Assembly (NCBI GenBank): GCA_016742275.1
Contig: JACVCD010000005.1
Location: forward strand, 186,001 to 250,000
Reading direction: 5' to 3'
DNA from: Gemmatimonadaceae bacterium
GTDB lineage: Bacteria; Gemmatimonadota; Gemmatimonadetes; Gemmatimonadales; Gemmatimonadaceae
DNA length: 64,000 nucleotides
Below the pieces are notes generated by a model. It was not told the DNA's origin. It ran no database searches and saw only the letters and a list, made by a program, of their open reading frames with translations. Positions 1-64,000 of this stretch are shown here, piece by piece (the first letter of the stretch is position 1; every line of letters starts with the position of its first letter). Both the position numbers and the translations under genes were made by a program.

Positions 1-232
1 CCGCATAGAGTTTGGTCAGCTGCGCCTTGCTTTCCGCCGAGAACTGTTCGGGAATCTCGACGCGCGCTTCCGCAGTGACTTGTGCGCTCGATTGAACACC
101 CGTCTGTGCGCTCGATTGCGTGCCGGACTGAGTACCAGTCTGTCCGGCGCTCTGTGCAATAACAAGCGTTGGCGTGGCAACAGCAAACAACAGACCGAAC
201 GTGATGTGCGTGTGCTTGAGCGTGTGCTTCAT
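1..232 (-). CDS. Secreted hypothetical protein, C-terminus beyond window
   Basis: This leftward gene is cut by the window edge; 77 residues are visible. The ATG at 232 follows a strong AGGAGG ribosome site a few bases upstream. The protein opens with a basic stretch and a hydrophobic segment typical of a Sec signal peptide, with likely cleavage after Ala-Gln near residue 26. Next come about 25 residues rich in Ser, Gln, Thr and Gly in a loosely repeated pattern, then a more ordinary charged segment at the cut. It lies 45 bp downstream of the glycogen-binding-module gene on the same strand, so the two are probably co-transcribed. I do not recognise the family. Export is well supported; function is unknown. 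Confidence 0.65.
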   Translation of the reverse strand, partial: MKHTLKHTHITFGLLFAVATPTLVIAQSAGQTGTQSGTQSSAQTGVQSSAQVTAEARVEIPEQFSAESKAQLTKLYA

Positions 233-277
233 GCTTCCTCCTGCAGTGAGTGAATCAGGCGAACGATCGGTGGTGGG

Positions 278-1618
278 TCAGCGTGCGGGAGCGCGCACGA
301 TCACCCAGGCCACCTTGCTGCCGAAGCCGTCGTCTGCGGCTGCGACACCATCAGGCACCCGCCACTCCGTTCCATCAATGAGGAACGTGTAGCGGTACTC
401 GCCGGCAGTAAGTGGTACATCCACATACCAGACCCCACCGGACGACTGGCGCGCGGGAATGCGTTGCCAGTTGTTCCAGTCACCGGCCAACTCCACCTGC
501 TTGGCCTTTGGCGACTTGATTGCGATGCGCGTGTGATTGGCGCGCGGTGCGTTCTCACCGCGCACGGTGGCGCCCACCAGACGTGATGTGCTGGCACGGC
601 TGCTTGATCGCGCGGCCTGCACACCACCCATCGACAGACGCAGACCGGCCGTCACGTAGCGCCCGCTCATCGTGCCGGCAATGCGATCGCGCGGATAGCT
701 GCCTGCGCTCGCCACCACACTGACATGCGGAACCACCATGACATCGGCATGCGCTGCGGCAAACGCGCGACGCTCGTCCGGTGCCTCGCGATGCCCGACA
801 CTGCCCACCAGCGTGACCGGCCCTCGCATGAAGGCCGAGATGAACTCCACGTCGTGGAGCATCACATTGTCCGTTGGTGACGTTGCAGTGCCGGCCTCGG
901 ACGACAGATTCGCCTCGTCGTTCACGTTCCAGCTGCTGTAGCGCACAGCAATCTGCGCAGCGCGATCATGCCGAAGGCCGCGAAACGTGCGCTGAGCGAG
1001 CAGCTGTGCGCCTACACCTGTGCGCGTGATGCGATCAGTTCTCTCCGACGCACCGCCAGTGCTTGAACCCGAACCCGGGCGCGGGAAACCTGGCAGACCA
1101 GGAATACCTGGAAAGTTGCTGCCATTGTCCGGCGATTCCGCGACCGATGTCACACGCAGCGCCGCGGTGCCTACTCCAACCTGCGGGCCACCGGACACCA
1201 GCCACTCGCCCGGCGCACCCGGACGCCATTCGAGCGCCCCCTGCGCCTGTGCATGTGTGAACTGCGCGTTGAACGTGGTGCGCGCTAACGAGCCCTGCGT
1301 CGTAAGCCGCATTCCCACTCCGGTCGACGCCGGAGAATGCAGAGAGATGAGGCCACCGCCTCCGATCGAGCGCACTGCGTCGGCAAACTGTGTGGCCGAT
1401 CCCTGCGCACGCAGGTCAAGCCACGACAGAGGAGACGCCGACACAGCGGGTGCCAATGTCCAGGCTTGGGAACGCATACCGCGCTGATCCGTAGCCGCAC
1501 CACTATGCACGCCGAGCTGTAGCTCGGTTGGCATACGTGACTGTGCAACAAGTGCTGTTGGCGCGACAGCGACCGTCATGATAGAGATGGCCGCAATGAG
1601 AGGTGGGATGCGGTCCAT
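278..1618 (-). CDS. Exported protein with C-terminal glycogen-binding (AMPK1/CBM48-like) domain
   Basis: A 446-residue protein. I start it at the ATG at 1618 because that gives a clean signal peptide (hydrophobic residues 5-22, then Val-Ala-Gln); upstream codons in frame do not look exported. Residues about 30-340 are rich in alternating Gly, Ser, Thr and aromatic residues, which suggests an outer-membrane or surface beta-rich domain, although no known family was recognised. The last 80 or so residues form an early-set Ig-like carbohydrate-binding module of the AMPK-beta/CBM48 type, with the motifs VELAGDWNNW, GVWYVDVPL, GEYRYTFLIDG and WRVPDG. The module is known to bind alpha-glucans. Attachment to a secreted protein instead of an amylase suggests a structural or sensing role at the envelope (inference). 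Confidence 0.75.
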   Translation of the reverse strand: MDRIPPLIAAISIMTVAVAPTALVAQSRMPTELQLGVHSGAATDQRGMRSQAWTLAPAVSASPLSWLDLRAQGSATQFADAVRSIGGGGLISLHSPASTGVGMRLTTQGSLARTTFNAQFTHAQAQGALEWRPGAPGEWLVSGGPQVGVGTAALRVTSVAESPDNGSNFPGIPGLPGFPRPGSGSSTGGASERTDRITRTGVGAQLLAQRTFRGLRHDRAAQIAVRYSSWNVNDEANLSSEAGTATSPTDNVMLHDVEFISAFMRGPVTLVGSVGHREAPDERRAFAAAHADVMVVPHVSVVASAGSYPRDRIAGTMSGRYVTAGLRLSMGGVQAARSSSRASTSRLVGATVRGENAPRANHTRIAIKSPKAKQVELAGDWNNWQRIPARQSSGGVWYVDVPLTAGEYRYTFLIDGTEWRVPDGVAAADDGFGSKVAWVIVRAPAR

Positions 1619-1911
1619 GGGCACTCCGGTGGAAGGGACTCGCACTGGTACGGTCGTAGCGAGCTGGGGTTCACCAAAACCGGTGACGGGTCTCACCACC
1701 CTCGGCATGATCCTGCCAGGATCCACCCAGGATCCACTCGGCATCAAAGTGCGTTGCATCTGTAGTGACACGGCGCACAGACAGATATTTTTCCTGTATC
1801 ACAGTGAGTACCATCGCGCATTCCGCCGCTTCTCCTTCTAGGCGCACGACAAGTCGCATGAGACGAATGGGCCGCAGCACCGCTTCACTGATGGCCAGGA
1901 TGTATGTCTCG

Positions 1912-3015
1912 ATGCATTCCGTGCGTCGTTGCGCCCCAGCGGTTGCGATGCTGTCCATGGCGATCTGGAGCACGGCATGTGAACGCGCGGCATCGGTGCG
2001 ACCGGTTGTTGGAACGGCCGTGAGCTCAACGCTCAACGACGCCGTGCGCATGGCCTACGCCGACGACATCGAAGCCAACGGTTCTGCCATTGCCGATACC
2101 ATGTTGCTCGGTGAACCCAATGCGTTGGCTGCTACGGCAATCAGCTCGGCCAGTCAGTTGGTCGCACGTCCTGGTATGGTAGCAGTACTGGGACACACCA
2201 ATAGCGGCGCCAGTCTCGCGGCATCGCGACTCTACAACGAAGCGAAGATTGTCCAGTTGGCACCTACGTCGACGGCTGTATTGTACTCGGAAGCTGGTGC
2301 ATTCTCTTTTCGCCTTGTGCCGTCGGATGCAGAACAAGGACCGACGTTGGCATCCGCCATCTCGAAGGAATGGCCGGTCGGCGCGCGCGTCGCTGTGCTG
2401 TATGTAAATGACGACTACGGCCGCGGTCTACGCACCAGTTTCCGGCGCGCATTGGACACACTGCGCTATCCGATCGTGACGGATCTGCCGCATCTCGACG
2501 GACAGGATCGTGGTACATCCATTGGCGCAGACGTGGCACCGGTCATTGCCGCGCGACCTGACGTGATAGTTTGGATTGGTCGACCGACCACACTGCATTC
2601 CGTACTGCCCGCTATTCGTCGCGAACTTGGCAATGTGTTGGTGCTCAGTAGCGATGCCACCACCGCCTGGACCGTCAGCGGGAATGCGGACAGCGTGCTC
2701 ACTGGCGTGCAGTACGTCGACTATCTCGATCTCGATGCCACACCGGCCGCGCGCCCATTCGTGGAGCGCTACGCCACGCGGTTCGGGTACACGCCTGGAG
2801 CCGGTGAAGTACTGGCCTACGATGGCATGCGTCTGTTGCTGCGCGCCATCCGCGATGGTGCGCGCACCGGAGACGAAGTGCGGCTGTGGCTCGATCGTCT
2901 CGGCAAACAGGTACCCGCGTATCAGGGGATCTCCGGAGAGCTGTCGTTCTCGGAGACGGGTGATGTGCAGCGGCCGCTCGTGTTCAAGACCATCCCTGCA
3001 CCGACGACGCGATGA
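1912..3015 (+). CDS. ABC-type branched-chain amino acid-like periplasmic binding lipoprotein
   Basis: A 367-residue lipoprotein. The ATG at 1912 gives a compact lipoprotein signal ending in the lipobox Ser-Thr-Ala-Cys at residue 23; in-frame ATGs at 1891 and 1900 are alternatives. The body has the two-lobed type I periplasmic binding fold (Peripla_BP_6/leucine-binding family), seen in blocks such as MVAVLGHTNSGAS, VAVLYVNDDYGRG and EVLAYDGMRLLLRAI. Family members bind small amides or amino acids and normally feed an ABC transporter, but no permease or ATPase gene is present here. The stop overlaps the start of a hybrid histidine kinase by 4 bp (ATGA), so translation is coupled. The likely role is ligand sensing for that kinase. 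Confidence 0.85.
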   Translation: MHSVRRCAPAVAMLSMAIWSTACERAASVRPVVGTAVSSTLNDAVRMAYADDIEANGSAIADTMLLGEPNALAATAISSASQLVARPGMVAVLGHTNSGASLAASRLYNEAKIVQLAPTSTAVLYSEAGAFSFRLVPSDAEQGPTLASAISKEWPVGARVAVLYVNDDYGRGLRTSFRRALDTLRYPIVTDLPHLDGQDRGTSIGADVAPVIAARPDVIVWIGRPTTLHSVLPAIRRELGNVLVLSSDATTAWTVSGNADSVLTGVQYVDYLDLDATPAARPFVERYATRFGYTPGAGEVLAYDGMRLLLRAIRDGARTGDEVRLWLDRLGKQVPAYQGISGELSFSETGDVQRPLVFKTIPAPTTR

Positions 3016-5093
3016 CGGAGACCCCATCGGTGGAATCGCGTCCGCCGATCAAGCGATCGCTGCATCGTCGTCTCATTGCGGTGGGCTTTGCATCGGCCGT
3101 TACCACCGGACTGCTGCTCGGCGCCATTGCCGTATTCAATGCGCGAGAGCAACAGTCGCTTCGCCAAACAACGACTCGCGTACTCGAAGAACAGCGCATT
3201 GGTGACGCCGTCATACGTGGCGTGATGCGCCAGCTGTCGATTGCCGGAGAACAGACGCAACGCGGCACAGCCAGACAGATCAGTCAGTTCGATTCGACGG
3301 GGCAGGAAGTTTACGAGCATCTGCGCGGCTATCTCTCGCGTCCACTTTCGCCGGCGGAGCGACAGCAAATCGAGCTGGTGAAGGAGCAGCATCAGGGACT
3401 CGAGGTCGCCGCACGACGCCTCATGAATTCACCATCGTCGAGCAGCTCGTATTCCGCAGCCGCCAGCGACGACATGGTGCAGCATGCGTTCGAGCTGCTC
3501 GATGTGCTGCGCACATTTGTCAGCATGCGGGAAGCAGCGCTCGAATCGCTCGCCGACACCCAGGCAACGACTTTGCGCCGCGTCACACTGGCCGGCATGC
3601 TGTTTGTGGGAGTGTTTGCGCTCGTGCAGGCGCTGGTGTTGGCGCGATTTGTCCGTCGCCGGGTCACCTCACCGCTCGGTGAACTCAGTGATGCTGTGGC
3701 ACGAGTGGGCGCCGGTGATCTCGATGTACGACTTCCCGCAGCGCCCGATCACGAGTTCCATGGACTCGTGGAAACATTCAATGACATGTCGGCGCGCCTC
3801 ACCACGGCACGCGCCGACCTCGAAGCACGAAATGCCTCGCTTTCGGATGCGCTGGCGCAGGTACGCACCACGCAGGATGAGCTCGTGCGAAACGAAACGC
3901 TGTCGGCCATCGGTCGCATGACGGCAGGGCTCGCGCATGAACTCAACAACCCGTTGGCGACCGTGCTGGCATCGAGCGAGCTGTTGGCATCGCGTCTGCG
4001 GGATGGCACTCCACCCTCGACCGCGGAACTCGATCGCGACTACGCCGCGCCGATTCTGCACGAAGCACGTCGTGCGCGGCTGCTCGTGCGCAGCATGCTG
4101 CAGTTTGCCCGACGTGGCGATGCCGAAGTGCGTCCAGTGCCCTTCCGCGAATCACTCGACGTAGTGATGGAACTTCGGCAGTTTGCGTTCACAGCTGCCA
4201 GCGTGCGTCTCGAGGCTGGCAACGTGGTCGATGCCTGCATCATGGCGGAACCACAACACCTGCAGGGTGTGCTGCTCAATGTGCTGAACAACGCACTTGA
4301 TGCACTGGCCGGTCATGCCCGTGCGGATGGAGCGCCTCGCGTGGTACGCATCGATTCGCACCGCGACGAGCACTCGCTGGTGGTAACCATTACCGACAAC
4401 GGCCCCGGACTCTCAGATCCGGCGCGTGTGTTCGAAGCCTTCTACACAACCAAGGGCGTGGGTGAAGGAACAGGGCTCGGTCTTGCCCTTGTTGATCGGT
4501 TCATGACGTCATTTGGTGGTAGCGTGAGCGCGGGCAATGTCCCCGAAGGTGGTGCACGCTTCACACTCGTGTTCCGATTAGCCGAATCGCATCTGCTGCC
4601 ATCGCATGGATGTTCTGCGGTGGCACGCACGTCCGGCCCCCTACCGGCATTGGTCGACGACACCGGCTCGGAACCACAGACCACTCCGCGTGAAAGAGCG
4701 CACGCCCGCCCGCGCATTCTGGTGGTCGATGACGAAGAACCGCTCCTCCGGGCCCAGGAGCTGCTGCTAAGGCGTCTACAGGTGGATGTGGTTGTCTGCA
4801 GCAGCGTGTCCGCCGCCTTGGAGGTATTGAGCGTCCAGACGGTGGATGTGGTGCTGTGTGACGTGAAAATGCCCGGGGCCAGTGGCGTGGCGCTGTTCGA
4901 GTGGGTCGAACGTTCGATGCCGCCCCTCGTGGAACGCTTCGCCTTCGTGACCGGCGACGTGGACGCACCGGAGCTGGCGCGCTTTTCCCGTGAGCGGCCC
5001 AGCGCGCTGATCGCAAAACCGTTCGATGTGCGTGAGTATCTCGAACAGGTGCGACGTCTTTTGGCGGTCGCCACACCGTTGCGAGTCGAGTAG
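3012..5093 (+). CDS. Hybrid sensor histidine kinase with C-terminal receiver
   Basis: A 693-residue protein. Two membrane helices (about 20-44 and 190-212) bracket a roughly 145-residue periplasmic domain with no recognised family. A HAMP linker (about 213-265) and coiled coil follow, then a HisKA domain with phospho-acceptor His309 in LAHELNNPLA and a HATPase_c domain with the N-box NVLNNALDAL, DNGPGL and GTGLGLALV. The C-terminal receiver (about 568-688) has the acidic VVDDEE cluster, phospho-acceptor Asp617 in LCDVKMPG and the conserved Lys in AKPFD. Its start overlaps the stop of the binding-lipoprotein gene, so that lipoprotein may present ligand to the periplasmic domain. No output DNA-binding domain is present, so an unlinked phosphorelay partner is expected. 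Confidence 0.92.
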   Translation: MTETPSVESRPPIKRSLHRRLIAVGFASAVTTGLLLGAIAVFNAREQQSLRQTTTRVLEEQRIGDAVIRGVMRQLSIAGEQTQRGTARQISQFDSTGQEVYEHLRGYLSRPLSPAERQQIELVKEQHQGLEVAARRLMNSPSSSSSYSAAASDDMVQHAFELLDVLRTFVSMREAALESLADTQATTLRRVTLAGMLFVGVFALVQALVLARFVRRRVTSPLGELSDAVARVGAGDLDVRLPAAPDHEFHGLVETFNDMSARLTTARADLEARNASLSDALAQVRTTQDELVRNETLSAIGRMTAGLAHELNNPLATVLASSELLASRLRDGTPPSTAELDRDYAAPILHEARRARLLVRSMLQFARRGDAEVRPVPFRESLDVVMELRQFAFTAASVRLEAGNVVDACIMAEPQHLQGVLLNVLNNALDALAGHARADGAPRVVRIDSHRDEHSLVVTITDNGPGLSDPARVFEAFYTTKGVGEGTGLGLALVDRFMTSFGGSVSAGNVPEGGARFTLVFRLAESHLLPSHGCSAVARTSGPLPALVDDTGSEPQTTPRERAHARPRILVVDDEEPLLRAQELLLRRLQVDVVVCSSVSAALEVLSVQTVDVVLCDVKMPGASGVALFEWVERSMPPLVERFAFVTGDVDAPELARFSRERPSALIAKPFDVREYLEQVRRLLAVATPLRVE

Positions 5094-5154
5094 CCGCATC
5101 CTAACGTGGGGGGAAGGCACTGTTCCTCCCGCCGTTCCACGTCCGAGCGCCACC

Positions 5155-6330
5155 ATGCCTCGATCGCTGCGTTCCGTTTCCCGCGGTGCCCTGCTTTTCT
5201 GCGGCGCCCTCTCCGGCAGTGCCCTGCTCTCCTGCGCACCTGAGCCACCAGCCAGGTTGCGCATCGGTTTGCTCGGGGTATTCGACGGTCGTTTCGCCGA
5301 ATCGACCGGCATTCCGGCGGAAGTCGGCGCCAAGTTCGCGGTGGACGAAATCAATGCCGCCGGCGGTGTGATCATTCAGGGTGTTCCCCACACCATCGAG
5401 CTGATTTCGCGGCGCACCACGCTCCGTGCTGATGAAGCCGCAGCCAGCATGCGATCCCTCATCAATCGCGATTCGGTCGACGTGGTGATTGGACCGCAGT
5501 TCAGCAGCATCGCCGCGACGGCCGGTGCGGTGGCCGAGGAATCGGATGTACCTATGATTGCCCCGATGGCCTCGAGTCCGGCGGTAACCCGCGACCGAAA
5601 GCTCGTGTCGCGCCTGGCGTTTCTCGACGCAGTACAGGGCGAGGTGCTTGCCCGATTCACCCGTGACTCACTTGGCGCCACCCGCGCCGCTGCTCTATAC
5701 AACGCCGCCAGCGTGTACGGACAGGAGATTGTGTCGTTGTTCCGTCAGACCTTTGAGAGTGAAGGCGGAACGATGGTAGTCAGCGAGGCGTTTTCCGCTG
5801 AGGACAGCAGCACACATCGTGTGCATTTGCGGCGTATCGTGAACGCAAAGCCGGAAGTATTGCTGCTCCCCGATCTCGTCGCGCGCGACTCTCTCATGCT
5901 GCGGGACCTGGTGCAACTCGGCTTTCGTGGTCGAGTGCTCGGCACCGATTCGTGGGATGCCGTTGGCATGGCACGTCTTCCGGAGTTAGGTGGCACGATC
6001 ATCGTGGCCAACTGGGATCGACGCACGACGCGACCAGCCTCTCGTCGATTCGTCGATCTCTGGAACGCAGCCAGGGGCACCAAGGACACACCACGTGCCA
6101 CGGCTGTTGCCACGTTTGACGCAGTGCATTTGCTGGCGCTGGCCGCCACACGCTCGGGCACCAAGAGTGGTCGCGCGCTTTCTGATTCACTCAGACGCAT
6201 GGGTACCTACGAAGGCGCCCTCGCTACCTATCGATTTGAAGGCACCGGCGACCCACGACGCAGCGCCACACTGCTCGAAGTTCGTTCCGACTCCACGATT
6301 CTGCGCGCCGTGATCGCCCCCCGTCCGTGA
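5155..6330 (+). CDS. ABC-type branched-chain amino acid-like periplasmic binding lipoprotein (second copy)
   Basis: A 391-residue lipoprotein beginning at the ATG at 5155, which gives a basic n-region, a hydrophobic core and the lipobox Leu-Leu-Ser-Cys. The body is again Peripla_BP_6: IGLLGVFDGRFAESTG at the start of lobe 1, GAKFAVDEINAAGGV, DVVIGPQFSSIA (substrate-cleft serines) and VPMIAPMASSPAVT. It is closer to canonical leucine-binding proteins than the first copy. It lies 61 bp after the first kinase and 7 bp before the second, so the operon repeats a binding-protein/kinase unit. No ABC permease is nearby. I infer a receptor role for an amino acid-like ligand; nutrient scavenging through an unlinked transporter cannot be excluded. 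Confidence 0.88.
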   Translation: MPRSLRSVSRGALLFCGALSGSALLSCAPEPPARLRIGLLGVFDGRFAESTGIPAEVGAKFAVDEINAAGGVIIQGVPHTIELISRRTTLRADEAAASMRSLINRDSVDVVIGPQFSSIAATAGAVAEESDVPMIAPMASSPAVTRDRKLVSRLAFLDAVQGEVLARFTRDSLGATRAAALYNAASVYGQEIVSLFRQTFESEGGTMVVSEAFSAEDSSTHRVHLRRIVNAKPEVLLLPDLVARDSLMLRDLVQLGFRGRVLGTDSWDAVGMARLPELGGTIIVANWDRRTTRPASRRFVDLWNAARGTKDTPRATAVATFDAVHLLALAATRSGTKSGRALSDSLRRMGTYEGALATYRFEGTGDPRRSATLLEVRSDSTILRAVIAPRP

Positions 6331-6337
6331 TGCGCCC

Positions 6338-8998
6338 GTGATACTCAAGCAACTTTCCCGCAGCATTACCGCGCAGCTGTCAATCGCCGTCTTCGGGCTT
6401 GGTGTGGCCCTGGTAGTGGTGGGCGGTGGTCTGGCGTATCGCGCAGCGGAACGCACGCTGCGTGAACGCTTGCTCGCGCAGCTTGCCGGTCAAGCCAGTG
6501 ATGATGCGGGTCGATTGTCGGAGTGGTTGTCGCGTCAGCGCGAAGCTACGGTGCTGCTTGGACGGGAACTGGCGGTACATGGCGGCCCATCACCAACCAC
6601 GCCCGACAGCACGCAGTGGCAATTCCTGCCGCCGAGTGTTCTCGCGGCAGAAGAGATGCAGATCATCACGGTGCCGGGCGGACGCATCGTGCGCTCCACC
6701 AATCGCGCCACGCTTGGCATGTATGCGGTCAATGAGCAGTACTACCTGTCGGGCCGCGATTCGACATTCGTCAAGTCGATTTACTACTCGGGTGTCGGGC
6801 GCCCACGTCTCACAGTGGCCACACCCATCAGGCAAGATGGCAATACCCGCGGTGTGCTGGCGGTGCACCTCGATCTGACCCAGATGGAGCGCACGCTGCT
6901 GCGGCGCACCACAGCGTCCGAGGTTTTGGGCTCCGCCGCATTGGTGCGTATGCCGGTTGATGCGTATCTCGTCAACAGTCTGGCCGACTTTGTATCGGCT
7001 GCGCGCTTTGGACGTGAGGGCGTGCGACGTGGTGTGCACAGTATGGCCATCGACTCGGCGCTCGCGCATACCACCGGCACGGGTCAGTATGTCGACTACG
7101 CTGGTCGGCCCGTGGTTGGTGCATGGCGCTGGATCCCCGAACTCGATCTGGCACTCGTTCTCGAGACACCGCAGGACGCGGCCTTTGCGCCCGCACGCTC
7201 ACTACTGCTCCGCTCTCTGCTGCTTGGTCTCGGCGCCATTACGCTGCTCGCATTCGGTGTCGTAGCCATCGCCCGTCGCTTCACGCGCCCAGTGCTGGTC
7301 GTGGCCGACGCCGCGAAGTCTGTAGCCGCCGGCAACTTTGCGGTGCTCGCGCCTGAAGTTGGCGACGATGAAGTCGGTCAGCTCGCGCGTGCGTTCAATG
7401 TGATGACAGAACGCCTGCAGTCACTGTATACACGACTTGCCAGTCAGGTCGAAGCCACGCAGGCCGCACTGGAAAAGGCACAAAGCAGCCGGGAACTGCT
7501 GCAGGATCTGGTCAACAACACGGCTACCCTGGTCCTGGTAGTAGGGCTTGATGGCCGGGTGCGTCTGGCCAACGCCCGTGTCGCGGCATTGACGGGTATT
7601 CCTGAGGGCACTGCCGAAGGCCGTGATGTGTCATCGGTGCTTGGCGATACGGCCGCCGTCCTAAGCCCCATTCTTACGCGCGCGCGTCATAGCGAAGCGG
7701 TGATCGAGCAGGAAGTTGAACTCAACTCCCCTGCAGGCCCACATGGTTGGCAGGTCGTGGCATTTCCGCTGGTGCATACCGACGGTACCACGTATGCCAC
7801 CGGTCTCATTGGCACGGATCTCACCGAGCGTGCACGCGCCGAGTCGGAGCGCCGCGCCCGTGATGCCAGTGTGCAGCAAGCGCAGAAGCTTGAAAGCCTT
7901 GGTATCATGGCCGGCGGCATTGCCCACGATTTCAACAACATCCTGGGCGCCATCATCGGCAACGTGGAGTTGGCGCGTGACGCACTCGATGATGCCGAAG
8001 AAGCCGGCGCGGCACTCGATCGCATTGGCGCAGCCAGCAGACGTGCGGCGGAACTCACGCGACAGATGCTCGCGTATGCCGGCCGTGCCAGCCTGCGGCG
8101 CGAGACCATCGATCTCCGACAAGTGGTCGATGACATCGTGCCACTGGTGCGCGCAGCACAGGCCAAGAAGGTGCGCGTGCAGGTTGCTCCTATGCCCATA
8201 GCCCTATGGGTCGAGGCCGATCCTGCGCAGTTGTCACAGGTGCTGCTCAATCTGCTCACCAACGCCGCCGAAGCCATTGGCGATGTAAACGGCACCGTAT
8301 CACTCGGCGCTGTGTTAGGTACACCGCCGCATCATGAGCATGAAGCCGGCCAATGGATTCACATGACCGTGGAGGACACCGGTCCTGGAATCCCCGATGC
8401 CGTGCGTGCTCGCATTTTCGACCCGTTCTTTTCGACGAAGGAATCGGGTCGCGGTCTTGGCCTCAGCGCCGTGCGCGGCATCGTGCGGTCACTGGGCGGC
8501 ATTCTCGAACTCGTATCAGTCGTAGGAGATGGCACGCGCTTCGATATCTACCTGCGCGCCGCCACTGAGCCAGCGCCACGAGAAGCAAATCCGTCTCCCC
8601 AGACATCGCACAAAGCCTATGGTACCGTGCTGGTCGTAGACGATGAAGCGTCTATCCGTCATGTGGCGCATCGGGTACTCACCCGCCTCGGTCTCGATGT
8701 GCTGGAAGCCGAAGATGGTGAGACCGGCGTGGCGCGCTTCCAGGCGGCCTCACCAAACATTCGTGCGATTTTGCTGGACCTCACCATGCCCGGCATGGGA
8801 GGTCTTGAGGTGCTGGCGATCATCCGGCGATCACATCCGACGCTCCCGGTGATCATTGCCAGCGGATACGATCACGACGACGCACTGCGCGCCATTGGTG
8901 AAGATCCGGCCGTGCGCTTCCTGCAAAAGCCTTACTCGACCACACTGCTTCGCGAGACCATTCTTCGTTCACTGGGCGAAATGAAGCGCGAAACCTGA
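6338..8998 (+). CDS. Cache-HAMP-PAS hybrid sensor histidine kinase with receiver
   Basis: An 886-residue protein from a GTG start 7 bp after the binding-lipoprotein gene. Order of domains: helix 1 (about 12-35), a large extracytoplasmic region (about 40-280) resembling a double-Cache sensor (PGGRIVRSTN, LTVATPIRQ, GVLAVHLDL), helix 2 (about 290-312), HAMP (to 365), PAS (about 385-500), HisKA with His530 in GGIAHDFNNILG, HATPase_c (LLTNAAEAI, DTGPGIP, GRGLGLSAVRG), and a C-terminal receiver (LVVDDEAS, LLDLTMPG, LQKPYS). The first HATPase-proximal histidine motif belongs to the HAHDFNN group common in hybrid kinases. Cache domains bind small metabolites, so this kinase could sense ligand directly as well as through its neighbouring lipoprotein. 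Confidence 0.92.
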   Translation: MILKQLSRSITAQLSIAVFGLGVALVVVGGGLAYRAAERTLRERLLAQLAGQASDDAGRLSEWLSRQREATVLLGRELAVHGGPSPTTPDSTQWQFLPPSVLAAEEMQIITVPGGRIVRSTNRATLGMYAVNEQYYLSGRDSTFVKSIYYSGVGRPRLTVATPIRQDGNTRGVLAVHLDLTQMERTLLRRTTASEVLGSAALVRMPVDAYLVNSLADFVSAARFGREGVRRGVHSMAIDSALAHTTGTGQYVDYAGRPVVGAWRWIPELDLALVLETPQDAAFAPARSLLLRSLLLGLGAITLLAFGVVAIARRFTRPVLVVADAAKSVAAGNFAVLAPEVGDDEVGQLARAFNVMTERLQSLYTRLASQVEATQAALEKAQSSRELLQDLVNNTATLVLVVGLDGRVRLANARVAALTGIPEGTAEGRDVSSVLGDTAAVLSPILTRARHSEAVIEQEVELNSPAGPHGWQVVAFPLVHTDGTTYATGLIGTDLTERARAESERRARDASVQQAQKLESLGIMAGGIAHDFNNILGAIIGNVELARDALDDAEEAGAALDRIGAASRRAAELTRQMLAYAGRASLRRETIDLRQVVDDIVPLVRAAQAKKVRVQVAPMPIALWVEADPAQLSQVLLNLLTNAAEAIGDVNGTVSLGAVLGTPPHHEHEAGQWIHMTVEDTGPGIPDAVRARIFDPFFSTKESGRGLGLSAVRGIVRSLGGILELVSVVGDGTRFDIYLRAATEPAPREANPSPQTSHKAYGTVLVVDDEASIRHVAHRVLTRLGLDVLEAEDGETGVARFQAASPNIRAILLDLTMPGMGGLEVLAIIRRSHPTLPVIIASGYDHDDALRAIGEDPAVRFLQKPYSTTLLRETILRSLGEMKRET

Positions 8999-9018
8999 GA
9001 CAGCCCGAAACCGGCTGG

Positions 9019-9465
9019 TCAGACGCGAAATTGCGAAAGATGGTGATCGAGGTGCTTGTAGCCCAAGCGTCCCCATTCCGCTGCGCTCATCGGACCGAAG
9101 AGTGGATGCGCCGGCCACTCTGTGCGTGAGGTTTCGCCCGGAAAGCGCGCGATGAGTTCAAGCAGCGCCTGTCGTTCGATTTCACCGTCGGTGATATCAC
9201 GCACCAACAACTCCGGTGCTGTGGGTGCACTCTTTGGGAACGGCAGCACATACAAAATCAGCCGCTTCACAAAGAAATTGCGCGTAAGCGGTGTGTCTCT
9301 CGGCGCAACCGGAAACTCACCATATGCCATGCGCATGGCATCGGCGCAGTGCGCGAGCATGCGCTGAGCGCTCATCTTTCCCCACGCGGGCGTGGTGTCG
9401 AGCGCCAGCTGCCGTATGCGACTGGCAAGCGCCGCGCGGGCAGAGGCTTCAGCGAGTGTCGACAT
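9019..9465 (-). CDS. DUF1569 (DinB-superfamily-like) protein
   Basis: A 148-residue protein from an ATG preceded by AGGA about ten bases upstream. It matches the DUF1569 pattern: a helical protein with MSAQRMLAHCADAMRMAYG near the N-terminus, a central TRNFFVKRLILYVLPFPKSAP segment and a C-terminal GPMSAAEWGRLGYKHLDHHLSQF. The separated histidines (HCAD and HLDHHLSQF) are typical of the DinB-like four-helix metal-binding fold. The biochemical function of the family is not established. It converges on the kinase operon (20 bp gap) and lies 21 bp downstream of a hydrolase gene on the same strand, so the two may share a transcript. Confidence 0.75.
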   Translation of the reverse strand: MSTLAEASARAALASRIRQLALDTTPAWGKMSAQRMLAHCADAMRMAYGEFPVAPRDTPLTRNFFVKRLILYVLPFPKSAPTAPELLVRDITDGEIERQALLELIARFPGETSRTEWPAHPLFGPMSAAEWGRLGYKHLDHHLSQFRV

Positions 9466-9486
9466 GCAAATGAGTCCTGTGAGATT

Positions 9487-10371
9487 TCATCGCGGCTCTG
9501 ACGAGGCGGAATCCGGAGGGAATACGCGATCCAAGAACCCAAATACCGATGCCACATAAGCATCCGTGGCGTCGCGGTATGCAAACGTGTGCTCGACACC
9601 AGGAAACACGTTGAGTTCGGCACGCGCCGAGTCCCGCATGGCGCGTAGCAGGCGTTCCCCATGCGCCGGTGGCGTGAAGATGTCATTCGCGCCGTAGAGC
9701 AGCAGCACATCCGGTAGACCATGTAACTGTGCCGCGTGCGCTTCAGGACGCATACGGCGCTCGATCGATGGCATCACCAACTGAGAAGCCCGGAGCGCGG
9801 CGTGAGCGACCGGATAGTGACGCCAGAACTCCGGCAGCGTGGGAAATACACCCTCGAGTACAGCCGCACGGTACGGTGTATCCGGGTGCGACATGGCGCA
9901 GAGTCCCCATCCGGCACCAAAGGACGCACCGAACAGGCCCAGCCGCAGTTCAGGTGCGAGTGATTGAGCGACCAGCCCCGCCGCATGAAAATCGAGTGGA
10001 TAGTCGAAAGAACGTGGCGCGCTCTCGCCAAACCCATTGGCGTCCACGAGCAACACATGGAAGCCCGCATCACGCAACAACGTCGCGTGTCCGTAGCGCA
10101 GCCAGAAACCCTTCGCTGCCTTTCCCATGGGATGCGCCATGACCAGCATACCGCGGGGTTCCGGTGTTGCGGCCGTACCGTACAACGCCCGCAAGACATG
10201 GCGGCCCACGGTCGGCACCTCAACACGCGCCCATTGATCTGGCCGAGCCTGCTCCGGCCATTGCCAAGTCACTTCGAAACGCCCGAAAAAAGGCTTTCGC
10301 AGAAGGCGGTGCACCACACTCATGTGATCCAAGCTACGGCCTTCGCGGATCACCGACCAGTCGGCAGTCAT
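9487..10371 (-). CDS. Alpha/beta hydrolase
   Basis: A 294-residue alpha/beta-fold hydrolase. Visible landmarks are the oxyanion region GMLVMAHPMGKAAKG, the nucleophile elbow GASFGAG (Gly-x-Ser-x-Gly), an acid in YGANDIFTPP and the catalytic histidine in PGVEHTF, all in canonical order. There is no signal peptide, so it is probably cytoplasmic. The substrate is unknown; dienelactone hydrolase and acyl-peptide esterase relatives are possible. An alternative ATG at 10323 would remove 16 poorly conserved residues. It is divergent from the ArsR/SRPBCC pair with only about 45 bp between start codons, so the ArsR operator could also regulate this gene. Confidence 0.8.
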   Translation of the reverse strand: MTADWSVIREGRSLDHMSVVHRLLRKPFFGRFEVTWQWPEQARPDQWARVEVPTVGRHVLRALYGTAATPEPRGMLVMAHPMGKAAKGFWLRYGHATLLRDAGFHVLLVDANGFGESAPRSFDYPLDFHAAGLVAQSLAPELRLGLFGASFGAGWGLCAMSHPDTPYRAAVLEGVFPTLPEFWRHYPVAHAALRASQLVMPSIERRMRPEAHAAQLHGLPDVLLLYGANDIFTPPAHGERLLRAMRDSARAELNVFPGVEHTFAYRDATDAYVASVFGFLDRVFPPDSASSEPR

Positions 10372-10379
10372 ACATCTGC

Positions 10380-10424
10380 TTGACAGGGTTTGCTGGAGAA
10401 TTAATAGTTAGCTATATGGCTAAC
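10380..10424 (+). promoter_or_regulatory. Promoter and palindromic operator of the arsR-SRPBCC pair
   Basis: TTGACA at 10380-10385 is a consensus -35 box; a weaker -10 (TAATAG) lies about 16 bp later. A perfect 6-bp inverted repeat, GTTAGC-N6-GCTAAC, spans 10407-10424 and covers the start codon at 10416. ArsR-type repressors commonly bind such repeats over their own promoters. No ribosome site is at normal spacing (the GGAG at 10395 is 17 bp away), so the transcript may be nearly leaderless. Binding here is inferred. Confidence 0.55.
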
Positions 10425-10766
10425 CAAAGAATTGCCATCGAACCGGTCTTTCATGCGCTTGGTGACCCGACGCGGCGTGCTGTCGTGCAGCGCCTCGCCC
10501 GGGGCACGGCAACCGTGGGAGAACTGGCAGCGCCGTTTGACATGGCCCTGCCCTCGTTTCTCAAACACATCACGGTGCTCGAAACCAGCGGAGTCATTCG
10601 CACCCGCAAAGTCGGCCGGGTGCGAACCTGCGAACTGCGACCGGCTGCGCTTTCGGCCGCCGAACGCTGGATGGCGCAGCAGCGCTCCATGTGGGAAGCC
10701 CGCACCGATCGTCTGGCAGCATATGCCGAAACCCTACTAAGACAGGAGCAATCCCGTGACGAGTGA
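10416..10766 (+). CDS. ArsR-family winged-helix transcriptional regulator
   Basis: A 116-residue regulator from the ATG at 10416. It has the ArsR/SmtB winged-helix core: FHALGDPTRRAVVQRLARG, then VGELAAPFDMALPSFLKHITVLETSGVIRTRKVGRVRTCEL, where the recognition helix precedes the beta wing. The cysteine-rich metal sites of ArsR or SmtB are absent (one Cys in the wing), so it belongs to the large non-metal group that is commonly paired with SRPBCC/AHSA1 proteins. It overlaps the next gene by 11 bp. A perfect inverted repeat over the start codon suggests autorepression. Confidence 0.9.
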   Translation: MANQRIAIEPVFHALGDPTRRAVVQRLARGTATVGELAAPFDMALPSFLKHITVLETSGVIRTRKVGRVRTCELRPAALSAAERWMAQQRSMWEARTDRLAAYAETLLRQEQSRDE

Positions 10767-11256
10767 ATCATCCGGCCAGGCCAATCCCGCCGAGGATCGT
10801 TATGAGCTGACCATCTCGCGACTGCTCGCCGTGCCGCGAGCGCTGCTGTGGAAGGCCTGGACCGATCCCGATCATCTCAAGGAATGGTGGTGCCCCAAGC
10901 CATGGACCACCGATGTGCGCAAGTTCGACCTTCGTCCTGGCGGTGACTTTCACACGTTCATGAGCGGTCCCGATGGTGGCACGAGCGACAATCCCGGATG
11001 CTTTCTCGAAATCGTTCCGGAGTTGCGTCTCGTATTCACGAGCATGCTCGTGGGCGGCTATCGCCCTGCCGATGCACCATGGATGCCCATGACGGCGGTC
11101 ATCACGATGGCCGATGAAGCGGGTGGCACGCGTTATACGGCCAATGTCATGCATGCATCACGTGAAGGACGCGACTCGCATGAAACCATGGGCTTCTTCG
11201 ATGGGTGGAACACCTGCATCACACAGCTCGAGGAACACGCGCGCACGTTGCGCTGA
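10756..11256 (+). CDS. SRPBCC (AHSA1/START-like) protein
   Basis: A 166-residue protein from a GTG start with AGGAG upstream, overlapping the end of the ArsR gene. It has the START/AHA1 domain signature: YELTISRLLAVPRALLWKAWTDPDHLKEWWCPKPWTT, then DLRPGGDFHTFMSGPDG and a C-terminal MGFFDGWNTCITQLEEHA helix. These helix-grip domains enclose a hydrophobic cavity for small lipophilic ligands. ArsR-SRPBCC pairs are a common arrangement in which the second protein is presumed to handle the compound that derepresses the first. The ligand is unknown. It is probably cytoplasmic. Confidence 0.88.
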   Translation: MTSESSGQANPAEDRYELTISRLLAVPRALLWKAWTDPDHLKEWWCPKPWTTDVRKFDLRPGGDFHTFMSGPDGGTSDNPGCFLEIVPELRLVFTSMLVGGYRPADAPWMPMTAVITMADEAGGTRYTANVMHASREGRDSHETMGFFDGWNTCITQLEEHARTLR

Positions 11257-11271
11257 TCTCGTCAGCTCGTA

Positions 11272-12780
11272 TCAGCTCATCACCCGCTTTGCTTCGGACT
11301 CCAATCCGGCCACGAGTGCATCGAGATGCTCGCGGCCGGTGCGGGCATTCATCACGGTGATTCGCAGTACACGGCGGCCATCCAGCGTGGTCGCCGTGAT
11401 CCATCCGCGTCCGCTGCGGTTGTAGCGCTCACGCAGCGCGTTGGTCAGAGTATCGCGCTCTGTCGCATCCGTGATACCGGGTGGCTGCCACGAGAAACAG
11501 AGAATGTTCGATTCGGGTACGTGCAGCGGCGTGAACTCTTCGTGCTGCGACAGACGCTCGTGCAGGTAGCGCGCCATGTCGCACAGCTTTTCGTATACGG
11601 CCGCCAATGCATCTGCGCCGTAGCGCTCAAATGCTACCCACACCTTGAGCACATCGGCCCGACGTGAGCACTGGAAGCTCCGTGGTCCCATGTCCCAGGC
11701 ACGGGCATCCTGACTGGGCGTGAACAGGTACGGTGCGCTCTGCGCGTACGCACGTTCGAGATCGTGCTCCTCCCGCATGAGCAGCATACCGGCCGCCAGC
11801 GGCAACAGCAGCGTCTTGTGCGGATCCCATGCCACCGACCGAGCGCGGTGAATGCCACGCACCCGTGGACGTTCACGCGCGGACAGCATGGCTCCACCAC
11901 CATGCGCTGCATCCACATGCAGCCAGAGCGGTCCGTTGGTATCGGCGAATTCATCGCAGGCGTCGGCTACAGCCTCCAGATCATCGAACGCGCCGGTAGC
12001 CGTACATCCGGCTGTGGCCACAACCGCCATCACGGATTTTCCCGCATCGCGCAGCGACTGCAAACGCTCACGCATTGCCGGAATGGACATCCGCTGCGAT
12101 TCGCTTGGCACCACCACGACATGTGACTGCCCAAGGCCCATGACACCAGCCGCGCGTGTCACGGCGTAATGCGCATGTTCACCACATACCAGCACCGGCG
12201 GGTTGGTTCCCACGCCGCGCGCCCAGACATCGGGAATAGCACGCGCACGTGCCGCGAGCAGCGCGGTCTGCGTGGCTTCCGTTCCACCACTGGTCATCGT
12301 TCCACCAGCTCGTCCATCCCAGCCCACCAGGTCCGTCATCCACTCGATGACTTGATACTCGAGTGGTGTGAACGCCGGCGACATCTCACGCACGGCCTGC
12401 GACTGATTGAGCGCGCTGATGAGCGCATCCGTCCACACGGCAGCGGGCAGTGGCGCCGACACCTGATGCCCGATGTACATGGGATGCGCCAGACGATTCA
12501 CATCGACCAGCAACAACGAGGACAGGCGACGCGCCACCTCAGCAAGCGGACGGGCATGACGCGGCATATCGGCGGCCAGACGATCGGCAATCGCTTCGGC
12601 ACTGTGCCACGTGCTGACAGGCCCTTCACCGGTGCCCGTCTCAGCGAAATACCGCTCGACGAGCTCGAGCAGCGGCTGCGCTGCCGCCAGCGTGGTATCC
12701 GCTTCAAGCAATGACAGGGGATCAACCGGTGCATCACCCAATGAGCGGGGATCCGGGGAGCGCTCTCCAGGAGTAATCAC
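11272..12780 (-). CDS. Pyridoxal phosphate-dependent group II decarboxylase
   Basis: A 502-residue fold-type I PLP enzyme of the glutamate/DOPA/diaminobutyrate decarboxylase family. It shows HPMYIGHQVSAPLP, the phosphate loop TSGGTEA (163-169), ATAGCTATGAFDD, the ring-binding Asp290 in HVDAAHGGG and the Schiff-base Lys322 in WDPHKTLLLP. The length is normal for the family. The amino acid substrate cannot be read from the motifs; aromatic amino acids, glutamate and 2,4-diaminobutyrate are all possible. Translation begins at a GTG whose GTGA overlaps the stop of the upstream DUF1835 gene, so the two are translationally coupled. Confidence 0.88.
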   Translation of the reverse strand: MITPGERSPDPRSLGDAPVDPLSLLEADTTLAAAQPLLELVERYFAETGTGEGPVSTWHSAEAIADRLAADMPRHARPLAEVARRLSSLLLVDVNRLAHPMYIGHQVSAPLPAAVWTDALISALNQSQAVREMSPAFTPLEYQVIEWMTDLVGWDGRAGGTMTSGGTEATQTALLAARARAIPDVWARGVGTNPPVLVCGEHAHYAVTRAAGVMGLGQSHVVVVPSESQRMSIPAMRERLQSLRDAGKSVMAVVATAGCTATGAFDDLEAVADACDEFADTNGPLWLHVDAAHGGGAMLSARERPRVRGIHRARSVAWDPHKTLLLPLAAGMLLMREEHDLERAYAQSAPYLFTPSQDARAWDMGPRSFQCSRRADVLKVWVAFERYGADALAAVYEKLCDMARYLHERLSQHEEFTPLHVPESNILCFSWQPPGITDATERDTLTNALRERYNRSGRGWITATTLDGRRVLRITVMNARTGREHLDALVAGLESEAKRVMS

Positions 12781-13799
12781 GAGGCGTTCAGTCGATGATA
12801 GTGCGGATCCCAGCGCCAGTACTGCGACGATGTCGCGTGCACACCACCATACCAGCGATCGATGCCATTGGCCGTGATGTGGTCGGCGTTGCCACGCAGC
12901 ACCTCCTGACCAAATGGCGTCAGCTCCACCGGTCGATCCCAGTATGCCTTGGCATCAGTCATCGGCGGCGGTCCGATCACGGCAGCACCACTGCGCTGCA
13001 CAATCAGTGGCTGCGCGCATTCACTCAAACGCTGCACGTACCAGGCAAAACTCATGTCGCCGAGCCAAAGCCACGACTCCGCACGCTGCTGCGCCTGGAA
13101 TGTCGCTCCCATCGTGCGCCCGCCAGCCGCCAACACCTCGCAGATCTGCCGTTCCGTGCGCGAGAGACCGCCCTTGGTGTCGGGATATTCCTCGAGCATG
13201 CGGCGAATGGCGGCGGCAAGATGTGGCAATCGCACCGCGTCGTCATCGGCGTAAGTACGCGCCGCACTGCGTGCTTCCAGCGCGGAAATGCACGCGGGTA
13301 GGGCATTCGGCGTGGTGGCGGTGAACGCCTCCCATGCCGACGCGCTCACGGCAACGTCCTCATCCGTCAGATCACGGCGGGCGTCATACAACGGCGGCAT
13401 GCTGGACGGTTCGAGCGGGCCAAGAAAACAGTCTGCCGGCACGATGGTGATGCGTGGACGCAAAGCCGGTTCCCGCGCAGCGATGCGCGCCAGTACCTGT
13501 ATGAGCTGGAGTTGATCGTAGAGATCCGGCTCGAACCACAGCACGAGTTCGTCACCAGTTTGCACGGCATCCAGCTGGCCATCACGCGCGCTCAGATCGG
13601 CGGCGATTGCCTCAGCGGTGGCCCATCCACTCCTGGAAAGGAATGTGCCACGCGCCCTGTTAAAGGCGGAGCGATCGCGATCAGAGGGTACAGGCCCGTC
13701 GTGCAGCACGTCGCGCCAAGGCAGAATGCTACCGGCGAGACCGGACCGGGAAAGTGATATAGCGGCAGAGTCGCCGTTGGTGAGGTGCAGAGTATGCAT
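12777..13799 (-). CDS. DUF1835 domain protein
   Basis: A 340-residue protein started at the ATG at 13799, where the DUF1835 signature begins: MHTLHLTNGDSAA, then GSILPWRDVLHDGPVP. The middle contains ELVLWFEPDLYDQLQLIQVLARI and the C-terminal part the DUF3658-like SRTERQICEVLAAGG region, ending in TPFGQEVLRGNADHITANG and WRWDPHYHRL. The family's function is unknown; an Asn/Asp-containing first motif and Trp-Arg-Asp triplet are its most conserved parts. It is translationally coupled to the PLP decarboxylase (4-bp overlap) and divergent from the mannose-1-phosphate guanylyltransferase gene. Confidence 0.8.
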   Translation of the reverse strand: MHTLHLTNGDSAAISLSRSGLAGSILPWRDVLHDGPVPSDRDRSAFNRARGTFLSRSGWATAEAIAADLSARDGQLDAVQTGDELVLWFEPDLYDQLQLIQVLARIAAREPALRPRITIVPADCFLGPLEPSSMPPLYDARRDLTDEDVAVSASAWEAFTATTPNALPACISALEARSAARTYADDDAVRLPHLAAAIRRMLEEYPDTKGGLSRTERQICEVLAAGGRTMGATFQAQQRAESWLWLGDMSFAWYVQRLSECAQPLIVQRSGAAVIGPPPMTDAKAYWDRPVELTPFGQEVLRGNADHITANGIDRWYGGVHATSSQYWRWDPHYHRLNAS

Positions 13800-13978
13800 G
13801 TGTCGACGTAAGTTGGACGTATGTTGACGGCTGCCCACGGGTTGCGCCAGCATCCATCACCCTTCTCCTGCGAATAGGCCAGCCAGCGATGTCCGAGCCC
13901 CGCATCGTGAGTCCCCGAGCACCAACGTCCGTGACAAACGACGAGGCCATTGCCGCCGGCACACTCGAGGAATTCGAG

Positions 13979-15079
13979 ATGGATCCGGTGCTCGATGTGG
14001 GCACCGCGATGTGGGCTGTTGTCTTCGCCGGGGGCATCGGTACGCGATTCTGGCCTCTCAGCACACCGCAGCGCCCCAAACAGCTGCTGGCGCTGGTCAA
14101 CGAGCGCCCGCTGATTGCCGATACGATTGCGCGTCTTTCGCCATTGGTGCCGGCAGAACGGGTGCTGATTGTGACCAGTGCCGACATCGCGGATGCGCTA
14201 CACGAAGCCATTCCCGAAGTGCCGCGCGCCAACATGCTGGTGGAGCCGCGTCCGCTTGGCACAGCAGCAGCGCTGGCCTGGGGTGCACAGGAAGTGTCGC
14301 GACGCGCAGGGCCGGACACCGTGTTCGTGGCGCTGCATGCGGATCTCGCCGTCGGTTATCCGGATGTGCTGCGCGACACTTTGCGACGCGCTGCGTCACT
14401 GGCCGCAGCAGAACCGTTGCTCGTGGCGCTCGGCGCATCGCCAACCCGTGCGGAAACGGGCTTCGGTTATCTGCAGCCGTCTGCGCTGGTGGATCCACTC
14501 GTATCGCGCGCCGAAGGCGGTGCCTGTCACGTCGACCACTTCGTTGAAAAGCCCAGCGCGACGCTCGCCGATGTGCTCATCGAGAAGGGCGCGCTGTGGA
14601 ACACCGGCATCTTTGTGTGGCGCGCTCGCGTGGTACTCGATGAACTCGCGCAACACACACGCGAGTTGCACCACGGTCTCCCCAAGCTCAGTGCCGGAGA
14701 AATGGATGCGTTCTCCGAACTGGTGACGTCGATTTCCATCGACCGTGGATTGCTGGAACGCACGACCAATCTGGCGGTCTTGCCTGGCGATTTTGCGTGG
14801 GATGACGTGGGAACATGGGCCTCACTGCGTCGTGTACGTGAACTCGACGACTACGGCAACGGCGTGATGGGTCAGGTGCATTGTGTCGACAGCACCGGCA
14901 ATGTCATTCACGCCGACGGTGGATGCGTGGTGGTATACGGCATCAGCGGCATGATCGTCGTCAGCATGGCGGGACTGACCTTCGTGACGACGCAGGATCG
15001 GGCCACCGAACTCGGTCCACTCCTCAATTCCCTGCCAGGCAGTCTGCGGTTCAATCCCGGACGTATCGATCCGTCATAG
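13979..15079 (+). CDS. manC: Mannose-1-phosphate guanylyltransferase
   Basis: A 366-residue nucleotidyltransferase making GDP-mannose from GTP and mannose-1-phosphate for exopolysaccharide or glycan synthesis. The nucleotide-binding signature FAGGIGTRFWPLS with the downstream Lys of PKQLL, the FGYLQP block, the sugar-binding FVEKPS and the WNTGIFVW motif are all present. It lacks the C-terminal cupin isomerase domain, so it is the single-domain form. The ATG at 13979 has GAGG nine bases upstream; an ATG at 13889 would add 30 residues with no family similarity. It is divergent from the DUF1835 gene. No other sugar-nucleotide genes are adjacent. Confidence 0.9.
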   Translation: MDPVLDVGTAMWAVVFAGGIGTRFWPLSTPQRPKQLLALVNERPLIADTIARLSPLVPAERVLIVTSADIADALHEAIPEVPRANMLVEPRPLGTAAALAWGAQEVSRRAGPDTVFVALHADLAVGYPDVLRDTLRRAASLAAAEPLLVALGASPTRAETGFGYLQPSALVDPLVSRAEGGACHVDHFVEKPSATLADVLIEKGALWNTGIFVWRARVVLDELAQHTRELHHGLPKLSAGEMDAFSELVTSISIDRGLLERTTNLAVLPGDFAWDDVGTWASLRRVRELDDYGNGVMGQVHCVDSTGNVIHADGGCVVVYGISGMIVVSMAGLTFVTTQDRATELGPLLNSLPGSLRFNPGRIDPS

Positions 15080-15280
15080 GCAGGTGCGTAAGCGTCGGAT
15101 CGGCCGCAGTGGTTTGCACTCACGTGTCGATCGCAATTCACGGGTGCAACCCCACTACCGATCACATGGGTCTGCTAACTAGATCACAAGGGTGCATGGT
15201 GCGCATCACCCGTTCCTCCCCGCATTTCCGCGGTTGATACACGTGGTGGGGCGACCGGCAGTCCCACTCCCTTTCTGATC

Positions 15281-15763
15281 ATGGCCAGTTCCCGTTCCAC
15301 CGCGGCGCCGCTTCTCTCCGACGAAGAATCCACGACGCCTGGGCCCATTGCCTGCAGTGACAGTCTTGCGCGCACCGCCGCTGAGACCTGCCGGCAGCAT
15401 GAGCGCCTCTCCAAGCTGATGGCACTGTCGGTCAGCAAGCCGGAACTGGCAGCAGCGCTCGCTCTGGTGGATACGATCGATCTGGCACTGGCCGAAGCCG
15501 TCGCCGAGTTCGAGAAGAAGTGCGCCAAGTCGCCGGTCTCGGAACAGCCGGACATCCGCGCGGCAGCCAACGCCATGTGGTTGTCGGCCCGCGAATATCT
15601 GCGGCGGCACAGTATCGCGGAAAAGGCGTCGCGTCAGATCACGCAGGGTGGCGATTCACTCGGCGATCTGCAGCTCGAATACGAACTTGAAGCCTCGGCG
15701 CTGCTCGGCCTCAAGCAGGCCACGGCGACCTATCAGAAGCTGCGTCCCGAAACGCGCTGCTGA
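15281..15763 (+). CDS. Hypothetical helical protein
   Basis: A 160-residue, mostly helical, Ala/Glu/Leu-rich protein with no signal peptide or membrane segment. The N-terminal 25 residues look disordered; residues about 30-155 could form three or four amphipathic helices (for example CRQHERLSKLMALSVSK, LALAEAVAEFEKKCAK and DLQLEYELEASALLGLKQA). I do not recognise a family. The reading frame keeps the host's codon pattern, which supports a real gene, but no clear ribosome site precedes the ATG. The 200 bp upstream (15080-15280) contain no gene and probably hold the promoter. Confidence 0.55.
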   Translation: MASSRSTAAPLLSDEESTTPGPIACSDSLARTAAETCRQHERLSKLMALSVSKPELAAALALVDTIDLALAEAVAEFEKKCAKSPVSEQPDIRAAANAMWLSAREYLRRHSIAEKASRQITQGGDSLGDLQLEYELEASALLGLKQATATYQKLRPETRC

Positions 15764-15804
15764 GGCGTTACTCAAGCGCTACTGACACAGGCAGCGCACT
15801 GCGA

Positions 15805-16344
15805 TTAGCTCAGCCCACCGGTCAACGGAAGGGAGAACAGCAGGGTGCTGGGCTGAGGATCGCGGGTGAGGTAGACCTGCAGCGCCTCGATGCGCGCCGG
15901 CACATCCACACGAAGCGCCAGCAACTCGCGTTCTTTCTGCGGCGTCAGCGTGGGATAGAAATTCAGTGTGCAGTGCGGCGAGAACAGAAAACGCGCCTGC
16001 TTGAATGGCAACCCGCTGACGGCGATGCGTTCATGAAGCGCGCGCAGCGGACCATGCGGATCGAGTGGCAACGATACGATGTTGGTCTGCATGAAGCGGT
16101 GTGGCGCACCGAACGGCAGAGCCATGGGCGACGTCGTCGCACAAATGGGTTCGAGTGCCTCGCGAATACGCGCCACGGGCGTATCTGTAGGAATGGATCC
16201 TACACCGGATGATCCAACCAGCGTGATATGCGGCGGTGTGAGCCGAGCCAGCTTGGGGTCGTAGCGTTGCTGGATGGACCGCACGATCTCGCCGGCTTCG
16301 CCGGGCAATTCCGCAAGGACGAATATGCCGAATGATGCAGCCAT
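15805..16344 (-). CDS. 2'-5' RNA ligase / cyclic phosphodiesterase superfamily protein
   Basis: A 179-residue member of the 2H phosphoesterase superfamily. Its two hallmark HxT motifs are clear: His39-Ile-Thr41 in PPHITLVG and His124-Cys-Thr126 in FSPHCTLNFYP, spaced as in LigT/ThpR proteins. Family members hydrolyse 2',3'-cyclic phosphates or reversibly join 2'-5' RNA ends in vitro; the cellular role is often unclear. I start at the ATG at 16344 (MAASFGIFVL), since an upstream in-frame ATG would add an unrelated N-terminus. It stands alone on the minus strand between two rightward units. Confidence 0.85.
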   Translation of the reverse strand: MAASFGIFVLAELPGEAGEIVRSIQQRYDPKLARLTPPHITLVGSSGVGSIPTDTPVARIREALEPICATTSPMALPFGAPHRFMQTNIVSLPLDPHGPLRALHERIAVSGLPFKQARFLFSPHCTLNFYPTLTPQKERELLALRVDVPARIEALQVYLTRDPQPSTLLFSLPLTGGLS

Positions 16345-16475
16345 GATGACGCAATGTAGCAACCTCGAGTGCATCATGGGGTATGCCGCGTGACACCACG
16401 TGCCGTGAATCGAACGGTCTGCTGCCTCTCACCAATCCAACGAGCGCGCGGTAATTTCGCGTCATGGGAGAAGCC

Positions 16476-16730
16476 ATGAAGGTCATTCGAGAATATGTGA
16501 ACGAGATGGAAGCGCTCGTGGCGCGTAGCGTGCTCGAGGCGCATGAGATCCCGGCTGTCGTATTGCGCGATGACGCTGGTGGCATGCTGCCGGCCATGCA
16601 TATGCTGTTTCCGGTGCGCCTCGCCGTACGAGTCGCGGATTCCGTGCAGGCGCTTCGCATTCTCGATGCACCGTTCGAGGGCGAGCCGTATGACGAGACC
16701 ACCTTCAACGATGACGTGACGGGCGTGTGA
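16476..16730 (+). CDS. DUF2007 (putative signal-transducing) small protein
   Basis: An 84-residue protein. The ATG at 16476 has a GGGAG ribosome site at good spacing, better than the ATG at 16464. It fits the DUF2007 pattern: a KVIREYVNEMEALVARSVLEAHEIPAVVL helix-strand unit, then a strand-helix ending VRLAVRVADSVQALRIL. DUF2007 is related to the PII-like/ACT alpha-beta fold and its role is not established. It overlaps the start of the SDR gene by 4 bp (GTGA), so the two are translationally coupled. Confidence 0.75.
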   Translation: MKVIREYVNEMEALVARSVLEAHEIPAVVLRDDAGGMLPAMHMLFPVRLAVRVADSVQALRILDAPFEGEPYDETTFNDDVTGV

Positions 16731-17545
16731 AGACACGCTTCGCCGCGAAGGTGATTGTCATCACCGGTGCCTCGTCTGGCATTGGTGCTGAGATGGCGAG
16801 ACAATTTGCCGGCGAGGGTGCGCGACTCGTACTCGCCGCACGCGATACGGCCAAACTGGAAGCCGTCGCCACCGAATGCCGCGCACGACACGCCGATGCG
16901 CGCGTGGTGGTCGTCCCCACTGATGTAACCGACGAAGCCCAGTGCCGCGCACTCATCGATCGCACCATCGCCGAGTATGGACAATTGGATGTGCTGATCG
17001 TCAATGCCGGTATGAGCATGAGTGCGCGCGTAGACGAGATTACCGACATTTCGGTGTTCGAATCGCTGATGCGGCTCAACTATCTCGGTTGTGTCTGGTG
17101 TACGGTGCCCGCGCTGCCGCATCTCAAGGCGAGCCGCGGTCAGATCGTGGCCATCTCGAGTCTGGCCGGCCTCACCGGTGTTCCCAAACGGAGTGCGTAC
17201 TCGGCATCCAAGTACGCACTTGCCGGCTTTTACGATTCGCTCCGAATCGAGCTCGTATCGTTTGGCATCAGCGTGACCATGGTGCATCCGGGCTTTGTAT
17301 ACTCGGACATCAATCTCCATGCACTGAGCGCTGATGGCACTCCATTCGGCGAACGCGCCTATCGCCGGAAGTCAGCCGAGGTCATGTCCACGTCCGAGTG
17401 CGCGCGACAGATCCTCAATGCTGCGGCATCGCGTGATCGCGAGCTCATCATGACGGCCAAGGGAAAGATCGGTCGTATTCTCAAGCTGCTTTCGCCCCGA
17501 TTCGTGGACTACCTGGCCCGACGCGCCGTCGAAACCCGGCAATAG
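16727..17545 (+). CDS. Short-chain dehydrogenase/reductase
   Basis: A 272-residue classical SDR from a GTG start overlapping the DUF2007 stop. It carries the Rossmann motif TGASSGIG (13-20), NAG (93-95), the catalytic serine region ISSLAGL (Ser144/145) and the active-site Tyr158-x3-Lys162 in YSASK. The basic Arg39 after the second strand (AARD) points to NADP(H). The C-terminal extension of about 40 residues is hydrophobic, as in DltE/SadH-like and hydroxysteroid-type SDRs that associate with membranes. The substrate is unknown. Confidence 0.88.
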   Translation: MKTRFAAKVIVITGASSGIGAEMARQFAGEGARLVLAARDTAKLEAVATECRARHADARVVVVPTDVTDEAQCRALIDRTIAEYGQLDVLIVNAGMSMSARVDEITDISVFESLMRLNYLGCVWCTVPALPHLKASRGQIVAISSLAGLTGVPKRSAYSASKYALAGFYDSLRIELVSFGISVTMVHPGFVYSDINLHALSADGTPFGERAYRRKSAEVMSTSECARQILNAAASRDRELIMTAKGKIGRILKLLSPRFVDYLARRAVETRQ

Positions 17546-17602
17546 CCTGACTGCAGGTCATTTCTCCTTCGGATGGATTGTGAACCTGTCTAGGTTGTAG
17601 TC

Positions 17603-18682
17603 ATGTCCGTTGTCGCAGTCGATTCACAGGCACCAGATCCTGATGTCATCGCGCAAGCCGCTCACGTGCTGGTGCACGGCGGACTGGTCGCGTTTCCCAC
17701 AGAGACCGTGTATGGCCTTGGTGCCAACGCGCTGGATGCTCACGCCGTGCAGTCCATCTATGCGGCCAAGGGGCGACCGGCATGGAATCCGGTCATTGCT
17801 CATGTAGCCACCATCGATGATGCGCGCACACTGGCATCGCGTTGGCCGGCAACAGCGGAGGTACTGGCGCAACGTTTCTGGCCCGGCCCACTGACGCTCG
17901 TGGTACCGCGTGCGTCCACGGTACCTGACGTGGCCACCGCCGGTCTCGATGCCGTGGGCGTGCGCATGCCGGACCATCCGGTGGCATTGGCGCTCATTCG
18001 CGCGGCGGGTGTGCCAATTGCAGCGCCGAGTGCCAATCGCTTTACGCACATCAGTCCCACGACGGCCGCACATGTGGTCCGTTCTCTTGGCGAACGGGTG
18101 CCACTGGTGCTCGATGGCGGGAAGTGCCGTGTCGGTATCGAAAGCACCGTGGTCGATTGCACCGGTGACGATGTGGTGATTCTCAGGCCCGGTATGCTCG
18201 GCCGTGAGATACTGCAGGAAGCCGTAGCTTCCCTTGGTGCCGTGGTGCGTCACGCGATGCCACGTGCAGTGGCGCATAATGCAGCTGCCTTGGCGAGCGA
18301 GGCGACACCACGTTCTCCGGGCATGGCTGACCGTCACTATGCACCGCGAGCGGATGTGTGGCTCTTCGATCCATCACAGCGCTCGGAAATTGCAGACGCC
18401 CTGGAAGTGCGTGCGGCTGAACACGTCGAACCCGCACGTAGCCCGCGTCATCGTTCGCCCGTGGTGGCCCTGCTACGCACCGGTGCCTGGAATCGTCCCT
18501 CGCCGGTGCCGATCTCTCAGCACTTGTTGCCTGATGCCCCCGGGGCATATGCGGCGGCCCTCTATGCCGCATTGCATGACGCGGACGCCACGGAGACGGC
18601 GCTCATTCTCATCGAAGCGCCACCAGCGGATGATCCCTCATGGGATGCCGTTCGTGATCGCCTGCATCGCGCCGCTCGCTGA
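17603..18682 (+). CDS. tsaC: L-threonylcarbamoyladenylate synthase (Sua5 type)
   Basis: A 359-residue protein that makes threonylcarbamoyl-AMP from threonine, bicarbonate and ATP, the first step of the t6A37 modification of ANN-decoding tRNAs. The N-terminal YrdC/TsaC domain (about 1-200) has [13 protein letters not shown], the nucleotide-binding KGRPAWNPV and the [12 protein letters not shown] loop. A linker with [13 protein letters not shown] introduces the smaller C-terminal Sua5 domain (about 240-355), so this is the long two-domain form. It lies between SDR and FabI genes without overlap. Confidence 0.92.
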
Positions 18683-18704
18683 CATCAGCGAGTATTATTC
18701 CCAT

Positions 18705-19619
18705 ATGCTACCCATCGACCTCACCGGCAAGCGCGCGCTCGTCGCGGGCGTTGCCGACGACAACGGCTTTGGCTGGGCCATCGCCAAGGCGTTCGCCGAA
18801 GCTGGCGCGTCTGTATGTGTGGCCACGTGGCCGCCGGCACTCAACATTTTCCTCAACCTGTTGGAACGCGGCAAGATCGATGAATCGCGCCGCATGTCCG
18901 ACGGTTCGCTGCTCACATTCGAGCGTATCTATCCGCTCGATGCCATGTTCGATGCGCTGACCGATGCGCCGGACGATATTCGCGAGAACAAGCGATACAA
19001 GGAACTTGGCGATTTCTCCATCGACGGTCTCGCCGCACGGCTTGTGGCCGACTTTGGTGAACAGCCGCTCGACATTGTCTTTCATTCCCTGGCCAACGGG
19101 CCTGAAGTCAAGAAGTCCCTGCTGGAAGTAAGCCGCGCGGGTTATCTCGCGGCCTCGAGCGCCAGTGCGTACTCGTTCGTGTCGCTGGTGCAGCGCCTCG
19201 GACCGCTCATGCGTCCAGGTGGCAGTGTGGGTTCACTCACCTACATGGCGAGCGAGCGCGCCATTCCCGGCTACGGCGGCGGCATGTCGTCGGCCAAGGC
19301 GCAGCTCGAGAGCGACACGCGGGTGCTGGCCTACGAAGCCGGTCGGAAGTGGGGGCTGCGCGTCAACACCATCTCCGCCGGTCCGTATGCTTCCCGTGCG
19401 GCGAGTGCGATCGGCATCATCGACAACATGGTGCGCTACTGCGCGGCCAACTCACCACTTCCCGAAGAACTTTCGGCGCGCGAAGTTGGCACCACGGCAG
19501 CATTCCTTGCGAGTTCGCTGGCCAGCGGCATCACCGGTTCCACCGTTTACGTCGACAAAGGCTACCATGCCATGGGTATGGCAGTCGCTCCACCGGACAC
19601 CGCACGCGATCCACGCTGA
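18705..19619 (+). CDS. fabI: Enoyl-[acyl-carrier-protein] reductase (FabI), plant-type
   Basis: A 304-residue enoyl-ACP reductase that completes each cycle of type II fatty acid synthesis. It shows [19 protein letters not shown], the active-site pair Tyr180 and Tyr190 with Lys198 in the [16 protein letters not shown] block, and the C-terminal [14 protein letters not shown]. It is about 40 residues longer than E. coli FabI because of an insertion at about 42-105 beginning [10 protein letters not shown], as in chloroplast and apicomplexan enzymes. The ATG at 18705 sits 22 bp after the Sua5-type gene. Residue spacing Tyr-x7-Lys also matches the plant type. Confidence 0.93.
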
Positions 19620-19661
19620 CGTGCGGCTTTTGCGCCCCTCACGCATGCCGACAATGTCATC

Positions 19662-21608
19662 GTGTCGCGTCTGACACCTCCGGAGCCTGTTGTGACTCCC
19701 CCGCCCGCACTTGCTGCGGCGCGGGGGATTGGTCTGCGCGCACGTCTGCTCATCATGGTGGTGGCAGCCACACTGCCGCCCACCATCGTGGCCTGGCTGG
19801 TCGAACCGCTCCGGTCCGGATGGAGTGGCATTGCACTGATCGCTGCCGCCATCGCATTCTCGTTTGCGCTGGCGTACATGATGGGCTCGATGATCGTGAC
19901 CAGTGTGGAAGCGCTCATCAAGGATGCGCATGCGCTGGCGGCCGGTCTGTCGGGACACCGATCGGAGATTCAGTCGAGCGATGAGATCGGGCAGCTGGCC
20001 ATGGCCCTCAACCAGATGGCCGAAACGGTGGAGCGTCGCAATGCGGCGCTCGCCGACAACGAACGCCGTTACCGCTTTCTGTTCGACTCCAATCCGCTGC
20101 CCATGTGGGCTTGGGATGCCGAGACTACGAACATTTTGGCGATCAATGAAGCAGCCATCGACAAGTATGGATATGCCCGGGAGACCTTCCTCGGACTGAC
20201 CATTGTCGATCTGCTCGACGAGTCGGAGCGTGAGCGCTTCACCGATGCGCGCCTGCCCTTCTCCGAATCGCGTCAGTCGGCCGGCACGTGGGTGCATCGC
20301 ACCGCCGACGGTCGCCGGGTGGAGATGGATGTCATCACCACCTCGTCCAGACGGCTTGGTCGTGCGAGTTGGTTGTCGGTTGGCATTGATGTCACCGCGC
20401 GCCGCGAAGCCGAACGGGCACTCGCCCGCAGTGAAGAACAGCTGCGGCAGTCACAGAAGATGGAAGCCATCGGGACGTTTGCCGGCGGCATCGCTCACGA
20501 TTTCAACAATCTACTCACGGCCATGCTGGGCTACTGCGACTTGTTGCTGTCGCAGGCTCCGGGCCCGGGATCGACGCAGGAAGATGTCGCGGAAATTCGC
20601 GCGCTGGCGGTGCGCGGCACGGAGCTGTCGCAGCAGATCCTGTCGATGAGCCGTCGCCATGTGGTGCAGCCGGTGGTGTTTGATCCCAACGAAGTGGTAA
20701 AGGGCATGCAGCGTTTGCTGCGTCGTGTAATGGGCGAGAACATCGAGCTGCACACCAATCTCGACGAACACGTCGGGACGGTGCGTGCCGATGTCGGTCA
20801 ACTGGAGCAGGTGCTGCTCAATCTCGCTGCCAACGCACGTGACGCGATGCCCGATGGCGGCCGTCTGTCGATCGAAACACTGGTCATCGAGCCAGCCGAT
20901 ACGTGGCGCTATAATCTCGATCCGATGCAGGATTGGTTGTGCATTCGTGTTCGCGATACGGGTATCGGCATGAGCGATGCCGTGCAGGCGCACATTTTCG
21001 AACCGTTCTTCACGACCAAGGAGAAGGGCAAGGGTTCGGGACTTGGGCTCGCGCTGGCCTACAGCATGATCGACCAGGCGGGCGGTGAGATTCGTGTGGA
21101 CTCGGTCGCTGGTGAAGGCACTACGATGCATCTCCTGCTGCCGCGATTGAGTGATGCGGTAGTGGTGACGAGTGCAGTGGAAGAATTCCCCGAGCAGTTG
21201 GCCGGTACGGAAACCGTGCTGCTCGTTGAGGATGACGATACGGTGCGTGGTGTGGCGGCCGCCGCTCTCGAACGGCGCGGCTATCGTGTACTGGTTGCCG
21301 ATCATGGTGAAGCGGCGCTTGGTATTGCGCGCGAGTATCCAGCGGTCATTCACCTGCTGGTTACTGACGTCGTGATGCCGGGACTCAATGGACGCGAAGT
21401 CGCGGATCAGGCCATCCGTCTCCGTCCCGGTTTGCCCGTGCTGTTCATCTCCGGCTACACGGAAGAAGCGCTGCTCCGAAAGGGTGTGCGTGAAAGTGAT
21501 GACCGCACGCTGCTGGCCAAGCCGTTCACCTCGCTCGAACTGGCGAGACGGGTGCGTGCGGCCATTGATGAATCACAGAGTGTGCGCCCGGGAGTTGTCG
21601 TCTCATGA
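19662..21608 (+). CDS. PAS-containing hybrid sensor histidine kinase with receiver
   Basis: A 648-residue protein from a GTG start. Two membrane helices (about 27-48 and 55-78) are joined by a very short loop, so there is almost no periplasmic domain. A HAMP-like segment (about 79-128) and a PAS domain (about 135-250, FLFDSNPLPMWAWD) suggest cytoplasmic or in-membrane sensing. HisKA has His279 in GGIAHDFNNLL, and HATPase_c has LAANARDAMP, DTGIGM and GSGLGLALAY. The receiver (about 523-640) carries LVEDDD, VTDVVMPG and LAKPFT. Its stop overlaps the next start by 4 bp, linking it to a START-like protein and an MFS transporter. Confidence 0.92.
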   Translation: MSRLTPPEPVVTPPPALAAARGIGLRARLLIMVVAATLPPTIVAWLVEPLRSGWSGIALIAAAIAFSFALAYMMGSMIVTSVEALIKDAHALAAGLSGHRSEIQSSDEIGQLAMALNQMAETVERRNAALADNERRYRFLFDSNPLPMWAWDAETTNILAINEAAIDKYGYARETFLGLTIVDLLDESERERFTDARLPFSESRQSAGTWVHRTADGRRVEMDVITTSSRRLGRASWLSVGIDVTARREAERALARSEEQLRQSQKMEAIGTFAGGIAHDFNNLLTAMLGYCDLLLSQAPGPGSTQEDVAEIRALAVRGTELSQQILSMSRRHVVQPVVFDPNEVVKGMQRLLRRVMGENIELHTNLDEHVGTVRADVGQLEQVLLNLAANARDAMPDGGRLSIETLVIEPADTWRYNLDPMQDWLCIRVRDTGIGMSDAVQAHIFEPFFTTKEKGKGSGLGLALAYSMIDQAGGEIRVDSVAGEGTTMHLLLPRLSDAVVVTSAVEEFPEQLAGTETVLLVEDDDTVRGVAAAALERRGYRVLVADHGEAALGIAREYPAVIHLLVTDVVMPGLNGREVADQAIRLRPGLPVLFISGYTEEALLRKGVRESDDRTLLAKPFTSLELARRVRAAIDESQSVRPGVVVS

Positions 21609-22144
21609 TGAACTGGATACTGCTGATCATGGGCACGATCGTGGCCGTGGTGGCAGCGCTGATCTTTGGTGGCATGCTGGCGCCCAAACGCCATCGCGTG
21701 GAGCGCGGTATTCGTTTGTCGGTTCCGCCGGATGAAGCGTGGCCCACCGTGCGTCAGGTGGATGGTCCGCCACTCTGGTGTGCGTCATTGCCCAACATGC
21801 GGGTGGTAGAGGAAGAAGAGGCGGTACGTCTGCGACTGGAAGTTTTAAACGACGACGAGGCCGTGGTTGGACTGTGGCAGGTGGCGCTACTGCCGCTCAA
21901 TGAACAGGGGAATATTGCCGCCGACGTGAGCACTCCGGCGGTGACCACATTGCTGGTGATCACCGAACAGACCGACGGTGGCAATCCCGTGCTGCGCCTC
22001 GTACGCAGCGTGGGCACGCATAGCATGCGCGTGGATGGTTTTCTGGAAGCCGTGGCCCAGCAGCTCGGACTCAATGCGCGCGCGATGGATGTGAGCGACA
22101 CCCTGAAGTACCTGGTCTCCGCGTCACGCGCACCGATGGAATGA
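21605..22144 (+). CDS. Membrane-anchored SRPBCC-like protein
   Basis: A 179-residue protein with one N-terminal membrane helix (about 4-26) and a soluble domain. The segment RGIRLSVPPDEAWPTVRQVDGPPLWCASLPNMRVVEEEE resembles the first strand and helix of SRPBCC/START-like domains, and a long C-terminal helix (RVDGFLEAVAQQLG) is in the expected place. Similarity is moderate, so the family call is tentative. Both ends overlap neighbours by 4 bp: the upstream hybrid kinase and the downstream MFS gene. This coupling suggests a shared small-molecule theme across the three proteins. Confidence 0.6.
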   Translation: MMNWILLIMGTIVAVVAALIFGGMLAPKRHRVERGIRLSVPPDEAWPTVRQVDGPPLWCASLPNMRVVEEEEAVRLRLEVLNDDEAVVGLWQVALLPLNEQGNIAADVSTPAVTTLLVITEQTDGGNPVLRLVRSVGTHSMRVDGFLEAVAQQLGLNARAMDVSDTLKYLVSASRAPME

Positions 22145-23391
22145 GTATCGCGGCGCCAGTTTCTCCGCCTGCGCTCGCCGACGATCACGCGCCCGAGCGG
22201 TGGCGCATGCTGGCGTTGTTGTCGGTGGCAGAATTGCTGGGCATGTCGTTGTGGTTTGCTGGCAGCGCGCTATCGTCGGCCTATGCCGAGCAGTGGTCGC
22301 TCGATGCGAGCGCGGTGGGTTGGCTCACCACCATCGTGCAGCTGGGCTTCGTAAGCGGAACCGCCGTGTCGGCGCTGCTCAACCTCGCCGATATCATCCC
22401 TGCCAGACGTCTGTTTGCGGCGAGTGCGTTGTTTGGTGCGCTGTGCAACGCAATGCTGCTCACGGCCGATGGGTTTTCCATGGTACTGCTCTGGCGCTTC
22501 GGAACCGGAGTGGCGTTGGCGGGAGTGTATCCGCCAGCCATGAAGATGATTGCCACATGGTTTCGCATCAGGCGCGGACTCGCCGTGGGCACCATTGTTG
22601 GCGCACTGACACTCGGCAAAGGCATCCCGTATCTCGTGCACGCCTTCCCCGAAGCAGGGATGGCAGCCGTACTGCTCACCGCATCCGGCGGCGCAGCACT
22701 TGCGGCATTGCTGGTGTGGTTTGGCTACTCCGATGGTCCGTATCCATTTCCTCCACGCCCGTTTTCGTGGGGACTCGTTCGCGAAGTGGTACAAGGACGC
22801 GAATGGCGACTAGCGCTTGGCGGCTACCTCGGCCACATGATCGAGTTGTACGCCGCGTGGACATGGATTCCCGCGTTCATCGTTGCCAGCATCACCGCGC
22901 AATCGCTCGCAACACAGGATGCCGCAACGATACCGGCCAACTCCATCGCCTCCATGGTGTCATTTGGTGTGCTGGCCATCGGTGGCATTGGCTGCATCTG
23001 GGGCGGGATGGCGGCAGATCGACGTGGCCGCACCTGGTTGGTGAATTTCGCCATGGCCATCAGTGGAAGTTGTGCCGTACTTACCGCCTTGGCGTTCGGT
23101 CATTCGCTGTGGCTGCTGATCCCACTCGCCCTGGTGTGGGGATTTTTCATCATTGCCGATAGCGCGCAGTTCTCGGTTTTGGTCACCGAAAGTGTTCCGC
23201 CACATGCCGTAGGGACAGCGCTGACACTGCAGACGTCAATCGGATTTCTGCTTACGGCGGGAGTAATTCAACTCATTCCGCGCATCGTTGCCGTTGTGGG
23301 ATGGCAGGTCGCGTTTGCGACACTGGCCATCGGGCCAATGCTTGGAATTGCGAGCATCACGCGGCTGAGCCGGGTTCGCGGGAAAGCGTAA
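22141..23391 (+). CDS. Major facilitator superfamily transporter
   Basis: A 416-residue integral membrane protein with about twelve hydrophobic helices. The MFS loop 2-3 region (LNLADIIPARRLF), the GTGVALAGVYPPAMKMIATWF helix and the second-half motif GGMAADRRGRTWL mark the family. It resembles the CynX/NimT-like and uncharacterised drug/metabolite branch; the direction and substrate cannot be read from sequence. Its ATG overlaps the stop of the membrane-anchored START-like gene (ATGA), making it the third gene of a translationally coupled kinase/START/transporter unit. It converges on the next kinase gene, with 25 bp between the stops. Confidence 0.87.
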   Translation: MSIAAPVSPPALADDHAPERWRMLALLSVAELLGMSLWFAGSALSSAYAEQWSLDASAVGWLTTIVQLGFVSGTAVSALLNLADIIPARRLFAASALFGALCNAMLLTADGFSMVLLWRFGTGVALAGVYPPAMKMIATWFRIRRGLAVGTIVGALTLGKGIPYLVHAFPEAGMAAVLLTASGGAALAALLVWFGYSDGPYPFPPRPFSWGLVREVVQGREWRLALGGYLGHMIELYAAWTWIPAFIVASITAQSLATQDAATIPANSIASMVSFGVLAIGGIGCIWGGMAADRRGRTWLVNFAMAISGSCAVLTALAFGHSLWLLIPLALVWGFFIIADSAQFSVLVTESVPPHAVGTALTLQTSIGFLLTAGVIQLIPRIVAVVGWQVAFATLAIGPMLGIASITRLSRVRGKA

Positions 23392-23416
23392 GGGTCGCTC
23401 GCGACACACGACCACT

Positions 23417-25480
23417 TCAGGAATCCCTCTCCCCTCCCCTCACTCTCTCAACCGCGTTGAGCAGCATTTCCATCGTAAACGGCTTCTCCAAAAACACCGT
23501 TTCCGCCCCTGAAGCATCGGGCAGACTCTGCTCTGAATAGCCACTTACGTACACGACAGGAAGCAGCGGCACTTCACGCCGCATCTGTTCGACCATTTCC
23601 CTTCCTCCCATCTCGGGCATCCGGAGATCGGTAACCACGAGATCAATGCCAACCCGGCGTTCGCGCCAGACGAGCAACGCATCGGCACCGTGGCGAGCTT
23701 CGAGAACCACATGCCCCTGACGTTCAAGCATTCGTCGTGCGGCAGCACGTACGGCGTTCTCGTCCTCTACCAATAGAATGGTTGCCCCATCGGCGCGGCG
23801 CGGCACGACACGCGGCATATGCCCCTGCTGTGTTCCCGTTTCGCCGGCCACAGGGAAATAGAGACTGAACAACGTCCCGGCGCCCGGCACGCTCTCGAGC
23901 GCGATGGCACCGCCGAATTGCTGCACAATGCCAAACACCGTTGCGAGTCCGAGTCCCGTGCCTGCACCTACGGCTTTGGTGGTGAAGAAGGGCTCGAACG
24001 CTCGTGCGCGTGTCGCATCGTCCATGCCGTGCCCGGAATCCTTGATTCTGAGTCGCACCGCGGGACCGATATGCAAACCTGGCAGACGGTGCACATCTTC
24101 CGCCGACAGCAGCACCTGCGCCGTATCGATGGTGAGCGTACCACCACGGCCGGGCGAACCAAAGCCTGCCGTCAACATCGCGTCGCGCGCATTGACGGCA
24201 AGATTGAGCAACACCTGTTCCAACTGTCCGCGATTGCCGCGAATGGCCGGTAGTCGCGATTCGAGATGTACGTCGAGTACGATCTCTTCGCCAATGACGC
24301 GGCGCAGTAGGGATTCTGCTCCGCGCACCACGTCGCTTACGTCGAGTGGCTGCAGGGTAACGGTCTGCTTGCGACTGAAGGCGAGCAGCTGCCGCACCAG
24401 TTCACGTGCTCGCTCGGTAGCACGACCAATCTCTTCGAGATCACGACGCACCGGATGACCGGTTGGCAGATCATCCTGCGCGAATTCGAGATTGCCGGAA
24501 ATGACGGTGAGCAGATTGTTGAAGTCGTGGGCAATACCACCCGCAAGTTGCCCAACCGCTTCCATTTTCTGCGCCTGACGCAAACGCTCTTCGAGTCGTT
24601 CGCGCTCCGTTTCGTCTTCCATCGCGCCAATCATGCGCGTCACCCGCCCTTCGTCATTGCGCGCCGCATAACCGCGATCCACGACATAGCTCCACTGCCC
24701 GTCCGCGCGGCGGAAGCGATACGATGCATGCCAGGCGTTGTGCGGCTCGATCCCGTCGGCAAGATGAATACTGCGCTGGAGCTCTTCGAGTGTAGAGAGG
24801 ACACGCGGCTGATCATCCGGATGCACGCGTTCCGCCCACCACTGCACCGTGGGATCGACATCTTCCGGCGCATAGCCGAAGACGCGCGTGATGCCGTCGC
24901 TCCACATGAGCGGACCGTGCACCACATCCCAGTCCCATATCACACTGTCGGCTGCGCGCGCCGCCAGCGCATAGCGTTGTTCACTATCTCGGAGCGCAGC
25001 CAGCGCCATTTCCCGCTCGGCGTCCAATCGTCGACGCTCGGTGATGTCGAGCACGGTGCCGACAAATCGTGTCGCGACGCGTTCGTCGTCCCGCTCGACA
25101 AATAGCGCCCGACCTCGCGCCGATATGATGCGCCGCTCACCGTCCGGCGTGGTGACGCGATATTCGACTTCATAATGTCCGTCGCCCTGCGGATCGAGCG
25201 CACGATCAACCGCTGCGCGTGTCGGCTCACGGTCTTCCGGATCGATCAGACTCAGGAAGAGCGCGTAGGGCACTCGTCCGTCTGATGGGACGCCAAAGAT
25301 GGCGCAGGTGCGCTCATCCCAGGCAATCACTTCGCTCGACAAGTCCCAATCCCACATCCCCACGCCGGAGGCGTCGAGAGCGAGCTCGAAACGAGCCTGC
25401 TGATCAGCGCGGCGGTCACCACCACGGCGCTTCTCGAAGATCGTGGGAGCTGCGTCGCTCCCAGTCGGCGCGGGTTGCAC
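23417..25480 (-). CDS. Double-PAS soluble hybrid histidine kinase with receiver
   Basis: About 687 residues with no membrane helix, so a cytoplasmic sensor. Two PAS/PAC units are clear: the first with SGVGMWDWDL and FVGTVLDITERR, the second with DSVIWDWDVV, WWAERVHPDDQPR and MIGAMEDETERE. HisKA has its His in GGIAHDFNNLLTV, and HATPase_c has LAVNARDAML, DSGHGMDD and GTGLGLATV. The receiver has LVEDENA, VTDLRMPEMGG and LEKPFT. I start at the GTG at 25480 because a strong hairpin (25532-25574) occupies the preceding stretch; a TTG at 25579 in frame would add 33 Arg-rich residues. It lies downstream of the VPS10-like gene. Confidence 0.88.
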   Translation of the reverse strand: MQPAPTGSDAAPTIFEKRRGGDRRADQQARFELALDASGVGMWDWDLSSEVIAWDERTCAIFGVPSDGRVPYALFLSLIDPEDREPTRAAVDRALDPQGDGHYEVEYRVTTPDGERRIISARGRALFVERDDERVATRFVGTVLDITERRRLDAEREMALAALRDSEQRYALAARAADSVIWDWDVVHGPLMWSDGITRVFGYAPEDVDPTVQWWAERVHPDDQPRVLSTLEELQRSIHLADGIEPHNAWHASYRFRRADGQWSYVVDRGYAARNDEGRVTRMIGAMEDETERERLEERLRQAQKMEAVGQLAGGIAHDFNNLLTVISGNLEFAQDDLPTGHPVRRDLEEIGRATERARELVRQLLAFSRKQTVTLQPLDVSDVVRGAESLLRRVIGEEIVLDVHLESRLPAIRGNRGQLEQVLLNLAVNARDAMLTAGFGSPGRGGTLTIDTAQVLLSAEDVHRLPGLHIGPAVRLRIKDSGHGMDDATRARAFEPFFTTKAVGAGTGLGLATVFGIVQQFGGAIALESVPGAGTLFSLYFPVAGETGTQQGHMPRVVPRRADGATILLVEDENAVRAAARRMLERQGHVVLEARHGADALLVWRERRVGIDLVVTDLRMPEMGGREMVEQMRREVPLLPVVYVSGYSEQSLPDASGAETVFLEKPFTMEMLLNAVERVRGGERDS

Positions 25481-25531
25481 AGGTCCTCTGCGGTGCAAGA
25501 ACCGTACGCGGCCCGTGGAAAGGCGGACCGC

Positions 25532-25574
25532 AGCGGCGCGGAGGCAGGCCTTGTCGGCACTGCTCCGCGCCGCT
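25532..25574 (-). terminator. Strong intergenic hairpin between VPS10-like and kinase genes
   Basis: A perfect 12-bp inverted repeat, AGCGGCGCGGAG at 25532-25543 and CTCCGCGCCGCT at 25563-25574, with a 19-nt loop. It begins 10 bp past the stop of the VPS10-like gene. There is no U-tract, so intrinsic termination is uncertain; it could be an mRNA-stabilising or attenuating hairpin. Confidence 0.5.
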
Positions 25575-25583
25575 CCCAAAACA

Positions 25584-28500
25584 TTACACCCCAGTTTCCT
25601 CTTCTGCGCTGGTATTCCGCGCCGCCGGCGTATCGGCCGGCTTCACTTCAATGGCCGGGTGGCCGTGCTTCTTGAGTATCTCGTCGATCGGCGGCAGCAA
25701 TTCCTTGTAGTGCTTCCGCAATTCGACCAGGTACCCCTCGAGCTCCTTGGTCAGGAGGTCAAACACCTGCTGGGACTGCTTCGTCGGACGCGCTTCCGCG
25801 CTGGCCACCACACCCGACAGCGCCGCGATCTGGTTGTTCACCTTGATCGGGTAGTTGAGCGGGTCCTGGCCCGACTGATTCTTGACCTGATAGATCTCCG
25901 CTTCCATCGCGCTGATCTTGGCATCGAGGTCCTTCACCAGCTGCGAGTAACGCGCTGAGTCAGCGCCCACCTGGGCCATGCGCGAGACGGCCTGCTGACG
26001 CACGTTGCGCACCGTCCGTACCGCGTCATTGGCATCCGTGGTGCGATCACGAATAGCCATCAGCAGCTTGTACTGCGCCAGGAGATCGGCTGGTGTCGCG
26101 TTGCTGCGCGGATCCTTACGCACCACGAGACGGCTGTCGCCAGCCGGTGCACCGTCGACCAGGAGCCGCACGGTGTAGTTGCCAGGCGGCACCAGGGGCC
26201 CGTTCATGGAACCGGCCCACATGATCATGCCCGGGAACGCCGTCGCATCGGGCTCGCGCAGATTCCACGAGAACGTATTCATACCCACGTTGTTCGTGGG
26301 CGGACGGTCACCCGCCACCGCGCGACGACCGCCGGCGCCAGCCGCTGCCTGCTGCTGATCGCTCGAAAACGACTTGATCGTGCGACCCGTCGAATCACGG
26401 AACTCGACGGTGACCTTGTTGGCCTTGTCCTTGAGCCAGTAGTACACGATCGCACCACTCGGCGGATTGGCACCGGCCGGTGCACCACCGCCGCCACCAA
26501 ATCCACCGCCCCAGTTGATGCGGTACGACGGACGCGGCGTGAACAGGTGCGCCTTCTTGGCCAGCACCTGCGTGCTGAGCTGACGCAGCACACCGATGTC
26601 GTCGATGACGTAGAACGAACGGCCATGCGTGCCGGCGATCAGGTCACCTTCCTTGATCACCATGTCGTGCACCGGCACGATGGGCAGATTGCGCTGCATC
26701 GAGAACCACGTGGCGCCGTCATCGAGCGAGGCCCAAATGCCGCGTTCCGTACCGGCAAACAGCAGACCCGGACGCACCTCGTCTTCGCGAATCACGCGCG
26801 TGAATTCGTGCGCGGGAATGCCGTTGGCCTTGCCGCTGCCGTCAATACGCGTCCACGTCTTGCCGAAGTCGTTCGTCTTGAAGAGGTACGGCTCGTTGTC
26901 GTCCATCTGGAAGCGGTTGGCCGCGACATACGCCGTGCCGGCGTTGAAGTGCGACGCTTCGATGATGGACACGCGGGCCCACTCACGCTCCTTGAGCAGG
27001 GGCGGCGTGACATTCGTCCACGTCACACCACCATTCCGCGTGAGCTGCACGAGACCGTCGTCCGTACCCGCCCAGATCGTGCCCTTGGCGAGCGGTGATT
27101 CGGCAATGGCGAACACCGTGCCGTAGTACTCGACGCTCGTCTGGTCCTTCGTGATCGGACCACCCGACGGACCCAGCGTGCGCGGATCATTGCGCGAGAG
27201 GTCGGGGCTGATGGCCGTGTAGCTGTCGCCTTCGTTCGTGGTCTTGAACAACACACTCGAACCCACATACAACGTCTTGGGATCGTGCGGGCTCACCAGC
27301 AACGGGAAGGTCCACTGCATGCGATACTTGGCGTCCTTCGCATCGTGACCCATGGGGTTGAGCGGCCACGGATTGATGTCACGCGTCATACCGTTGCGCA
27401 TGTCCTTGCGCGTGAGATAGCCACCGTAGCTGCCGGCAAACACGATGTCCGGATCGGTCGGCGACACGGCAATGAAGCCCGACTCACCGCCGCCCGCGTC
27501 CTTCCACATGTCGATCGTGATGCCACCCGGCGCACGCGACGGGCCACAGAGCGTGCTGTTGTCCTGCTGCGCGCCGCAGATCTGATACGGGAAGTGATTG
27601 GTGGTCGTGACGTGATAGAACTGCGCCGTGGCATAGTCCTGGTCAGTCCACGATTTCGCACCATCGGTGCTGACGTTGGCGCCACCGTCGTTCGCTTCGA
27701 TCATGCGCATCGGATCATCCGGCGCAATCCAGAGATCGTGCGAGTCGCTGTGCGGCGTGTTGATGTTGGTGAATGTCTTGCCACCATCACGCGAGACCTG
27801 GAACTGCACATTGCTCGCGTACACCACGTCGGCGTTCTTCGGATCGGCGTAGACCTTGGAGTAGTACCAGGCACGCTGACGCAGCTTGCGTTCGTCATTC
27901 ACCAGCTGCCACGTGGCGCCGGCGTCGTCGGAACGATAGAGACCACCTGCATCGGCTTCGATCTGCGCGAAAATGCGACGCGGATTGGCGCCACTCACAC
28001 TGATGCCGATGTTGCCCCAGAGACCCGTGGGCAGACCGGGGTTCTTCGTGATTTCGGTCCACGTGTCACCACCATCGGTGGTCTTGAACATGCCCGAACC
28101 CTTGCCACCCGACACCAGCATCCACGGCTTGCGATGGGCCTGCCAGAAGCCGGCGTACATCACGTTCGGATTGGTCGGATCGACAGAGAGATCGGCCGCA
28201 CCGGTCGAGTCATCGCGGAATAGAATCTTGCTCCACGTCTTGCCGCCGTCCTTGCTGCGGAAGATGCCACGTTCGGCGTTAGGGCCCCACACGTGACCCT
28301 GCGCCGCGACGTACACGAGGTCCGGGTTCGTGGGATGCACGCGCACCTTGGAGATCTGGCGCGTGTCATTGAGGCCGATGTTCGTCCACGTCTTGCCACC
28401 GTCGGTGGTCTTCCACATGCCGTCGCCATGCGAGACGTTGCCGCGGATGGCAAACTCACCGCCGCCCACGTACACGACATCCGGATTGCTGGCCGCGACG

Positions 28501-28853
28501 GCAATGGCACCGACAGTGCCGCCGAAGTACTTGTCCGTCATCGGCGTCCACGTATCACCACCATCGGTGGTCTTGAATACGCCGCTGCTGACCGTGCCCA
28601 TCCAGTATTCCTTGGGACGGGCCACCGAACCGGCTGCCGCGACCGAGCGGCCACCACGATAGGGTCCGATTTCGCGCCAGCGGATCGACGACAGCGCCGC
28701 CGTATCGAAGCCGGCTGCCAGAGCCGGCACAGGGGCCGAGCGCGGAGCAGCCGCTGCGGGCCGGGCGGTCGCCGGGCGAGTCTGGGCGACCAGGGGGAGG
28801 AGAGGCAGGGCGGCCGACATCAGGGCCGCCGTGCGCACGAACGCGTGCTTCAC
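25584..28853 (-). CDS. Secreted VPS10/sortilin-like BNR-repeat (WD40/YVTN/BNR-like) protein
   Basis: A 1089-residue exported protein. The GTG at 28853 is chosen because TGGAGGT lies about eight bases upstream and the protein then opens with a textbook signal peptide (KHAFVRTAALMSAALPLLPLVAQ). After an Ala/Pro-rich linker comes REIGPYRGGRSVAAAG, then many Asp-box (BNR) repeats of the form S-x-D-x-G-x-T-W (TTDGGDTW, SKDGGKTW, SDDAGATW, NDFGKTW), typical of a ten-bladed sortilin propeller. The last 250 residues contain an early-set-like domain and a helical tail. Such proteins are often labelled glycosyl hydrolase, but no catalytic acid set is evident. A peptide- or peptidase-associated role is possible (inference). 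Confidence 0.85.
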   Translation of the reverse strand: MKHAFVRTAALMSAALPLLPLVAQTRPATARPAAAAPRSAPVPALAAGFDTAALSSIRWREIGPYRGGRSVAAAGSVARPKEYWMGTVSSGVFKTTDGGDTWTPMTDKYFGGTVGAIAVAASNPDVVYVGGGEFAIRGNVSHGDGMWKTTDGGKTWTNIGLNDTRQISKVRVHPTNPDLVYVAAQGHVWGPNAERGIFRSKDGGKTWSKILFRDDSTGAADLSVDPTNPNVMYAGFWQAHRKPWMLVSGGKGSGMFKTTDGGDTWTEITKNPGLPTGLWGNIGISVSGANPRRIFAQIEADAGGLYRSDDAGATWQLVNDERKLRQRAWYYSKVYADPKNADVVYASNVQFQVSRDGGKTFTNINTPHSDSHDLWIAPDDPMRMIEANDGGANVSTDGAKSWTDQDYATAQFYHVTTTNHFPYQICGAQQDNSTLCGPSRAPGGITIDMWKDAGGGESGFIAVSPTDPDIVFAGSYGGYLTRKDMRNGMTRDINPWPLNPMGHDAKDAKYRMQWTFPLLVSPHDPKTLYVGSSVLFKTTNEGDSYTAISPDLSRNDPRTLGPSGGPITKDQTSVEYYGTVFAIAESPLAKGTIWAGTDDGLVQLTRNGGVTWTNVTPPLLKEREWARVSIIEASHFNAGTAYVAANRFQMDDNEPYLFKTNDFGKTWTRIDGSGKANGIPAHEFTRVIREDEVRPGLLFAGTERGIWASLDDGATWFSMQRNLPIVPVHDMVIKEGDLIAGTHGRSFYVIDDIGVLRQLSTQVLAKKAHLFTPRPSYRINWGGGFGGGGGAPAGANPPSGAIVYYWLKDKANKVTVEFRDSTGRTIKSFSSDQQQAAAGAGGRRAVAGDRPPTNNVGMNTFSWNLREPDATAFPGMIMWAGSMNGPLVPPGNYTVRLLVDGAPAGDSRLVVRKDPRSNATPADLLAQYKLLMAIRDRTTDANDAVRTVRNVRQQAVSRMAQVGADSARYSQLVKDLDAKISAMEAEIYQVKNQSGQDPLNYPIKVNNQIAALSGVVASAEARPTKQSQQVFDLLTKELEGYLVELRKHYKELLPPIDEILKKHGHPAIEVKPADTPAARNTSAEEETGV

Positions 28854-28974
28854 GGCTGAAACCTCCAGAGGGGTTTTGGGGGAGCCTATTAATCCCACAT
28901 TAAGCTCATTCGAGCAACGCCGCAGAGGGAAGGAGCGCTGAAACCGATTCTGGGTAGCTTCCGTAACGAATATC

Positions 28975-28990
28975 GAAGTGATATCACTTC
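28975..28990. promoter_or_regulatory. 16-bp perfect palindrome upstream of the SPFH gene
   Basis: GAAGTGATATCACTTC is a perfect 16-bp palindrome 39 bp before the SPFH start codon, in the divergent gap with the VPS10-like gene. A half-site-like TACCACTTA follows at about 28993. The dyad and its place suggest an operator. A natural candidate binder is the ribbon-helix-helix protein encoded two genes downstream (inference). Confidence 0.6.
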
Positions 28991-29029
28991 AATACCACTT
29001 ACGATCACTCCCCTCCAGGAGTTCCTGCT

Positions 29030-29899
29030 ATGCTCCGTGAATCGTCTGCTCGTCCAACCGCCGGCATTCCCATGGTCGGCCTGCTTCTGCTGGCCATGGT
29101 CGGTGGACTCGCCCTGTCCATCAATGGCGGGATAAACCAGTCCCCAGTCCGGGTCGTGGCCGGCATCGTGATCTCCACACTCGGCCTTCTTTGCCTCCCG
29201 GGGCTATTCACCGTGTCGCCCAATGAGGGCAAGGTGCTGACCCTGTTTGGCAATTACCGGGGCACGGAGCGCCGGCCGGGGCTCTGGTGGGTCAATCCGT
29301 TCATGTCCAAGAAGTCGGTGTCGCTTCGTGTACGGAATTTCGAGACCAACAAGCTCAAGGTGAACGACGCGCGATCGAATCCGGTGGAGATCGGTGCGAT
29401 CGTGGTCTGGAAGGTGATCGATACGGCCGAAGCGATCTTCGAAGTGAACGACTACGTGCAGTACGTGGCCGTGCAGAGTGAGTCGGCGGTGCGCGCGCTC
29501 GCGTCGGCCTATCCGTACGATGCGCATGGCACCGATGAGATCACGCTCAGCACGCATACAGCGGAAGTGTCCAAGGGACTGCTTGAGGCGTTGCATGAGC
29601 GCCTGGGGAAGGCCGGTGTCGACGTGATCGAAGCCCGCATCAGTCACCTGGCGTATGCGCCGGAAATCGCGGCAGCCATGCTGCAGCGTCAGCAGGCCAG
29701 CGCCATCGTGGCGGCGCGCCAGACGATCGTGGAAGGTGCCGTCGGCATGGTGGAGATGGCGCTCGAGGCGCTCAAGGCGCGCGACATCATCGATCTCGAT
29801 GGTGAACGTCGCGCGGCGATGGTGAGCAATCTGCTGGTGGTGCTCTGCTCCGATCGTGCGGCGCAGCCGGTGGTCAATACCGGTTCGCTGTACACCTGA
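29030..29899 (+). CDS. SPFH/Band 7 (prohibitin-like) membrane protein
   Basis: A 289-residue protein from an ATG with AGGAG at ideal spacing. Two hydrophobic segments (about 15-32 and 41-58) precede an SPFH domain that starts [32 protein letters not shown], followed by [32 protein letters not shown] and the coiled-coil region [39 protein letters not shown] proteins form large membrane-bound rings that organise lipid domains and proteases. It is the first gene of a unit with a ribbon-helix-helix protein and a hydrolase, preceded by a 16-bp palindrome. Confidence 0.92.
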
Positions 29900-29955
29900 T
29901 ACCACCGATACAGACGCACGCGACGTGATCATGCCCGGCTGGATGGGAGTATCCC

Positions 29956-30165
29956 ATGCCTGAACGCAAGCCGTTTCTCTTGCGCGTGGACCGCGAAGTG
30001 ATGGACGCGGTGCAGCGCTGGGCCAACGACGACCTGCGCAGTCTCAATGCGCAGATCGAGTTTCTGCTTCGACGTGCGCTCCGCGATGCGGGGCGTGCGC
30101 CGAAGAGCGGTGCGTCGCCCGACACCACTATTCCGGTCGATCCCGATTCTCAGGAGTCCACATGA
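29956..30165 (+). CDS. Arc-type ribbon-helix-helix DNA-binding protein
   Basis: A 69-residue protein. PFLLRVDREVMDAVQRWANDDLRSLNAQIEFLLRRALRDAG is a complete ribbon-helix-helix: an N-terminal strand (FLLRVD), helix A and helix B with the Leu-Asn-x-x-Ile-Glu turn. Such proteins bind DNA as dimers through the paired strands. The last 20 residues are polar and probably disordered. It lies 56 bp after the SPFH gene and overlaps the following hydrolase by 4 bp. No toxin-like partner is adjacent, so I favour an autoregulator over an antitoxin. The upstream palindrome at 28975 is its likeliest target (inference). Confidence 0.8.
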   Translation: MPERKPFLLRVDREVMDAVQRWANDDLRSLNAQIEFLLRRALRDAGRAPKSGASPDTTIPVDPDSQEST

Positions 30166-31781
30166 TTTTCCTGCCGTTTTCCCGCAGCGGACGCGCCGTG
30201 ATTGCGCTGCTCATCGGCGTCATTGTTGCACTGGTGGTTGGTGTGTTGATGCCGCGGTCGGCGCGTGCGCAGGGCGCACCGGTACGCTTTGCCTATCTGC
30301 AGGGCGCCGACACGATTGCGTCCGAAGTGGTGACGATTTCTCCGACTGCAGCGCGGGGGGTTCTGCAGTATCGCGGTCAACCGCGTATTGAATGGGAACA
30401 AGCGCATCAGAACGAACAACTGGGTGTGCTCACGCTGCGTGTATTCGCACCCGGCTCCGCCGATGGTGCTGCGCCGCTGCAAAGTTTTGTTATTGCCGGA
30501 AAGGGCGACAGCATGATCGTCGACATGTCGGGCAATGGACAGTCGCAGCGACAGGCCGTGTTGTCCAAGGCTGGCGCGGTGGCCTTGGTGGGTCAGTCCG
30601 TCGTGCATGCTTCGCTTGTGAGTCAGTATGCGAAACGGCACCAACTCACCACGCTCTCGGCGTTCATGACGTCGGGCGGTCAGACCATGGACGCCACATT
30701 CAGCGACCAAGGTGGTGTCACCACGCTTACTGTGGCCAATTTGCCCATTGTTACCACCTGGGTGGATGGCGTTCCCTCCGTGATCACGATCGCGCCGCAG
30801 AATCTGCGGGCCGTGCGCACGGCAGGTGCTCCCTCGACCCCTCGCGCACCCGAACGCATCAACTACGATGCGCCCGCTGGTGCACCGTACACCGCCGAAT
30901 CGGTCACCATTCAAACGTCACGTGGCTACACGCTGGCGGGCACGCTCACACGTCCCGCGAAGGCTGCGGGCCGTGTGCCGGTGGTGATCACGATCAGTGG
31001 CAGCGGTCCGCAGGAGCGCGATTCGCGGTTGTCGGTGGTGAAGGGCTATATGCCGTTCCGCGAGATGGCCGATACACTGGCGCGGCGTGGCATTGCCGTG
31101 CTGCGCTATGACGATCGTGGCGTCGGTGAAAGCGGTGGCCGTGGGGCGCTGCGTGATACAGCGACCAGCGTCGACTTTGCCGACGATGTGTTGAGCGTGG
31201 TGCAGTATCTGCGCACGCGCTCTGATGTGGACGGTACACGCATCGCGCTCGCCGGTCACAGTGAAGGCGGATTGATCGCGCCGATCGCAGCGGTCAAAGA
31301 TCCATCGGTTCGGGCGGTCGTTCTCATCGCGGGACCGGCGTACAATGGTCGCAAGATCCTCGAGTATCAGAACGACATCAGCATCAATGCGGCACCGGGA
31401 CTCACCACCGCGCAGCGCGATTCCATTCGTGCACGGGTCCCGGCCGCACTCGATTCGATCGCGCGCAGCAGCCGCTGGATGCGCTACTTCATGACCGCCG
31501 ATCCACTCGTGACCGCACGGCAGCTCAAGCAACCCGTGCTCATTCTGCAGGGCGACACGGACATGCAGGTCACACCGGAACAGGCCGACACACTGGCGCG
31601 CGTGATTCGCAGCACCGGCAACACGACCGTCACCATGCGCCGCTTCCCGGCCACCAATCACCTGCTGCTCAACGATCCCTCGGGTTCTCCCTTCGGATAC
31701 GCCAAGTTGACCGATGTGCATGTGCGGCGCGAAGTGCTTGGCACCTTGGCCGACTGGCTGGTTACTACACTCAAGCCGTAG
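30162..31781 (+). CDS. Exported alpha/beta hydrolase with N-terminal accessory domain
   Basis: A 539-residue secreted or membrane-anchored protein (long hydrophobic segment 12-30, then Ala-Arg-Ala-Gln). Residues about 40-230 form an accessory domain starting FAYLQGADTIASE that is also encoded alone by the next gene. Residues about 245-539 are an alpha/beta hydrolase: VVITISGSGPQERD (oxyanion), RYDDRGVGES, the nucleophile elbow GHSEGG, the acid in LQGDTDMQVTPEQ and the histidine in PATNHLLL. It resembles the acyl-CoA thioester/prolyl-oligopeptidase-like S9 esterases. Its ATG overlaps the stop of the ribbon-helix-helix gene, indicating co-translation. Confidence 0.85.
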   Translation: MIFLPFSRSGRAVIALLIGVIVALVVGVLMPRSARAQGAPVRFAYLQGADTIASEVVTISPTAARGVLQYRGQPRIEWEQAHQNEQLGVLTLRVFAPGSADGAAPLQSFVIAGKGDSMIVDMSGNGQSQRQAVLSKAGAVALVGQSVVHASLVSQYAKRHQLTTLSAFMTSGGQTMDATFSDQGGVTTLTVANLPIVTTWVDGVPSVITIAPQNLRAVRTAGAPSTPRAPERINYDAPAGAPYTAESVTIQTSRGYTLAGTLTRPAKAAGRVPVVITISGSGPQERDSRLSVVKGYMPFREMADTLARRGIAVLRYDDRGVGESGGRGALRDTATSVDFADDVLSVVQYLRTRSDVDGTRIALAGHSEGGLIAPIAAVKDPSVRAVVLIAGPAYNGRKILEYQNDISINAAPGLTTAQRDSIRARVPAALDSIARSSRWMRYFMTADPLVTARQLKQPVLILQGDTDMQVTPEQADTLARVIRSTGNTTVTMRRFPATNHLLLNDPSGSPFGYAKLTDVHVRREVLGTLADWLVTTLKP

Positions 31782-31861
31782 CCCCGACCAGACCGCGTGT
31801 CATTCGTGGGGGGCGAACGGTTAGTTTTCGCGGACTCCCTACGTACTCCTTCAGTTTTCGC

Positions 31862-32512
31862 ATGCGCAGACTCTCCATTTCGGTGTTCGGACGTGCCGCA
31901 GCCATTGTTGCCGCTGCAACCTCCATGGCTTCGTCATTGTCTGCTCAGGCAGCCGGCGCCACGGCCAACTACGTCTATCTGCGCGGCAGTGACACGCTGG
32001 GTGTCGAGTCGGTGACGGCCAATGCGATGCAAACCGTAGGTCGGCTCACCATGCGCAATCAGCCCACGATCGAGTGGACGCACCAGCGGCAGAGCAATGA
32101 TCGCCTGGGGCCACTCCGCATTCGGGTGCTGCAGACAGCAACCAGTGCCACACCCATTCAGGACGTGAGCTTCACCATTGCCGGCGATTCGCTCCGTGTG
32201 GCCATCACCACCGGCAAGAACGTGTCCCGGCAGGCCGTGCAGGTGCCGATGCCCGATGTGGTGCCGCTCGTGAACGCCTCGGTGCTGCATTCGGCCTTTG
32301 TGGCCGACTACGGCAAGCGTCGGCAGCTCGATCGCATTCCCATCGTGCTCACCACCGGTGCCCAGACGGCACTCGCGGAGCTCACGCAGCAGGGCAAGAC
32401 GAGCGTGCTGACCATGGGGAAGACCGTCATGCGAATCGCCTGGGCGGCCGATGGGTTGGCCCAGACGATCGATATCCCCAATCAGGGCTCGCGCATCGTT
32501 CGGGTGAACTAA
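31862..32512 (+). CDS. Exported stand-alone accessory-domain protein (paralogue of hydrolase N-terminus)
   Basis: A 216-residue protein with a signal peptide (to about residue 30, Leu-Ser-Ala-Gln). The mature part aligns with the N-terminal domain of the upstream hydrolase: NYVYLRGSDTLGVESVT matches its FAYLQGADTIASEVVT, QPTIEWTHQRQSNDRLGPLRIRV matches its QPRIEWEQAHQNEQLGVLTLRV, and VVPLVNASVLHSAFVADYGKRRQL matches its VVHASLVSQYAKRHQL. The hydrolase domain is absent. This looks like a tandem duplication followed by loss of the catalytic half. Function is unknown; it may bind the same substrate or partner. A good intrinsic terminator follows. Confidence 0.72.
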   Translation: MRRLSISVFGRAAAIVAAATSMASSLSAQAAGATANYVYLRGSDTLGVESVTANAMQTVGRLTMRNQPTIEWTHQRQSNDRLGPLRIRVLQTATSATPIQDVSFTIAGDSLRVAITTGKNVSRQAVQVPMPDVVPLVNASVLHSAFVADYGKRRQLDRIPIVLTTGAQTALAELTQQGKTSVLTMGKTVMRIAWAADGLAQTIDIPNQGSRIVRVN

Positions 32513-32553
32513 CCGAAGACTCGATCGGCAACTCGTTTTAATGATTCACTGGA

Positions 32554-32594
32554 AGCCGCGAGGTGCGCTGTTAACCTCGCGGCTATGTTTTTTG
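32554..32594 (+). terminator. Intrinsic terminator after the hydrolase/accessory-domain unit
   Basis: An 11-bp perfect stem, AGCCGCGAGGT at 32554-32564 and ACCTCGCGGCT at 32574-32584, with a 9-nt loop, is followed after ATG by six Ts. This is a classical Rho-independent terminator, 42 bp past the stop at 32512. Confidence 0.88.
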
Positions 32595-32700
32595 ATCCAT
32601 TGGTCACGCTGAGACAGCAATTCCTCCCGCGGGTGCGTAATTTCGTCGTCCCCGGTGCGCACGGTTTTCCGGGGTGTTGTCTCCTACCGACTCTGGATCC

Positions 32701-35301
32701 ATGCGATTCCTTCCCCTCACGCTCGCAGCCGCCGGAATGACTCTCGGCGCCTGCGCGCCAAAGTCCAAGCCGGCTGCAGCGCCAGCACCGGCCCCCTCCA
32801 ATCCCAATGCGGCTCGCCCAGGTGGCGGAGCCGGTGGCCCCGGCGGCGGAGCCGGTGGCGCTCAACCCGCTGGCCCCGCCGGTGGCGGTGGTGGACAGGG
32901 TGCCCAAGGCGCCCAAGACCCTCAGCCACGCCCATACGGCGCGGTCATCACCGGCCGCACGGTCACCAAGAATGGTGTGTTCAAGGTGCACCAGGTGGGC
33001 TCCCGTCTCTTCTTCGAAATTCCTCGCTCCGAACTCGGCAAGGATTTCGTCATCGTCAGCACGCTGGCCGGCACGCCGAATGAAATCGGCATTCGCGGCA
33101 CGCAGGGTGGCAACAACGTCGTGCGCTTCGAGCGTCGCGACAATCGTGTGTTCGTGCGTGAGGCCAGCTATCGCGATGTGATCAACGATCCGGCACCGTC
33201 GCAGCGTCTCGCGGCGGAGCTGATTGGCGTCACGCGTATTCTCGCCGCGCTCAACGTGGAAGCCTACGGACCGGACAGCGCGGCGGTTGTTGAAGTGACG
33301 CGCATGTTTACGGGCGGTGTGCCGGAATACACGGCACTTGGCGCCCGCGCCACGGCCGACGCGACCCGTTCATACATCGAGAAGTTTTCGGCGTACTCGC
33401 GCAATGTGAACGTGACGGCGGTACAGACGTTCACGCCGCAGGGTGGTGGTGCTCCGGGTGGTGGTGGCGGTCCGGGCGGCGGCGGCGGCGGTGGCGCAGG
33501 CCCGACGACGGAGAAGTACACGTTCTCGGTCGCCAAGCTTCCCGAGAACCCGATGATGCCGCGTCTACTCGACGAGCGCGTGGGTTACTTCGGTGTGACG
33601 CAGCGTGACTTCAGCGGTGCCACGCAGCGTGTGGAGACGCGTCGCTTCATTGGTCGTTGGCGCCTCGAGTGCAGCGATCAGAAGGTCGGCAATCTCTGCG
33701 TACCAAAGAAGCCGATCACGTACTACCTCGATCCCGCCACTCCGGCGTGGATCAAGCCGTGGATCAAGAAGGGCATCGAAGACTGGCAGCCCGCGTTTGA
33801 AGCGGCCGGCTTCCACAAGGGTATCGTGGCCGCCGAACCGCCGACCGATGATCCCAACTTCAGTGGTGAAGACGCCACCGTCGCCATGGTGCGCTGGTTG
33901 CCATCGGCCACTGAGAACGCCGTGGGTCCGTCGCTCCGCGATCCGCGCACGGGTGAAATTCTCGACGCCGATGTGCAGACGTATCTCAACGTCATGAATC
34001 TCACGCGGGCGTGGTACTTCACGCAGGCGGGTCACCTCGATCCACGTGCGCAGAAGCTGCCCTTCCCCGATTCATTGACAGGCCGTTTGCTCGAGTACGT
34101 CACGGCGCACGAAGTGGGTCACACGCTGGGCTTCCCGCACAACTTCAAGGCGAGCTCCATGTATCCCGTGGACTCGGTGCGCAGTGCGTCGTTCGTGAAG
34201 AAGATGGGTCACACGCCCACGCTCATGGACTACTCGCGTTTCAACTATGTCGCGCAGCCGGAAGACAAGATCGACCTTGAGGATCTGATCCCGAAGGTGG
34301 GTCCGTACGATCACTACGCCGTGATGTGGGGTTACACGCCGATCGCCGGCGCACGTACGCCGCAGGATGAAGTGCCGACGCTCGACAAGTGGGCGCGCAT
34401 GCAGGACAGCATCCCCTGGTATCGCTTCTCGGGTGACAACGGTGCGGCCGGCCCTGATCCGGGTGAGCAGTCGGAAGCCGTTGGTGATGCTGATGCCGTG
34501 AAGGCCACCACGCTTGGCGTGAAGAATCTCAAGCGCACGATGGCCATGCTGGAAAAGGCCACGGCGTGGAAGGAAGCCACCACGTTTGACGATCTCGAAG
34601 AACTGTATGGCCGCACGGTGGGTCAGTGGGCCACCGAGATGGGTCACGTGGCACGCATCGTGGGCGGTCAGTACAAGCAGGAGAAGCGCATCGGTCAGAC
34701 AGGCCCGGTGTTCACGCCGGTTGAGCCCGCGCGTCAGAAGGCGGCCGTGCAGTTCCTGCTCGACAACGCCTACACCACGCCGACCTGGCTGCTCGACACG
34801 AAGATCCTCACCAAGATCGAGCCGAGTGGCAGCCTGAATCGCGTGGGCAACGCGCAGAATCGTTCGCTCAACAGCTTGCTCAGCAACGATCGTTTGCAGC
34901 GCATGCTCGAGTTCGAGGCACTGGCCGCGAACAAGCGTGATGTCTATCCCGTGGCGGATTTCCTCGCCGACGTGCGCGCCGGCCTCTGGAAGGAGATTGG
35001 CAGCGGTGCACCGATCGACGCGTTCCGTCGCCGGTTGCAGCGTGTGTATCTCGAGCAGATGAACACCAAGATCAATCCGCCGGCTCCGACGCCGGGTCAG
35101 GGTGGCGGCGGCGGTGGTGGTGGTTTTGGTCAGCAGGCGCCGGTGGGTACGGCGGATTTCCGTCCGATCCTCAAGGCAGAAATGCGCGCACTTGATGCCT
35201 CGTTGGCGTCGGCGATCGGCCGCACGAGCGATCGCATGAGCAAGGCACACCTGCAGGACGCGCGTGATCAGATCAAGAAGATGCTGAGCACAGAGAAGTA
35301 A
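32701..35301 (+). CDS. Zinc-dependent metalloprotease lipoprotein (DUF5117/DUF4953 type), copy 1
   Basis: An 866-residue lipoprotein. The ATG at 32701 gives a signal ending in Leu-Gly-Ala-Cys; a Pro/Ala/Gly-rich linker follows. The first 400 residues match the DUF5118/DUF5117 regions of gemmatimonad and bacteroidete metalloproteases (VFKVHQVGSRLFFEIP, EASYRDV, KPITYYLDPATP). The catalytic site is HEVGHTLGFPHN, with His470, Glu471, His474 and His480, which fits the metzincin pattern HEXXHxxGxxH; a Met-turn-like TLMDYSRFNYV follows. A second Gly-rich stretch lies near residue 805. It probably acts on peptides at the outer membrane. A close paralogue occupies 59878-62466. Confidence 0.9.
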   Translation: MRFLPLTLAAAGMTLGACAPKSKPAAAPAPAPSNPNAARPGGGAGGPGGGAGGAQPAGPAGGGGGQGAQGAQDPQPRPYGAVITGRTVTKNGVFKVHQVGSRLFFEIPRSELGKDFVIVSTLAGTPNEIGIRGTQGGNNVVRFERRDNRVFVREASYRDVINDPAPSQRLAAELIGVTRILAALNVEAYGPDSAAVVEVTRMFTGGVPEYTALGARATADATRSYIEKFSAYSRNVNVTAVQTFTPQGGGAPGGGGGPGGGGGGGAGPTTEKYTFSVAKLPENPMMPRLLDERVGYFGVTQRDFSGATQRVETRRFIGRWRLECSDQKVGNLCVPKKPITYYLDPATPAWIKPWIKKGIEDWQPAFEAAGFHKGIVAAEPPTDDPNFSGEDATVAMVRWLPSATENAVGPSLRDPRTGEILDADVQTYLNVMNLTRAWYFTQAGHLDPRAQKLPFPDSLTGRLLEYVTAHEVGHTLGFPHNFKASSMYPVDSVRSASFVKKMGHTPTLMDYSRFNYVAQPEDKIDLEDLIPKVGPYDHYAVMWGYTPIAGARTPQDEVPTLDKWARMQDSIPWYRFSGDNGAAGPDPGEQSEAVGDADAVKATTLGVKNLKRTMAMLEKATAWKEATTFDDLEELYGRTVGQWATEMGHVARIVGGQYKQEKRIGQTGPVFTPVEPARQKAAVQFLLDNAYTTPTWLLDTKILTKIEPSGSLNRVGNAQNRSLNSLLSNDRLQRMLEFEALAANKRDVYPVADFLADVRAGLWKEIGSGAPIDAFRRRLQRVYLEQMNTKINPPAPTPGQGGGGGGGGFGQQAPVGTADFRPILKAEMRALDASLASAIGRTSDRMSKAHLQDARDQIKKMLSTEK

Positions 35302-35346
35302 TCCGCAGCGTCTCATCGTTTCTGATTCACGACGGATGTTGTTGCG

Positions 35347-35377
35347 ACGGGGCGGGATGCCATGCATCCCGCCCCGT
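35347..35377 (+). terminator. Long GC-rich terminator hairpin
   Basis: A 14-bp perfect stem, ACGGGGCGGGATGC paired with GCATCCCGCCCCGT, and a CAT loop, 45 bp past the metalloprotease stop. Only two Ts follow, but the stem is very stable, so termination or mRNA 3'-end protection is likely. Confidence 0.7.
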
Positions 35378-35471
35378 TGTCCGTCACAGCTGACCGACCG
35401 TCCATCACACACCAGAATCGGTAGTCAGCAAAGTTCTAGAGCGCGGCTCGGCGTTGACTCGACATTGAATA

Positions 35472-36671
35472 ATGGTTTCCCAAATCAAATGCGCCCCCCG
35501 CGCACTCCGGCTCGCGCTCACATTGGCTAGCGCGAGTATTGCAGCCGCTGCGTGTACCGAGACACCGACACCGGATGTATCGGAATCCATTCCGATGTTC
35601 GAGCGCGCGGTGACCTCCGCTCAACGTGGCGACCGTCCGACAGCGCTGCGCCGACTCGACTCTTTGACATATCTGCCTGGCGGGCTCGATCCGTCGTTTC
35701 ACCGCACATTCCTCGACTGGCACAGCGATACAGCGTTTCAGCGCATCATCACGTTCATTCGCACGTCCAACCCACCGATCGTTCGCAGCAGCATTGCCTA
35801 TCGCATCGGCGAGCGCGACCTGCAGCCCGAGGGGATTGCCTTTGATTCCCGCTCGCGAGCGGTGTTCGTTGGCAGCTTAAAGGGCAAGATCGTACATGTC
35901 GATTCCGCAGGGGCCGTTTCCGATTTCGCGCAGGTATCCCGCGCAGACAGTACACGTGTCGTGGTCGGTCTGCGTGTAGACACCATACGCGGGCATCTCT
36001 GGGCAGCTGTTGACGATCCACGGGCGTTTGTCGACGCCGAAGTCGCCGGCGGTGCGTTGTACCAGTACGACATCGCGAGCGGCCGGCTGATAGCGCAACA
36101 CTCAAGTTCAGCACGCGGCGCTTTCAATGATCTGATCGTAGCCGAAGACGGTGTCGCGTACGCCACCAATACGACGAACGGTTCGCTCTGGCGCACGGAT
36201 ACCAGTGGCACAGCAATGCGTGAGTTTCTTCCGGCCGGGACGGCCCCTGGTGCCAATGGCATTGCCTGGGATGGAGCAAAGAAGTTGCTGTTCGTGGCAT
36301 CGGGTTACGGCATCGTGCGAGTGGACCTTGCCACACGTGCCACACACGAGCTGATCAACACCACATCACTCCCACTCGGCAGCTTTGACGGGCTGTATTG
36401 GTTCGATGGCGGTCTGATAGGCATTCAGAACGGCGTACATCCGGGCCGCGTGGTACGTCTCGCACTCGATGATGCGCGTGAGCGGGTGCTGCGCGCCGAG
36501 ATTCTGGAACGCTATCACCCGCAATTCAACGGCATGACAACGGCTGCACTCGATGGCCGCAGTCTGCTTTACCTGGTGAATACGCAATCACGCGCATTCC
36601 GCGCCGATGGATCGCTCATTGAAGGGCGCGTGCTCACCGATATCCTTATCGCCCGTCTGCCGCTTCGCTAA
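35472..36671 (+). CDS. SMP-30/gluconolactonase-like beta-propeller lipoprotein
   Basis: A 399-residue lipoprotein with a signal ending in Ala-Ala-Ala-Cys at residue 28. A helical segment (about 40-110) precedes a six-bladed propeller of the SMP-30/strictosidine-synthase type: LQPEGIAFDSRSRAVFVGSLKGKIVHVD, GALYQYDIASGRL, FNDLIVAEDGVAYATNTTNGSLWR, PGANGIAWDGAKKLLFVASGYGIVRVD and LGSFDGLYWFDGGLIGIQNG. The Glu, Asn and Asp residues that bind the metal in gluconolactonases have plausible counterparts in these blocks, but lactonase activity is only inferred. Its 3' end overlaps that of the convergent PPOX-family gene by 4 bp. Confidence 0.78.
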   Translation: MVSQIKCAPRALRLALTLASASIAAAACTETPTPDVSESIPMFERAVTSAQRGDRPTALRRLDSLTYLPGGLDPSFHRTFLDWHSDTAFQRIITFIRTSNPPIVRSSIAYRIGERDLQPEGIAFDSRSRAVFVGSLKGKIVHVDSAGAVSDFAQVSRADSTRVVVGLRVDTIRGHLWAAVDDPRAFVDAEVAGGALYQYDIASGRLIAQHSSSARGAFNDLIVAEDGVAYATNTTNGSLWRTDTSGTAMREFLPAGTAPGANGIAWDGAKKLLFVASGYGIVRVDLATRATHELINTTSLPLGSFDGLYWFDGGLIGIQNGVHPGRVVRLALDDARERVLRAEILERYHPQFNGMTTAALDGRSLLYLVNTQSRAFRADGSLIEGRVLTDILIARLPLR

Positions 36672-37270
36672 CGATCGGGATTGTGCGCCGGATCGTTGGC
36701 CGCCAGCACATCACATGCCCAGTCGGTGCGCTTCCAGCCAGGCACTGGTGTTGGCGAATCAGCGTGCGGCACAAAGCGCGAACGTTCAACTAGCTGATAG
36801 TGATGGATGTAGCGCGGACAATTGGGATAGATGCGAACCACGTCGACGATCACGAGAAATTGCGCTTCCGGATATTCGGTCAGGAGCGCATGTGATGTGT
36901 CGATGCGAGCCATGCCCTCCACACGCATGCGTCGCTGTTTCTCGAAATCGATAAACAGCAGTCCAACGGCGCCCGTTTCCTGCACATTGCCCATGGACAG
37001 GAACATGCCGTTGCCGTCATAGCTCGGAAAGGCGAGTGTGCGTTCGTCAATGATGCGCACAAATCCGGGATCGCCACCTTTGTATGAGCAGGTGGGCTGC
37101 CCTGCCGCATCGACCGTGGCGAGAAAGAACATGTCACGACTTTCGACGAAGCTGCGATCATCGGCCGTGAACTGTTCGTGCACTTTGACTTCCACGAGTC
37201 GATCCGCGAGCCGACGCGTGTCGTGGATATCCTGCAGTGACCGGCTGCTGGCGGAATACGTGAGGGACAC
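36668..37270 (-). CDS. Pyridoxamine 5'-phosphate oxidase-family (FMN-binding split barrel) protein
   Basis: A 200-residue protein of the PNPOx-like split-barrel superfamily. Evidence: FVESRDMFFLATVDAAGQPTCSYKGGDPGFVRI, then TLAFPSYDGNGMFLSMGNVQETGAVGLLFIDFEKQRRMRVEGMARI, which is the FMN-binding strand pattern, and the C-terminal VRIYPNCPRYIHHYQLVERS. The family binds FMN or F420 and includes oxidases and reductases with varied substrates. It is not PdxH itself, because the pyridoxal-binding C-terminal motif is missing. It lies 19 bp downstream of the ankyrin gene on the same strand. Confidence 0.85.
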   Translation of the reverse strand: MSLTYSASSRSLQDIHDTRRLADRLVEVKVHEQFTADDRSFVESRDMFFLATVDAAGQPTCSYKGGDPGFVRIIDERTLAFPSYDGNGMFLSMGNVQETGAVGLLFIDFEKQRRMRVEGMARIDTSHALLTEYPEAQFLVIVDVVRIYPNCPRYIHHYQLVERSRFVPHADSPTPVPGWKRTDWACDVLAANDPAHNPDR

Positions 37271-37289
37271 GAGACCTCCTCCGTGGCGA

Positions 37290-38267
37290 CTAAGACATGG
37301 CCTGCCTGATGGTCGACTCTATGTCTGCATGACCTTTCCGCCGAGCCCACGCCAGTGGCGTGGACCACGGCTTCCCGGCTTTGTCCCGATCTGCCCCGCG
37401 TTCGAGCAGCACCCGCACCATGTCGCGCTTGCCCCAGTGGGCAGCGTAGCCGAGTGGTGTGGAGTAGTACTCCTCGTCGATGGCGTTGATGTCTGCACCA
37501 TGGTCGAGCAGCAGCTCGACATGACGCACCGTTCCCTTGAATACCAGATCGTGCAGCACGGTCACCCGGCGCCAGCTCTGATGATTCGCGCTCGCGCCAT
37601 TCTTTAGCAGGAAGGCTGCGCTGTCATAGTTCTTGAAGTAGTACTCCTTCGCCCACTTTGATACATCGGGAACGCGCGCGCCGTAGCGCAGCAGCAGTTC
37701 GAGCATCGGCCGATCACCATCCTTCGCCGGCATGGAAAGAATGCCTTCGCCCCAGAATGCGTCTTCGTCATGCGCGAACTCCGGGTGATCCTGGAGCATG
37801 GCTTCCACATCCCGGTGTCGGCCCTGATCCACGTGCTCCTGAAAGCGGATTTGATCCTCACTCTTTCCGCGATCGATTCTCCCTATGTCATCCCAGGAAC
37901 GCGTCAGGGATGGCTTGGCGGCACTCTGGCGAAGGAAGGTCGCGATCTTCAAATGCCCACGATCGTCCGCCAGCAGTGTGAGCGGTTCGAGGTAGGGATG
38001 GTTCCGGCATTCGGGATCGAGACCCGCCTGCTCCACCACGTACTGCACCAGCGCGAGATGCCCCTCACGCACAGCGAAGTGCAGCGGCGACGTGTAGTCG
38101 TACTGACACGTCAACAGTGCTGGACAGGACTCAGCCATGTCCTTCACGCGATCCAGATCGCCGTCCCGACTCGCGACGAGCATGTCCCACACTTCGGCGG
38201 TCGTCGCAATCGCGCCGTCATGAAGCGACATGGGCCGCGATCCCATCAGTTCGCTGGGTTTGATCAT
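37290..38267 (-). CDS. Ankyrin-repeat protein
   Basis: A 325-residue soluble protein from the ATG at 38267. Several ankyrin repeats are visible: DYTSPLHFAVREGHLALVQYVVEQAGLD, LLADDRGHLKIATFLRQSA, ILSMPAKDGDRPMLELLLRYGARV, VTVLHDLVFKGTVRHVELLLDHGADINA and STPLGYAAHWGKRDMVRVLLERGADRDKAG. The spacing of 33 or so residues and the LLxxGAD ends are canonical; the middle of the protein is less regular. No signal peptide is present. Ankyrin repeats mediate protein-protein contacts, and the partner is unknown. It is probably co-transcribed with the PPOX-family gene. Confidence 0.88.
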   Translation of the reverse strand: MIKPSELMGSRPMSLHDGAIATTAEVWDMLVASRDGDLDRVKDMAESCPALLTCQYDYTSPLHFAVREGHLALVQYVVEQAGLDPECRNHPYLEPLTLLADDRGHLKIATFLRQSAAKPSLTRSWDDIGRIDRGKSEDQIRFQEHVDQGRHRDVEAMLQDHPEFAHDEDAFWGEGILSMPAKDGDRPMLELLLRYGARVPDVSKWAKEYYFKNYDSAAFLLKNGASANHQSWRRVTVLHDLVFKGTVRHVELLLDHGADINAIDEEYYSTPLGYAAHWGKRDMVRVLLERGADRDKAGKPWSTPLAWARRKGHADIESTIRQAMS

Positions 38268-38369
38268 AGGGCCGTCCGGACTCTTACAGGTTGTCCTCAA
38301 ACAATATGCAGTGTTTGAGGCAGGAGGTCAGAAGGCGCGCAAAATGTGGGCGGGATGTGGAAAATGACC

Positions 38370-38382
38370 CTCCAGTCTGGAG
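38370..38382. repeat. Small palindrome upstream of the PEP-CTERM gene
   Basis: CTCCAG-T-CTGGAG is a 13-bp palindrome in the 201-bp gap between the divergent ankyrin and PEP-CTERM genes. It could be an operator, but sites this short arise by chance in GC-rich DNA. Confidence 0.3.
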
Positions 38383-38468
38383 TGAAAAAGAATCCGTGAG
38401 GGACTTTGTCGGGCAACCGCGCGTGTGAGATGAAGGCACCACATCCATCTCCTCCCGAGGTTGCACAG

Positions 38469-39155
38469 ATGTCCAGAACTCCGCGACTCATGCGCTCGCT
38501 CGCCGCGATTCTCGCGACGGGCGTTACAATGGCGGCACCCGCCAGCGCTCAGGTGATCTACTCCGAAAACTTCAATGGTGGCACACCCTCCAATGGGTCC
38601 TACGCGACTGGCGTGCTGATTGGCGGAACCACCGTCAAGCCGCTCACCGGAGTCAATCACATCATCAATCAGACCCCTGGCGACAACATGCTCTCGCTTG
38701 CGGCAGGCCAATACGGCGCGCAATCGAGCATGCAGGCTGGTGGATTCTTCAATCTGCTGGCTGGGTTCAGCTACACCCTGAATTTCTCACAGGCCGTGTC
38801 GAATCTCGGCAATGGATTTACGGCCGGTCCCTGGGCGCTCGCGGTGAACATTGGCGCCGGGTCCACGACGTTCAGCGGCAGCGGCCCGATCGATTGGACC
38901 GCTCGTGAGTTCACCTACACGCCGGATAGCGATATCACCAATGCACTGGTGAACTTCGTCTTCTTCAACCCGGTGCAGAATCCGCCGGGGGGCTACGGCT
39001 ACAATGCGGCGTTCATCGATGACATCACCATTACGGCTGTGCGGGGGGCTCAGGAACCGCCACCAACCAATGTGCCCGAGCCGTCATCGGTTGCACTGCT
39101 CGCTGCAGGACTTGCCGGATTCACGCTCATCGCCCGCAAGCGCCGCGTGACGTAG
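38469..39155 (+). CDS. PEP-CTERM sorting-signal protein
   Basis: A 228-residue exported protein. The ATG at 38469 has GAGG upstream and opens a signal peptide ending Ala-Ser-Ala-Gln near residue 28. The mature domain is beta-rich with many Gly, Asn, Ser and Thr residues (IYSENFNGGTP near its start, INQTPGDNMLSLAAGQYG), similar to the lectin-like/sugar-binding domains common in this class. The C-terminus is a textbook PEP-CTERM tail: VPEPSSVALLAAGLAGFTL followed by a basic cluster (ARKRR). Such tails are recognised by exosortase and link to exopolysaccharide biofilm systems. No exosortase gene is in the window. Confidence 0.9.
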   Translation: MSRTPRLMRSLAAILATGVTMAAPASAQVIYSENFNGGTPSNGSYATGVLIGGTTVKPLTGVNHIINQTPGDNMLSLAAGQYGAQSSMQAGGFFNLLAGFSYTLNFSQAVSNLGNGFTAGPWALAVNIGAGSTTFSGSGPIDWTAREFTYTPDSDITNALVNFVFFNPVQNPPGGYGYNAAFIDDITITAVRGAQEPPPTNVPEPSSVALLAAGLAGFTLIARKRRVT

Positions 39156-39371
39156 TGGCCGCGGCATAGTGGTCATGGTGTAGTTGCTGTAGCGCGCCGC
39201 ACCAGCGCAATGCACGCATTGCATTGAGCAGGCTATGTACGTCGATGCCCGTCTCGGAACATTCCATGTTCTGCGACGGGCTATCGGTGTTTGGGATGCA
39301 AGCCAATGACGCTCGGGCGATGTAGGTTCATGGCAATTGCCGCGAACAATCCTCGTACCTCCCGCCTAGCC

Positions 39372-40520
39372 ATGCGCCTTCTGCTCGCACCTTTGACTGC
39401 CCTCGTGCTCGCCGCACCACTCGCAACTGACACACTGAGTGCGCAGCCCTCTTCGATCGTCTATCGATTGGGTAAAGACACGTCGGCCATTGAGCAGTTC
39501 ACACGATCAGCCACCGCATTGAACGGCGACATGGTGCAGCGCGCCGGTCCGGCCATCGCGCGATATCGCTACACCATCGCACTTGGCAAGGACGGTCGTC
39601 CCACGGCGGCCACACTGAACCGACTCAATCAGGACGGCACCGCCGCACCAGCGCCAAACACCTGGCGATTCACCCTGACTGCCGACTCCATTGTACGCGA
39701 GACGGTGTTTGCCGACAGCACGCAGCGACGCGCGTTTCCGGCGAAGGGTGGTTACGTCAACTGGCCCACGTACATCTACGCGCCAACCGAATTGCTCGCG
39801 ATGGCGCGCGCAAAGAAGCAGCCGGTGGATTCACTGCCGGCCGTTGGCAGTGCGGGCAATCTCGGCTTTACCGGACTCACCGCACTCGCAAACGACTCCA
39901 CGCGCATGCGTGGCGGCGCCTACGCCATGGTCCTACGTCATGATGCACAGCAGCGCCTGATTTCGGTGGACGGTAGCGGCACCACCAACAAACTCACCGC
40001 CACACGCGGTGGTGCTATCGACTTTGATGCCGTGGCCAAGGCCATGAAGCCAACGGGTGTATTGAGCCTTCGCGAAGACGCACGCGCCGCATTCGGCCCC
40101 GGTGGCATGGTGATCGTGGACTACGGTCGTCCGCAGGTGCGTGAGCGTAGTGTGTGGGGCGGCGTGCTTGTGCCATTCGACAGTGTGTGGCGCATGGGAG
40201 CCAATGACGCCACACATCTGTTCACCACCCGACCGCTGGTGATGGGCGATCTCGCGATCGCGCCCGGTATGTACACGCTGTGGGTGCAGCACACGCGCAA
40301 TGGCACCTTCCTCATCGTCAACAAGCAGACCGGCCAGTGGGGCACCGGTTACACCGCTGGGCAGGACCTCGGCAAAGTGGCCATGACGTTGAGTGATGCA
40401 CCCGGCTTCACCGAGACCATGACGATCACGGTGAAGGCGCAGGGCGCAACGCGCGGTGCCATCGACCTCGCGTGGGGCGACAAGGTGGCGAGTGTGCCGT
40501 TTACCGTGGGAACGCGATAG
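39372..40520 (+). CDS. Exported DUF2911 protein
   Basis: A 382-residue secreted protein from the ATG at 39372 (signal peptide to about residue 24); an ATG at 39330 is possible. The first half begins SIVYRLGKDTSAIEQFT and resembles the accessory domain of the two genes at 30162 and 31862. The second half is a DUF2911 domain: RAAFGPGGMVIVDYGRPQVRERSVWGGVLVPFDSVWRMGANDATHLFTTRPL, IAPGMYTLWVQ and LIVNKQTGQWGT. DUF2911 proteins are periplasmic or surface proteins of unknown function, frequent in Bacteroidota and Gemmatimonadota. Confidence 0.85.
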   Translation: MRLLLAPLTALVLAAPLATDTLSAQPSSIVYRLGKDTSAIEQFTRSATALNGDMVQRAGPAIARYRYTIALGKDGRPTAATLNRLNQDGTAAPAPNTWRFTLTADSIVRETVFADSTQRRAFPAKGGYVNWPTYIYAPTELLAMARAKKQPVDSLPAVGSAGNLGFTGLTALANDSTRMRGGAYAMVLRHDAQQRLISVDGSGTTNKLTATRGGAIDFDAVAKAMKPTGVLSLREDARAAFGPGGMVIVDYGRPQVRERSVWGGVLVPFDSVWRMGANDATHLFTTRPLVMGDLAIAPGMYTLWVQHTRNGTFLIVNKQTGQWGTGYTAGQDLGKVAMTLSDAPGFTETMTITVKAQGATRGAIDLAWGDKVASVPFTVGTR

Positions 40521-40596
40521 CTGCCGCACTGGTCGCATCGAGGACTGAGAGTCGAAGGGCGGGACAGAAGTAGGTCAACTGCCTATCTTTCCTAGC

Positions 40597-40627
40597 ATCC
40601 GTGTGCCGGCCACGCCGGCGCACGGAT
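40597..40627 (+). terminator. Stable hairpin between the DUF2911 and glutamate dehydrogenase genes
   Basis: A 14-bp stem (ATCCGTGTGCCGGC with GCCGGCGCACGGAT, one G-U pair) and a CAC loop. It lies 77 bp after the DUF2911 stop and 76 bp before the dehydrogenase ATG. There is no U-tract, so it may be either a terminator or a 5'-leader structure of the dehydrogenase transcript. Confidence 0.5.
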
Positions 40628-40703
40628 ATCCCACCTTGCTCCGTGTTTTGGTGCCGACGATGTCGCACCCGGAAGCAACTTGTATACCTCCAGCTCTCGA
40701 CCC

Positions 40704-42116
40704 ATGTCCACGAGCTTTCTGGTCCAGGTCAACGATGCATTCGACCGCGCTGCGGTCTATACGAAACATGACCCCACGCTGCTCGCGCAGATCCGTGCCT
40801 GCAATGCGGTCTATTTCGTCAGTTTTCCCATTCGCCGTGACAACGGCACCATCGAAGTCATTCAGGGGTGGCGCGCGGAACACTCGCAGCACAAGTCACC
40901 CACCAAGGGCGGCATCCGCTACGCGCCCAATGTCACGGAAGACGAAGTGCAGGCCCTCGCGGCACTGATGACGTACAAGTGCGCCATCGTGGACGTGCCA
41001 TTCGGTGGCGCCAAGGGTGGCGTGAAGATTGATCGTCGTCAGTACTCCGAGGCCGAACTCGAACGCATCACGCGTCGCTACACGTTCGAACTCGTGCGCA
41101 AGCGTTTCATCGGCCCCGGCATCGATGTACCGGCTCCCGACTACGGCACGTCGTCCAAGGAAATGGCGTGGATTGCCGACACGTACGCGCAGCTCGCCAA
41201 CGGTGAGCTCGACGCCATTGCCTGCGTAACGGCCAAGCCGCTGGCGCAGGGCGGTATCCGTGGCCGCACCGAAGCCACGGGCCGCGGTGTGTTCTACGGT
41301 TTGCGCGAAGCCTGTGACGACGGCGACATGATGAAGTCGCTCGGCCTCACGCGTGGTCTCGAAGGCAAGCGCGTGATCGTGCAGGGTCTCGGCAATGTGG
41401 GTTACTGGGCCGCGCGCTTTCTGAGTGAAGCAGGTGCGCACGTGGTGGCGGTGGCCGAGTACAACGGTGCCGTGGCGAACGACGCTGGCCTCGATATCGT
41501 GGCACTCGACAAGTGGCGGAAGGAACGTGGTACATTGCTGGGCTTCCCCGGTGCCACCGATATCCCCGACGCGATGTCAGCGCTCGAACGCCCGTGTGAC
41601 ATTCTCGTGCCGGCCGCGCTCGAGCATCAGCTCACGGGCGAGAACGCACCGCGCATTCAGGCCAAGATCATTGCCGAAGCGGCCAACGGTCCTACTACGC
41701 CGGAAGCCGAAGCGGTTTTTGCCGAGCGTGGTGTGTTGGTGTTGCCCGATGTGTGGCTCAACGCCGGCGGTGTGATCGTGTCCTACTTCGAGTGGCTCAA
41801 GAATCTTTCGCATGTGCGCTTTGGCCGCATGCAGAAACGCCACGAAGAAGAAACACTGCGCAAGTTGCTGCGTGCCATCGAGACCAAGACCGGCACGAGC
41901 TTTACCGAGGCTGAGGCACTATCGATTGCTGAAGGTGCCGACGAAGAAGATCTCGTGGCATCAGGTCTCGCCGAGTCGATGATTGTGGCCTATCGCCAGC
42001 TGGCCGAGGTGCACCGCCGTATTGGTGACAAGAAGGTCACGCTGCGCACTGCGGCGATGGTGAGCGCTATCGACAAGGTGGCGCAGTCGTACGTGGATAT
42101 GGGAATCTTCCCGTAA
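40704..42116 (+). CDS. Glu/Leu/Phe/Val dehydrogenase (probable glutamate dehydrogenase)
   Basis: A 470-residue amino acid dehydrogenase that interconverts glutamate (or a related amino acid) with its 2-oxo acid and ammonia. The substrate site is visible as GWRAEHSQHKSPTKGGIRY and MTYKCAIVDVPFGGAKGG with catalytic Lys104; PAPDYGTSSKEMAW and GGIRGRTEATGRGVFYG follow. The Rossmann core is VIVQGLGNVGYWAARFL. It is longer than typical hexameric NAD enzymes (about 415-450) through extra helices near the C-terminus. The ATG at 40704 is preferred over an upstream TTG. It ends 2 bp before the convergent gene's stop. Confidence 0.92.
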   Translation: MSTSFLVQVNDAFDRAAVYTKHDPTLLAQIRACNAVYFVSFPIRRDNGTIEVIQGWRAEHSQHKSPTKGGIRYAPNVTEDEVQALAALMTYKCAIVDVPFGGAKGGVKIDRRQYSEAELERITRRYTFELVRKRFIGPGIDVPAPDYGTSSKEMAWIADTYAQLANGELDAIACVTAKPLAQGGIRGRTEATGRGVFYGLREACDDGDMMKSLGLTRGLEGKRVIVQGLGNVGYWAARFLSEAGAHVVAVAEYNGAVANDAGLDIVALDKWRKERGTLLGFPGATDIPDAMSALERPCDILVPAALEHQLTGENAPRIQAKIIAEAANGPTTPEAEAVFAERGVLVLPDVWLNAGGVIVSYFEWLKNLSHVRFGRMQKRHEEETLRKLLRAIETKTGTSFTEAEALSIAEGADEEDLVASGLAESMIVAYRQLAEVHRRIGDKKVTLRTAAMVSAIDKVAQSYVDMGIFP

Positions 42117-42118
42117 CA

Positions 42119-42856
42119 TCAGCGATGTGAGACGCACTGTCGGCCATCGGTACCCCGATGGCTGATGGCGCGCTCAAACCAGCCTTCTTCGCGATCGATA
42201 TCGGTTGGAGACCGAAGTCCCATCCACCCGGTCTCTTTCGTGATGGTAATGGGCCAGACATTGTCCCAACATTCCATAGTCGCTATGGGTGGCTCGCCCC
42301 ATCGCGCGATCAGGCCCAGGGGGTTCAGTGTGCCGCCGTACAACCCGGAGTAGGTGCCGGTAGCCTGCCACGTGCCCGCCGACAGTGTGCCCTCGTTGTC
42401 CGGCCCTTGTCCGTGCAGATCACGTGGCGCCACGAGTGTAATGATGAGTGAGTCGTCGGGTGCTGTTGGTGATCGGTTGCCTGTTGCAAATCCGAAATAC
42501 ATGTCACCGCGAGGGGAGTCGCCATCAATCACTTTCCATCCCTCGCTGATTACCCCATTGCGAAACACAACGTGTGTCTCGTCGCGACCGCGCCGCTCGT
42601 TGACGATGCGCAATGTGAGTTCGCCAGCAAGAAACGCTTTGCCGTCGAGAAGGCGCCAATGAAACTCAGCGCCCTCGATCGGCAGCTTGAAGTACAGCGT
42701 ACGATTAGCCGTTGGGCTCAGGAACGGCGGGACGTATCCGCGAAAGACACTGAGCCATATCGTCAATACCAGGATGATCCGCATCCAAACATTGCTGCCT
42801 AGCCACGACCAACGCTTGCGCTTCTGCAAAGGAATATCTGTCACAGACGATCTCAT
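42119..42856 (-). CDS. Hypothetical membrane-anchored protein
   Basis: A 245-residue protein with one hydrophobic helix (about 24-42, VWMRIILVLTIWLSVFRGY) after a basic N-terminus, so probably anchored with the bulk outside the cytoplasm. The rest is beta-rich (LYFKLPIEGAEFHWRLLDGKAFLAGELTLRIV, GTWQATGTYSGLYGGTLNPLGLIARWGE) and unlike any family I recognise. Base use is slightly more A+T-rich than its neighbours. It converges on the dehydrogenase gene and is divergent from the propeller gene, with 155 bp between starts. Confidence 0.55.
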   Translation of the reverse strand: MRSSVTDIPLQKRKRWSWLGSNVWMRIILVLTIWLSVFRGYVPPFLSPTANRTLYFKLPIEGAEFHWRLLDGKAFLAGELTLRIVNERRGRDETHVVFRNGVISEGWKVIDGDSPRGDMYFGFATGNRSPTAPDDSLIITLVAPRDLHGQGPDNEGTLSAGTWQATGTYSGLYGGTLNPLGLIARWGEPPIATMECWDNVWPITITKETGWMGLRSPTDIDREEGWFERAISHRGTDGRQCVSHR

Positions 42857-43011
42857 CAGGAATGATAGGAACAGTGCAATGTGCGTACATCACCAAATAT
42901 ACACTGCAGCCCATTCGCTGCTTTGCGCGTGCCAGATACACGAATGAATTTCTGCGCGACCAATAGCGAACCTTGCGCGCAACCTTGCTGCAATTCTTTG
43001 GAGGCCATGAC

Positions 43012-43938
43012 ATGCCAACGCTTCGCCCGGCGGTGCATCTCGTTCTCGAACGCCGCCTTGATGTCTTCGCATTCGATATGGGGTCGCCGCTGATGCGGGC
43101 GGCGAGTTACCGAAGTGGCGCCGAGTGGCGCGACTGGCATGCCACTCCCAATCTGCCGTCGTTTGCCAATGGCGCTCATGCACCAAGTGTGTGTGGATCC
43201 GCTGATGGTCGCATCGTGCATGTGGTGGCGCGTGCGTCGGAATCACGCAACGATCCCGGTGTCTTTTATGCGCGTAGCAGCAACTACATGCAGAGCTGGG
43301 ACATTGCATGGCAGGAGATTGGCAATTCCAACTCGACGTCATCACCAACCATCGCCTGCTCGGGCAACGGACAGCTGCTCTACGCGTTCGTGCGCGGCAG
43401 TGACAACCGCTGCTGGTTTGCGCGATCGGTGAATGCGGGAACACGCTGGGAGATGGCCTGGCAGGCCATCGGCTCCGGTGTGTTCGAAACAGGATGCAGT
43501 GCAGGTGTAAGCGCCGATGGCGAAACCATCATCGTGGTCGGACGCGGCAACGACAATCGATTCTGGTACGCGCGGTCCCGCAATCGCGGACAGACCTGGG
43601 AGCTCGCATGGGCTGCCATTGGCTCCGGCACATTCACCTCCGCACCCACTGTCGCCCTCTCGGCCGACGGCGCCACCTGTTACGTGCTCGGTCGCGGTAT
43701 GGATAACAAGTGCTGGTGGACACGCTCCACCGACATCGGACAGACGTGGCGTGGGTGGGAACAGGTGCCACACGGTGTGCTCAACACCGGACCCGCTGCA
43801 GCAACGACTTGGGATGGACGTGAGCTGTATGTCGTGGCTGCCGGAAAGGACAATCGCATGTGGTGGGCGACTTCACCCAATCGCGGGGATAGCTGGGCGG
43901 TCGCATGGTCGCCCATCGGATCCCGCACCTTCGAATGA
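43012..43938 (+). CDS. PLL-like beta-propeller lectin-type repeat protein
   Basis: A 308-residue protein from the ATG at 43012 with GGAGG upstream and no signal peptide. It consists of about five or six repeats of 45-50 residues, each with the pattern W-x-x-x-W-x-x-I-G-S-G-x-F, then a strand such as SADGETIIVVGRGNDNRFWYARS, and closes with GKDNRMWWATSPNRGDSW. The repeated G-x-D-N-x-x-W-x-A/T motif resembles the PLL-type (Photorhabdus) and fungal fucose-lectin propellers, whose blades bind sugars. Carbohydrate binding is inferred. It ends 10 bp before a serine hydrolase gene, so the two probably work together. Confidence 0.7.
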   Translation: MPTLRPAVHLVLERRLDVFAFDMGSPLMRAASYRSGAEWRDWHATPNLPSFANGAHAPSVCGSADGRIVHVVARASESRNDPGVFYARSSNYMQSWDIAWQEIGNSNSTSSPTIACSGNGQLLYAFVRGSDNRCWFARSVNAGTRWEMAWQAIGSGVFETGCSAGVSADGETIIVVGRGNDNRFWYARSRNRGQTWELAWAAIGSGTFTSAPTVALSADGATCYVLGRGMDNKCWWTRSTDIGQTWRGWEQVPHGVLNTGPAAATTWDGRELYVVAAGKDNRMWWATSPNRGDSWAVAWSPIGSRTFE

Positions 43939-43948
43939 GGCGCTGACC

Positions 43949-45184
43949 ATGGCATCGCGTACTCCCGGACTGCCGCCTGTCGGCCGCAATCGTCCCGATT
44001 TTTCGATCGCACCTTCTGCGTATCTCAAAACCAAGCTCGAAGCGATTCGCACGGAGCACGGTGTTCCAGCACTAGCGGGTGTGCTCGTGCGCGAAGGTGG
44101 AGACACAGTCGTTGGCGTGGCCGTCGGTCAGCGCAAGTCCGACCTGTCGGCCACCGCAAGCGCCAACATCGTACAGCAGACCGATCGCTTCTGCATTGGA
44201 TCAGTAACCAAGCCATTCACCGGTCTTCTCATGGCGCGGCTCGTGCAGCAGCGCGCGGACCTGGCCTGGACCACACGTATTCGCGATGTGTTCCCCGAGA
44301 TGGCTACGCCGGTGTTCCGCACACGGTATGGCATTCGCTCATCGTATCTCGACAAGACACTCGAGCAGCTGATGTCGCACGACGCTGAGCTGCCGTATGC
44401 GCCAAAGAATGGCTTCGAGATGCAGGTATCGCGTGGCGATCTCACCGGCGCCATGAGTACGGACTACAGCACGCCGGATTCACTGGCCGTGCGACGCTAC
44501 AACTATGTCATCACCTCGCTGCAGGACGCGCCGGAACCGTCACCCGGTTCGGATATTGTCTACGGCGGCGGATGCATCATTGCCGCCGCGATGGCCGAAC
44601 GACTGACGGGCAAGTCCTACGAACAACTGATGCAGGACGAAGTCTTCGGTCCGCTCGGCATGTCGCGCACCGGATTTGGGCGCCTGGCCACCAGTAGTGC
44701 ACCTGATGGTCTGTGGGAACACAACAGCAATCCGAGCTCCGGCGTGCTCACGCCAGATGCGAAGGCGATTCTCCTGGTGGAGAACTTCAATTCACACGGA
44801 CCCGCTGGCGCGGTGTGCACCACGCATGCGGACATGGCCAAGTTCATCACTGCCAACCTGAGCGAATCTGGTAAACCCAAAACGGTCGCCAGCGATGCCA
44901 CACTACGTCAGGCACATACCGTGCACGATTCCGCTGGAACCTCCTACACACGCGGTGGCTGGCATCGTATTGGCTCCGGCACGTCATTCTCCGTGCGTCA
45001 CAACGGCGACAACTGCCGGAGTCGCGCTGAGCTGCGCGTGTTTCCTGGTCTCAATCATGGCTACGCCGCCATGTCCAACGTGGGCAATGGTTGCGCGGAT
45101 GGTACACACATCGGTCGAGATGCCGTAGGCGCGACGTTGTCGGCCCTCAAGGAGATGCACGACAACTGGGAGACGTTGTTCTAA
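43949..45184 (+). CDS. Serine hydrolase, class C beta-lactamase/DD-peptidase family
   Basis: A 411-residue protein with the penicillin-binding fold. Ser85-Val-Thr-Lys88 is the SxxK nucleophile motif (FCIGSVTKPFTG); the second motif is Tyr205-Gly-Gly in VYGGGCIIAAAMAERLTG, where Asn is usual at the third place; and a C-terminal His-Asn-Gly replaces Lys-Thr-Gly (SVRHNGDN), as in esterase and D-aminopeptidase relatives. VFGPLGMSRTGFG is also typical. No signal peptide is seen, which is unusual for a peptidoglycan enzyme and favours an esterase or peptidase role. GAGG precedes the ATG at 43949. It forms an operon with the propeller gene. Confidence 0.87.
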   Translation: MASRTPGLPPVGRNRPDFSIAPSAYLKTKLEAIRTEHGVPALAGVLVREGGDTVVGVAVGQRKSDLSATASANIVQQTDRFCIGSVTKPFTGLLMARLVQQRADLAWTTRIRDVFPEMATPVFRTRYGIRSSYLDKTLEQLMSHDAELPYAPKNGFEMQVSRGDLTGAMSTDYSTPDSLAVRRYNYVITSLQDAPEPSPGSDIVYGGGCIIAAAMAERLTGKSYEQLMQDEVFGPLGMSRTGFGRLATSSAPDGLWEHNSNPSSGVLTPDAKAILLVENFNSHGPAGAVCTTHADMAKFITANLSESGKPKTVASDATLRQAHTVHDSAGTSYTRGGWHRIGSGTSFSVRHNGDNCRSRAELRVFPGLNHGYAAMSNVGNGCADGTHIGRDAVGATLSALKEMHDNWETLF

Positions 45185-45285
45185 CCGACTGAAGTTGAAC
45201 TACTGCGACTAATGATGCCGCGCGATTTCTGCCTCAGTCAGGCGCAGGAATCGTGCGGCATTGTTGTACAGGATCATGAAAGCCA

Positions 45286-45690
45286 CTACCGAGTGTGGAA
45301 CTTGAACGGAGCGTCCGTCACCGTAACACTCCGCTTACGACCGTCGACGGGCAGTAACTTCCATCGCGCTCGCTTGAGGAATTGACAGACGGATCGACCA
45401 AACTCCTGGTGAGACTCCGAAATAATGAGTGCAGTCCCCGGCACCACACGCCCATTGGTATCCACCACGAACCGCGCGGTCACTTCGCCTTGCACTCCTT
45501 GTGAGCGCAACTCGGGGGGATACTCCGGCCCTGTGCCTGCAATCCACTGCAACATCGCTTTCGAATCCGCCCCAATGCGAGAAACCGTGGTATCTGTTTC
45601 CACCTTCACCCTGTCACCGCACGGCCATGGCGGCGGTGCATCGGGAGTCCACGCCAACGATACGATCAACGACAGCACTTGGTGATTCAC
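45286..45690 (-). CDS. TonB C-terminal-domain protein
   Basis: A 134-residue protein from a GTG start, with a short hydrophobic N-terminus that may be a weak signal or anchor. GTGPEYPPELRSQGVQGEVTARFVVDTNGRVVPGTALIISESHQEFGRSVCQFLKRARWKLLPVDG matches the TonB C-terminal fold (YPPEL, GxVxxxFxVDxxGRV, and a closing helix then W). It lacks the proline-rich periplasm-spanning region and a full membrane anchor, so it is a short stand-alone TonB_C protein, not a working energy transducer. It lies next to the decayed HigBA locus. Confidence 0.75.
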   Translation of the reverse strand: MNHQVLSLIVSLAWTPDAPPPWPCGDRVKVETDTTVSRIGADSKAMLQWIAGTGPEYPPELRSQGVQGEVTARFVVDTNGRVVPGTALIISESHQEFGRSVCQFLKRARWKLLPVDGRKRSVTVTDAPFKFHTR

Positions 45691-45755
45691 TCTGCGACTC
45701 CGGTTCAGTTGAGATCAATCTTCATAGCACGCTAGACGAACGCATTCCAAATCCG

Positions 45756-46127
45756 TCATCCGGCGCGCGTCAGTGGCTTCAGGCGAGCAATCTGACTCGC
45801 CTCCTTGGAACGAAGGGCATGCCACAGATCCCAGTCCTGCTGGAGGCCAAGCCAAAAGTCCGCACTCATCCCGGTAACCTGGGCGAGTCGGAGAGCCGTG
45901 TCGGGCGTGACACTCCGCTTGGCATTGATGACCTCATTGAGCCGAGGGAATGATACACCCAGCTGGATCGCAAACGCCGACTGAGAGATTCCCAAAGGCT
46001 TGAGGAATTCTTCGAGCAGCATCTCGCCCGGATGCGTCGGTGGCTGATGGGTCGGTAACCGACGCTCCACGAGAGGCGTGCCCGTGTTCGGCTTAGTGGT
46101 AGTCCGTGACTTCGACGTCGTTGACAT
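45756..46127 (-). CDS. higA: HigA-type antitoxin with HTH (orphaned)
   Basis: A 123-residue protein. The ATG at 46127 has GGGAGGG just upstream. Residues about 30-105 are a HigA/XRE antitoxin: HPGEMLLEEFLKPLGISQSAFAIQLGVSFPRLNEVINAKRSVTPDTALRLAQVTGMSADFWLGLQQDWDLW, with the HTH spanning SQSAFAIQLGVSFPRLNEVI. The N-terminal 25 residues are Thr/Ser/Lys-rich and unusual for the family; a GTG at 46070 would remove part of them. The toxin gene immediately upstream retains only its 3' end, so this is probably an orphan antitoxin that could still bind DNA or cross-neutralise related toxins. Confidence 0.82.
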   Translation of the reverse strand: MSTTSKSRTTTKPNTGTPLVERRLPTHQPPTHPGEMLLEEFLKPLGISQSAFAIQLGVSFPRLNEVINAKRSVTPDTALRLAQVTGMSADFWLGLQQDWDLWHALRSKEASQIARLKPLTRAG

Positions 46128-46215
46128 TACCCTCCCCCCAGCGGAAACAAATTCGAAATTGATCGTTGATGCGAATGCTGTGTTGCCCACGGTTAGCCGA
46201 ATTGTCGCGAATCGA
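46093..46215 (-). pseudogene. higB: HigB toxin remnant, 5' end deleted
   Basis: The last 38 or so codons of a HigB/RelE-like toxin survive: GQHSIRINDQFRICFRW, then NDVEVTDYH and a stop, matching the C-terminus of the intact HigB at 49824 (GQHSIRVNQQWRVCFRW ... HDVEIVDYH). Upstream of this the sequence has no similarity and runs into the ABC permease promoter region, so about 55 N-terminal codons and the promoter are gone. It overlaps the higA start by 35 bp. Confidence 0.78.
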
Positions 46216-46333
46216 CACATAAAGCAAGTGTTGACACCCGAATCTACATGCTCCCGTAGGTCCCGCACCCGCGACCCCAACAACGCGGTCAGGCCCCCCT
46301 CCCGGCCTTTCCCTCCCCGCGACGTACCTCCGC

Positions 46334-47575
46334 ATGCCCTTCCTCGAAGCCGTCCGCCTGGCACTGGGACAGATCCGTGTGCAGAAACTCAAAAGCTTCT
46401 TCACGCTCCTCGGTGTCACCATCGGCGTGATGTTCCTGGTCGCGGTCGTGTCGATCGTCGAAGGGATGTCCAAGTACGTCGAAGAAGATTTCATTGGCCG
46501 CTTCATCGGCGTGAATACATTCACACTCCGCCGGTGGCCCGACTTCTCGGGTCCGGAGACCGAGGAGGAGTGGCGCGACATGCAGCGGTGGCCGCTGATG
46601 TACAAACACGACGCGCGCCATGTTGTGGACGTGCTCCCCAAGGATGTGAAGTGGGCGATCGAGACCGACGCGAGCGCCACTGCATCAAGCGCTTACGCGC
46701 CACGTCCACGGCAAGCGACCATCTACGCCGTCGAAGGTGACTACTTCCAGATCAAGAACTACGACATCGTGGCCGGTCGCGCCATCGCGCAGCAGGAGTA
46801 CAACATCGGCGCGAATGTGGTGGTGATTGGCGATGAAGTCGCCACTTTCTTCTTCCCCGAGATCGACCCGATCGGCCGCGAGCTACAGATCCGCGGCATC
46901 CCTTATACCGTGGTCGGTCGCATCGAAAAACAGGGGTCGCTATTCGGCATGTCGATGGACCGACTCATCATCGGCCCTCTCGAATCCGGACTCGGTCGCA
47001 TTACCAATCCGCGCGGCGACATCGATGGCATGATGCTCAAGGCTCCGAGCACAATAGCGATGTTCGATGGCATGGAACTGGTCCGCGAGGCCATGCGGGC
47101 TCGTCGCCATCTACGTCCTTCGCAGCGCGACAACTTCTCCATCGAAACATCGGAGTCCGCGCTCGAGGACTTCAATGAAGTGAAGACCGTGATGACGATC
47201 GCTGGCACAGCGCTGCCGATGATCGGGCTCGTCGTGGGCGGCATGGTGATCATGAATATCATGCTGGTCGCCGTCGCCGAACGCACACGCGAGATCGGCA
47301 TCCGCAAATCACTGGGCGCAAGGCGCAAGGACATTCTGCGACAATTCCTGGTCGAAGCCGCAACGCTCAGCACAGTTGGCGCGCTGGTCGGCATTGGCTT
47401 GGGGCTCGCAGCCGCGTGGCTCATAGAAGCAAACACACCGCTTCCAGCAGCCGTTGCGCCATGGTCGCTGGTCGTGGCGACCCTGCTCGGCCTCGTAGTT
47501 GGCATCATCTCCGGCGTGTATCCCGCGCGACGCGCCTCGCGTCTCGATCCCATCGACGCGTTGCGTCAGGAGTAG
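46334..47575 (+). CDS. ABC transporter permease, MacB/FtsX type (first of pair)
   Basis: A 413-residue membrane protein of the MacB_PCD/FtsX family. One N-terminal helix (about 22-44, LKSFFTLLGVTIGVMFLVAVVSIVEG) is followed by a 240-residue periplasmic MacB core (GRAIAQQEYNIGANVVVIGDEVATFFF, IRGIPYTVVGRIEKQGS) and three C-terminal helices carrying the signature ERTREIGIRKSLGARRKDILRQFLVEA and PARRASRLDPIDALRQE. Such permeases pair with an ATPase and often export peptides, lipoproteins or drugs by mechanotransmission. No ATPase is encoded here. It is 3 bp from the second permease, so the two form a heterodimer candidate. Confidence 0.9.
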   Translation: MPFLEAVRLALGQIRVQKLKSFFTLLGVTIGVMFLVAVVSIVEGMSKYVEEDFIGRFIGVNTFTLRRWPDFSGPETEEEWRDMQRWPLMYKHDARHVVDVLPKDVKWAIETDASATASSAYAPRPRQATIYAVEGDYFQIKNYDIVAGRAIAQQEYNIGANVVVIGDEVATFFFPEIDPIGRELQIRGIPYTVVGRIEKQGSLFGMSMDRLIIGPLESGLGRITNPRGDIDGMMLKAPSTIAMFDGMELVREAMRARRHLRPSQRDNFSIETSESALEDFNEVKTVMTIAGTALPMIGLVVGGMVIMNIMLVAVAERTREIGIRKSLGARRKDILRQFLVEAATLSTVGALVGIGLGLAAAWLIEANTPLPAAVAPWSLVVATLLGLVVGIISGVYPARRASRLDPIDALRQE

Positions 47576-47578
47576 TCC

Positions 47579-48850
47579 ATGAACTTTGGAACAAAACTCC
47601 TGACGGTCATGGAAGGCGTGAAAATCGCCTTCGACGCGCTGCGCGCGAATAGAGTGCGAGCGGGACTCACCATCATGGGTGTCGCGGTTGGTGTGTTCGT
47701 TGTCGTTGCTCTGTCGTCAATCGTGGCGGGAGTGAATGAAAGCTTCGCGCGCGACGTGGAAGCGGCAGGTCCAACATCATTCTTCGTGTACCGGCGACCC
47801 ATCGGCGGTTTTCGGATTTGCGACGGCACTGACGAGACCTGTCCCGATCGTCGCAATCCGATGATCACCATGGAAGAGGTGCGGATGCTCGAGCGTCTCC
47901 CGAGGATCCGATCGGTGACGGCCCATGTGGCGTCGGGCAGCAATTTTCGCTACCGGGACCAGCAGGTGGGCGCGGGCATCGACGCTTATACGCCCAATTG
48001 GACCGAGGTCGACGCGGGAGACATCAATCCGGGGCGCAGTTTCTCGAGCGCCGAGTACGACGCCGGATCGCGTGTGGTCATCCTGAACACGAAGCTGGCG
48101 CAGCGACTCTTCTACGAGTCCGATCCGCTCGACAAGCAGGTGTTCATCGACGGTGTCGTATTCACGGTGATCGGCATCTACGACTACACCGCGAGCCCCA
48201 TGGGCACGCCGAGTTCGTCCACAGATGGCAATGATCCGAAGGCGATCATTCCGTGGACGACCGGCAGGACCGCGCTGAACATGTGGGTGCTTGGCAACAA
48301 TCTGATCGTGAAGCCGCGCGCTGGTGTGTCGGCCGAGGAAGCCGTGGACGACGTGACAGCTGCGCTGCGCGGCGCACGCGGTCTGCGTCCGAGCCAGCCG
48401 AGCAACTTCGAGATCGTCACGCAGGACCGGTTGATGGAGATCTACAACGACCTGTTTGGCACGTTCTTCGTGGTCGGGTTGGCACTGTCGTCGGTGGGCC
48501 TGTTGGTCGGCGGCGTTGGCGTCGTGGCGATCATGATGATCTCGGTCACCGAGCGCACGCGCGAGATCGGTGTGCGCAAGGCACTCGGCGCTACGCGCGC
48601 AACGATCCTGTGGCAGTTCCTCGTCGAGGCGGTCACGCTGACGAGCATCGGTGCAACCGTGGGACTGGTGCTCGGCATTCTGACCGCAATCGGCATTCGC
48701 ACTGCTTGGCCGGAGATCCCGGCGTCAACGCCGCTGTCATCTGTTGCCGCGGCGCTGATGGCGAGTGCGGTTACTGGTGTGATTTTTGGTATGCTACCGG
48801 CGATGCGTGCGGCTAAACTCGATCCGGTGGCGGCGTTGCGGCATGAGTAG
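47579..48850 (+). CDS. ABC transporter permease, MacB/FtsX type (second of pair)
   Basis: A 423-residue permease with the same architecture as its upstream neighbour: helix 1 at about 20-43 (RVRAGLTIMGVAVGVFVVVALSSIVAG), a periplasmic MacB domain (GRSFSSAEYDAGSRVVILNTKLAQRLFYESDPLDKQVFIDGVVFTVIGIYDY), and three C-terminal helices with ERTREIGVRKALGATRATILWQFLVEA and a final AAKLDPVAALRHE. A Cys pair near residue 79 and 86 in the periplasmic part (RICDGTDETCP) may form a disulfide. The cognate ATPase must be elsewhere. Together with the preceding gene it makes a two-permease operon ending at the cassette region. Confidence 0.9.
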   Translation: MNFGTKLLTVMEGVKIAFDALRANRVRAGLTIMGVAVGVFVVVALSSIVAGVNESFARDVEAAGPTSFFVYRRPIGGFRICDGTDETCPDRRNPMITMEEVRMLERLPRIRSVTAHVASGSNFRYRDQQVGAGIDAYTPNWTEVDAGDINPGRSFSSAEYDAGSRVVILNTKLAQRLFYESDPLDKQVFIDGVVFTVIGIYDYTASPMGTPSSSTDGNDPKAIIPWTTGRTALNMWVLGNNLIVKPRAGVSAEEAVDDVTAALRGARGLRPSQPSNFEIVTQDRLMEIYNDLFGTFFVVGLALSSVGLLVGGVGVVAIMMISVTERTREIGVRKALGATRATILWQFLVEAVTLTSIGATVGLVLGILTAIGIRTAWPEIPASTPLSSVAAALMASAVTGVIFGMLPAMRAAKLDPVAALRHE

Positions 48851-48895
48851 GGGTGCTGTGTGTATTCAGTTGGTCATGCCGTCCACAACGGCTTT

Positions 48896-49411
48896 TTAGC
48901 GGGCGCCCCACTTCTCCTCAAGCAATCGCGGCGTCGCTTGATCGGGGAACACCACATTCTCGGCGCGACCTGAACAACGCCACGGCGTCCGAGCCAGTTT
49001 TGCTTCGACAAAGGGTAGCGTGGTCTCATCCCACAGTCCGACGTCGAGGTGAAATGGCACCGACTTCGCGGTGTCGACCAGTACGCCGAGGACCGATCGA
49101 TCGCGCGTCGGTGCCGTCGCGACCGGCATCATCGCGGCGAGTTCTGCGGCGATCAAGTGCGGCGCGATCCGGAGACGCCGCAACGCCGCGCCGACGAGTT
49201 CGGGCAGTCGATCAGGGATACTGCGCACATCACGTGCTGGTACAAGCAACGGCAGCAATGCAATGGAACTGACAAACAGCAACAACGGGCGGCGGTCAAC
49301 AACCATGCGATTGACGTACCAGTCGCCCAGGGCCGTTTCCGATGCCAGGGCTTCGGCGTTCGTCGTCGGCAACAGGTTCCGCAGTTTCTGAGTCGGACGC
49401 AGAATGACCAT
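48896..49411 (-). CDS. DUF6933-like protein
   Basis: A 171-residue soluble protein. VILRPTQKLRNLL, then SETALGDWYVNRMVVDRRPLLLFVSSIALLPLLVPARDV and the DRSVLGVLVDTAKSVPFHLDV block resemble DUF6933 proteins, which are small proteins of unknown function often found in mobile or cassette-like contexts. The start lies 60 bp from the short attC-like element at 49472-49519, and the gene has the same orientation as the cassette genes, so it may be the outermost cassette with its own attC lost. The identification rests on pattern recall and is tentative. Confidence 0.6.
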   Translation of the reverse strand: MVILRPTQKLRNLLPTTNAEALASETALGDWYVNRMVVDRRPLLLFVSSIALLPLLVPARDVRSIPDRLPELVGAALRRLRIAPHLIAAELAAMMPVATAPTRDRSVLGVLVDTAKSVPFHLDVGLWDETTLPFVEAKLARTPWRCSGRAENVVFPDQATPRLLEEKWGAR

Positions 49412-49471
49412 CAGTTCCTTGTTGCTGTCGCCAACGCTGTCATCTGCAGCAGACGCTCAGATCAATTGCGT

Positions 49472-49519
49472 GCGTAACGCTGCACCGAACACGCTCGATG
49501 GAAGCAATCGTCGTTAACT
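49472..49519 (-). repeat. Short degenerate attC-like site (array end)
   Basis: GCGTAAC at 49472-49478 and GTTAACT at 49513-49519, only 48 bp overall. The right arm (AAGCAATCGTCGTTAACTGG) resembles the right arms of better sites (AGCAAGCATCGTTATGTGG). The higA stop codon lies in the GTTA core, the same geometry as at 57541. It is probably a shortened attC. Confidence 0.5.
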
Positions 49520-49816
49520 GGCCGCCGAGTAGACAGCGACTTCGGTACCGAGACGTGCACCGAGACGGTCCCGCTCCAACTCCAGGTCAAACCGCGACTG
49601 CAAGTTGAGCCAGAACTGAGGCGACATCCCGAAATAGCGACCGAGGCGCAATGCCGTGTCGGCCGTGATCGCCCGCTTACCATGCACGATCTCATTGATG
49701 CGCCGCGGCGGCACGGACAGATGCTGTGCTACTCGGTACTGTGACAGCCCCAGCGGCTCGAGAAACTCCGTCCGCAGGATCTCGCCAGGGTGAATGGGTG
49801 AGAGTCGGGTGGCCAT
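49514..49816 (-). CDS. higA: HigA antitoxin (intact module)
   Basis: A 100-residue XRE-type antitoxin: PIHPGEILRTEFLEPLGLSQYRVAQHLSVPPRRINEIVHGKRAITADTALRLGRYFGMSPQFWLNLQSRFDLELE. The HTH spans SQYRVAQHLSVPPRRINEIV, and the C-terminal helices are normal for the family. The ATG at 49816 has GAGG overlapping the stop of higB, giving tight toxin-antitoxin coupling. HigA proteins neutralise HigB and repress the operon; the palindromes at 50114-50145 are the expected binding sites. The TAA stop is part of an attC-like core, which places the pair at the end of an integron-type cassette. Confidence 0.92.
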   Translation of the reverse strand: MATRLSPIHPGEILRTEFLEPLGLSQYRVAQHLSVPPRRINEIVHGKRAITADTALRLGRYFGMSPQFWLNLQSRFDLELERDRLGARLGTEVAVYSAAS

Positions 49817-49823
49817 CTGAACC

Positions 49824-50105
49824 TCAGTGATAGTCGACGATCTCGACGTCATGTGCCGCGCCGGCCCGCCAGCGGAAACACACCCGCCACTGTTGGTTGA
49901 CGCGAATGCTGTGCTGCCCAGCGCGATCCCCCTTCAGTTTCTCCAGGCGATTGCCTGGTGGCACTCGGAGCTCGTCCAGCGCGACAGCGGCGTCGAGGAG
50001 AAGCAACTTTCGCAGCATCACTGGACGCAGCGCGACCGGAAAGCGGCGCACGGGGTGCCGATCGAACAGGCGTTCCGTGTCACGATCACAGAAGCTGGCG
50101 ATCAT
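49824..50105 (-). CDS. higB: HigB toxin (RelE/ParE superfamily mRNA interferase)
   Basis: A 93-residue toxin: MIASFCDRDTERLF, then RKLLLLDAAVALDELRVPPGNRLEKLKGDRAGQHSIRVNQQWRVCFRW and HDVEIVDYH. These blocks are the HigB pattern of a ribosome-dependent mRNA-cleaving RelE-fold protein; the Arg/Lys and His residues used in cleavage lie in the GQHSIRVN-WRVCF region and the final DYH. The ATG at 50105 sits almost at the predicted transcription start, so the mRNA is probably leaderless; a TTG at 50111 would fall inside the -10 box. Toxin-first order (higB then higA) is standard for the family. Confidence 0.92.
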   Translation of the reverse strand: MIASFCDRDTERLFDRHPVRRFPVALRPVMLRKLLLLDAAVALDELRVPPGNRLEKLKGDRAGQHSIRVNQQWRVCFRWRAGAAHDVEIVDYH

Positions 50106-50110
50106 GTGCA

Positions 50111-50145
50111 ATGATAACGCATTGCGTTATTAACGTCAAGCGTTA
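50111..50145 (-). promoter_or_regulatory. higBA promoter with two overlapping palindromic operators
   Basis: On the minus strand, TTGACG (50139-50134) and TATCAT (50116-50111) are separated by exactly 17 bp, a near-consensus sigma-70 promoter. A perfect 17-nt palindrome, ATAACGCATTGCGTTAT (50114-50130), fills the spacer and enters the -10 box. A second dyad, TAACG-N5-CGTTA (50131-50145), covers the -35. HigA binding at both would block polymerase. Transcription would start near 50105-50103, at the higB ATG. Confidence 0.8.
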
Positions 50146-50149
50146 TGAA

Positions 50150-50353
50150 TTACCTCGGGCCGGCTGGCGCCGAATCTTGCAGCTGCGTTGGGTTACGTGG
50201 CCCATGCCGTTCCAGGAGCGCTCGCAGGAACTCCGGCGCGAACAGCGGCCCCTCCAGCTCGGCACCGAGATCAATCTCACCGGCTGTCCCATCATTGAAT
50301 CGGAGCCACAGGTGGTAGCCACCGACGAGACGAACGTCTGTTACGTGGAGCAT
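50150..50353 (-). CDS. DUF2442 protein, C-terminally truncated
   Basis: A 67-residue protein. MLHVTDVRLVGGYHLWLRFNDGTAGEIDLGAELEGPLFAPE is an excellent DUF2442 N-terminal half, preceded by GGAGAGG at good spacing. Full-length relatives continue with a strand and the motif Trp-Pro-Asn-Gly-x-Asp, then APExL; here the last 25 residues (LERHGPRNPTQLQDSAPAGPR) match nothing, so the gene has been truncated or shifted near 50240. DUF2442 genes usually follow a DUF4160 gene, as here. The pair is sometimes suspected of toxin-antitoxin or regulatory activity, without proof known to me. Confidence 0.75.
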   Translation of the reverse strand: MLHVTDVRLVGGYHLWLRFNDGTAGEIDLGAELEGPLFAPEFLRALLERHGPRNPTQLQDSAPAGPR

Positions 50354-50363
50354 AGGTCCTCTC

Positions 50364-50588
50364 CTACTCCAAAGGAGCGATCGCGACGAGCAGTTCGCGT
50401 GCCCGCGCCCGTTCCCAGTTGACCATCAGCTCATTACGGTGCAAGTGCAACCACTCCAAGACCAGCACCAAGGCGCGCCGTGGAAATCGACCCGTCACCT
50501 CGTACTCTCCATACATGGCATGCAAATACGGGGGATCGTGATCGCGGTGAGGAACGGCGCGCGAAGTACTTAGCAGCCTGTCAAGCAT
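50364..50588 (-). CDS. DUF4160 protein, shortened
   Basis: A 74-residue product from an ATG at 50588 that overlaps the ancestral stop of the upstream zinc-ribbon gene (ATGCTTGA). The DUF4160 pattern is visible: HRDHDPPYLHAMYGEYEV and GRFPRRALVLVLEWLHLHRNELMVNWERARARELLVAIAPLE. Two things are odd: the usual N-terminal strand is short, and about eight to ten residues expected between GEYEV and GRFPRR are missing in frame. The reading frame is also open upstream because of a frameshift in the neighbouring gene, producing a 192-codon composite ORF. It lies 10 bp from the DUF2442 gene. Confidence 0.65.
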   Translation of the reverse strand: MLDRLLSTSRAVPHRDHDPPYLHAMYGEYEVTGRFPRRALVLVLEWLHLHRNELMVNWERARARELLVAIAPLE

Positions 50589-50942
50589 AGTCGCGCTCAT
50601 GCTGGATTGCCGCATCGCAGCGGGGCACAAAACGCGGGTGTTTTCTGCCGTGTATTCACCCATCGACTCAATTCTATCAAGCACACTGCCCTTGGCTGGC
50701 AACGCATTGGAGCAAGCTGCGCAGAGATCGCGTTGTTCTAGCCGTTTCCGCCGCTTCAGCGCCACCCTGTGCGCCGGTCTGCCTCGTTCGTCGTAAATCA
50801 GCTCTTTCGCGAGCTTACGCCGCAACGCCCGCAAGAGAGCGGAATCCCCATCGCTGTGCGCGTCGAGCAACTCCCGTACCTGGTCCAGCAGCGGGCTTGC
50901 GATGTTATCCAGTTCTTCTCTGGTGAGCCGTCGGTTGGGCAT
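50581..50942 (-). pseudogene. Zinc-ribbon/HNH-like protein gene with a -1 frameshift
   Basis: LTREELDNIASPLLDQVRELLDAHSDGDSALLRALRRKLAKELIYDERG, then LKRRKRLEQRDLCAACSNALPAKGSVLDRIESMGEYTAENTRVLCP, resembles a family of HNH/zinc-ribbon proteins whose second half carries CPxC and ends near TYA. Here the frame breaks at a G4 run (50622-50625): adding one base restores Arg-Cys-Asp-Ala-Ala-Ile-Gln-His-Glu-Arg-Asp-Tyr-Ala and a TGA at 50581-50583. Without it the second CxxC is lost and the frame enters DUF4160. It starts 29 bp from an attC-like site, as first gene of a cassette. Confidence 0.65.
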
Positions 50943-50971
50943 GTCTGATCAGTTACAGGCGGGCGACTGTA

Positions 50972-51077
50972 TCGCCGGCGTTGTCGTGCGGCGGCCTTCA
51001 ATAGGTTGCCGCCAGCGGCCGGAGGGAGCAGGGCGGCGTTCCTTCAAGCGGCCGTCAGGACCAACGCGAGGTTCGGC
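50972..51077 (-). repeat. attC-like site 1
   Basis: The arms GGCGTTGTCGTGCGGCGGC (about 50977-50995) and GCGGCCGTCAGGACCAACGC (about 51048-51067) form an imperfect inverted repeat closing on the core GTTCGGC at 51071-51077. The left box is diverged (GCCGGC where others have AAC). The arms match site 2 best. It lies between the zinc-ribbon gene start and the PLD nuclease stop. Confidence 0.65.
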
Positions 51078-51165
51078 GGTGTCGCGGGGAACCGGTGGCT
51101 CACTATAGGCTAGACCTGCCGAGTGGTTAACGCGCAGACGAGCGAGGCGACAGAAACGGTGTTCC

Positions 51166-52458
51166 TCAGTCACCATAAAGCGTGACATCGAATCCGAGCC
51201 AGCGAAGCGACCGCAACGTTCGACTGTTGCAGATCGGGATCTCCTCGGAGTTCATCCACCCAAGCAACTCTTGAACGGCGCTGCGGCCAAACTCTCGGAG
51301 ACGATATCCCGAATCATGAATGCACCGATACATCCGTATGACGGGATCGTCTCTGCCAAACAGCAAGTAGCCTAGCACATGTCGCACATGCTCAAGGCTA
51401 TTGGCCTCGCGGAAAACCGCGATGTGCTTCTGGTGTCCACCCTTGTAGTAGCGCAATCGATCATAGAACGAGGTCTCGCAGGAGAGCGCCTCGATGATCT
51501 GGTCGAAGGTGGCGCGCTGAAGCCTATCTGCGGATCCGAATGTCTTCTCTAGAAGCGGATAACGGCGCGCCGCCACGTCGTCGATATGGCTATACGACTC
51601 GCTAAACCAGTCCTTCATAGCCGTCCGAATCTTCCCTTCCAATTCGTCCCCTGCTAGCAATGGCTCGGCAAGATATGATTGCCCTTCGGTGTAACGGCTA
51701 CGGATCCAGCCGAGGAAGGCATCAACTTCAATCCGGAGCGGAAGCGTAGCTTCGGGATGCTTCCGCTGACCGCTTGCTCCATAGACTCTCCGAACAGTTT
51801 GAAACGCGGAGACGAAGCTTTGATACTCAGCCCGGTATTCCTCGATAAACAGGTCCGCTCTTGTTCCCTCGCGTCGCCCGCGATCGATATTGTCGATTCG
51901 TGCGCTGATGAGCTGTTCGCACAGCGCATCCATCGCCTCCAGCTCTTTCCTTGCTGCCTTGAAGCGGTCGAGGAAGCTCTGATAGGCCGCAATCTTCTCC
52001 TCGTCGAGCGGTTCGACCTGAGTCCAGTACTCGTCGAAGACTGCCGTCAGCTCTGGGAACAAAGGGTCACCGGACGGGATGAGCACATTCACTTCCTGGT
52101 TCCCGTTCAACGCGGCCTGCGTCATGTTCGAGGAGCCCACAAGGGCTCCATCGCGTGGGAAGATGTATAACTTCGGATGGAATGTGGACTTCGACGTCGC
52201 TCGGAGCTGCACCCCCTCAACATGGAGCAGCTTCCGCAAGGCGGACGGCCGAGTTGGATACCCAAGTCTTACGATCACCCGAAGCCGACTGCCTCGCTCT
52301 ACAAGACGCAGTAGAGGATCAGGATCCGTGAGAAACGCCACGGCGACCAGGACATTCTGCGGCCTCGCCGAAAAGCGCTCAAATGCGCTACGAACGAAGT
52401 CACGGCGAGCGCCGGTGTTCGTGAACAGCTCGATGAGGCCGCGATCGTCCGAATGCAT
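51166..52458 (-). CDS. Phospholipase D-like nuclease-family protein
   Basis: A 430-residue soluble protein. The N-terminal 150 residues are a PLD domain: FVRSAFERFSARPQNVLVAVAFLTDPDPL, then STFHPKLYIFPRDGALVGSSNMTQAAL, which is one HKD motif with His94, Lys96 and Asn111. A single HKD half-site implies dimerisation, as in PLD-type restriction nucleases such as BfiI. The remaining 280 residues are helical and unlike known domains; they contain a long charged coiled coil (EEKIAAYQSFLDRFKAARKELEAMDALCEQ) and may bind DNA or a partner. It is the only gene of its cassette. A defence or phosphodiesterase role is inferred. Confidence 0.8.
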   Translation of the reverse strand: MHSDDRGLIELFTNTGARRDFVRSAFERFSARPQNVLVAVAFLTDPDPLLRLVERGSRLRVIVRLGYPTRPSALRKLLHVEGVQLRATSKSTFHPKLYIFPRDGALVGSSNMTQAALNGNQEVNVLIPSGDPLFPELTAVFDEYWTQVEPLDEEKIAAYQSFLDRFKAARKELEAMDALCEQLISARIDNIDRGRREGTRADLFIEEYRAEYQSFVSAFQTVRRVYGASGQRKHPEATLPLRIEVDAFLGWIRSRYTEGQSYLAEPLLAGDELEGKIRTAMKDWFSESYSHIDDVAARRYPLLEKTFGSADRLQRATFDQIIEALSCETSFYDRLRYYKGGHQKHIAVFREANSLEHVRHVLGYLLFGRDDPVIRMYRCIHDSGYRLREFGRSAVQELLGWMNSEEIPICNSRTLRSLRWLGFDVTLYGD

Positions 52459-52548
52459 CCTGGATAGTGTTCAGTGCAGAGTTTGTTGATCGAACACTTC
52501 TGGAGCTCCGGGACGATCCGGTGATCACGATGTTCGGCCACCGATGAA

Positions 52549-52663
52549 TGCTAGCGTTGTGCTGTAGCCGCTAAGAATAGGAAGCCGTGCACGGAGGCGC
52601 GCCAGCGCCGTAGTGACACGGCGCACCGCTGAGCGGCTGTCAGCACCAGCGCAAGGTTAGAGC
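52549..52663 (-). repeat. attC-like site 2
   Basis: The arms GCGTTGTGCTGTAGCCGCT (52554-52572) and GAGCGGCTGTCAGCACCAGC (52631-52650) are inverted repeats with few mismatches. The right core is GTTAGAG at 52656. The left box (GCTAGC) is diverged. It lies between the PLD nuclease and the zinc-ribbon nuclease. Confidence 0.75.
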
Positions 52664-52698
52664 GCGCCTTGGCGATGCCGCTCATCGGAAGATGCCGC

Positions 52699-54123
52699 TC
52701 ACGTCGTCTTTGGGCGAGGCTTTCCTGCGCTGTCGATGCGATGGCAGAGGCCACACCAGCTCCCTTTGCGTACGCTCGACCAAATGGCCTCCCATTCATG
52801 TCCCCGCGCGCAGCGCCAGCGCAGCTTCTGCTGAGAATTCTGGTAGACTGTGGAGAGACACTCTGCGCCGCGCAGTGTTGCAGCGGCTTGCATATCCGCC
52901 AAAGTATGTCGCTGCGTAGCGCCCGCCGACAGTCGTTTGCAGACGCCGCATCCCTTTCCGCGTTGGAAGTTGTCGCTGGAGAGCATCGTCTCGTGTCCGG
53001 CGTTGCAGCGAAACCGCAGCTTCTCCTTCGCATTGACGTACGCGGTGGAGACCAGCGTCCATCCGCGTGCCTCGGCTTTCGTCCGGAGTAGGTCGATCGA
53101 TGGACCAACCTGACCAGCGCACGCCGGGCACCACGATCCTTGGTGGAGGATGGAGGTGGGTGCGGCCTGCCACTGATGCTGCCTCGTGCACTCCCACGTC
53201 AGAGCAGTGCTCCAGCCCTGAAATGCGCGCGTGACGCACCGCCCTCCTCGGTTAGCGGCTACTTTATCAAGGCGGAGGAGAATCGTTGATGAGAAGGCGG
53301 ACAACAGACTGATCGGAGCGCTGCGCACCCGATCGTCAGGCACTCGCCCGGCAGCGCTGAGCGCCGCGATCGTAGCGCTCCGAATGTGCGCAGTTCGCGC
53401 GTCGAGGTCGCTCGTCGTGAACTCCGGGACCTCGATCAGGACGATTCCACGCGCTGCACACAACTCCCGTCGGATCGCGTCTTTGCGTCGGATGTGGGCG
53501 AGACGCTCCTGCGTACCCGCTAGCCGAGGGACCACGCGATAGTGCTGACCGCCGTGGTACTCGAAGGCGATCCCGAGCGCCTCAGCGTACCCATCCAGCT
53601 CTAGCGGACGGCGAAACTCCGTGGTGCGGAGCCATTCCGGATGCGCTTTGGGAAACTCGACGCCAAACAGCTGCTCCAGCGCCGTTCGACATTGACGCTC
53701 AGACAGACCTGCCTTATTGCATTCGGGACACCAATGTCCGCTTGCGACAAGCGAAACCGACGTATGCCATTGATGACCGTCTCGACATTCCCACAGCACT
53801 TTTCCGGACACTGTCGGAATGTCGGCGGCGAGGCAGCGCCCTCCCGCACGTTCGGCAAGCGCCGCGGCGAGCTCAATCCCGCCATCACGATTGGGCTGTA
53901 TGCACTGAGCGCAGCGCGCCTGCCGGTACACCACGTTGCCTGGCGACATCATCCGCACGTGGCCAGCGGCAGTACACACAAAGCGATGCGGGATGTCCTT
54001 GCCCCGGTACTCAACTTCATCGAACCGTAGCCCGACCGCCGCCGCAGCCTCTCGGATGCGCTGCAGCGAGATCGGCTTGTGTTTCTTGGGTTCCCGTCGC
54101 AGCGGCGGAGTTGACTTAGGCAT
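52699..54123 (-). CDS. Multi-zinc-ribbon PD-(D/E)XK-like nuclease
   Basis: A 474-residue protein with five zinc ribbons of the form C-x-x-x-H-x-W ... C-x-x-C (near residues 50-74, 113-135, 309-336, 369-395 and 425-451), for example LWECRDGHQWHTSVSLVASGHWCPEC. Between ribbons two and three (about 142-235) is a nuclease-like core: ERQCRTALEQLFG, ELDGYAEALGIAFEYHGGQHY and KDAIRRELCAARGIVLIEVPEF. Asp177, Glu188 and Gln193 are candidate active-site residues of the endonuclease-like fold found in Vsr/DUF559-type proteins. Ribbon repeats of this kind (PF14311-like) presumably bind nucleic acid. It is alone in its cassette. Function is inferred: DNA or RNA cleavage, perhaps defence. Confidence 0.78.
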   Translation of the reverse strand: MPKSTPPLRREPKKHKPISLQRIREAAAAVGLRFDEVEYRGKDIPHRFVCTAAGHVRMMSPGNVVYRQARCAQCIQPNRDGGIELAAALAERAGGRCLAADIPTVSGKVLWECRDGHQWHTSVSLVASGHWCPECNKAGLSERQCRTALEQLFGVEFPKAHPEWLRTTEFRRPLELDGYAEALGIAFEYHGGQHYRVVPRLAGTQERLAHIRRKDAIRRELCAARGIVLIEVPEFTTSDLDARTAHIRSATIAALSAAGRVPDDRVRSAPISLLSAFSSTILLRLDKVAANRGGRCVTRAFQGWSTALTWECTRQHQWQAAPTSILHQGSWCPACAGQVGPSIDLLRTKAEARGWTLVSTAYVNAKEKLRFRCNAGHETMLSSDNFQRGKGCGVCKRLSAGATQRHTLADMQAAATLRGAECLSTVYQNSQQKLRWRCARGHEWEAIWSSVRKGSWCGLCHRIDSAGKPRPKTT

Positions 54124-54167
54124 TTCGAATGACGGCGAACTAGCCTTCGCACCTGATCTCGTGAAGC

Positions 54168-54279
54168 GCTTTAACGCCCAGCGCTCTGCCGCGGGGCCAT
54201 TACGATAAGATGCGGCGAGCGCGCGCAGCGTGCACGCCGCCTTCCTAAAGGCCCCGCCGGCAGCAGCGATCCGTTAGGC
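54168..54279 (-). repeat. attC-like site 3
   Basis: CTTTAAC at 54169-54175 and GTTAGGC at 54273-54279 bound a 112-bp element. Arms GCCCAGCGCTCTGCCGCGGG and CCCCGCCGGCAGCAGCGATC pair imperfectly. The loop side shares GGGGCCATTxCxATAAGATG with site 7. GTTAGGC is the classic integron core. The element lies 44 bp before the nuclease start. Confidence 0.88.
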
Positions 54280-54297
54280 GGCAACTAAGCGCGCCCA

Positions 54298-54798
54298 TCA
54301 GTCAAACAGCAGCTTTGGAAACGAATTCCTGGCAACCAGAAGAGGGTCTCCGAGAACCGCATTCCGAACTCCAGGAGCGTTCATGTAAACGCGGAAGCGC
54401 TCACCAGGAAGCGCATGGACGAGCACTGTGTTGTTCTCTTCCCTTCTTCCGGTCGCGGCGCGCCGCTGTCCGATCATGGTAATGAGCTGCGCGCGACTAA
54501 CGCAGCAGATCTCGCGAGCCTCGACACAAACGAGCGCTACAAACGCTCGGCGGCCGCCCCTGGCGATTGCGGAGAGCTCTTTCAAGTGCGCAGTTCGGAA
54601 CGTAAAGCTGTACTCACTGTGGGCCTTTGACGGCTTGGTCGCGTACTTCAGGTAAACGCCGATGTCCGAATTGACGATGTATGCGCTCCGCGAAGTACGC
54701 CTAGACACGCGGAACGAGTTGATTGAAGTAAACTTCTTGTGCTCGGCAATCTGAATCAGCGCCGCGCCATGATACAGATGATTGTCATCGATGTGCAT
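54298..54798 (-). CDS. Cassette-borne protein of unknown function
   Basis: A 166-residue soluble protein. The ATG at 54798 has AGGAG six bases upstream. The sequence MHIDDNHLYHGAALIQIAEHKKFTSIN, then AYIVNSDIGVYLKYATKPSKAHSEYSFTFRTAHLKELSAI and FVALVCVEAREICCVSRAQLITMIGQRR, looks like a compact alpha/beta protein. The end (NTVLVHALPGERFRVYMN) suggests a beta hairpin. It recalls hypothetical proteins that turn up in scattered bacterial genomes, but I cannot name a family. It has its own cassette between sites 4 and 3. Confidence 0.72.
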   Translation of the reverse strand: MHIDDNHLYHGAALIQIAEHKKFTSINSFRVSRRTSRSAYIVNSDIGVYLKYATKPSKAHSEYSFTFRTAHLKELSAIARGGRRAFVALVCVEAREICCVSRAQLITMIGQRRAATGRREENNTVLVHALPGERFRVYMNAPGVRNAVLGDPLLVARNSFPKLLFD

Positions 54799-54828
54799 GG
54801 TGGCTCCTGCAGGAAACTGACATTGGCC

Positions 54829-54918
54829 GCCTAACGCTGGCTTCTGCAGCGGGCGATTAAATCAAGGGCGAGCGCAGCGAGCGACCGAATTGCCCGTCTG
54901 CAGCAAGCACCGTTACAC
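54829..54918 (-). repeat. attC-like site 4
   Basis: GCCTAAC at 54829-54835 and GTTACAC at 54912-54918. Arms AACGCTGGCTTCTGCAGCGG and CGTCTGCAGCAAGCACCGTT pair strongly around CTGCAG. Its sequence is nearly identical to site 6 in both arms. It is 90 bp long, in the normal attC range. Confidence 0.9.
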
Positions 54919-54919
54919 C

Positions 54920-56020
54920 TCATGAGCGTGGAGTTGGCAAACTTCCAAGCCATTGCTCCCATAGCCTCGCGTCAGCACCGAGGTCCTTTCCACCGTTGAG
55001 CTGAACGAGAAGGGCCCTTGCCTCGAAAGAGGTGGCAGGATTTCGTGAACGCAAATGAGCAAGAACCCATTCCGCATTGCCATGAAGCAACGGGCCAGCG
55101 AGAGCCGGTGATACTCGGCTCCGGGCCAGTGTTCGCAACACGGCTTCGGTCGCAGCGACATTTGTACCCCCGAGCAGCGCGCGCAGTCCCGGAACAACAG
55201 GGGTCCAGTCAACGGTCCGCGAAGGGAGAATCTGCAGCACCGTCAGGGCGCTTTTGCGCACCGCCTCTTGGCCGTCGCGAAGGGCATCAGCGAGTGCGTG
55301 CCACGTCGCGTCGCGTTCGCCGAACCCCGCTAGAACAACAACGGCAGCAAACCGGTTGACGTATTCGCCATCCTCTCTTACGGCCTCAAGCGCCACGCGC
55401 CATGCGGCCCTGTCCGAGTGCGCCAGCTGAAACGCGTGCAAGCGCGCTGCGTCCGCCTCCAATGTGGCCCGCCGCGCCGAAGGCATCGCGGCAATTGAAG
55501 CAGAGAAGCGTGCCGTATCCCGCCCAAACTGCAGCGGCCCAAGGACCGGACCCAATACAAAAGATCCAGAACCGTCTGTCGCGCCTAGGATGAGCGACGC
55601 GTAACTCGGGCGAAGCACGCGAAACGTGTCCGCCTTCGCCGTAGTCGCCCATCTTATGCGATCGGCCTCGCCGGGCTCAATAACCTTGATCGACACGAAT
55701 CGCCGAGGCTTGGCACCCGCACTATCAACATAGGTTTGCGTGATGACCTGTGCGTCAGGGAAACCGAGAAACTGACGGAGCACCGCGGCGCACGCCGAGT
55801 CGTGAAGTTCGAGTCCTGGCCGGTGCACTCGCACGGAATCTCGTAGCATTTCGAGCGACCAGCGCCGCAACCCAGTGACTTCAACGATCCCTATCGGCGC
55901 CTCATAGGACACGTTCCTGAGCGCGGTGCCAGTCGCTTGGGCGAAGGCACTAGTCATTGGCGCGGCTGCCGGGGCCAAAGCTAGGATCACGGTAGCAGCA
56001 GTACGGCGAGCAAAAGTCAT
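54920..56020 (-). CDS. Exported protein with HEAT-like repeats, cassette-borne
   Basis: A 366-residue protein with a signal peptide (RRTAATVILALAPAAAPMTSAFAQ). A mixed domain (about 30-190) contains VEVTGLRRWSLEMLRDSVRVHRPGLELHDSACAAVLRQFLGFPDAQVITQTYVDS. The rest resembles HEAT/armadillo-like helical repeats: RVALEAVREDGEYVNRFAAVVVLAGFGERDATWHALADALRDGQEAVRKSALTVLQILP and so on. It is periplasmic or secreted by inference. The start is 31 bp from site 5 and the stop 1 bp from site 4. No specific function is evident. A secreted cassette product suggests an adaptive envelope role. Confidence 0.75.
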   Translation of the reverse strand: MTFARRTAATVILALAPAAAPMTSAFAQATGTALRNVSYEAPIGIVEVTGLRRWSLEMLRDSVRVHRPGLELHDSACAAVLRQFLGFPDAQVITQTYVDSAGAKPRRFVSIKVIEPGEADRIRWATTAKADTFRVLRPSYASLILGATDGSGSFVLGPVLGPLQFGRDTARFSASIAAMPSARRATLEADAARLHAFQLAHSDRAAWRVALEAVREDGEYVNRFAAVVVLAGFGERDATWHALADALRDGQEAVRKSALTVLQILPSRTVDWTPVVPGLRALLGGTNVAATEAVLRTLARSRVSPALAGPLLHGNAEWVLAHLRSRNPATSFEARALLVQLNGGKDLGADARLWEQWLGSLPTPRS

Positions 56021-56051
56021 GTGATTGATAGAGAGATTATCGGAGAATGAG

Positions 56052-56173
56052 GTGTAACGCTTGGTTCTACTGCAAAGGCTACAATGAATCAGCTGTGAAC
56101 TACGCGAAGCGCAAGCTTCGCGTAGTTACACAGCGTACCAGCTCGCCTTTGACAGTAGCAACGCTCGTTATAC
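56052..56173 (-). repeat. attC-like site 5
   Basis: GTGTAAC at 56052-56058 and GTTATAC at 56167-56173. Arms CTTGGTTCTACTGCAAAGGC and GCCTTTGACAGTAGCAACGC pair well. The central variable stem is an almost perfect hairpin: 56092-56110 with 56115-56134, one bulge and a GCAA tetraloop. The right end is shared with site 8 (CAACGCTCGTTATACCGC). Confidence 0.9.
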
Positions 56174-56191
56174 CGCTCACGAGAGAATCTC

Positions 56192-56716
56192 TCAACCCCC
56201 TATCTCCCGTCCATCTACATCGTACTTTTCGCCAATCGAATCCCGAACACGCTCAACAATCGCAACAACTGAAGTTGAGCAAGGTTCTGGCCGAGGGTTG
56301 ATCCAGTTCAGAAACGCCGCCGGGTCGCCTTGTGTCACGCTCGAGAGCGCAAGTTGAATTTCGTTGGCAAGTAAAGGACGCCGAAGATCAGCATCCCAGA
56401 TGTGACCAATCACTTTATTGCGAAATGCTGGAACCCCTCGCGCATCGATCTCCTTTGCCAAGTTCTTGAACTCAAGGGCAACCTCAGTGGGAAGAATTGG
56501 TTTGTAGCGCTTGTAGATCTCTAGGATCTTATGGAGTGTGACGATTAGGTGAAAAAGCGTTAGCCTCGACACGCCAATAGCATTGGTATCCGAGATGACA
56601 GCCTGAATCGGATTCGAGTTAAAGACATCGATCACGCCGGTTCCAGCGGCAAGATCGAGAACAGTCATATTCAAGAGTATGAATGCTTCGCGAGGTCGTT
56701 GATCTGACATACTCAT
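56192..56716 (-). CDS. Cassette-borne hypothetical protein
   Basis: A 174-residue soluble helical protein, visibly more A+T-rich than the flanking chromosome. Features: EAFILLNMTVLDLAAGTGVIDVF at the N-terminus, LTLFHLIVTLHKILEIYKRYKPILPTEVALEFKNLAKEIDARGV, then FRNKVIGHIWD, a helical pattern with a Lys-x-x-Gly-His near residue 102 that recalls HEPN-like or AbiV-like proteins. The similarity is weak and I would not name it. An in-frame ATG two codons later is an alternative start. The start is 9 bp from site 6, the stop 18 bp from site 5. Confidence 0.65.
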   Translation of the reverse strand: MSMSDQRPREAFILLNMTVLDLAAGTGVIDVFNSNPIQAVISDTNAIGVSRLTLFHLIVTLHKILEIYKRYKPILPTEVALEFKNLAKEIDARGVPAFRNKVIGHIWDADLRRPLLANEIQLALSSVTQGDPAAFLNWINPRPEPCSTSVVAIVERVRDSIGEKYDVDGREIGG

Positions 56717-56725
56717 GTATGAACG

Positions 56726-56817
56726 GTATAACGCTGGCTTCTGCAGCGGGCGCTCAAATTAAATGCGCGCGCAGCGCGCTACCGAACAACGCCCGTCTGC
56801 AGCAAGCATCGTTATGT
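56726..56817 (-). repeat. attC-like site 6
   Basis: GTATAAC at 56726-56732 and GTTATGT at 56811-56817, 92 bp. Arms AACGCTGGCTTCTGCAGCGG and CGTCTGCAGCAAGCATCGTT are nearly identical to those of site 4. The central part (GCGCGCGCAGCGCGC) gives a short variable stem. Confidence 0.9.
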
Positions 56818-56831
56818 GGTGGCGAAGTGAC

Positions 56832-57371
56832 CTACCGGTAAAGCTCGATGCCGCTGTGCGTCAAGTCGCGAATTCGCACAAACCCTAGCTCTGCAGGTGG
56901 CACGCCCTCAAGCACCAGTCGTACCGCCGTCCAACGACCTCTACCGAGCGTTTCGTTGAACTTTACCTCTCGTGATTTCGCACTCTCGTTGATGGGAACG
57001 CCACTTGTATCGACTGCGCCCCACTCAATCTTCGCCTTCGCACCGTTGATGTTCGCTGACGTTGTATTGCCAAAACTGAGCGTGACGCGGCTACCGCTGG
57101 CGTAAGCTTCAACGTTCGCAAGACTAACGGTGATGGCGCCAAGATCGCTATTGACGACCGAATAGCCATCCTGACCTGGGGTCAGGTAGGCGATCTTGTC
57201 CCATCCTTCCATCATCTCAGATAGCTCGCTTCGATACTTGAGATCGGACACCACTGCCTCTACGGAATCAATTCGACGGGCGAGCGCATCAAGCTTTGAA
57301 GCGTCTGCTTGGCTCTGGCCGGCGCACGCGGTAAGGCAAGAAGTGATGATTGCGAGAGCGGAGAATCGCAC
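56832..57371 (-). CDS. DUF3251-like lipoprotein, cassette-borne
   Basis: A 179-residue lipoprotein. A GTG at 57371 with GAGGAAA upstream gives a lipoprotein signal ending Leu-Thr-Ala-Cys at about residue 17. A short coiled coil (KLDALARRIDSVEAVVSDLKYR) leads into IAYLTPGQDGYSVVNSDLGAITVSLANVEAYASGSRVTLSFGNTTSANINGAKAKIEWG, the DUF3251/YajI pattern. In-frame codons further upstream run into attC site 7 and are unlikely to be translated. The family is a periplasmic lipoprotein of unknown function. It is the only gene in its cassette. Confidence 0.8.
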   Translation of the reverse strand: MRFSALAIITSCLTACAGQSQADASKLDALARRIDSVEAVVSDLKYRSELSEMMEGWDKIAYLTPGQDGYSVVNSDLGAITVSLANVEAYASGSRVTLSFGNTTSANINGAKAKIEWGAVDTSGVPINESAKSREVKFNETLGRGRWTAVRLVLEGVPPAELGFVRIRDLTHSGIELYR

Positions 57372-57436
57372 TGCGGAGATTTCCTCGAGAAGGTGTCGTA
57401 CAAGTATCCTGTCGCCGCGCATCCAGCTATCAAACC

Positions 57437-57547
57437 ACATAACGCCGCCGCTCTGCAGCGGGGCCATTCCAATAAGATGCGGCCGGCGAGCGGAGCGAGC
57501 CAGCCGCTGTCCGAAGTGGCCCCGCCTGCAGCAGCGAGCCGTTATAG
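57437..57547 (-). repeat. attC-like site 7
   Basis: ACATAAC at 57437-57443 and GTTATAG at 57541-57547, 111 bp. Arms CCGCCGCTCTGCAGCGGGGC and GCCCCGCCTGCAGCAGCGAG pair. It shares a GGGGCCATTCCAATAAGATG segment with site 3. The stop codon of the upstream cassette gene lies inside the GTTA core. Confidence 0.9.
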
Positions 57548-58270
57548 AGCCGTTGCACGAAGCTGATGCCCAATGGCCTCCCAAAGCCGGGTCGCATTGG
57601 CGCGACTAGGATGGGGTACGATAAGGAACTGCGTCCGGTCGACACGCGCACTTAGGCACTGCCGATCGCCAATCGTCACCGGATCGAGTGATGTACCGGC
57701 CACCGCACGCCAATGCTCGACGTAGCTCAACCCATAACACACTACAGCCTTCGGCTGTGCGTCGCGCACGACTTGGTGGAGCCGACCAATCCGTCGCGGC
57801 AGTACGTGTGATACGTAGCTCGATCGATCGGCAAGATAGCCGCGTCGTGTCGCGAGTTCACGATACGTCCAATCCGACGCTTTCGGTGAGGGAAGCGGCA
57901 AGAGTTCCAATAGAGCCGTGGCACCGCCCGATGTGCCAAGCTCGGTAGCCTGAACCCTGCGAAGCGTGTCGAGGTCGTAAGATTCTCCTCGCCACGCTTG
58001 GAGTGCCTTCATCAGGGCGCACCACGTCGGCTGCAGCTTCGGGCGGCCACGATCGAAGAACTGGCCAACACCCATCGCACGATGATACTCCGCCAGATCC
58101 TCACACACGGATCGACCGCGTGAATCCCAAAGCGCGACCCGCCGTGCAAGCTCTGCAACATCGCGCCCGCCGCCCTCCTCCATGCCGAGGAACCAGAGCG
58201 GAGACCGCAGATTACCATAGCCCAGAAATGATTCGATAAACTCGTCGAGAGCTTGCAACTGATGATCCAA
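57542..58270 (-). CDS. Possible uracil-DNA-glycosylase-like superfamily protein, cassette-borne
   Basis: A 242-residue soluble protein from a TTG start with AGAGG about nine bases upstream; no ATG lies early in the frame. SPLWFLGMEEGGGRD and the C-terminal FLIVPHPSRANATRLWEAIG resemble the first and last active-site motifs of UDG-superfamily proteins (substrate-loop Gly-x-Glu and His-Pro-Ser). AKAVVCYGLSYVEHW is the expected beta-strand core. The catalytic Asp or Asn of true glycosylases cannot be assigned, so enzymatic activity is uncertain. The TAA stop is formed by the attC core at 57541. A DNA-repair or defence role is inference. Confidence 0.55.
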   Translation of the reverse strand: MDHQLQALDEFIESFLGYGNLRSPLWFLGMEEGGGRDVAELARRVALWDSRGRSVCEDLAEYHRAMGVGQFFDRGRPKLQPTWCALMKALQAWRGESYDLDTLRRVQATELGTSGGATALLELLPLPSPKASDWTYRELATRRGYLADRSSYVSHVLPRRIGRLHQVVRDAQPKAVVCYGLSYVEHWRAVAGTSLDPVTIGDRQCLSARVDRTQFLIVPHPSRANATRLWEAIGHQLRATAL

Positions 58271-58282
58271 TGCGTGTTGCCT

Positions 58283-58405
58283 CTATAACGCCGAGTTCTG
58301 CCGCAAAGGCCCAAATGAAATTAGCTGAATAACTGCGTAACGCGGAGCGTTGCGCAGCTATTCAGCGTACCTCAATGCCTTTGCGAGCAGCAACGCTCGT
58401 TATAC
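58283..58405 (-). repeat. attC-like site 8
   Basis: CTATAAC at 58283-58289 and GTTATAC at 58399-58405, 123 bp. Arms GCCGAGTTCTGCCGCAAAGGC and GCCTTTGCGAGCAGCAACGC pair; the central stem (CTGAATAACTGCGTAACGC with GCGCAGCTATTCAG) is long. The right end is the same as site 5. Confidence 0.9.
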
Positions 58406-58460
58406 CGCCATGCAAGAGATCCATTGCGCCGTTACAATGGCTTTTCGGCACTCCGGCGGT

Positions 58461-59303
58461 TCAATGGTCTACCTCTTCGTCTATTCGAACCGGCATCTCT
58501 CTCAGGACGGCCGCGAGCTTTTCCTGAAGCGCCTCGGCTTGCCGCGCGTCCTTCTGGACGTCGAAGGTGTCTGCGACCACTGCTTCTTCGAGGGCGTTGA
58601 TGGATCGCCACTCTGCGTTCAGCAACGGTACACATTGCTCATCATGCCACTCGACCAGTGCATCGCGAAAATCGTCGTCGCCTCTCGAAGCTGTAAGAAT
58701 GCGGTCTCGTAGGCGCGTCTGCAGTACCTGAGTTTCCCTGTGAGCCGCTTCAAGAACTTGAAGCTCCAGAAGCTTTATCTGGTTCACGTTGTAGAGAGCG
58801 CTCCCGATCTCGACCAAACAAGCTTCCGTGCAAAGCGCCATGACATAGTGCTGCAACACCAAGAAGTTGCAGGTTTCAGGTGACGCCTCCGCCGCCTCGG
58901 GAAACGCCTCCTTGAAGTGATCCACCCAGGCCTCCGCGTTGGTGGCTTCCTTCGTGGCCTCGTGCAGCGCAGTCCAACCATGCGTCTCCGCGATGCATCT
59001 GAGAACTCTCGCGCGCTGGAGCGACCAAGTGGGCTCGCTGGCAATTTCCCGGATCTTCGCGCGAAATCGATCGCGCCAGAGCTCCGTCAGCGAGCCGCCA
59101 TCTCGCTTGGCGCGTATTGTAGCCAGCACATCGAGCCACTCTGGCGATAGCGGAGGAGTCTTAATGCGGTGCTCAATCACATGAAGCAAATCGGCCTCTG
59201 TGAGTGCGCGCTGGAACACGCCTTTAAGTCTCGCCAGCATCGTATCGCTCCACTTCTTCGCAGGGGAACTCTCAGGATTCGCAAAGCACTTGGCATCTTG
59301 CAT
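58461..59303 (-). CDS. Cassette-borne hypothetical helical protein
   Basis: A 280-residue soluble, helical, Glu/Ala-rich protein. I start it at the ATG at 59303; an ATG at 59246 with GGAG upstream is a strong alternative, and codons before 59303 would run into an attC-like element. Segments WLDVLATIRAKRDGGSLTELWRDRFRAKIREIASE, FKEAFPEAAEASPETCNFLVLQHYVMALCTEACLVEIGSALYNVNQIKLLELQVLEAAHRETQVLQ and a C-terminal coiled coil (DARQAEALQEKLAAVLREM) suggest a long helical bundle. No catalytic motif or family is recognised. It is the outermost (first) cassette on the high-coordinate side. Confidence 0.62.
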   Translation of the reverse strand: MQDAKCFANPESSPAKKWSDTMLARLKGVFQRALTEADLLHVIEHRIKTPPLSPEWLDVLATIRAKRDGGSLTELWRDRFRAKIREIASEPTWSLQRARVLRCIAETHGWTALHEATKEATNAEAWVDHFKEAFPEAAEASPETCNFLVLQHYVMALCTEACLVEIGSALYNVNQIKLLELQVLEAAHRETQVLQTRLRDRILTASRGDDDFRDALVEWHDEQCVPLLNAEWRSINALEEAVVADTFDVQKDARQAEALQEKLAAVLREMPVRIDEEVDH

Positions 59304-59877
59304 CGCAGATTCGTTTGCCGCTAGCCGGAATGGCGATGTGCGGCGAACCGCTAAGGTGCTGTTCTCTGCGCGGCGCTCAGAGTGGGTCGCGATCAGTACT
59401 GAGGTGTTGGCGGGCAAGTCTCGGCAACATGAATGCAAGCAGTCGATGAGGATGCTGAGCAGCGGTATAACGCTTATTAGACCGCGAAGCATCACTGCAG
59501 CCAGCTGTTTATACCGCTGATTTTCGCAGCATAACAATCCAGCGCAGCACGCCGTTGCAGTTCGCAATCCAGTTGCCAATGCAGAACTTGCAGCGCATTT
59601 GCAGCATTTCGCCAGCCCGCGATATGCTGCGGCTATCGCGCTATATCACGCCATGGCCGAGAGAGAGCCGGACGGCGACATGCAAAGGCTCCGAGCCATC
59701 GCGCCCGAGTTCAGCAATCCACGGAACGGTCCCCCGGAACGCGTTGCATTGCAGCCCACCGCAGAAACCATACACCACCGTCCCCAAAGGCCCCTGCCCC
59801 TCCCCCCCTCTCCACCGTAAACTGCATGGGCCCCGCCAAAGGCGCGGTTCGCCCCTCCCTCATCTCTGTCAGACTCA
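59304..59877. other. Gap between the cassette array and the metalloprotease gene
   Basis: About 570 bp with no supported gene on either strand. The left part contains a short attC-like element (59464-59515). The middle (59527-59640) is rich in GCAG/GCATT-type short repeats. The right part (59740-59877) is pyrimidine-rich and should carry the promoter of the metalloprotease. No integron integrase or attI-type site could be recognised. Confidence 0.6.
59464..59515 (-). repeat. Short degenerate attC- or attI-like element
   Basis: GGTATAACGC and its inverted partner GTTTATACC bound about 52 bp, and CTGCAG lies between them. The ends match the cores of sites 5, 6 and 8, but the arms are short and poorly paired. 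It may be a shortened attC at the array's upstream edge, or an attI remnant. Confidence 0.35.
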
Positions 59878-62466
59878 ATGCGCTTCCGTCTCCTGCCGAT
59901 CGCGCTGACCGGGCTCGCGCTCGGCGCGTGCAAGTCGGCGTCCAAGCCGGCTCCCGCACCGGCGCCCGCCAATGGCGCCGCCCGTCCGGCCAACGCCCCG
60001 GGTGGCCCGACCAACCCTACGCAGAATCCCGCCGGCCAGCCGCCCGCTGGTGGTGGCGCCCCCAACCTCGCGGGTCTCGCTGGCGCCCTGGGTGGCGGCG
60101 GTGGTGAGCCCAACCCGCGCCCCTACGCCACCGTCATCACGCCGCGCGCCAAGAGCAAGACCGGCGTGTTCTCGGTGCACCAGGTTGGCGCCCGCTTGTT
60201 CTTCGAAATCCCGGCCAATCAGTTGAACGAGGACTTCCTCGTCACGACGGTGCTCGCCGGTACCAATGAAGCCATCGGCGGCAGCCTCTATGGCCCCGAT
60301 CGTGTCATCCGCTTCGTGCGCCGCGAAAACCGCATCGACGTCCGTGAAGCGAGCTATCTCAACATCGCGTCCGACAGCATGCAGCAGTCGCGCGCGGCGA
60401 TGAATCTGATCTCGATCTTCCCCATCATCGCCACGATCAACGTCGAAGCCTACGGCAAGGACAGCTCGGTGGTCGTGGACGTGACGCGTCTCTTCACCGG
60501 CGGTGTGCAGGAATTCACCGCACGCGGTCGTCGCGCCACGGTCGACGCAGCGCGCAGTTACGTCGACAAGTTCGCGGCGTTCTCGCGCAATGTGAACGTG
60601 ACTGCCGTGCAGACGTACACGCCGATTGCTGGCGCCGCGCTGCCCATTCCGGGTCTCGCTGCCGGCAACACGCGCCCCGTCACGGAAGCGTTCACGTTCT
60701 CGATCGTGCGTCTCCCCGATCAGCCCATGATGCCGCGATTGTATGATCGCCGCGTGGGTTACTTCATCACGCCCAAGCGTGACTTTGGTTCGGATGAACA
60801 GCGTGTGGTGTCGACCGACTACATCAAGCGCTGGCGCCTCGAGTGCAGTGAGCAGAAGCAGGGCAATCTCTGCGTGCCCAAGAAGCCGATCACGTACTAC
60901 GTCGACCCGGCCACGCCCGCGTACCTCAAGCCGTTCATTCGCGCCGGCATTGAGGAGTGGCAGGAAGCGTTCGAAGCGGCCGGCTTTGCCAAGGGCATCG
61001 TGGCCGCTGATGCACCGGCCAACAACCCCGACTTCTCGGGTGAAGATGCGAGCGTGACGATGGTGCGTTGGTTGCCGTCGCCCACGGCCAACGCGCAGGG
61101 TCCGAGCCTTGTCGATCCGCGCACCGGCGAAATTCTCGACGCCGATGTGCAGATGTATCACAACATCCTCGACCTGCAGCGCGAGTGGTACTTCTCGCAG
61201 GTTGGTCACCTCGATCCGCGCGCGCAGAAGTTCCCGTTCCCTGATTCGCTCATGGGACGCCTCGTGCAGTTCGTCGTGGCGCACGAAGTCGGTCACACAC
61301 TCGGCTTCCGTCACAACTTCAAGGGCAGCTCGATGTACCCGCTCGACTCCATCCGCAGCAAGACGTGGGTGGCGAAGATGGGACACTCGCCGAGCATCAT
61401 GGACTACGCGCGTTTCAATTATGTCGCGCAGCCAGAAGACGGGATCCCCGTGTCGCAGCTCGTGCCGAAGGTTGGTCCGTACGATCTCTACGCGACCATG
61501 TGGGGTTACAAGCCCATCCCGGGCGCACGCACGCCGCAGGCCGAACTGCCCACGCTCGACGAATGGTCGCGCATGCAGGACGCCACGCCGTGGCTCCGCT
61601 TCTCCGATGACGCCAGCGCGGGTCAGGCCGATCCGGGTGAGCAGACGGAAGCCGTTGGTGATGCCGACGCCGTGCGCGCCAGCACGCTGGGCTTCAAGAA
61701 CATCGCCCGCGTGATGAAGCTGGTGAACGGTGCGTCCACCGCCGACAAGACCAAGGACTTCTCGCTCCTGAGCGAGACGTACAATGGTGTGATCGGTCAG
61801 TGGACGCTCGAAGCCAACCACGTGGTCAAGATCGTGGGTGGTGTGGATCGTCAGGAAAAGCGCGTAAGCCAGTCCGGCCCGGTGTGGACGCCGGTGTCGC
61901 GCAAGCGTCAGACCGACGCCATGAAGTTCCTGAACGATCAGGTGTTTGCCACGCCGACTTACCTCATCGACGTGCCGACGCTGCGTCGTCTCGAGTCCGA
62001 TGGCAACATCGCCCGTGTGGCCGGTGCGCAGGCGCGAGTGCTCAACAGCCTCGTATCCAATGCCCGTCTGCAGCGCATGGTGGAACTGGAAGCCACGGCC
62101 ACCAACCGCGCCGACGTCTACGCGCTAGGTGATATGCTGACGGATCTGCGTCGTGGGCTCTGGAAGGAGATCTACGGTGGTCAGCCGATCAACGCCTATC
62201 GTCGTCGTCTGCAGACCATCTACCTCGAGTCGATGGCCGCCAAGATAAAGCCGCCCGCGCCGAGTGCGCAGGAAGCCGCGATCGCGCAGCTGCTGGGTGG
62301 CGGAATCCTGAACACGCGCGATTTCCGTCCCATGCTGAAGGACGAAGTGCGTACGCTGGATCGTGAGCTGGCAGCGGCCATTGGCCGGACCAGCGACCGG
62401 GCGTCGCGGGCGCACCTGCAGGATTCGCGCGATCAGATCAAGGCGATGCTCGATCCGACCAAGTAA
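59878..62466 (+). CDS. Zinc-dependent metalloprotease lipoprotein (DUF5117/DUF4953 type), copy 2
   Basis: An 862-residue lipoprotein, signal ending Leu-Gly-Ala-Cys, with a Pro/Ala/Gly-rich linker. It is collinear with the protein at 32701: FSVHQVGARLFFEIP, EASYLNI, NVTAVQTYTP, KPITYYVDPATPAYLKPFI, the catalytic HEVGHTLGFRHN (His469, Glu470, His473, His479) and SIMDYARFNYVAQPEDG. The HEXXHxxGxxH pattern and the Met-turn-like motif point to a metzincin-type zinc site. The Gly-rich insert near residue 805 in copy 1 is absent. It lies at the edge of the cassette array and is followed by a terminator and an RND pump gene. Confidence 0.9.
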   Translation: MRFRLLPIALTGLALGACKSASKPAPAPAPANGAARPANAPGGPTNPTQNPAGQPPAGGGAPNLAGLAGALGGGGGEPNPRPYATVITPRAKSKTGVFSVHQVGARLFFEIPANQLNEDFLVTTVLAGTNEAIGGSLYGPDRVIRFVRRENRIDVREASYLNIASDSMQQSRAAMNLISIFPIIATINVEAYGKDSSVVVDVTRLFTGGVQEFTARGRRATVDAARSYVDKFAAFSRNVNVTAVQTYTPIAGAALPIPGLAAGNTRPVTEAFTFSIVRLPDQPMMPRLYDRRVGYFITPKRDFGSDEQRVVSTDYIKRWRLECSEQKQGNLCVPKKPITYYVDPATPAYLKPFIRAGIEEWQEAFEAAGFAKGIVAADAPANNPDFSGEDASVTMVRWLPSPTANAQGPSLVDPRTGEILDADVQMYHNILDLQREWYFSQVGHLDPRAQKFPFPDSLMGRLVQFVVAHEVGHTLGFRHNFKGSSMYPLDSIRSKTWVAKMGHSPSIMDYARFNYVAQPEDGIPVSQLVPKVGPYDLYATMWGYKPIPGARTPQAELPTLDEWSRMQDATPWLRFSDDASAGQADPGEQTEAVGDADAVRASTLGFKNIARVMKLVNGASTADKTKDFSLLSETYNGVIGQWTLEANHVVKIVGGVDRQEKRVSQSGPVWTPVSRKRQTDAMKFLNDQVFATPTYLIDVPTLRRLESDGNIARVAGAQARVLNSLVSNARLQRMVELEATATNRADVYALGDMLTDLRRGLWKEIYGGQPINAYRRRLQTIYLESMAAKIKPPAPSAQEAAIAQLLGGGILNTRDFRPMLKDEVRTLDRELAAAIGRTSDRASRAHLQDSRDQIKAMLDPTK

Positions 62467-62505
62467 GCGGTTGGCTTGAGCTGCGACACGTGTCGCGGCT
62501 TGTGG

Positions 62506-62537
62506 AACGCACGGTCCTCCAACGGGCCGTGCGTTTT
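62506..62537 (+). terminator. Intrinsic terminator between metalloprotease and RND genes
   Basis: AACGCACGG at 62506-62514 pairs with CCGTGCGTT at 62527-62535, with a 12-nt loop, and the 3' arm runs into TTTT. It separates the metalloprotease (stop 62466) from the RND gene (start 62591). Confidence 0.82.
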
Positions 62538-62590
62538 GCGTTGTGGGCCCGGCCGCGAGCGCATTCCACCACTCGCACGTATTCTCCGGC

Positions 62591-64000
62591 ATGTGGATTG
62601 TTTCCCTCGCGCTTCGGCGGCCGTACACCTTCATCGTCGGGGCGCTGCTGGTCGTGCTGTTCGGCGTTTTGTCGGCGCTGCGCATGCCCACCGACATCCT
62701 GCCGGAACTCGATATCCCGGTCGTGTCGGTCATCTGGTCGTACAACGGTCTGCCGCCCGAAGAAATGGAGCGGCGGTTCAGCACCCCCTATGAGCGGGCG
62801 GTGACGACCACGGTCAACGACGTCGAACACATCGAATCCCAGTCGTTGGCCGGTATCACGGTCATCAAGGTGTTTTTCCAGCCTGGGGCCCGAATCGAAT
62901 CGGCGGTGGCGCAGTTGGCCGCCGTGGCCCAGTCCATTCTGCGGATCATGCCCCCGGGCGCTACGGCGCCCTTCATTGTGCGCTACAACGCGGCCAATGT
63001 GCCGGTGTTGCAGCTGGCGCTCGGTGGTGATTCGCTGAGCGAGCAGCAGCTCTATGATTTGGGCACGAACGGTATCCGTACCCGTCTCGCCACGGTGCGC
63101 GGCGCCAGTGTGCCGCAGCCGTATGGTGGTCGCGCGCGACTGATCAATGTGGACCTCGATCCCGACCAGTTGCTCGCCCGTGGTCTGTCCCCCACCGATG
63201 TATCCGATGCCATCACGGCGCAGAACCTGGTGCTGCCTGGCGGCACGGCCAAGATCGGCGAACGCGAATATGCGGTGCGCCTGAACGGCAGCCCCGATGT
63301 GGTGGACGCGCTGAACGACTTGCCCATTCGCATGGTGAATGGCGGACTGGTTCGCGTGCGCGATGTAGCGCAGGTGCGTGACGGCTACGCGGTGCAGACC
63401 AACATCGTGCATCGCGACGGTGTGCGCGGCGCGCTCATTACGGTGCTCAAGTCGGGTGGTGCGTCCACGATCGACGTGGTGAACCGCGTGCGCGGTGCCC
63501 TGCCCGGTGTGTTGTCGGCGCTGCCTTCAGCACTCAAGGTGGACGTACTCGCCGACCAGTCACTGTTCGTGAAGGCCGCGCTCAAGGGCGTGGTGGTCGA
63601 AGCGCTCATTGCCGCGTGTCTCACAGCGGCCATGATTCTGCTGTTCCTTGGTTCATGGCGCTCCACACTCATCGTGGCGCTCAGTATTCCGCTGTCCATT
63701 CTCGTGTCGGTCACCGTGCTGGCCGCACTGGGACAGACACTCAATGTGATGACACTGGGTGGTCTCGCCCTGGCCGTTGGTGTGCTGGTTGACGACGCCA
63801 CGGTAGGTATTGAAAACATCCATCGCGTGCAGGAGCACGAGCCGGATATCGATCAGGCCATTCTGCTCGGCGCTGGTCAGATCGCCATTCCGACGCTGGT
63901 GTCCACGCTGGCCATCTGCATCGTGTTCGTGCCGATCTTCTTTTTGAGTGGTGCGGCCGGATCGTTGTTCAAGCCGCTGGCCATGGCGGTGGTGTTTGCC
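62591..64000 (+). CDS. RND-family (AcrB/MexB-like) efflux transporter, 3' end beyond window
   Basis: The first 470 residues of an RND inner-membrane pump, starting MWIVSLALRRPYTFIVGALLVVLFGVLSALRMPTDILPELDIPVVSVIWSYNGLPPEEMERRF, the universal N-terminal helix and first porter-domain motif. VNDVEHIESQSLAGITVIKVFF and LQLALGG belong to the periplasmic porter domain. Transmembrane helices 2-4 follow; helix 4 holds the proton-relay pair in GVLVDDATVGIENIHR. It is cut within helix 5 or 6 at the window edge. The substrate class (drug or metal) is not decided, but the porter motifs resemble the drug/hydrophobe branch. Partner adaptor genes are not visible here. Confidence 0.93.
   Translation, partial: MWIVSLALRRPYTFIVGALLVVLFGVLSALRMPTDILPELDIPVVSVIWSYNGLPPEEMERRFSTPYERAVTTTVNDVEHIESQSLAGITVIKVFFQPGARIESAVAQLAAVAQSILRIMPPGATAPFIVRYNAANVPVLQLALGGDSLSEQQLYDLGTNGIRTRLATVRGASVPQPYGGRARLINVDLDPDQLLARGLSPTDVSDAITAQNLVLPGGTAKIGEREYAVRLNGSPDVVDALNDLPIRMVNGGLVRVRDVAQVRDGYAVQTNIVHRDGVRGALITVLKSGGASTIDVVNRVRGALPGVLSALPSALKVDVLADQSLFVKAALKGVVVEALIAACLTAAMILLFLGSWRSTLIVALSIPLSILVSVTVLAALGQTLNVMTLGGLALAVGVLVDDATVGIENIHRVQEHEPDIDQAILLGAGQIAIPTLVSTLAICIVFVPIFFLSGAAGSLFKPLAMAVVFA

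Follow-up and report, generated by a model that had tools for sequence, protein, structure and literature searches.

Gene order and domain content of the locus

Four consecutive genes, here called A, B, C and D, lie on the + strand of the window, the whole 64,000-nt stretch that was analysed (G000, contig C13, positions 186001-250000, from a genome of 4.57 Mb). The open reading frames and the Pfam matches agree with the preliminary description, which had placed here two binding lipoproteins, each followed by a hybrid kinase (Table 1). The tight spacing it described was also found: the TGA stop of A runs into the ATG of B (a 4-nt overlap, ATGA), and gaps of 61 and 7 nt separate B from C and C from D, respectively. 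Both binding proteins carry N-terminal lipoprotein signals. The lipobox of C reads LLSC and a lipobox is also found in the C orthologues, while A has a weak lipobox (STAC) in the window and LQAC, LMAC or ILAC in its orthologues. A is without the first ~50 positions of the Peripla_BP_6 profile. By inspection, the phospho-acceptor His and Asp motifs are present as expected in both kinases.

No ABC permease or ATPase gene adjoins A-D, as had been claimed, and the BPD_transp_2 permeases of the genome sit on other contigs (C4, C15 and C17). The LivHM and LivGF genes that share the operon in HAAT/Liv systems are missing here and at the orthologous loci, and no output regulator is encoded beside A-B or C-D. 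The divergent gene upstream of A (278-1771) encodes a product with a C-terminal glycogen-binding (AMPK1_CBM) domain.

Table 1. Features of the locus, other Peripla_BP_6 genes of the same genome, and loci where C adjoins a citrate symporter gene. Positions are those of the window unless a contig is named.
Feature	Position	Strand	Basis
Gene A, type I periplasmic-binding lipoprotein, Peripla_BP_6 (LivK-like)	1912-3015	+	Pfam, E 3.7e-24
Gene B, membrane hybrid histidine kinase, sensor-HAMP-HisKA-HATPase-REC	3012-5093	+	Pfam
B sensor region, predicted four-helix bundle between two transmembrane helices	3060-3650	+	AlphaFold2
B C-terminal receiver domain	4716-5051	+	Response_reg, E 1.1e-14
Gene C, type I periplasmic-binding lipoprotein, Peripla_BP_6 (LivK-like)	5155-6330	+	Pfam, E 1.1e-43
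Gene D, membrane hybrid histidine kinase, dCache sensor-HAMP-PAS-HisKA-HATPase-REC	6338-8998	+	Pfam; AlphaFold2 for sensor
D periplasmic sensor, predicted dCache (double PDC) fold	6467-7177	+	AlphaFold2, Foldseek, VIA-align, weak Pfam dCache_1
D C-terminal receiver domain	8627-8962	+	Response_reg, E 2.6e-20
Third Peripla_BP_6 gene of the genome (L082), kinase-coupled	contig C13, 158k
Fourth Peripla_BP_6 gene of the genome (L083), MCP-coupled	contig C15, ~235.7-235.8k
Fifth Peripla_BP_6 gene of the genome, ABC-linked, sugar-type	contig C4		weak match
C divergent from CitMHS gene in relatives	L077, L078, L079, L080, L081

Conservation of the pairs and partners of the family

Orthologues were sought in 60 related genomes, 61 with the window's own, and the pairing recurred there: A-B in five genomes, and C-D in most genomes with C as well as in six further named assemblies with differing flanking genes (L201, L202, L203, L204, L208 and L210). 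Clear orthologues of A occur in G001, G020, G022 and G025, and the B sensor was found in exactly the five A-bearing genomes and nowhere else among the 61, always with A adjacent. The order A-B-C-D is kept in G001, G022 and G025, and G020 has A-B without C-D. C orthologues are present in nine of the 60 relatives (G001, G004, G008, G015, G017, G021, G022, G025 and G028), and the D sensor was matched strongly only in C-bearing genomes, in all of these except G004 and G015. Where the sequence is contiguous D lies directly 3' of C; in G017 the pair is split across contigs C260 and C112. Thus each pair is found without the other in several genomes, and A-B and C-D are separable modules, in both of which a binding-protein gene is adjacent to and co-directional with the gene for a transmembrane kinase, in a conserved arrangement.

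No D sensor was found anywhere in G004 or G015, genomes that are 99% complete, although C is present, and L205 has C with no D adjoining. Since C is kept in these three, it may have a role without D. The C proteins form a well-supported clade (100/99) in which the three kinase-less members are nested, which is most simply read as loss of D; the C proteins of G004 and G015 group together, beside that of G028. In G004 and G015, no D lies between C and the neighbouring GDSL lipase gene. In the draft genomes G022 and G008 (L074, L081) C lies in two frames, which may reflect faulty assembly or disruption of the gene.

Across the 61 genomes, every Peripla_BP_6 gene above the Pfam cut-off (n=88) was classed by its flanking genes. 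A chemoreceptor gene lies directly 3' of 37 and a hybrid kinase gene directly 3' of 19 (20 counting the split pair of G017), so that one or the other follows in 56-57 of the 88. Five genes belong to ABC operons, one of them a true Liv set (G055) and the other four weak sugar-type matches; the remainder have no chemoreceptor, kinase or ABC partner or lie at a contig edge. When 76 binding proteins were placed in a tree and labelled by partner, the label changed eight times, against a mean of 33 when labels were shuffled, and none of 200 shuffles gave a number as low. The window's genome has five Peripla_BP_6 genes, three of which are followed by a kinase gene. With 79 HATPase matches among roughly 4,000 genes (an estimated gene number), a random next gene would be a kinase in ~2% of cases; judged from gene order, and given its conservation across genomes, the lipoprotein-kinase pairing is in excess of chance.

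The wider phylum was represented by best-scoring matches, a non-random sample. Among those from other genera of the family (n=29), 18 have an MCP partner, five a kinase, none a permease and six another neighbour, and those from other families of the order (n=9) comprise eight with an MCP and one with no partner, giving 26 MCP, five kinase and no permease partners among the 38 sampled from family and order outside the genus. The sample from other orders of the class (n=20) has ten ABC permease partners, three kinases downstream, one kinase upstream, one MCP and five without a partner, and the three genes sampled from another class have none. The ten ABC cases demonstrate that the method does detect permeases. 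Consistent co-occurrence with an ABC permease set in relatives, named beforehand as the observation that would speak against a receptor, was not seen; these lipoproteins go with kinases or chemoreceptors, and their conserved partners argue, on genomic grounds, for a receptor and not an uptake system.

The census brought up several further arrangements. The Peripla_BP_6 lipoprotein that is most frequent in the genus, present in the window's and 36 other genomes, has its gene immediately 5' of one for a chemoreceptor whose sensor is of the four-helix type; the two genes overlap in the window's genome (L083:8000-10932). At L152:368-7991 (G039:C108), frames resembling serine/threonine protein kinases flank a strong Peripla_BP_6 gene (E 6e-78), and a further gene of the family, at L103:3773-10511 (G032:C21), directly follows a large ABC-ATPase-matching frame, possibly a peptide exporter. 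A strong Peripla_BP_6 lipoprotein (E ~1e-59) that recurs in several genomes of the genus (L154, L155, L156 and L104, the last at a contig edge) has no kinase, chemoreceptor or ABC neighbour, and L106 and L175 each have two distinct lipoprotein genes of the family near each other with no receptor or transporter nearby. Three candidate natural fusions (L229, L245 and L262) were rejected as long out-of-frame open frames; the partners, two MCP and one kinase, are really neighbours.

Sensor folds, known systems and ligands

The sensors of D and B were modelled with AlphaFold2 from few aligned sequences (8 and 5, respectively), and in both kinases the models and HAMP matches indicate a predicted periplasmic sensor flanked by transmembrane helices. 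The D model (mean pLDDT 79.4) is a dCache domain with many Foldseek matches at ~1e-9, amino-acid chemoreceptor domains among the closest. The B model (mean pLDDT 81.5) is a single four-helix bundle of ~150 residues, which VIA-align superposes on the LytSN part of the XylFII-LytSN complex 5xsj (Z 14.2, rmsd 2.1, 120 aligned), in a tie with unrelated bundles; since these score equally well the match is not discriminating. Sequence searches gave no real match of either sensor to solved structures. Profile comparison of the B sensor with those of other kinase-coupled pairs gave nothing, and with those of binding-protein-coupled MCPs it gave a match at a probability of 76% (E 2.2e-5) that is weak, comes from very shallow alignments and carries no weight here.

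That binding proteins trigger kinases, chemoreceptors and other receptors is established (PMC9602780, PMC6321045), and kinases with the gene of the triggering binding protein beside their own are documented (PMC11113362, PMC6321045), an adjacency that is common (PMC11113362). A survey from 2022 counted only about ten characterised binding proteins that activate kinases (PMC9602780). A-B and C-D add to the binding-protein-coupled kinases already known, such as LuxPQ, TorTS and XylFII-LytS. The AI-2 system LuxP-LuxQ of Vibrio resembles C-D in combining a type I binding protein with a hybrid kinase whose periplasmic domain is a double PDC (dCache), and D is likewise a predicted dCache kinase encoded beside a binding protein; however, D scores only 82.9 bits on the NCBIfam LuxQ model (cut-off 1200), and C is a Peripla_BP_6 lipoprotein. 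A-B is closer in plan to the TMAO system TorT-TorS, where the kinase has a helical periplasmic domain, but B reaches 100.7 bits on the TorS model (cut-off 676.5), and the two stacked four-helix bundles of TorS (PMC8534201) contrast with the single one predicted for B. In the Clostridium xylose system XylFII-LytS a binding protein also sits on a four-helix kinase sensor; XylFII binds a sugar, however, and the tied fold match of B is no proof of kinship. The binding-protein genes adjacent to those for AgtS and AruS of Pseudomonas aeruginosa have been studied as possible kinase activators (PMC11113362), though PA0602 and AgtB belong to the SBP_bac_8 family and A and C to Peripla_BP_6. The extracellular receptor 5ere of Desulfohalobium retbaense unites a Peripla_BP_6-like part and a dCache domain: its residues 2-314 match A in a sequence search and residues 353-593 match the D sensor (Z 17.1, VIA-align), so that this single chain is a natural fusion of outer parts like those of the separate proteins C and D. 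Among titles and abstracts naming both terms, no description of coupling between Peripla_BP_6 proteins and histidine kinases was found, which is no proof of novelty.

In sequence searches the closest solved relatives of A are the amino-acid-binding proteins 3ip5/3ipc and 3td9, and those of C are 3td9 and 4gnr. The phmmer alignments of both place Ser/Thr and an invariant Asp at pocket positions that we take, from LivJ-type proteins in general, to bind the ligand's carboxyl and amino groups. Because of this placement, the most likely ligand of A and C would be an amino acid or a similar small organic acid.

Two probable receptors and the alternatives

The tight co-directional spacing, the conserved pairing, the partner census, the division of the tree by partner and the 5ere fusion suggest that A-B and C-D are probably two separate two-protein receptors, in which a lipoprotein docks on the kinase encoded beside it and ligand changes the activity of that kinase. 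The lipid-anchored LivK-like lipoprotein would bind a small extracytoplasmic ligand, presumably of the class favoured above, and in its loaded form would dock on the periplasmic domain of the adjoining kinase. Ligand-dependent closure may then alter kinase autophosphorylation through the HAMP domain, as in TorT-TorS, XylFII-LytS and LuxP-LuxQ, and the phosphoryl group would pass from His to Asp inside the hybrid kinase and on to an unlinked Hpt protein and response regulator that produce the output. The genes, their domains, the conserved pairing, the predicted sensor folds and the lack of transporter genes were observed, while docking, the class of ligand, the direction of the response and any output are inferred.

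HAAT/Liv transporters are the usual users of Peripla_BP_6 proteins and the window's genome does encode BPD_transp_2 permeases, so A and C might be uptake proteins that feed a distant ABC transporter, with the kinases as neighbours that sense other things. We find this very unlikely: no such permease lies near a strong Peripla_BP_6 gene, the set on contig C4 has its own weak sugar-type binding protein, and the conserved partner is a kinase in every A-B genome and most C genomes. The kinases could instead sense their ligands directly, through the dCache domain of D and the helical bundle of B, with the lipoproteins merely scavenging the ligand or tuning its level. Direct binding of small molecules is frequent in both folds, and the amino-acid chemoreceptor domains among the structures closest to D fit the idea; that the dCache domain of D could itself bind ligand counts against the two-protein receptor, as do the genomes that keep C without D and the lack of an output regulator beside either pair. 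We nevertheless consider direct sensing distinctly unlikely, as it leaves the strict adjacency of A and B and the 5' placement of the lipoprotein genes across clades unexplained, and LuxQ, with the same double-PDC fold, responds through LuxP without binding AI-2 itself (PMC8534201).

The origin and ligands of the pairs invite two other readings. An identical gene order and identical protein families, twice in succession, could mean that a tandem duplication made both pairs and that related ligands are sensed, in line with the repeated unit of the preliminary description. That part of the description did not hold, and we regard the duplication as hardly credible: A belongs with other kinase-coupled binding proteins, its clade nested in a group of eleven that are all kinase-partnered (99/94), C falls in its separate clade, the predicted sensor folds are unlike (a four-helix bundle in B, dCache in D), and each pair occurs without the other. 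As the clades of A and C are separate, A-B and C-D are not duplicates of each other. It also seems unlikely that C-D responds to a tricarboxylate such as citrate and regulates a citrate symporter, in the manner of BctC-BctE of Bordetella, where the binding protein, once loaded with citrate, activates its kinase and the citrate transporter is expressed more strongly (PMC9602780). C is indeed divergent from a CitMHS citrate:proton symporter gene (TIGR00784, E 5.6e-166) in G004, G008, G015, G017 and G028, but three genomes that keep C-D, namely the window's own, G001 and G022, lack the symporter, and G021 and G025 have it at another location; the link is thus confined to part of the C lineage, and BctC-BctE differs further in pairing a TctC family protein with a tripartite transporter. 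The conserved Asp and Ser at the LivJ-type pocket positions of C also suit an amino acid better.

Beyond the two receptors, we lean slightly towards the view that, in this organism's order, LivK-type (Peripla_BP_6) proteins have exchanged uptake for sensing, with ABC-linked use persisting mainly in other orders of the class. Under such a conversion, separate lipoprotein clades would serve chemoreceptors, hybrid kinases with helical sensors (A-B) and hybrid kinases with dCache sensors (C-D), and the operon in the window would stack members of two of these clades. The pairs are small, conserved and separable, and in relatives the same binding-protein family works with either kinases or chemoreceptors; the pairs therefore offer a natural series for how a binding protein switches its signalling partner. 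Going by their genomic partners, such binding proteins appear mostly to serve sensing and not nutrient uptake in this lineage, and for most of its Peripla_BP_6 genes the label 'branched-chain amino acid ABC transporter substrate-binding protein' probably misleads. That LivK-type proteins serve across the lineage as components of receptors would be a more interesting aspect than the single locus.
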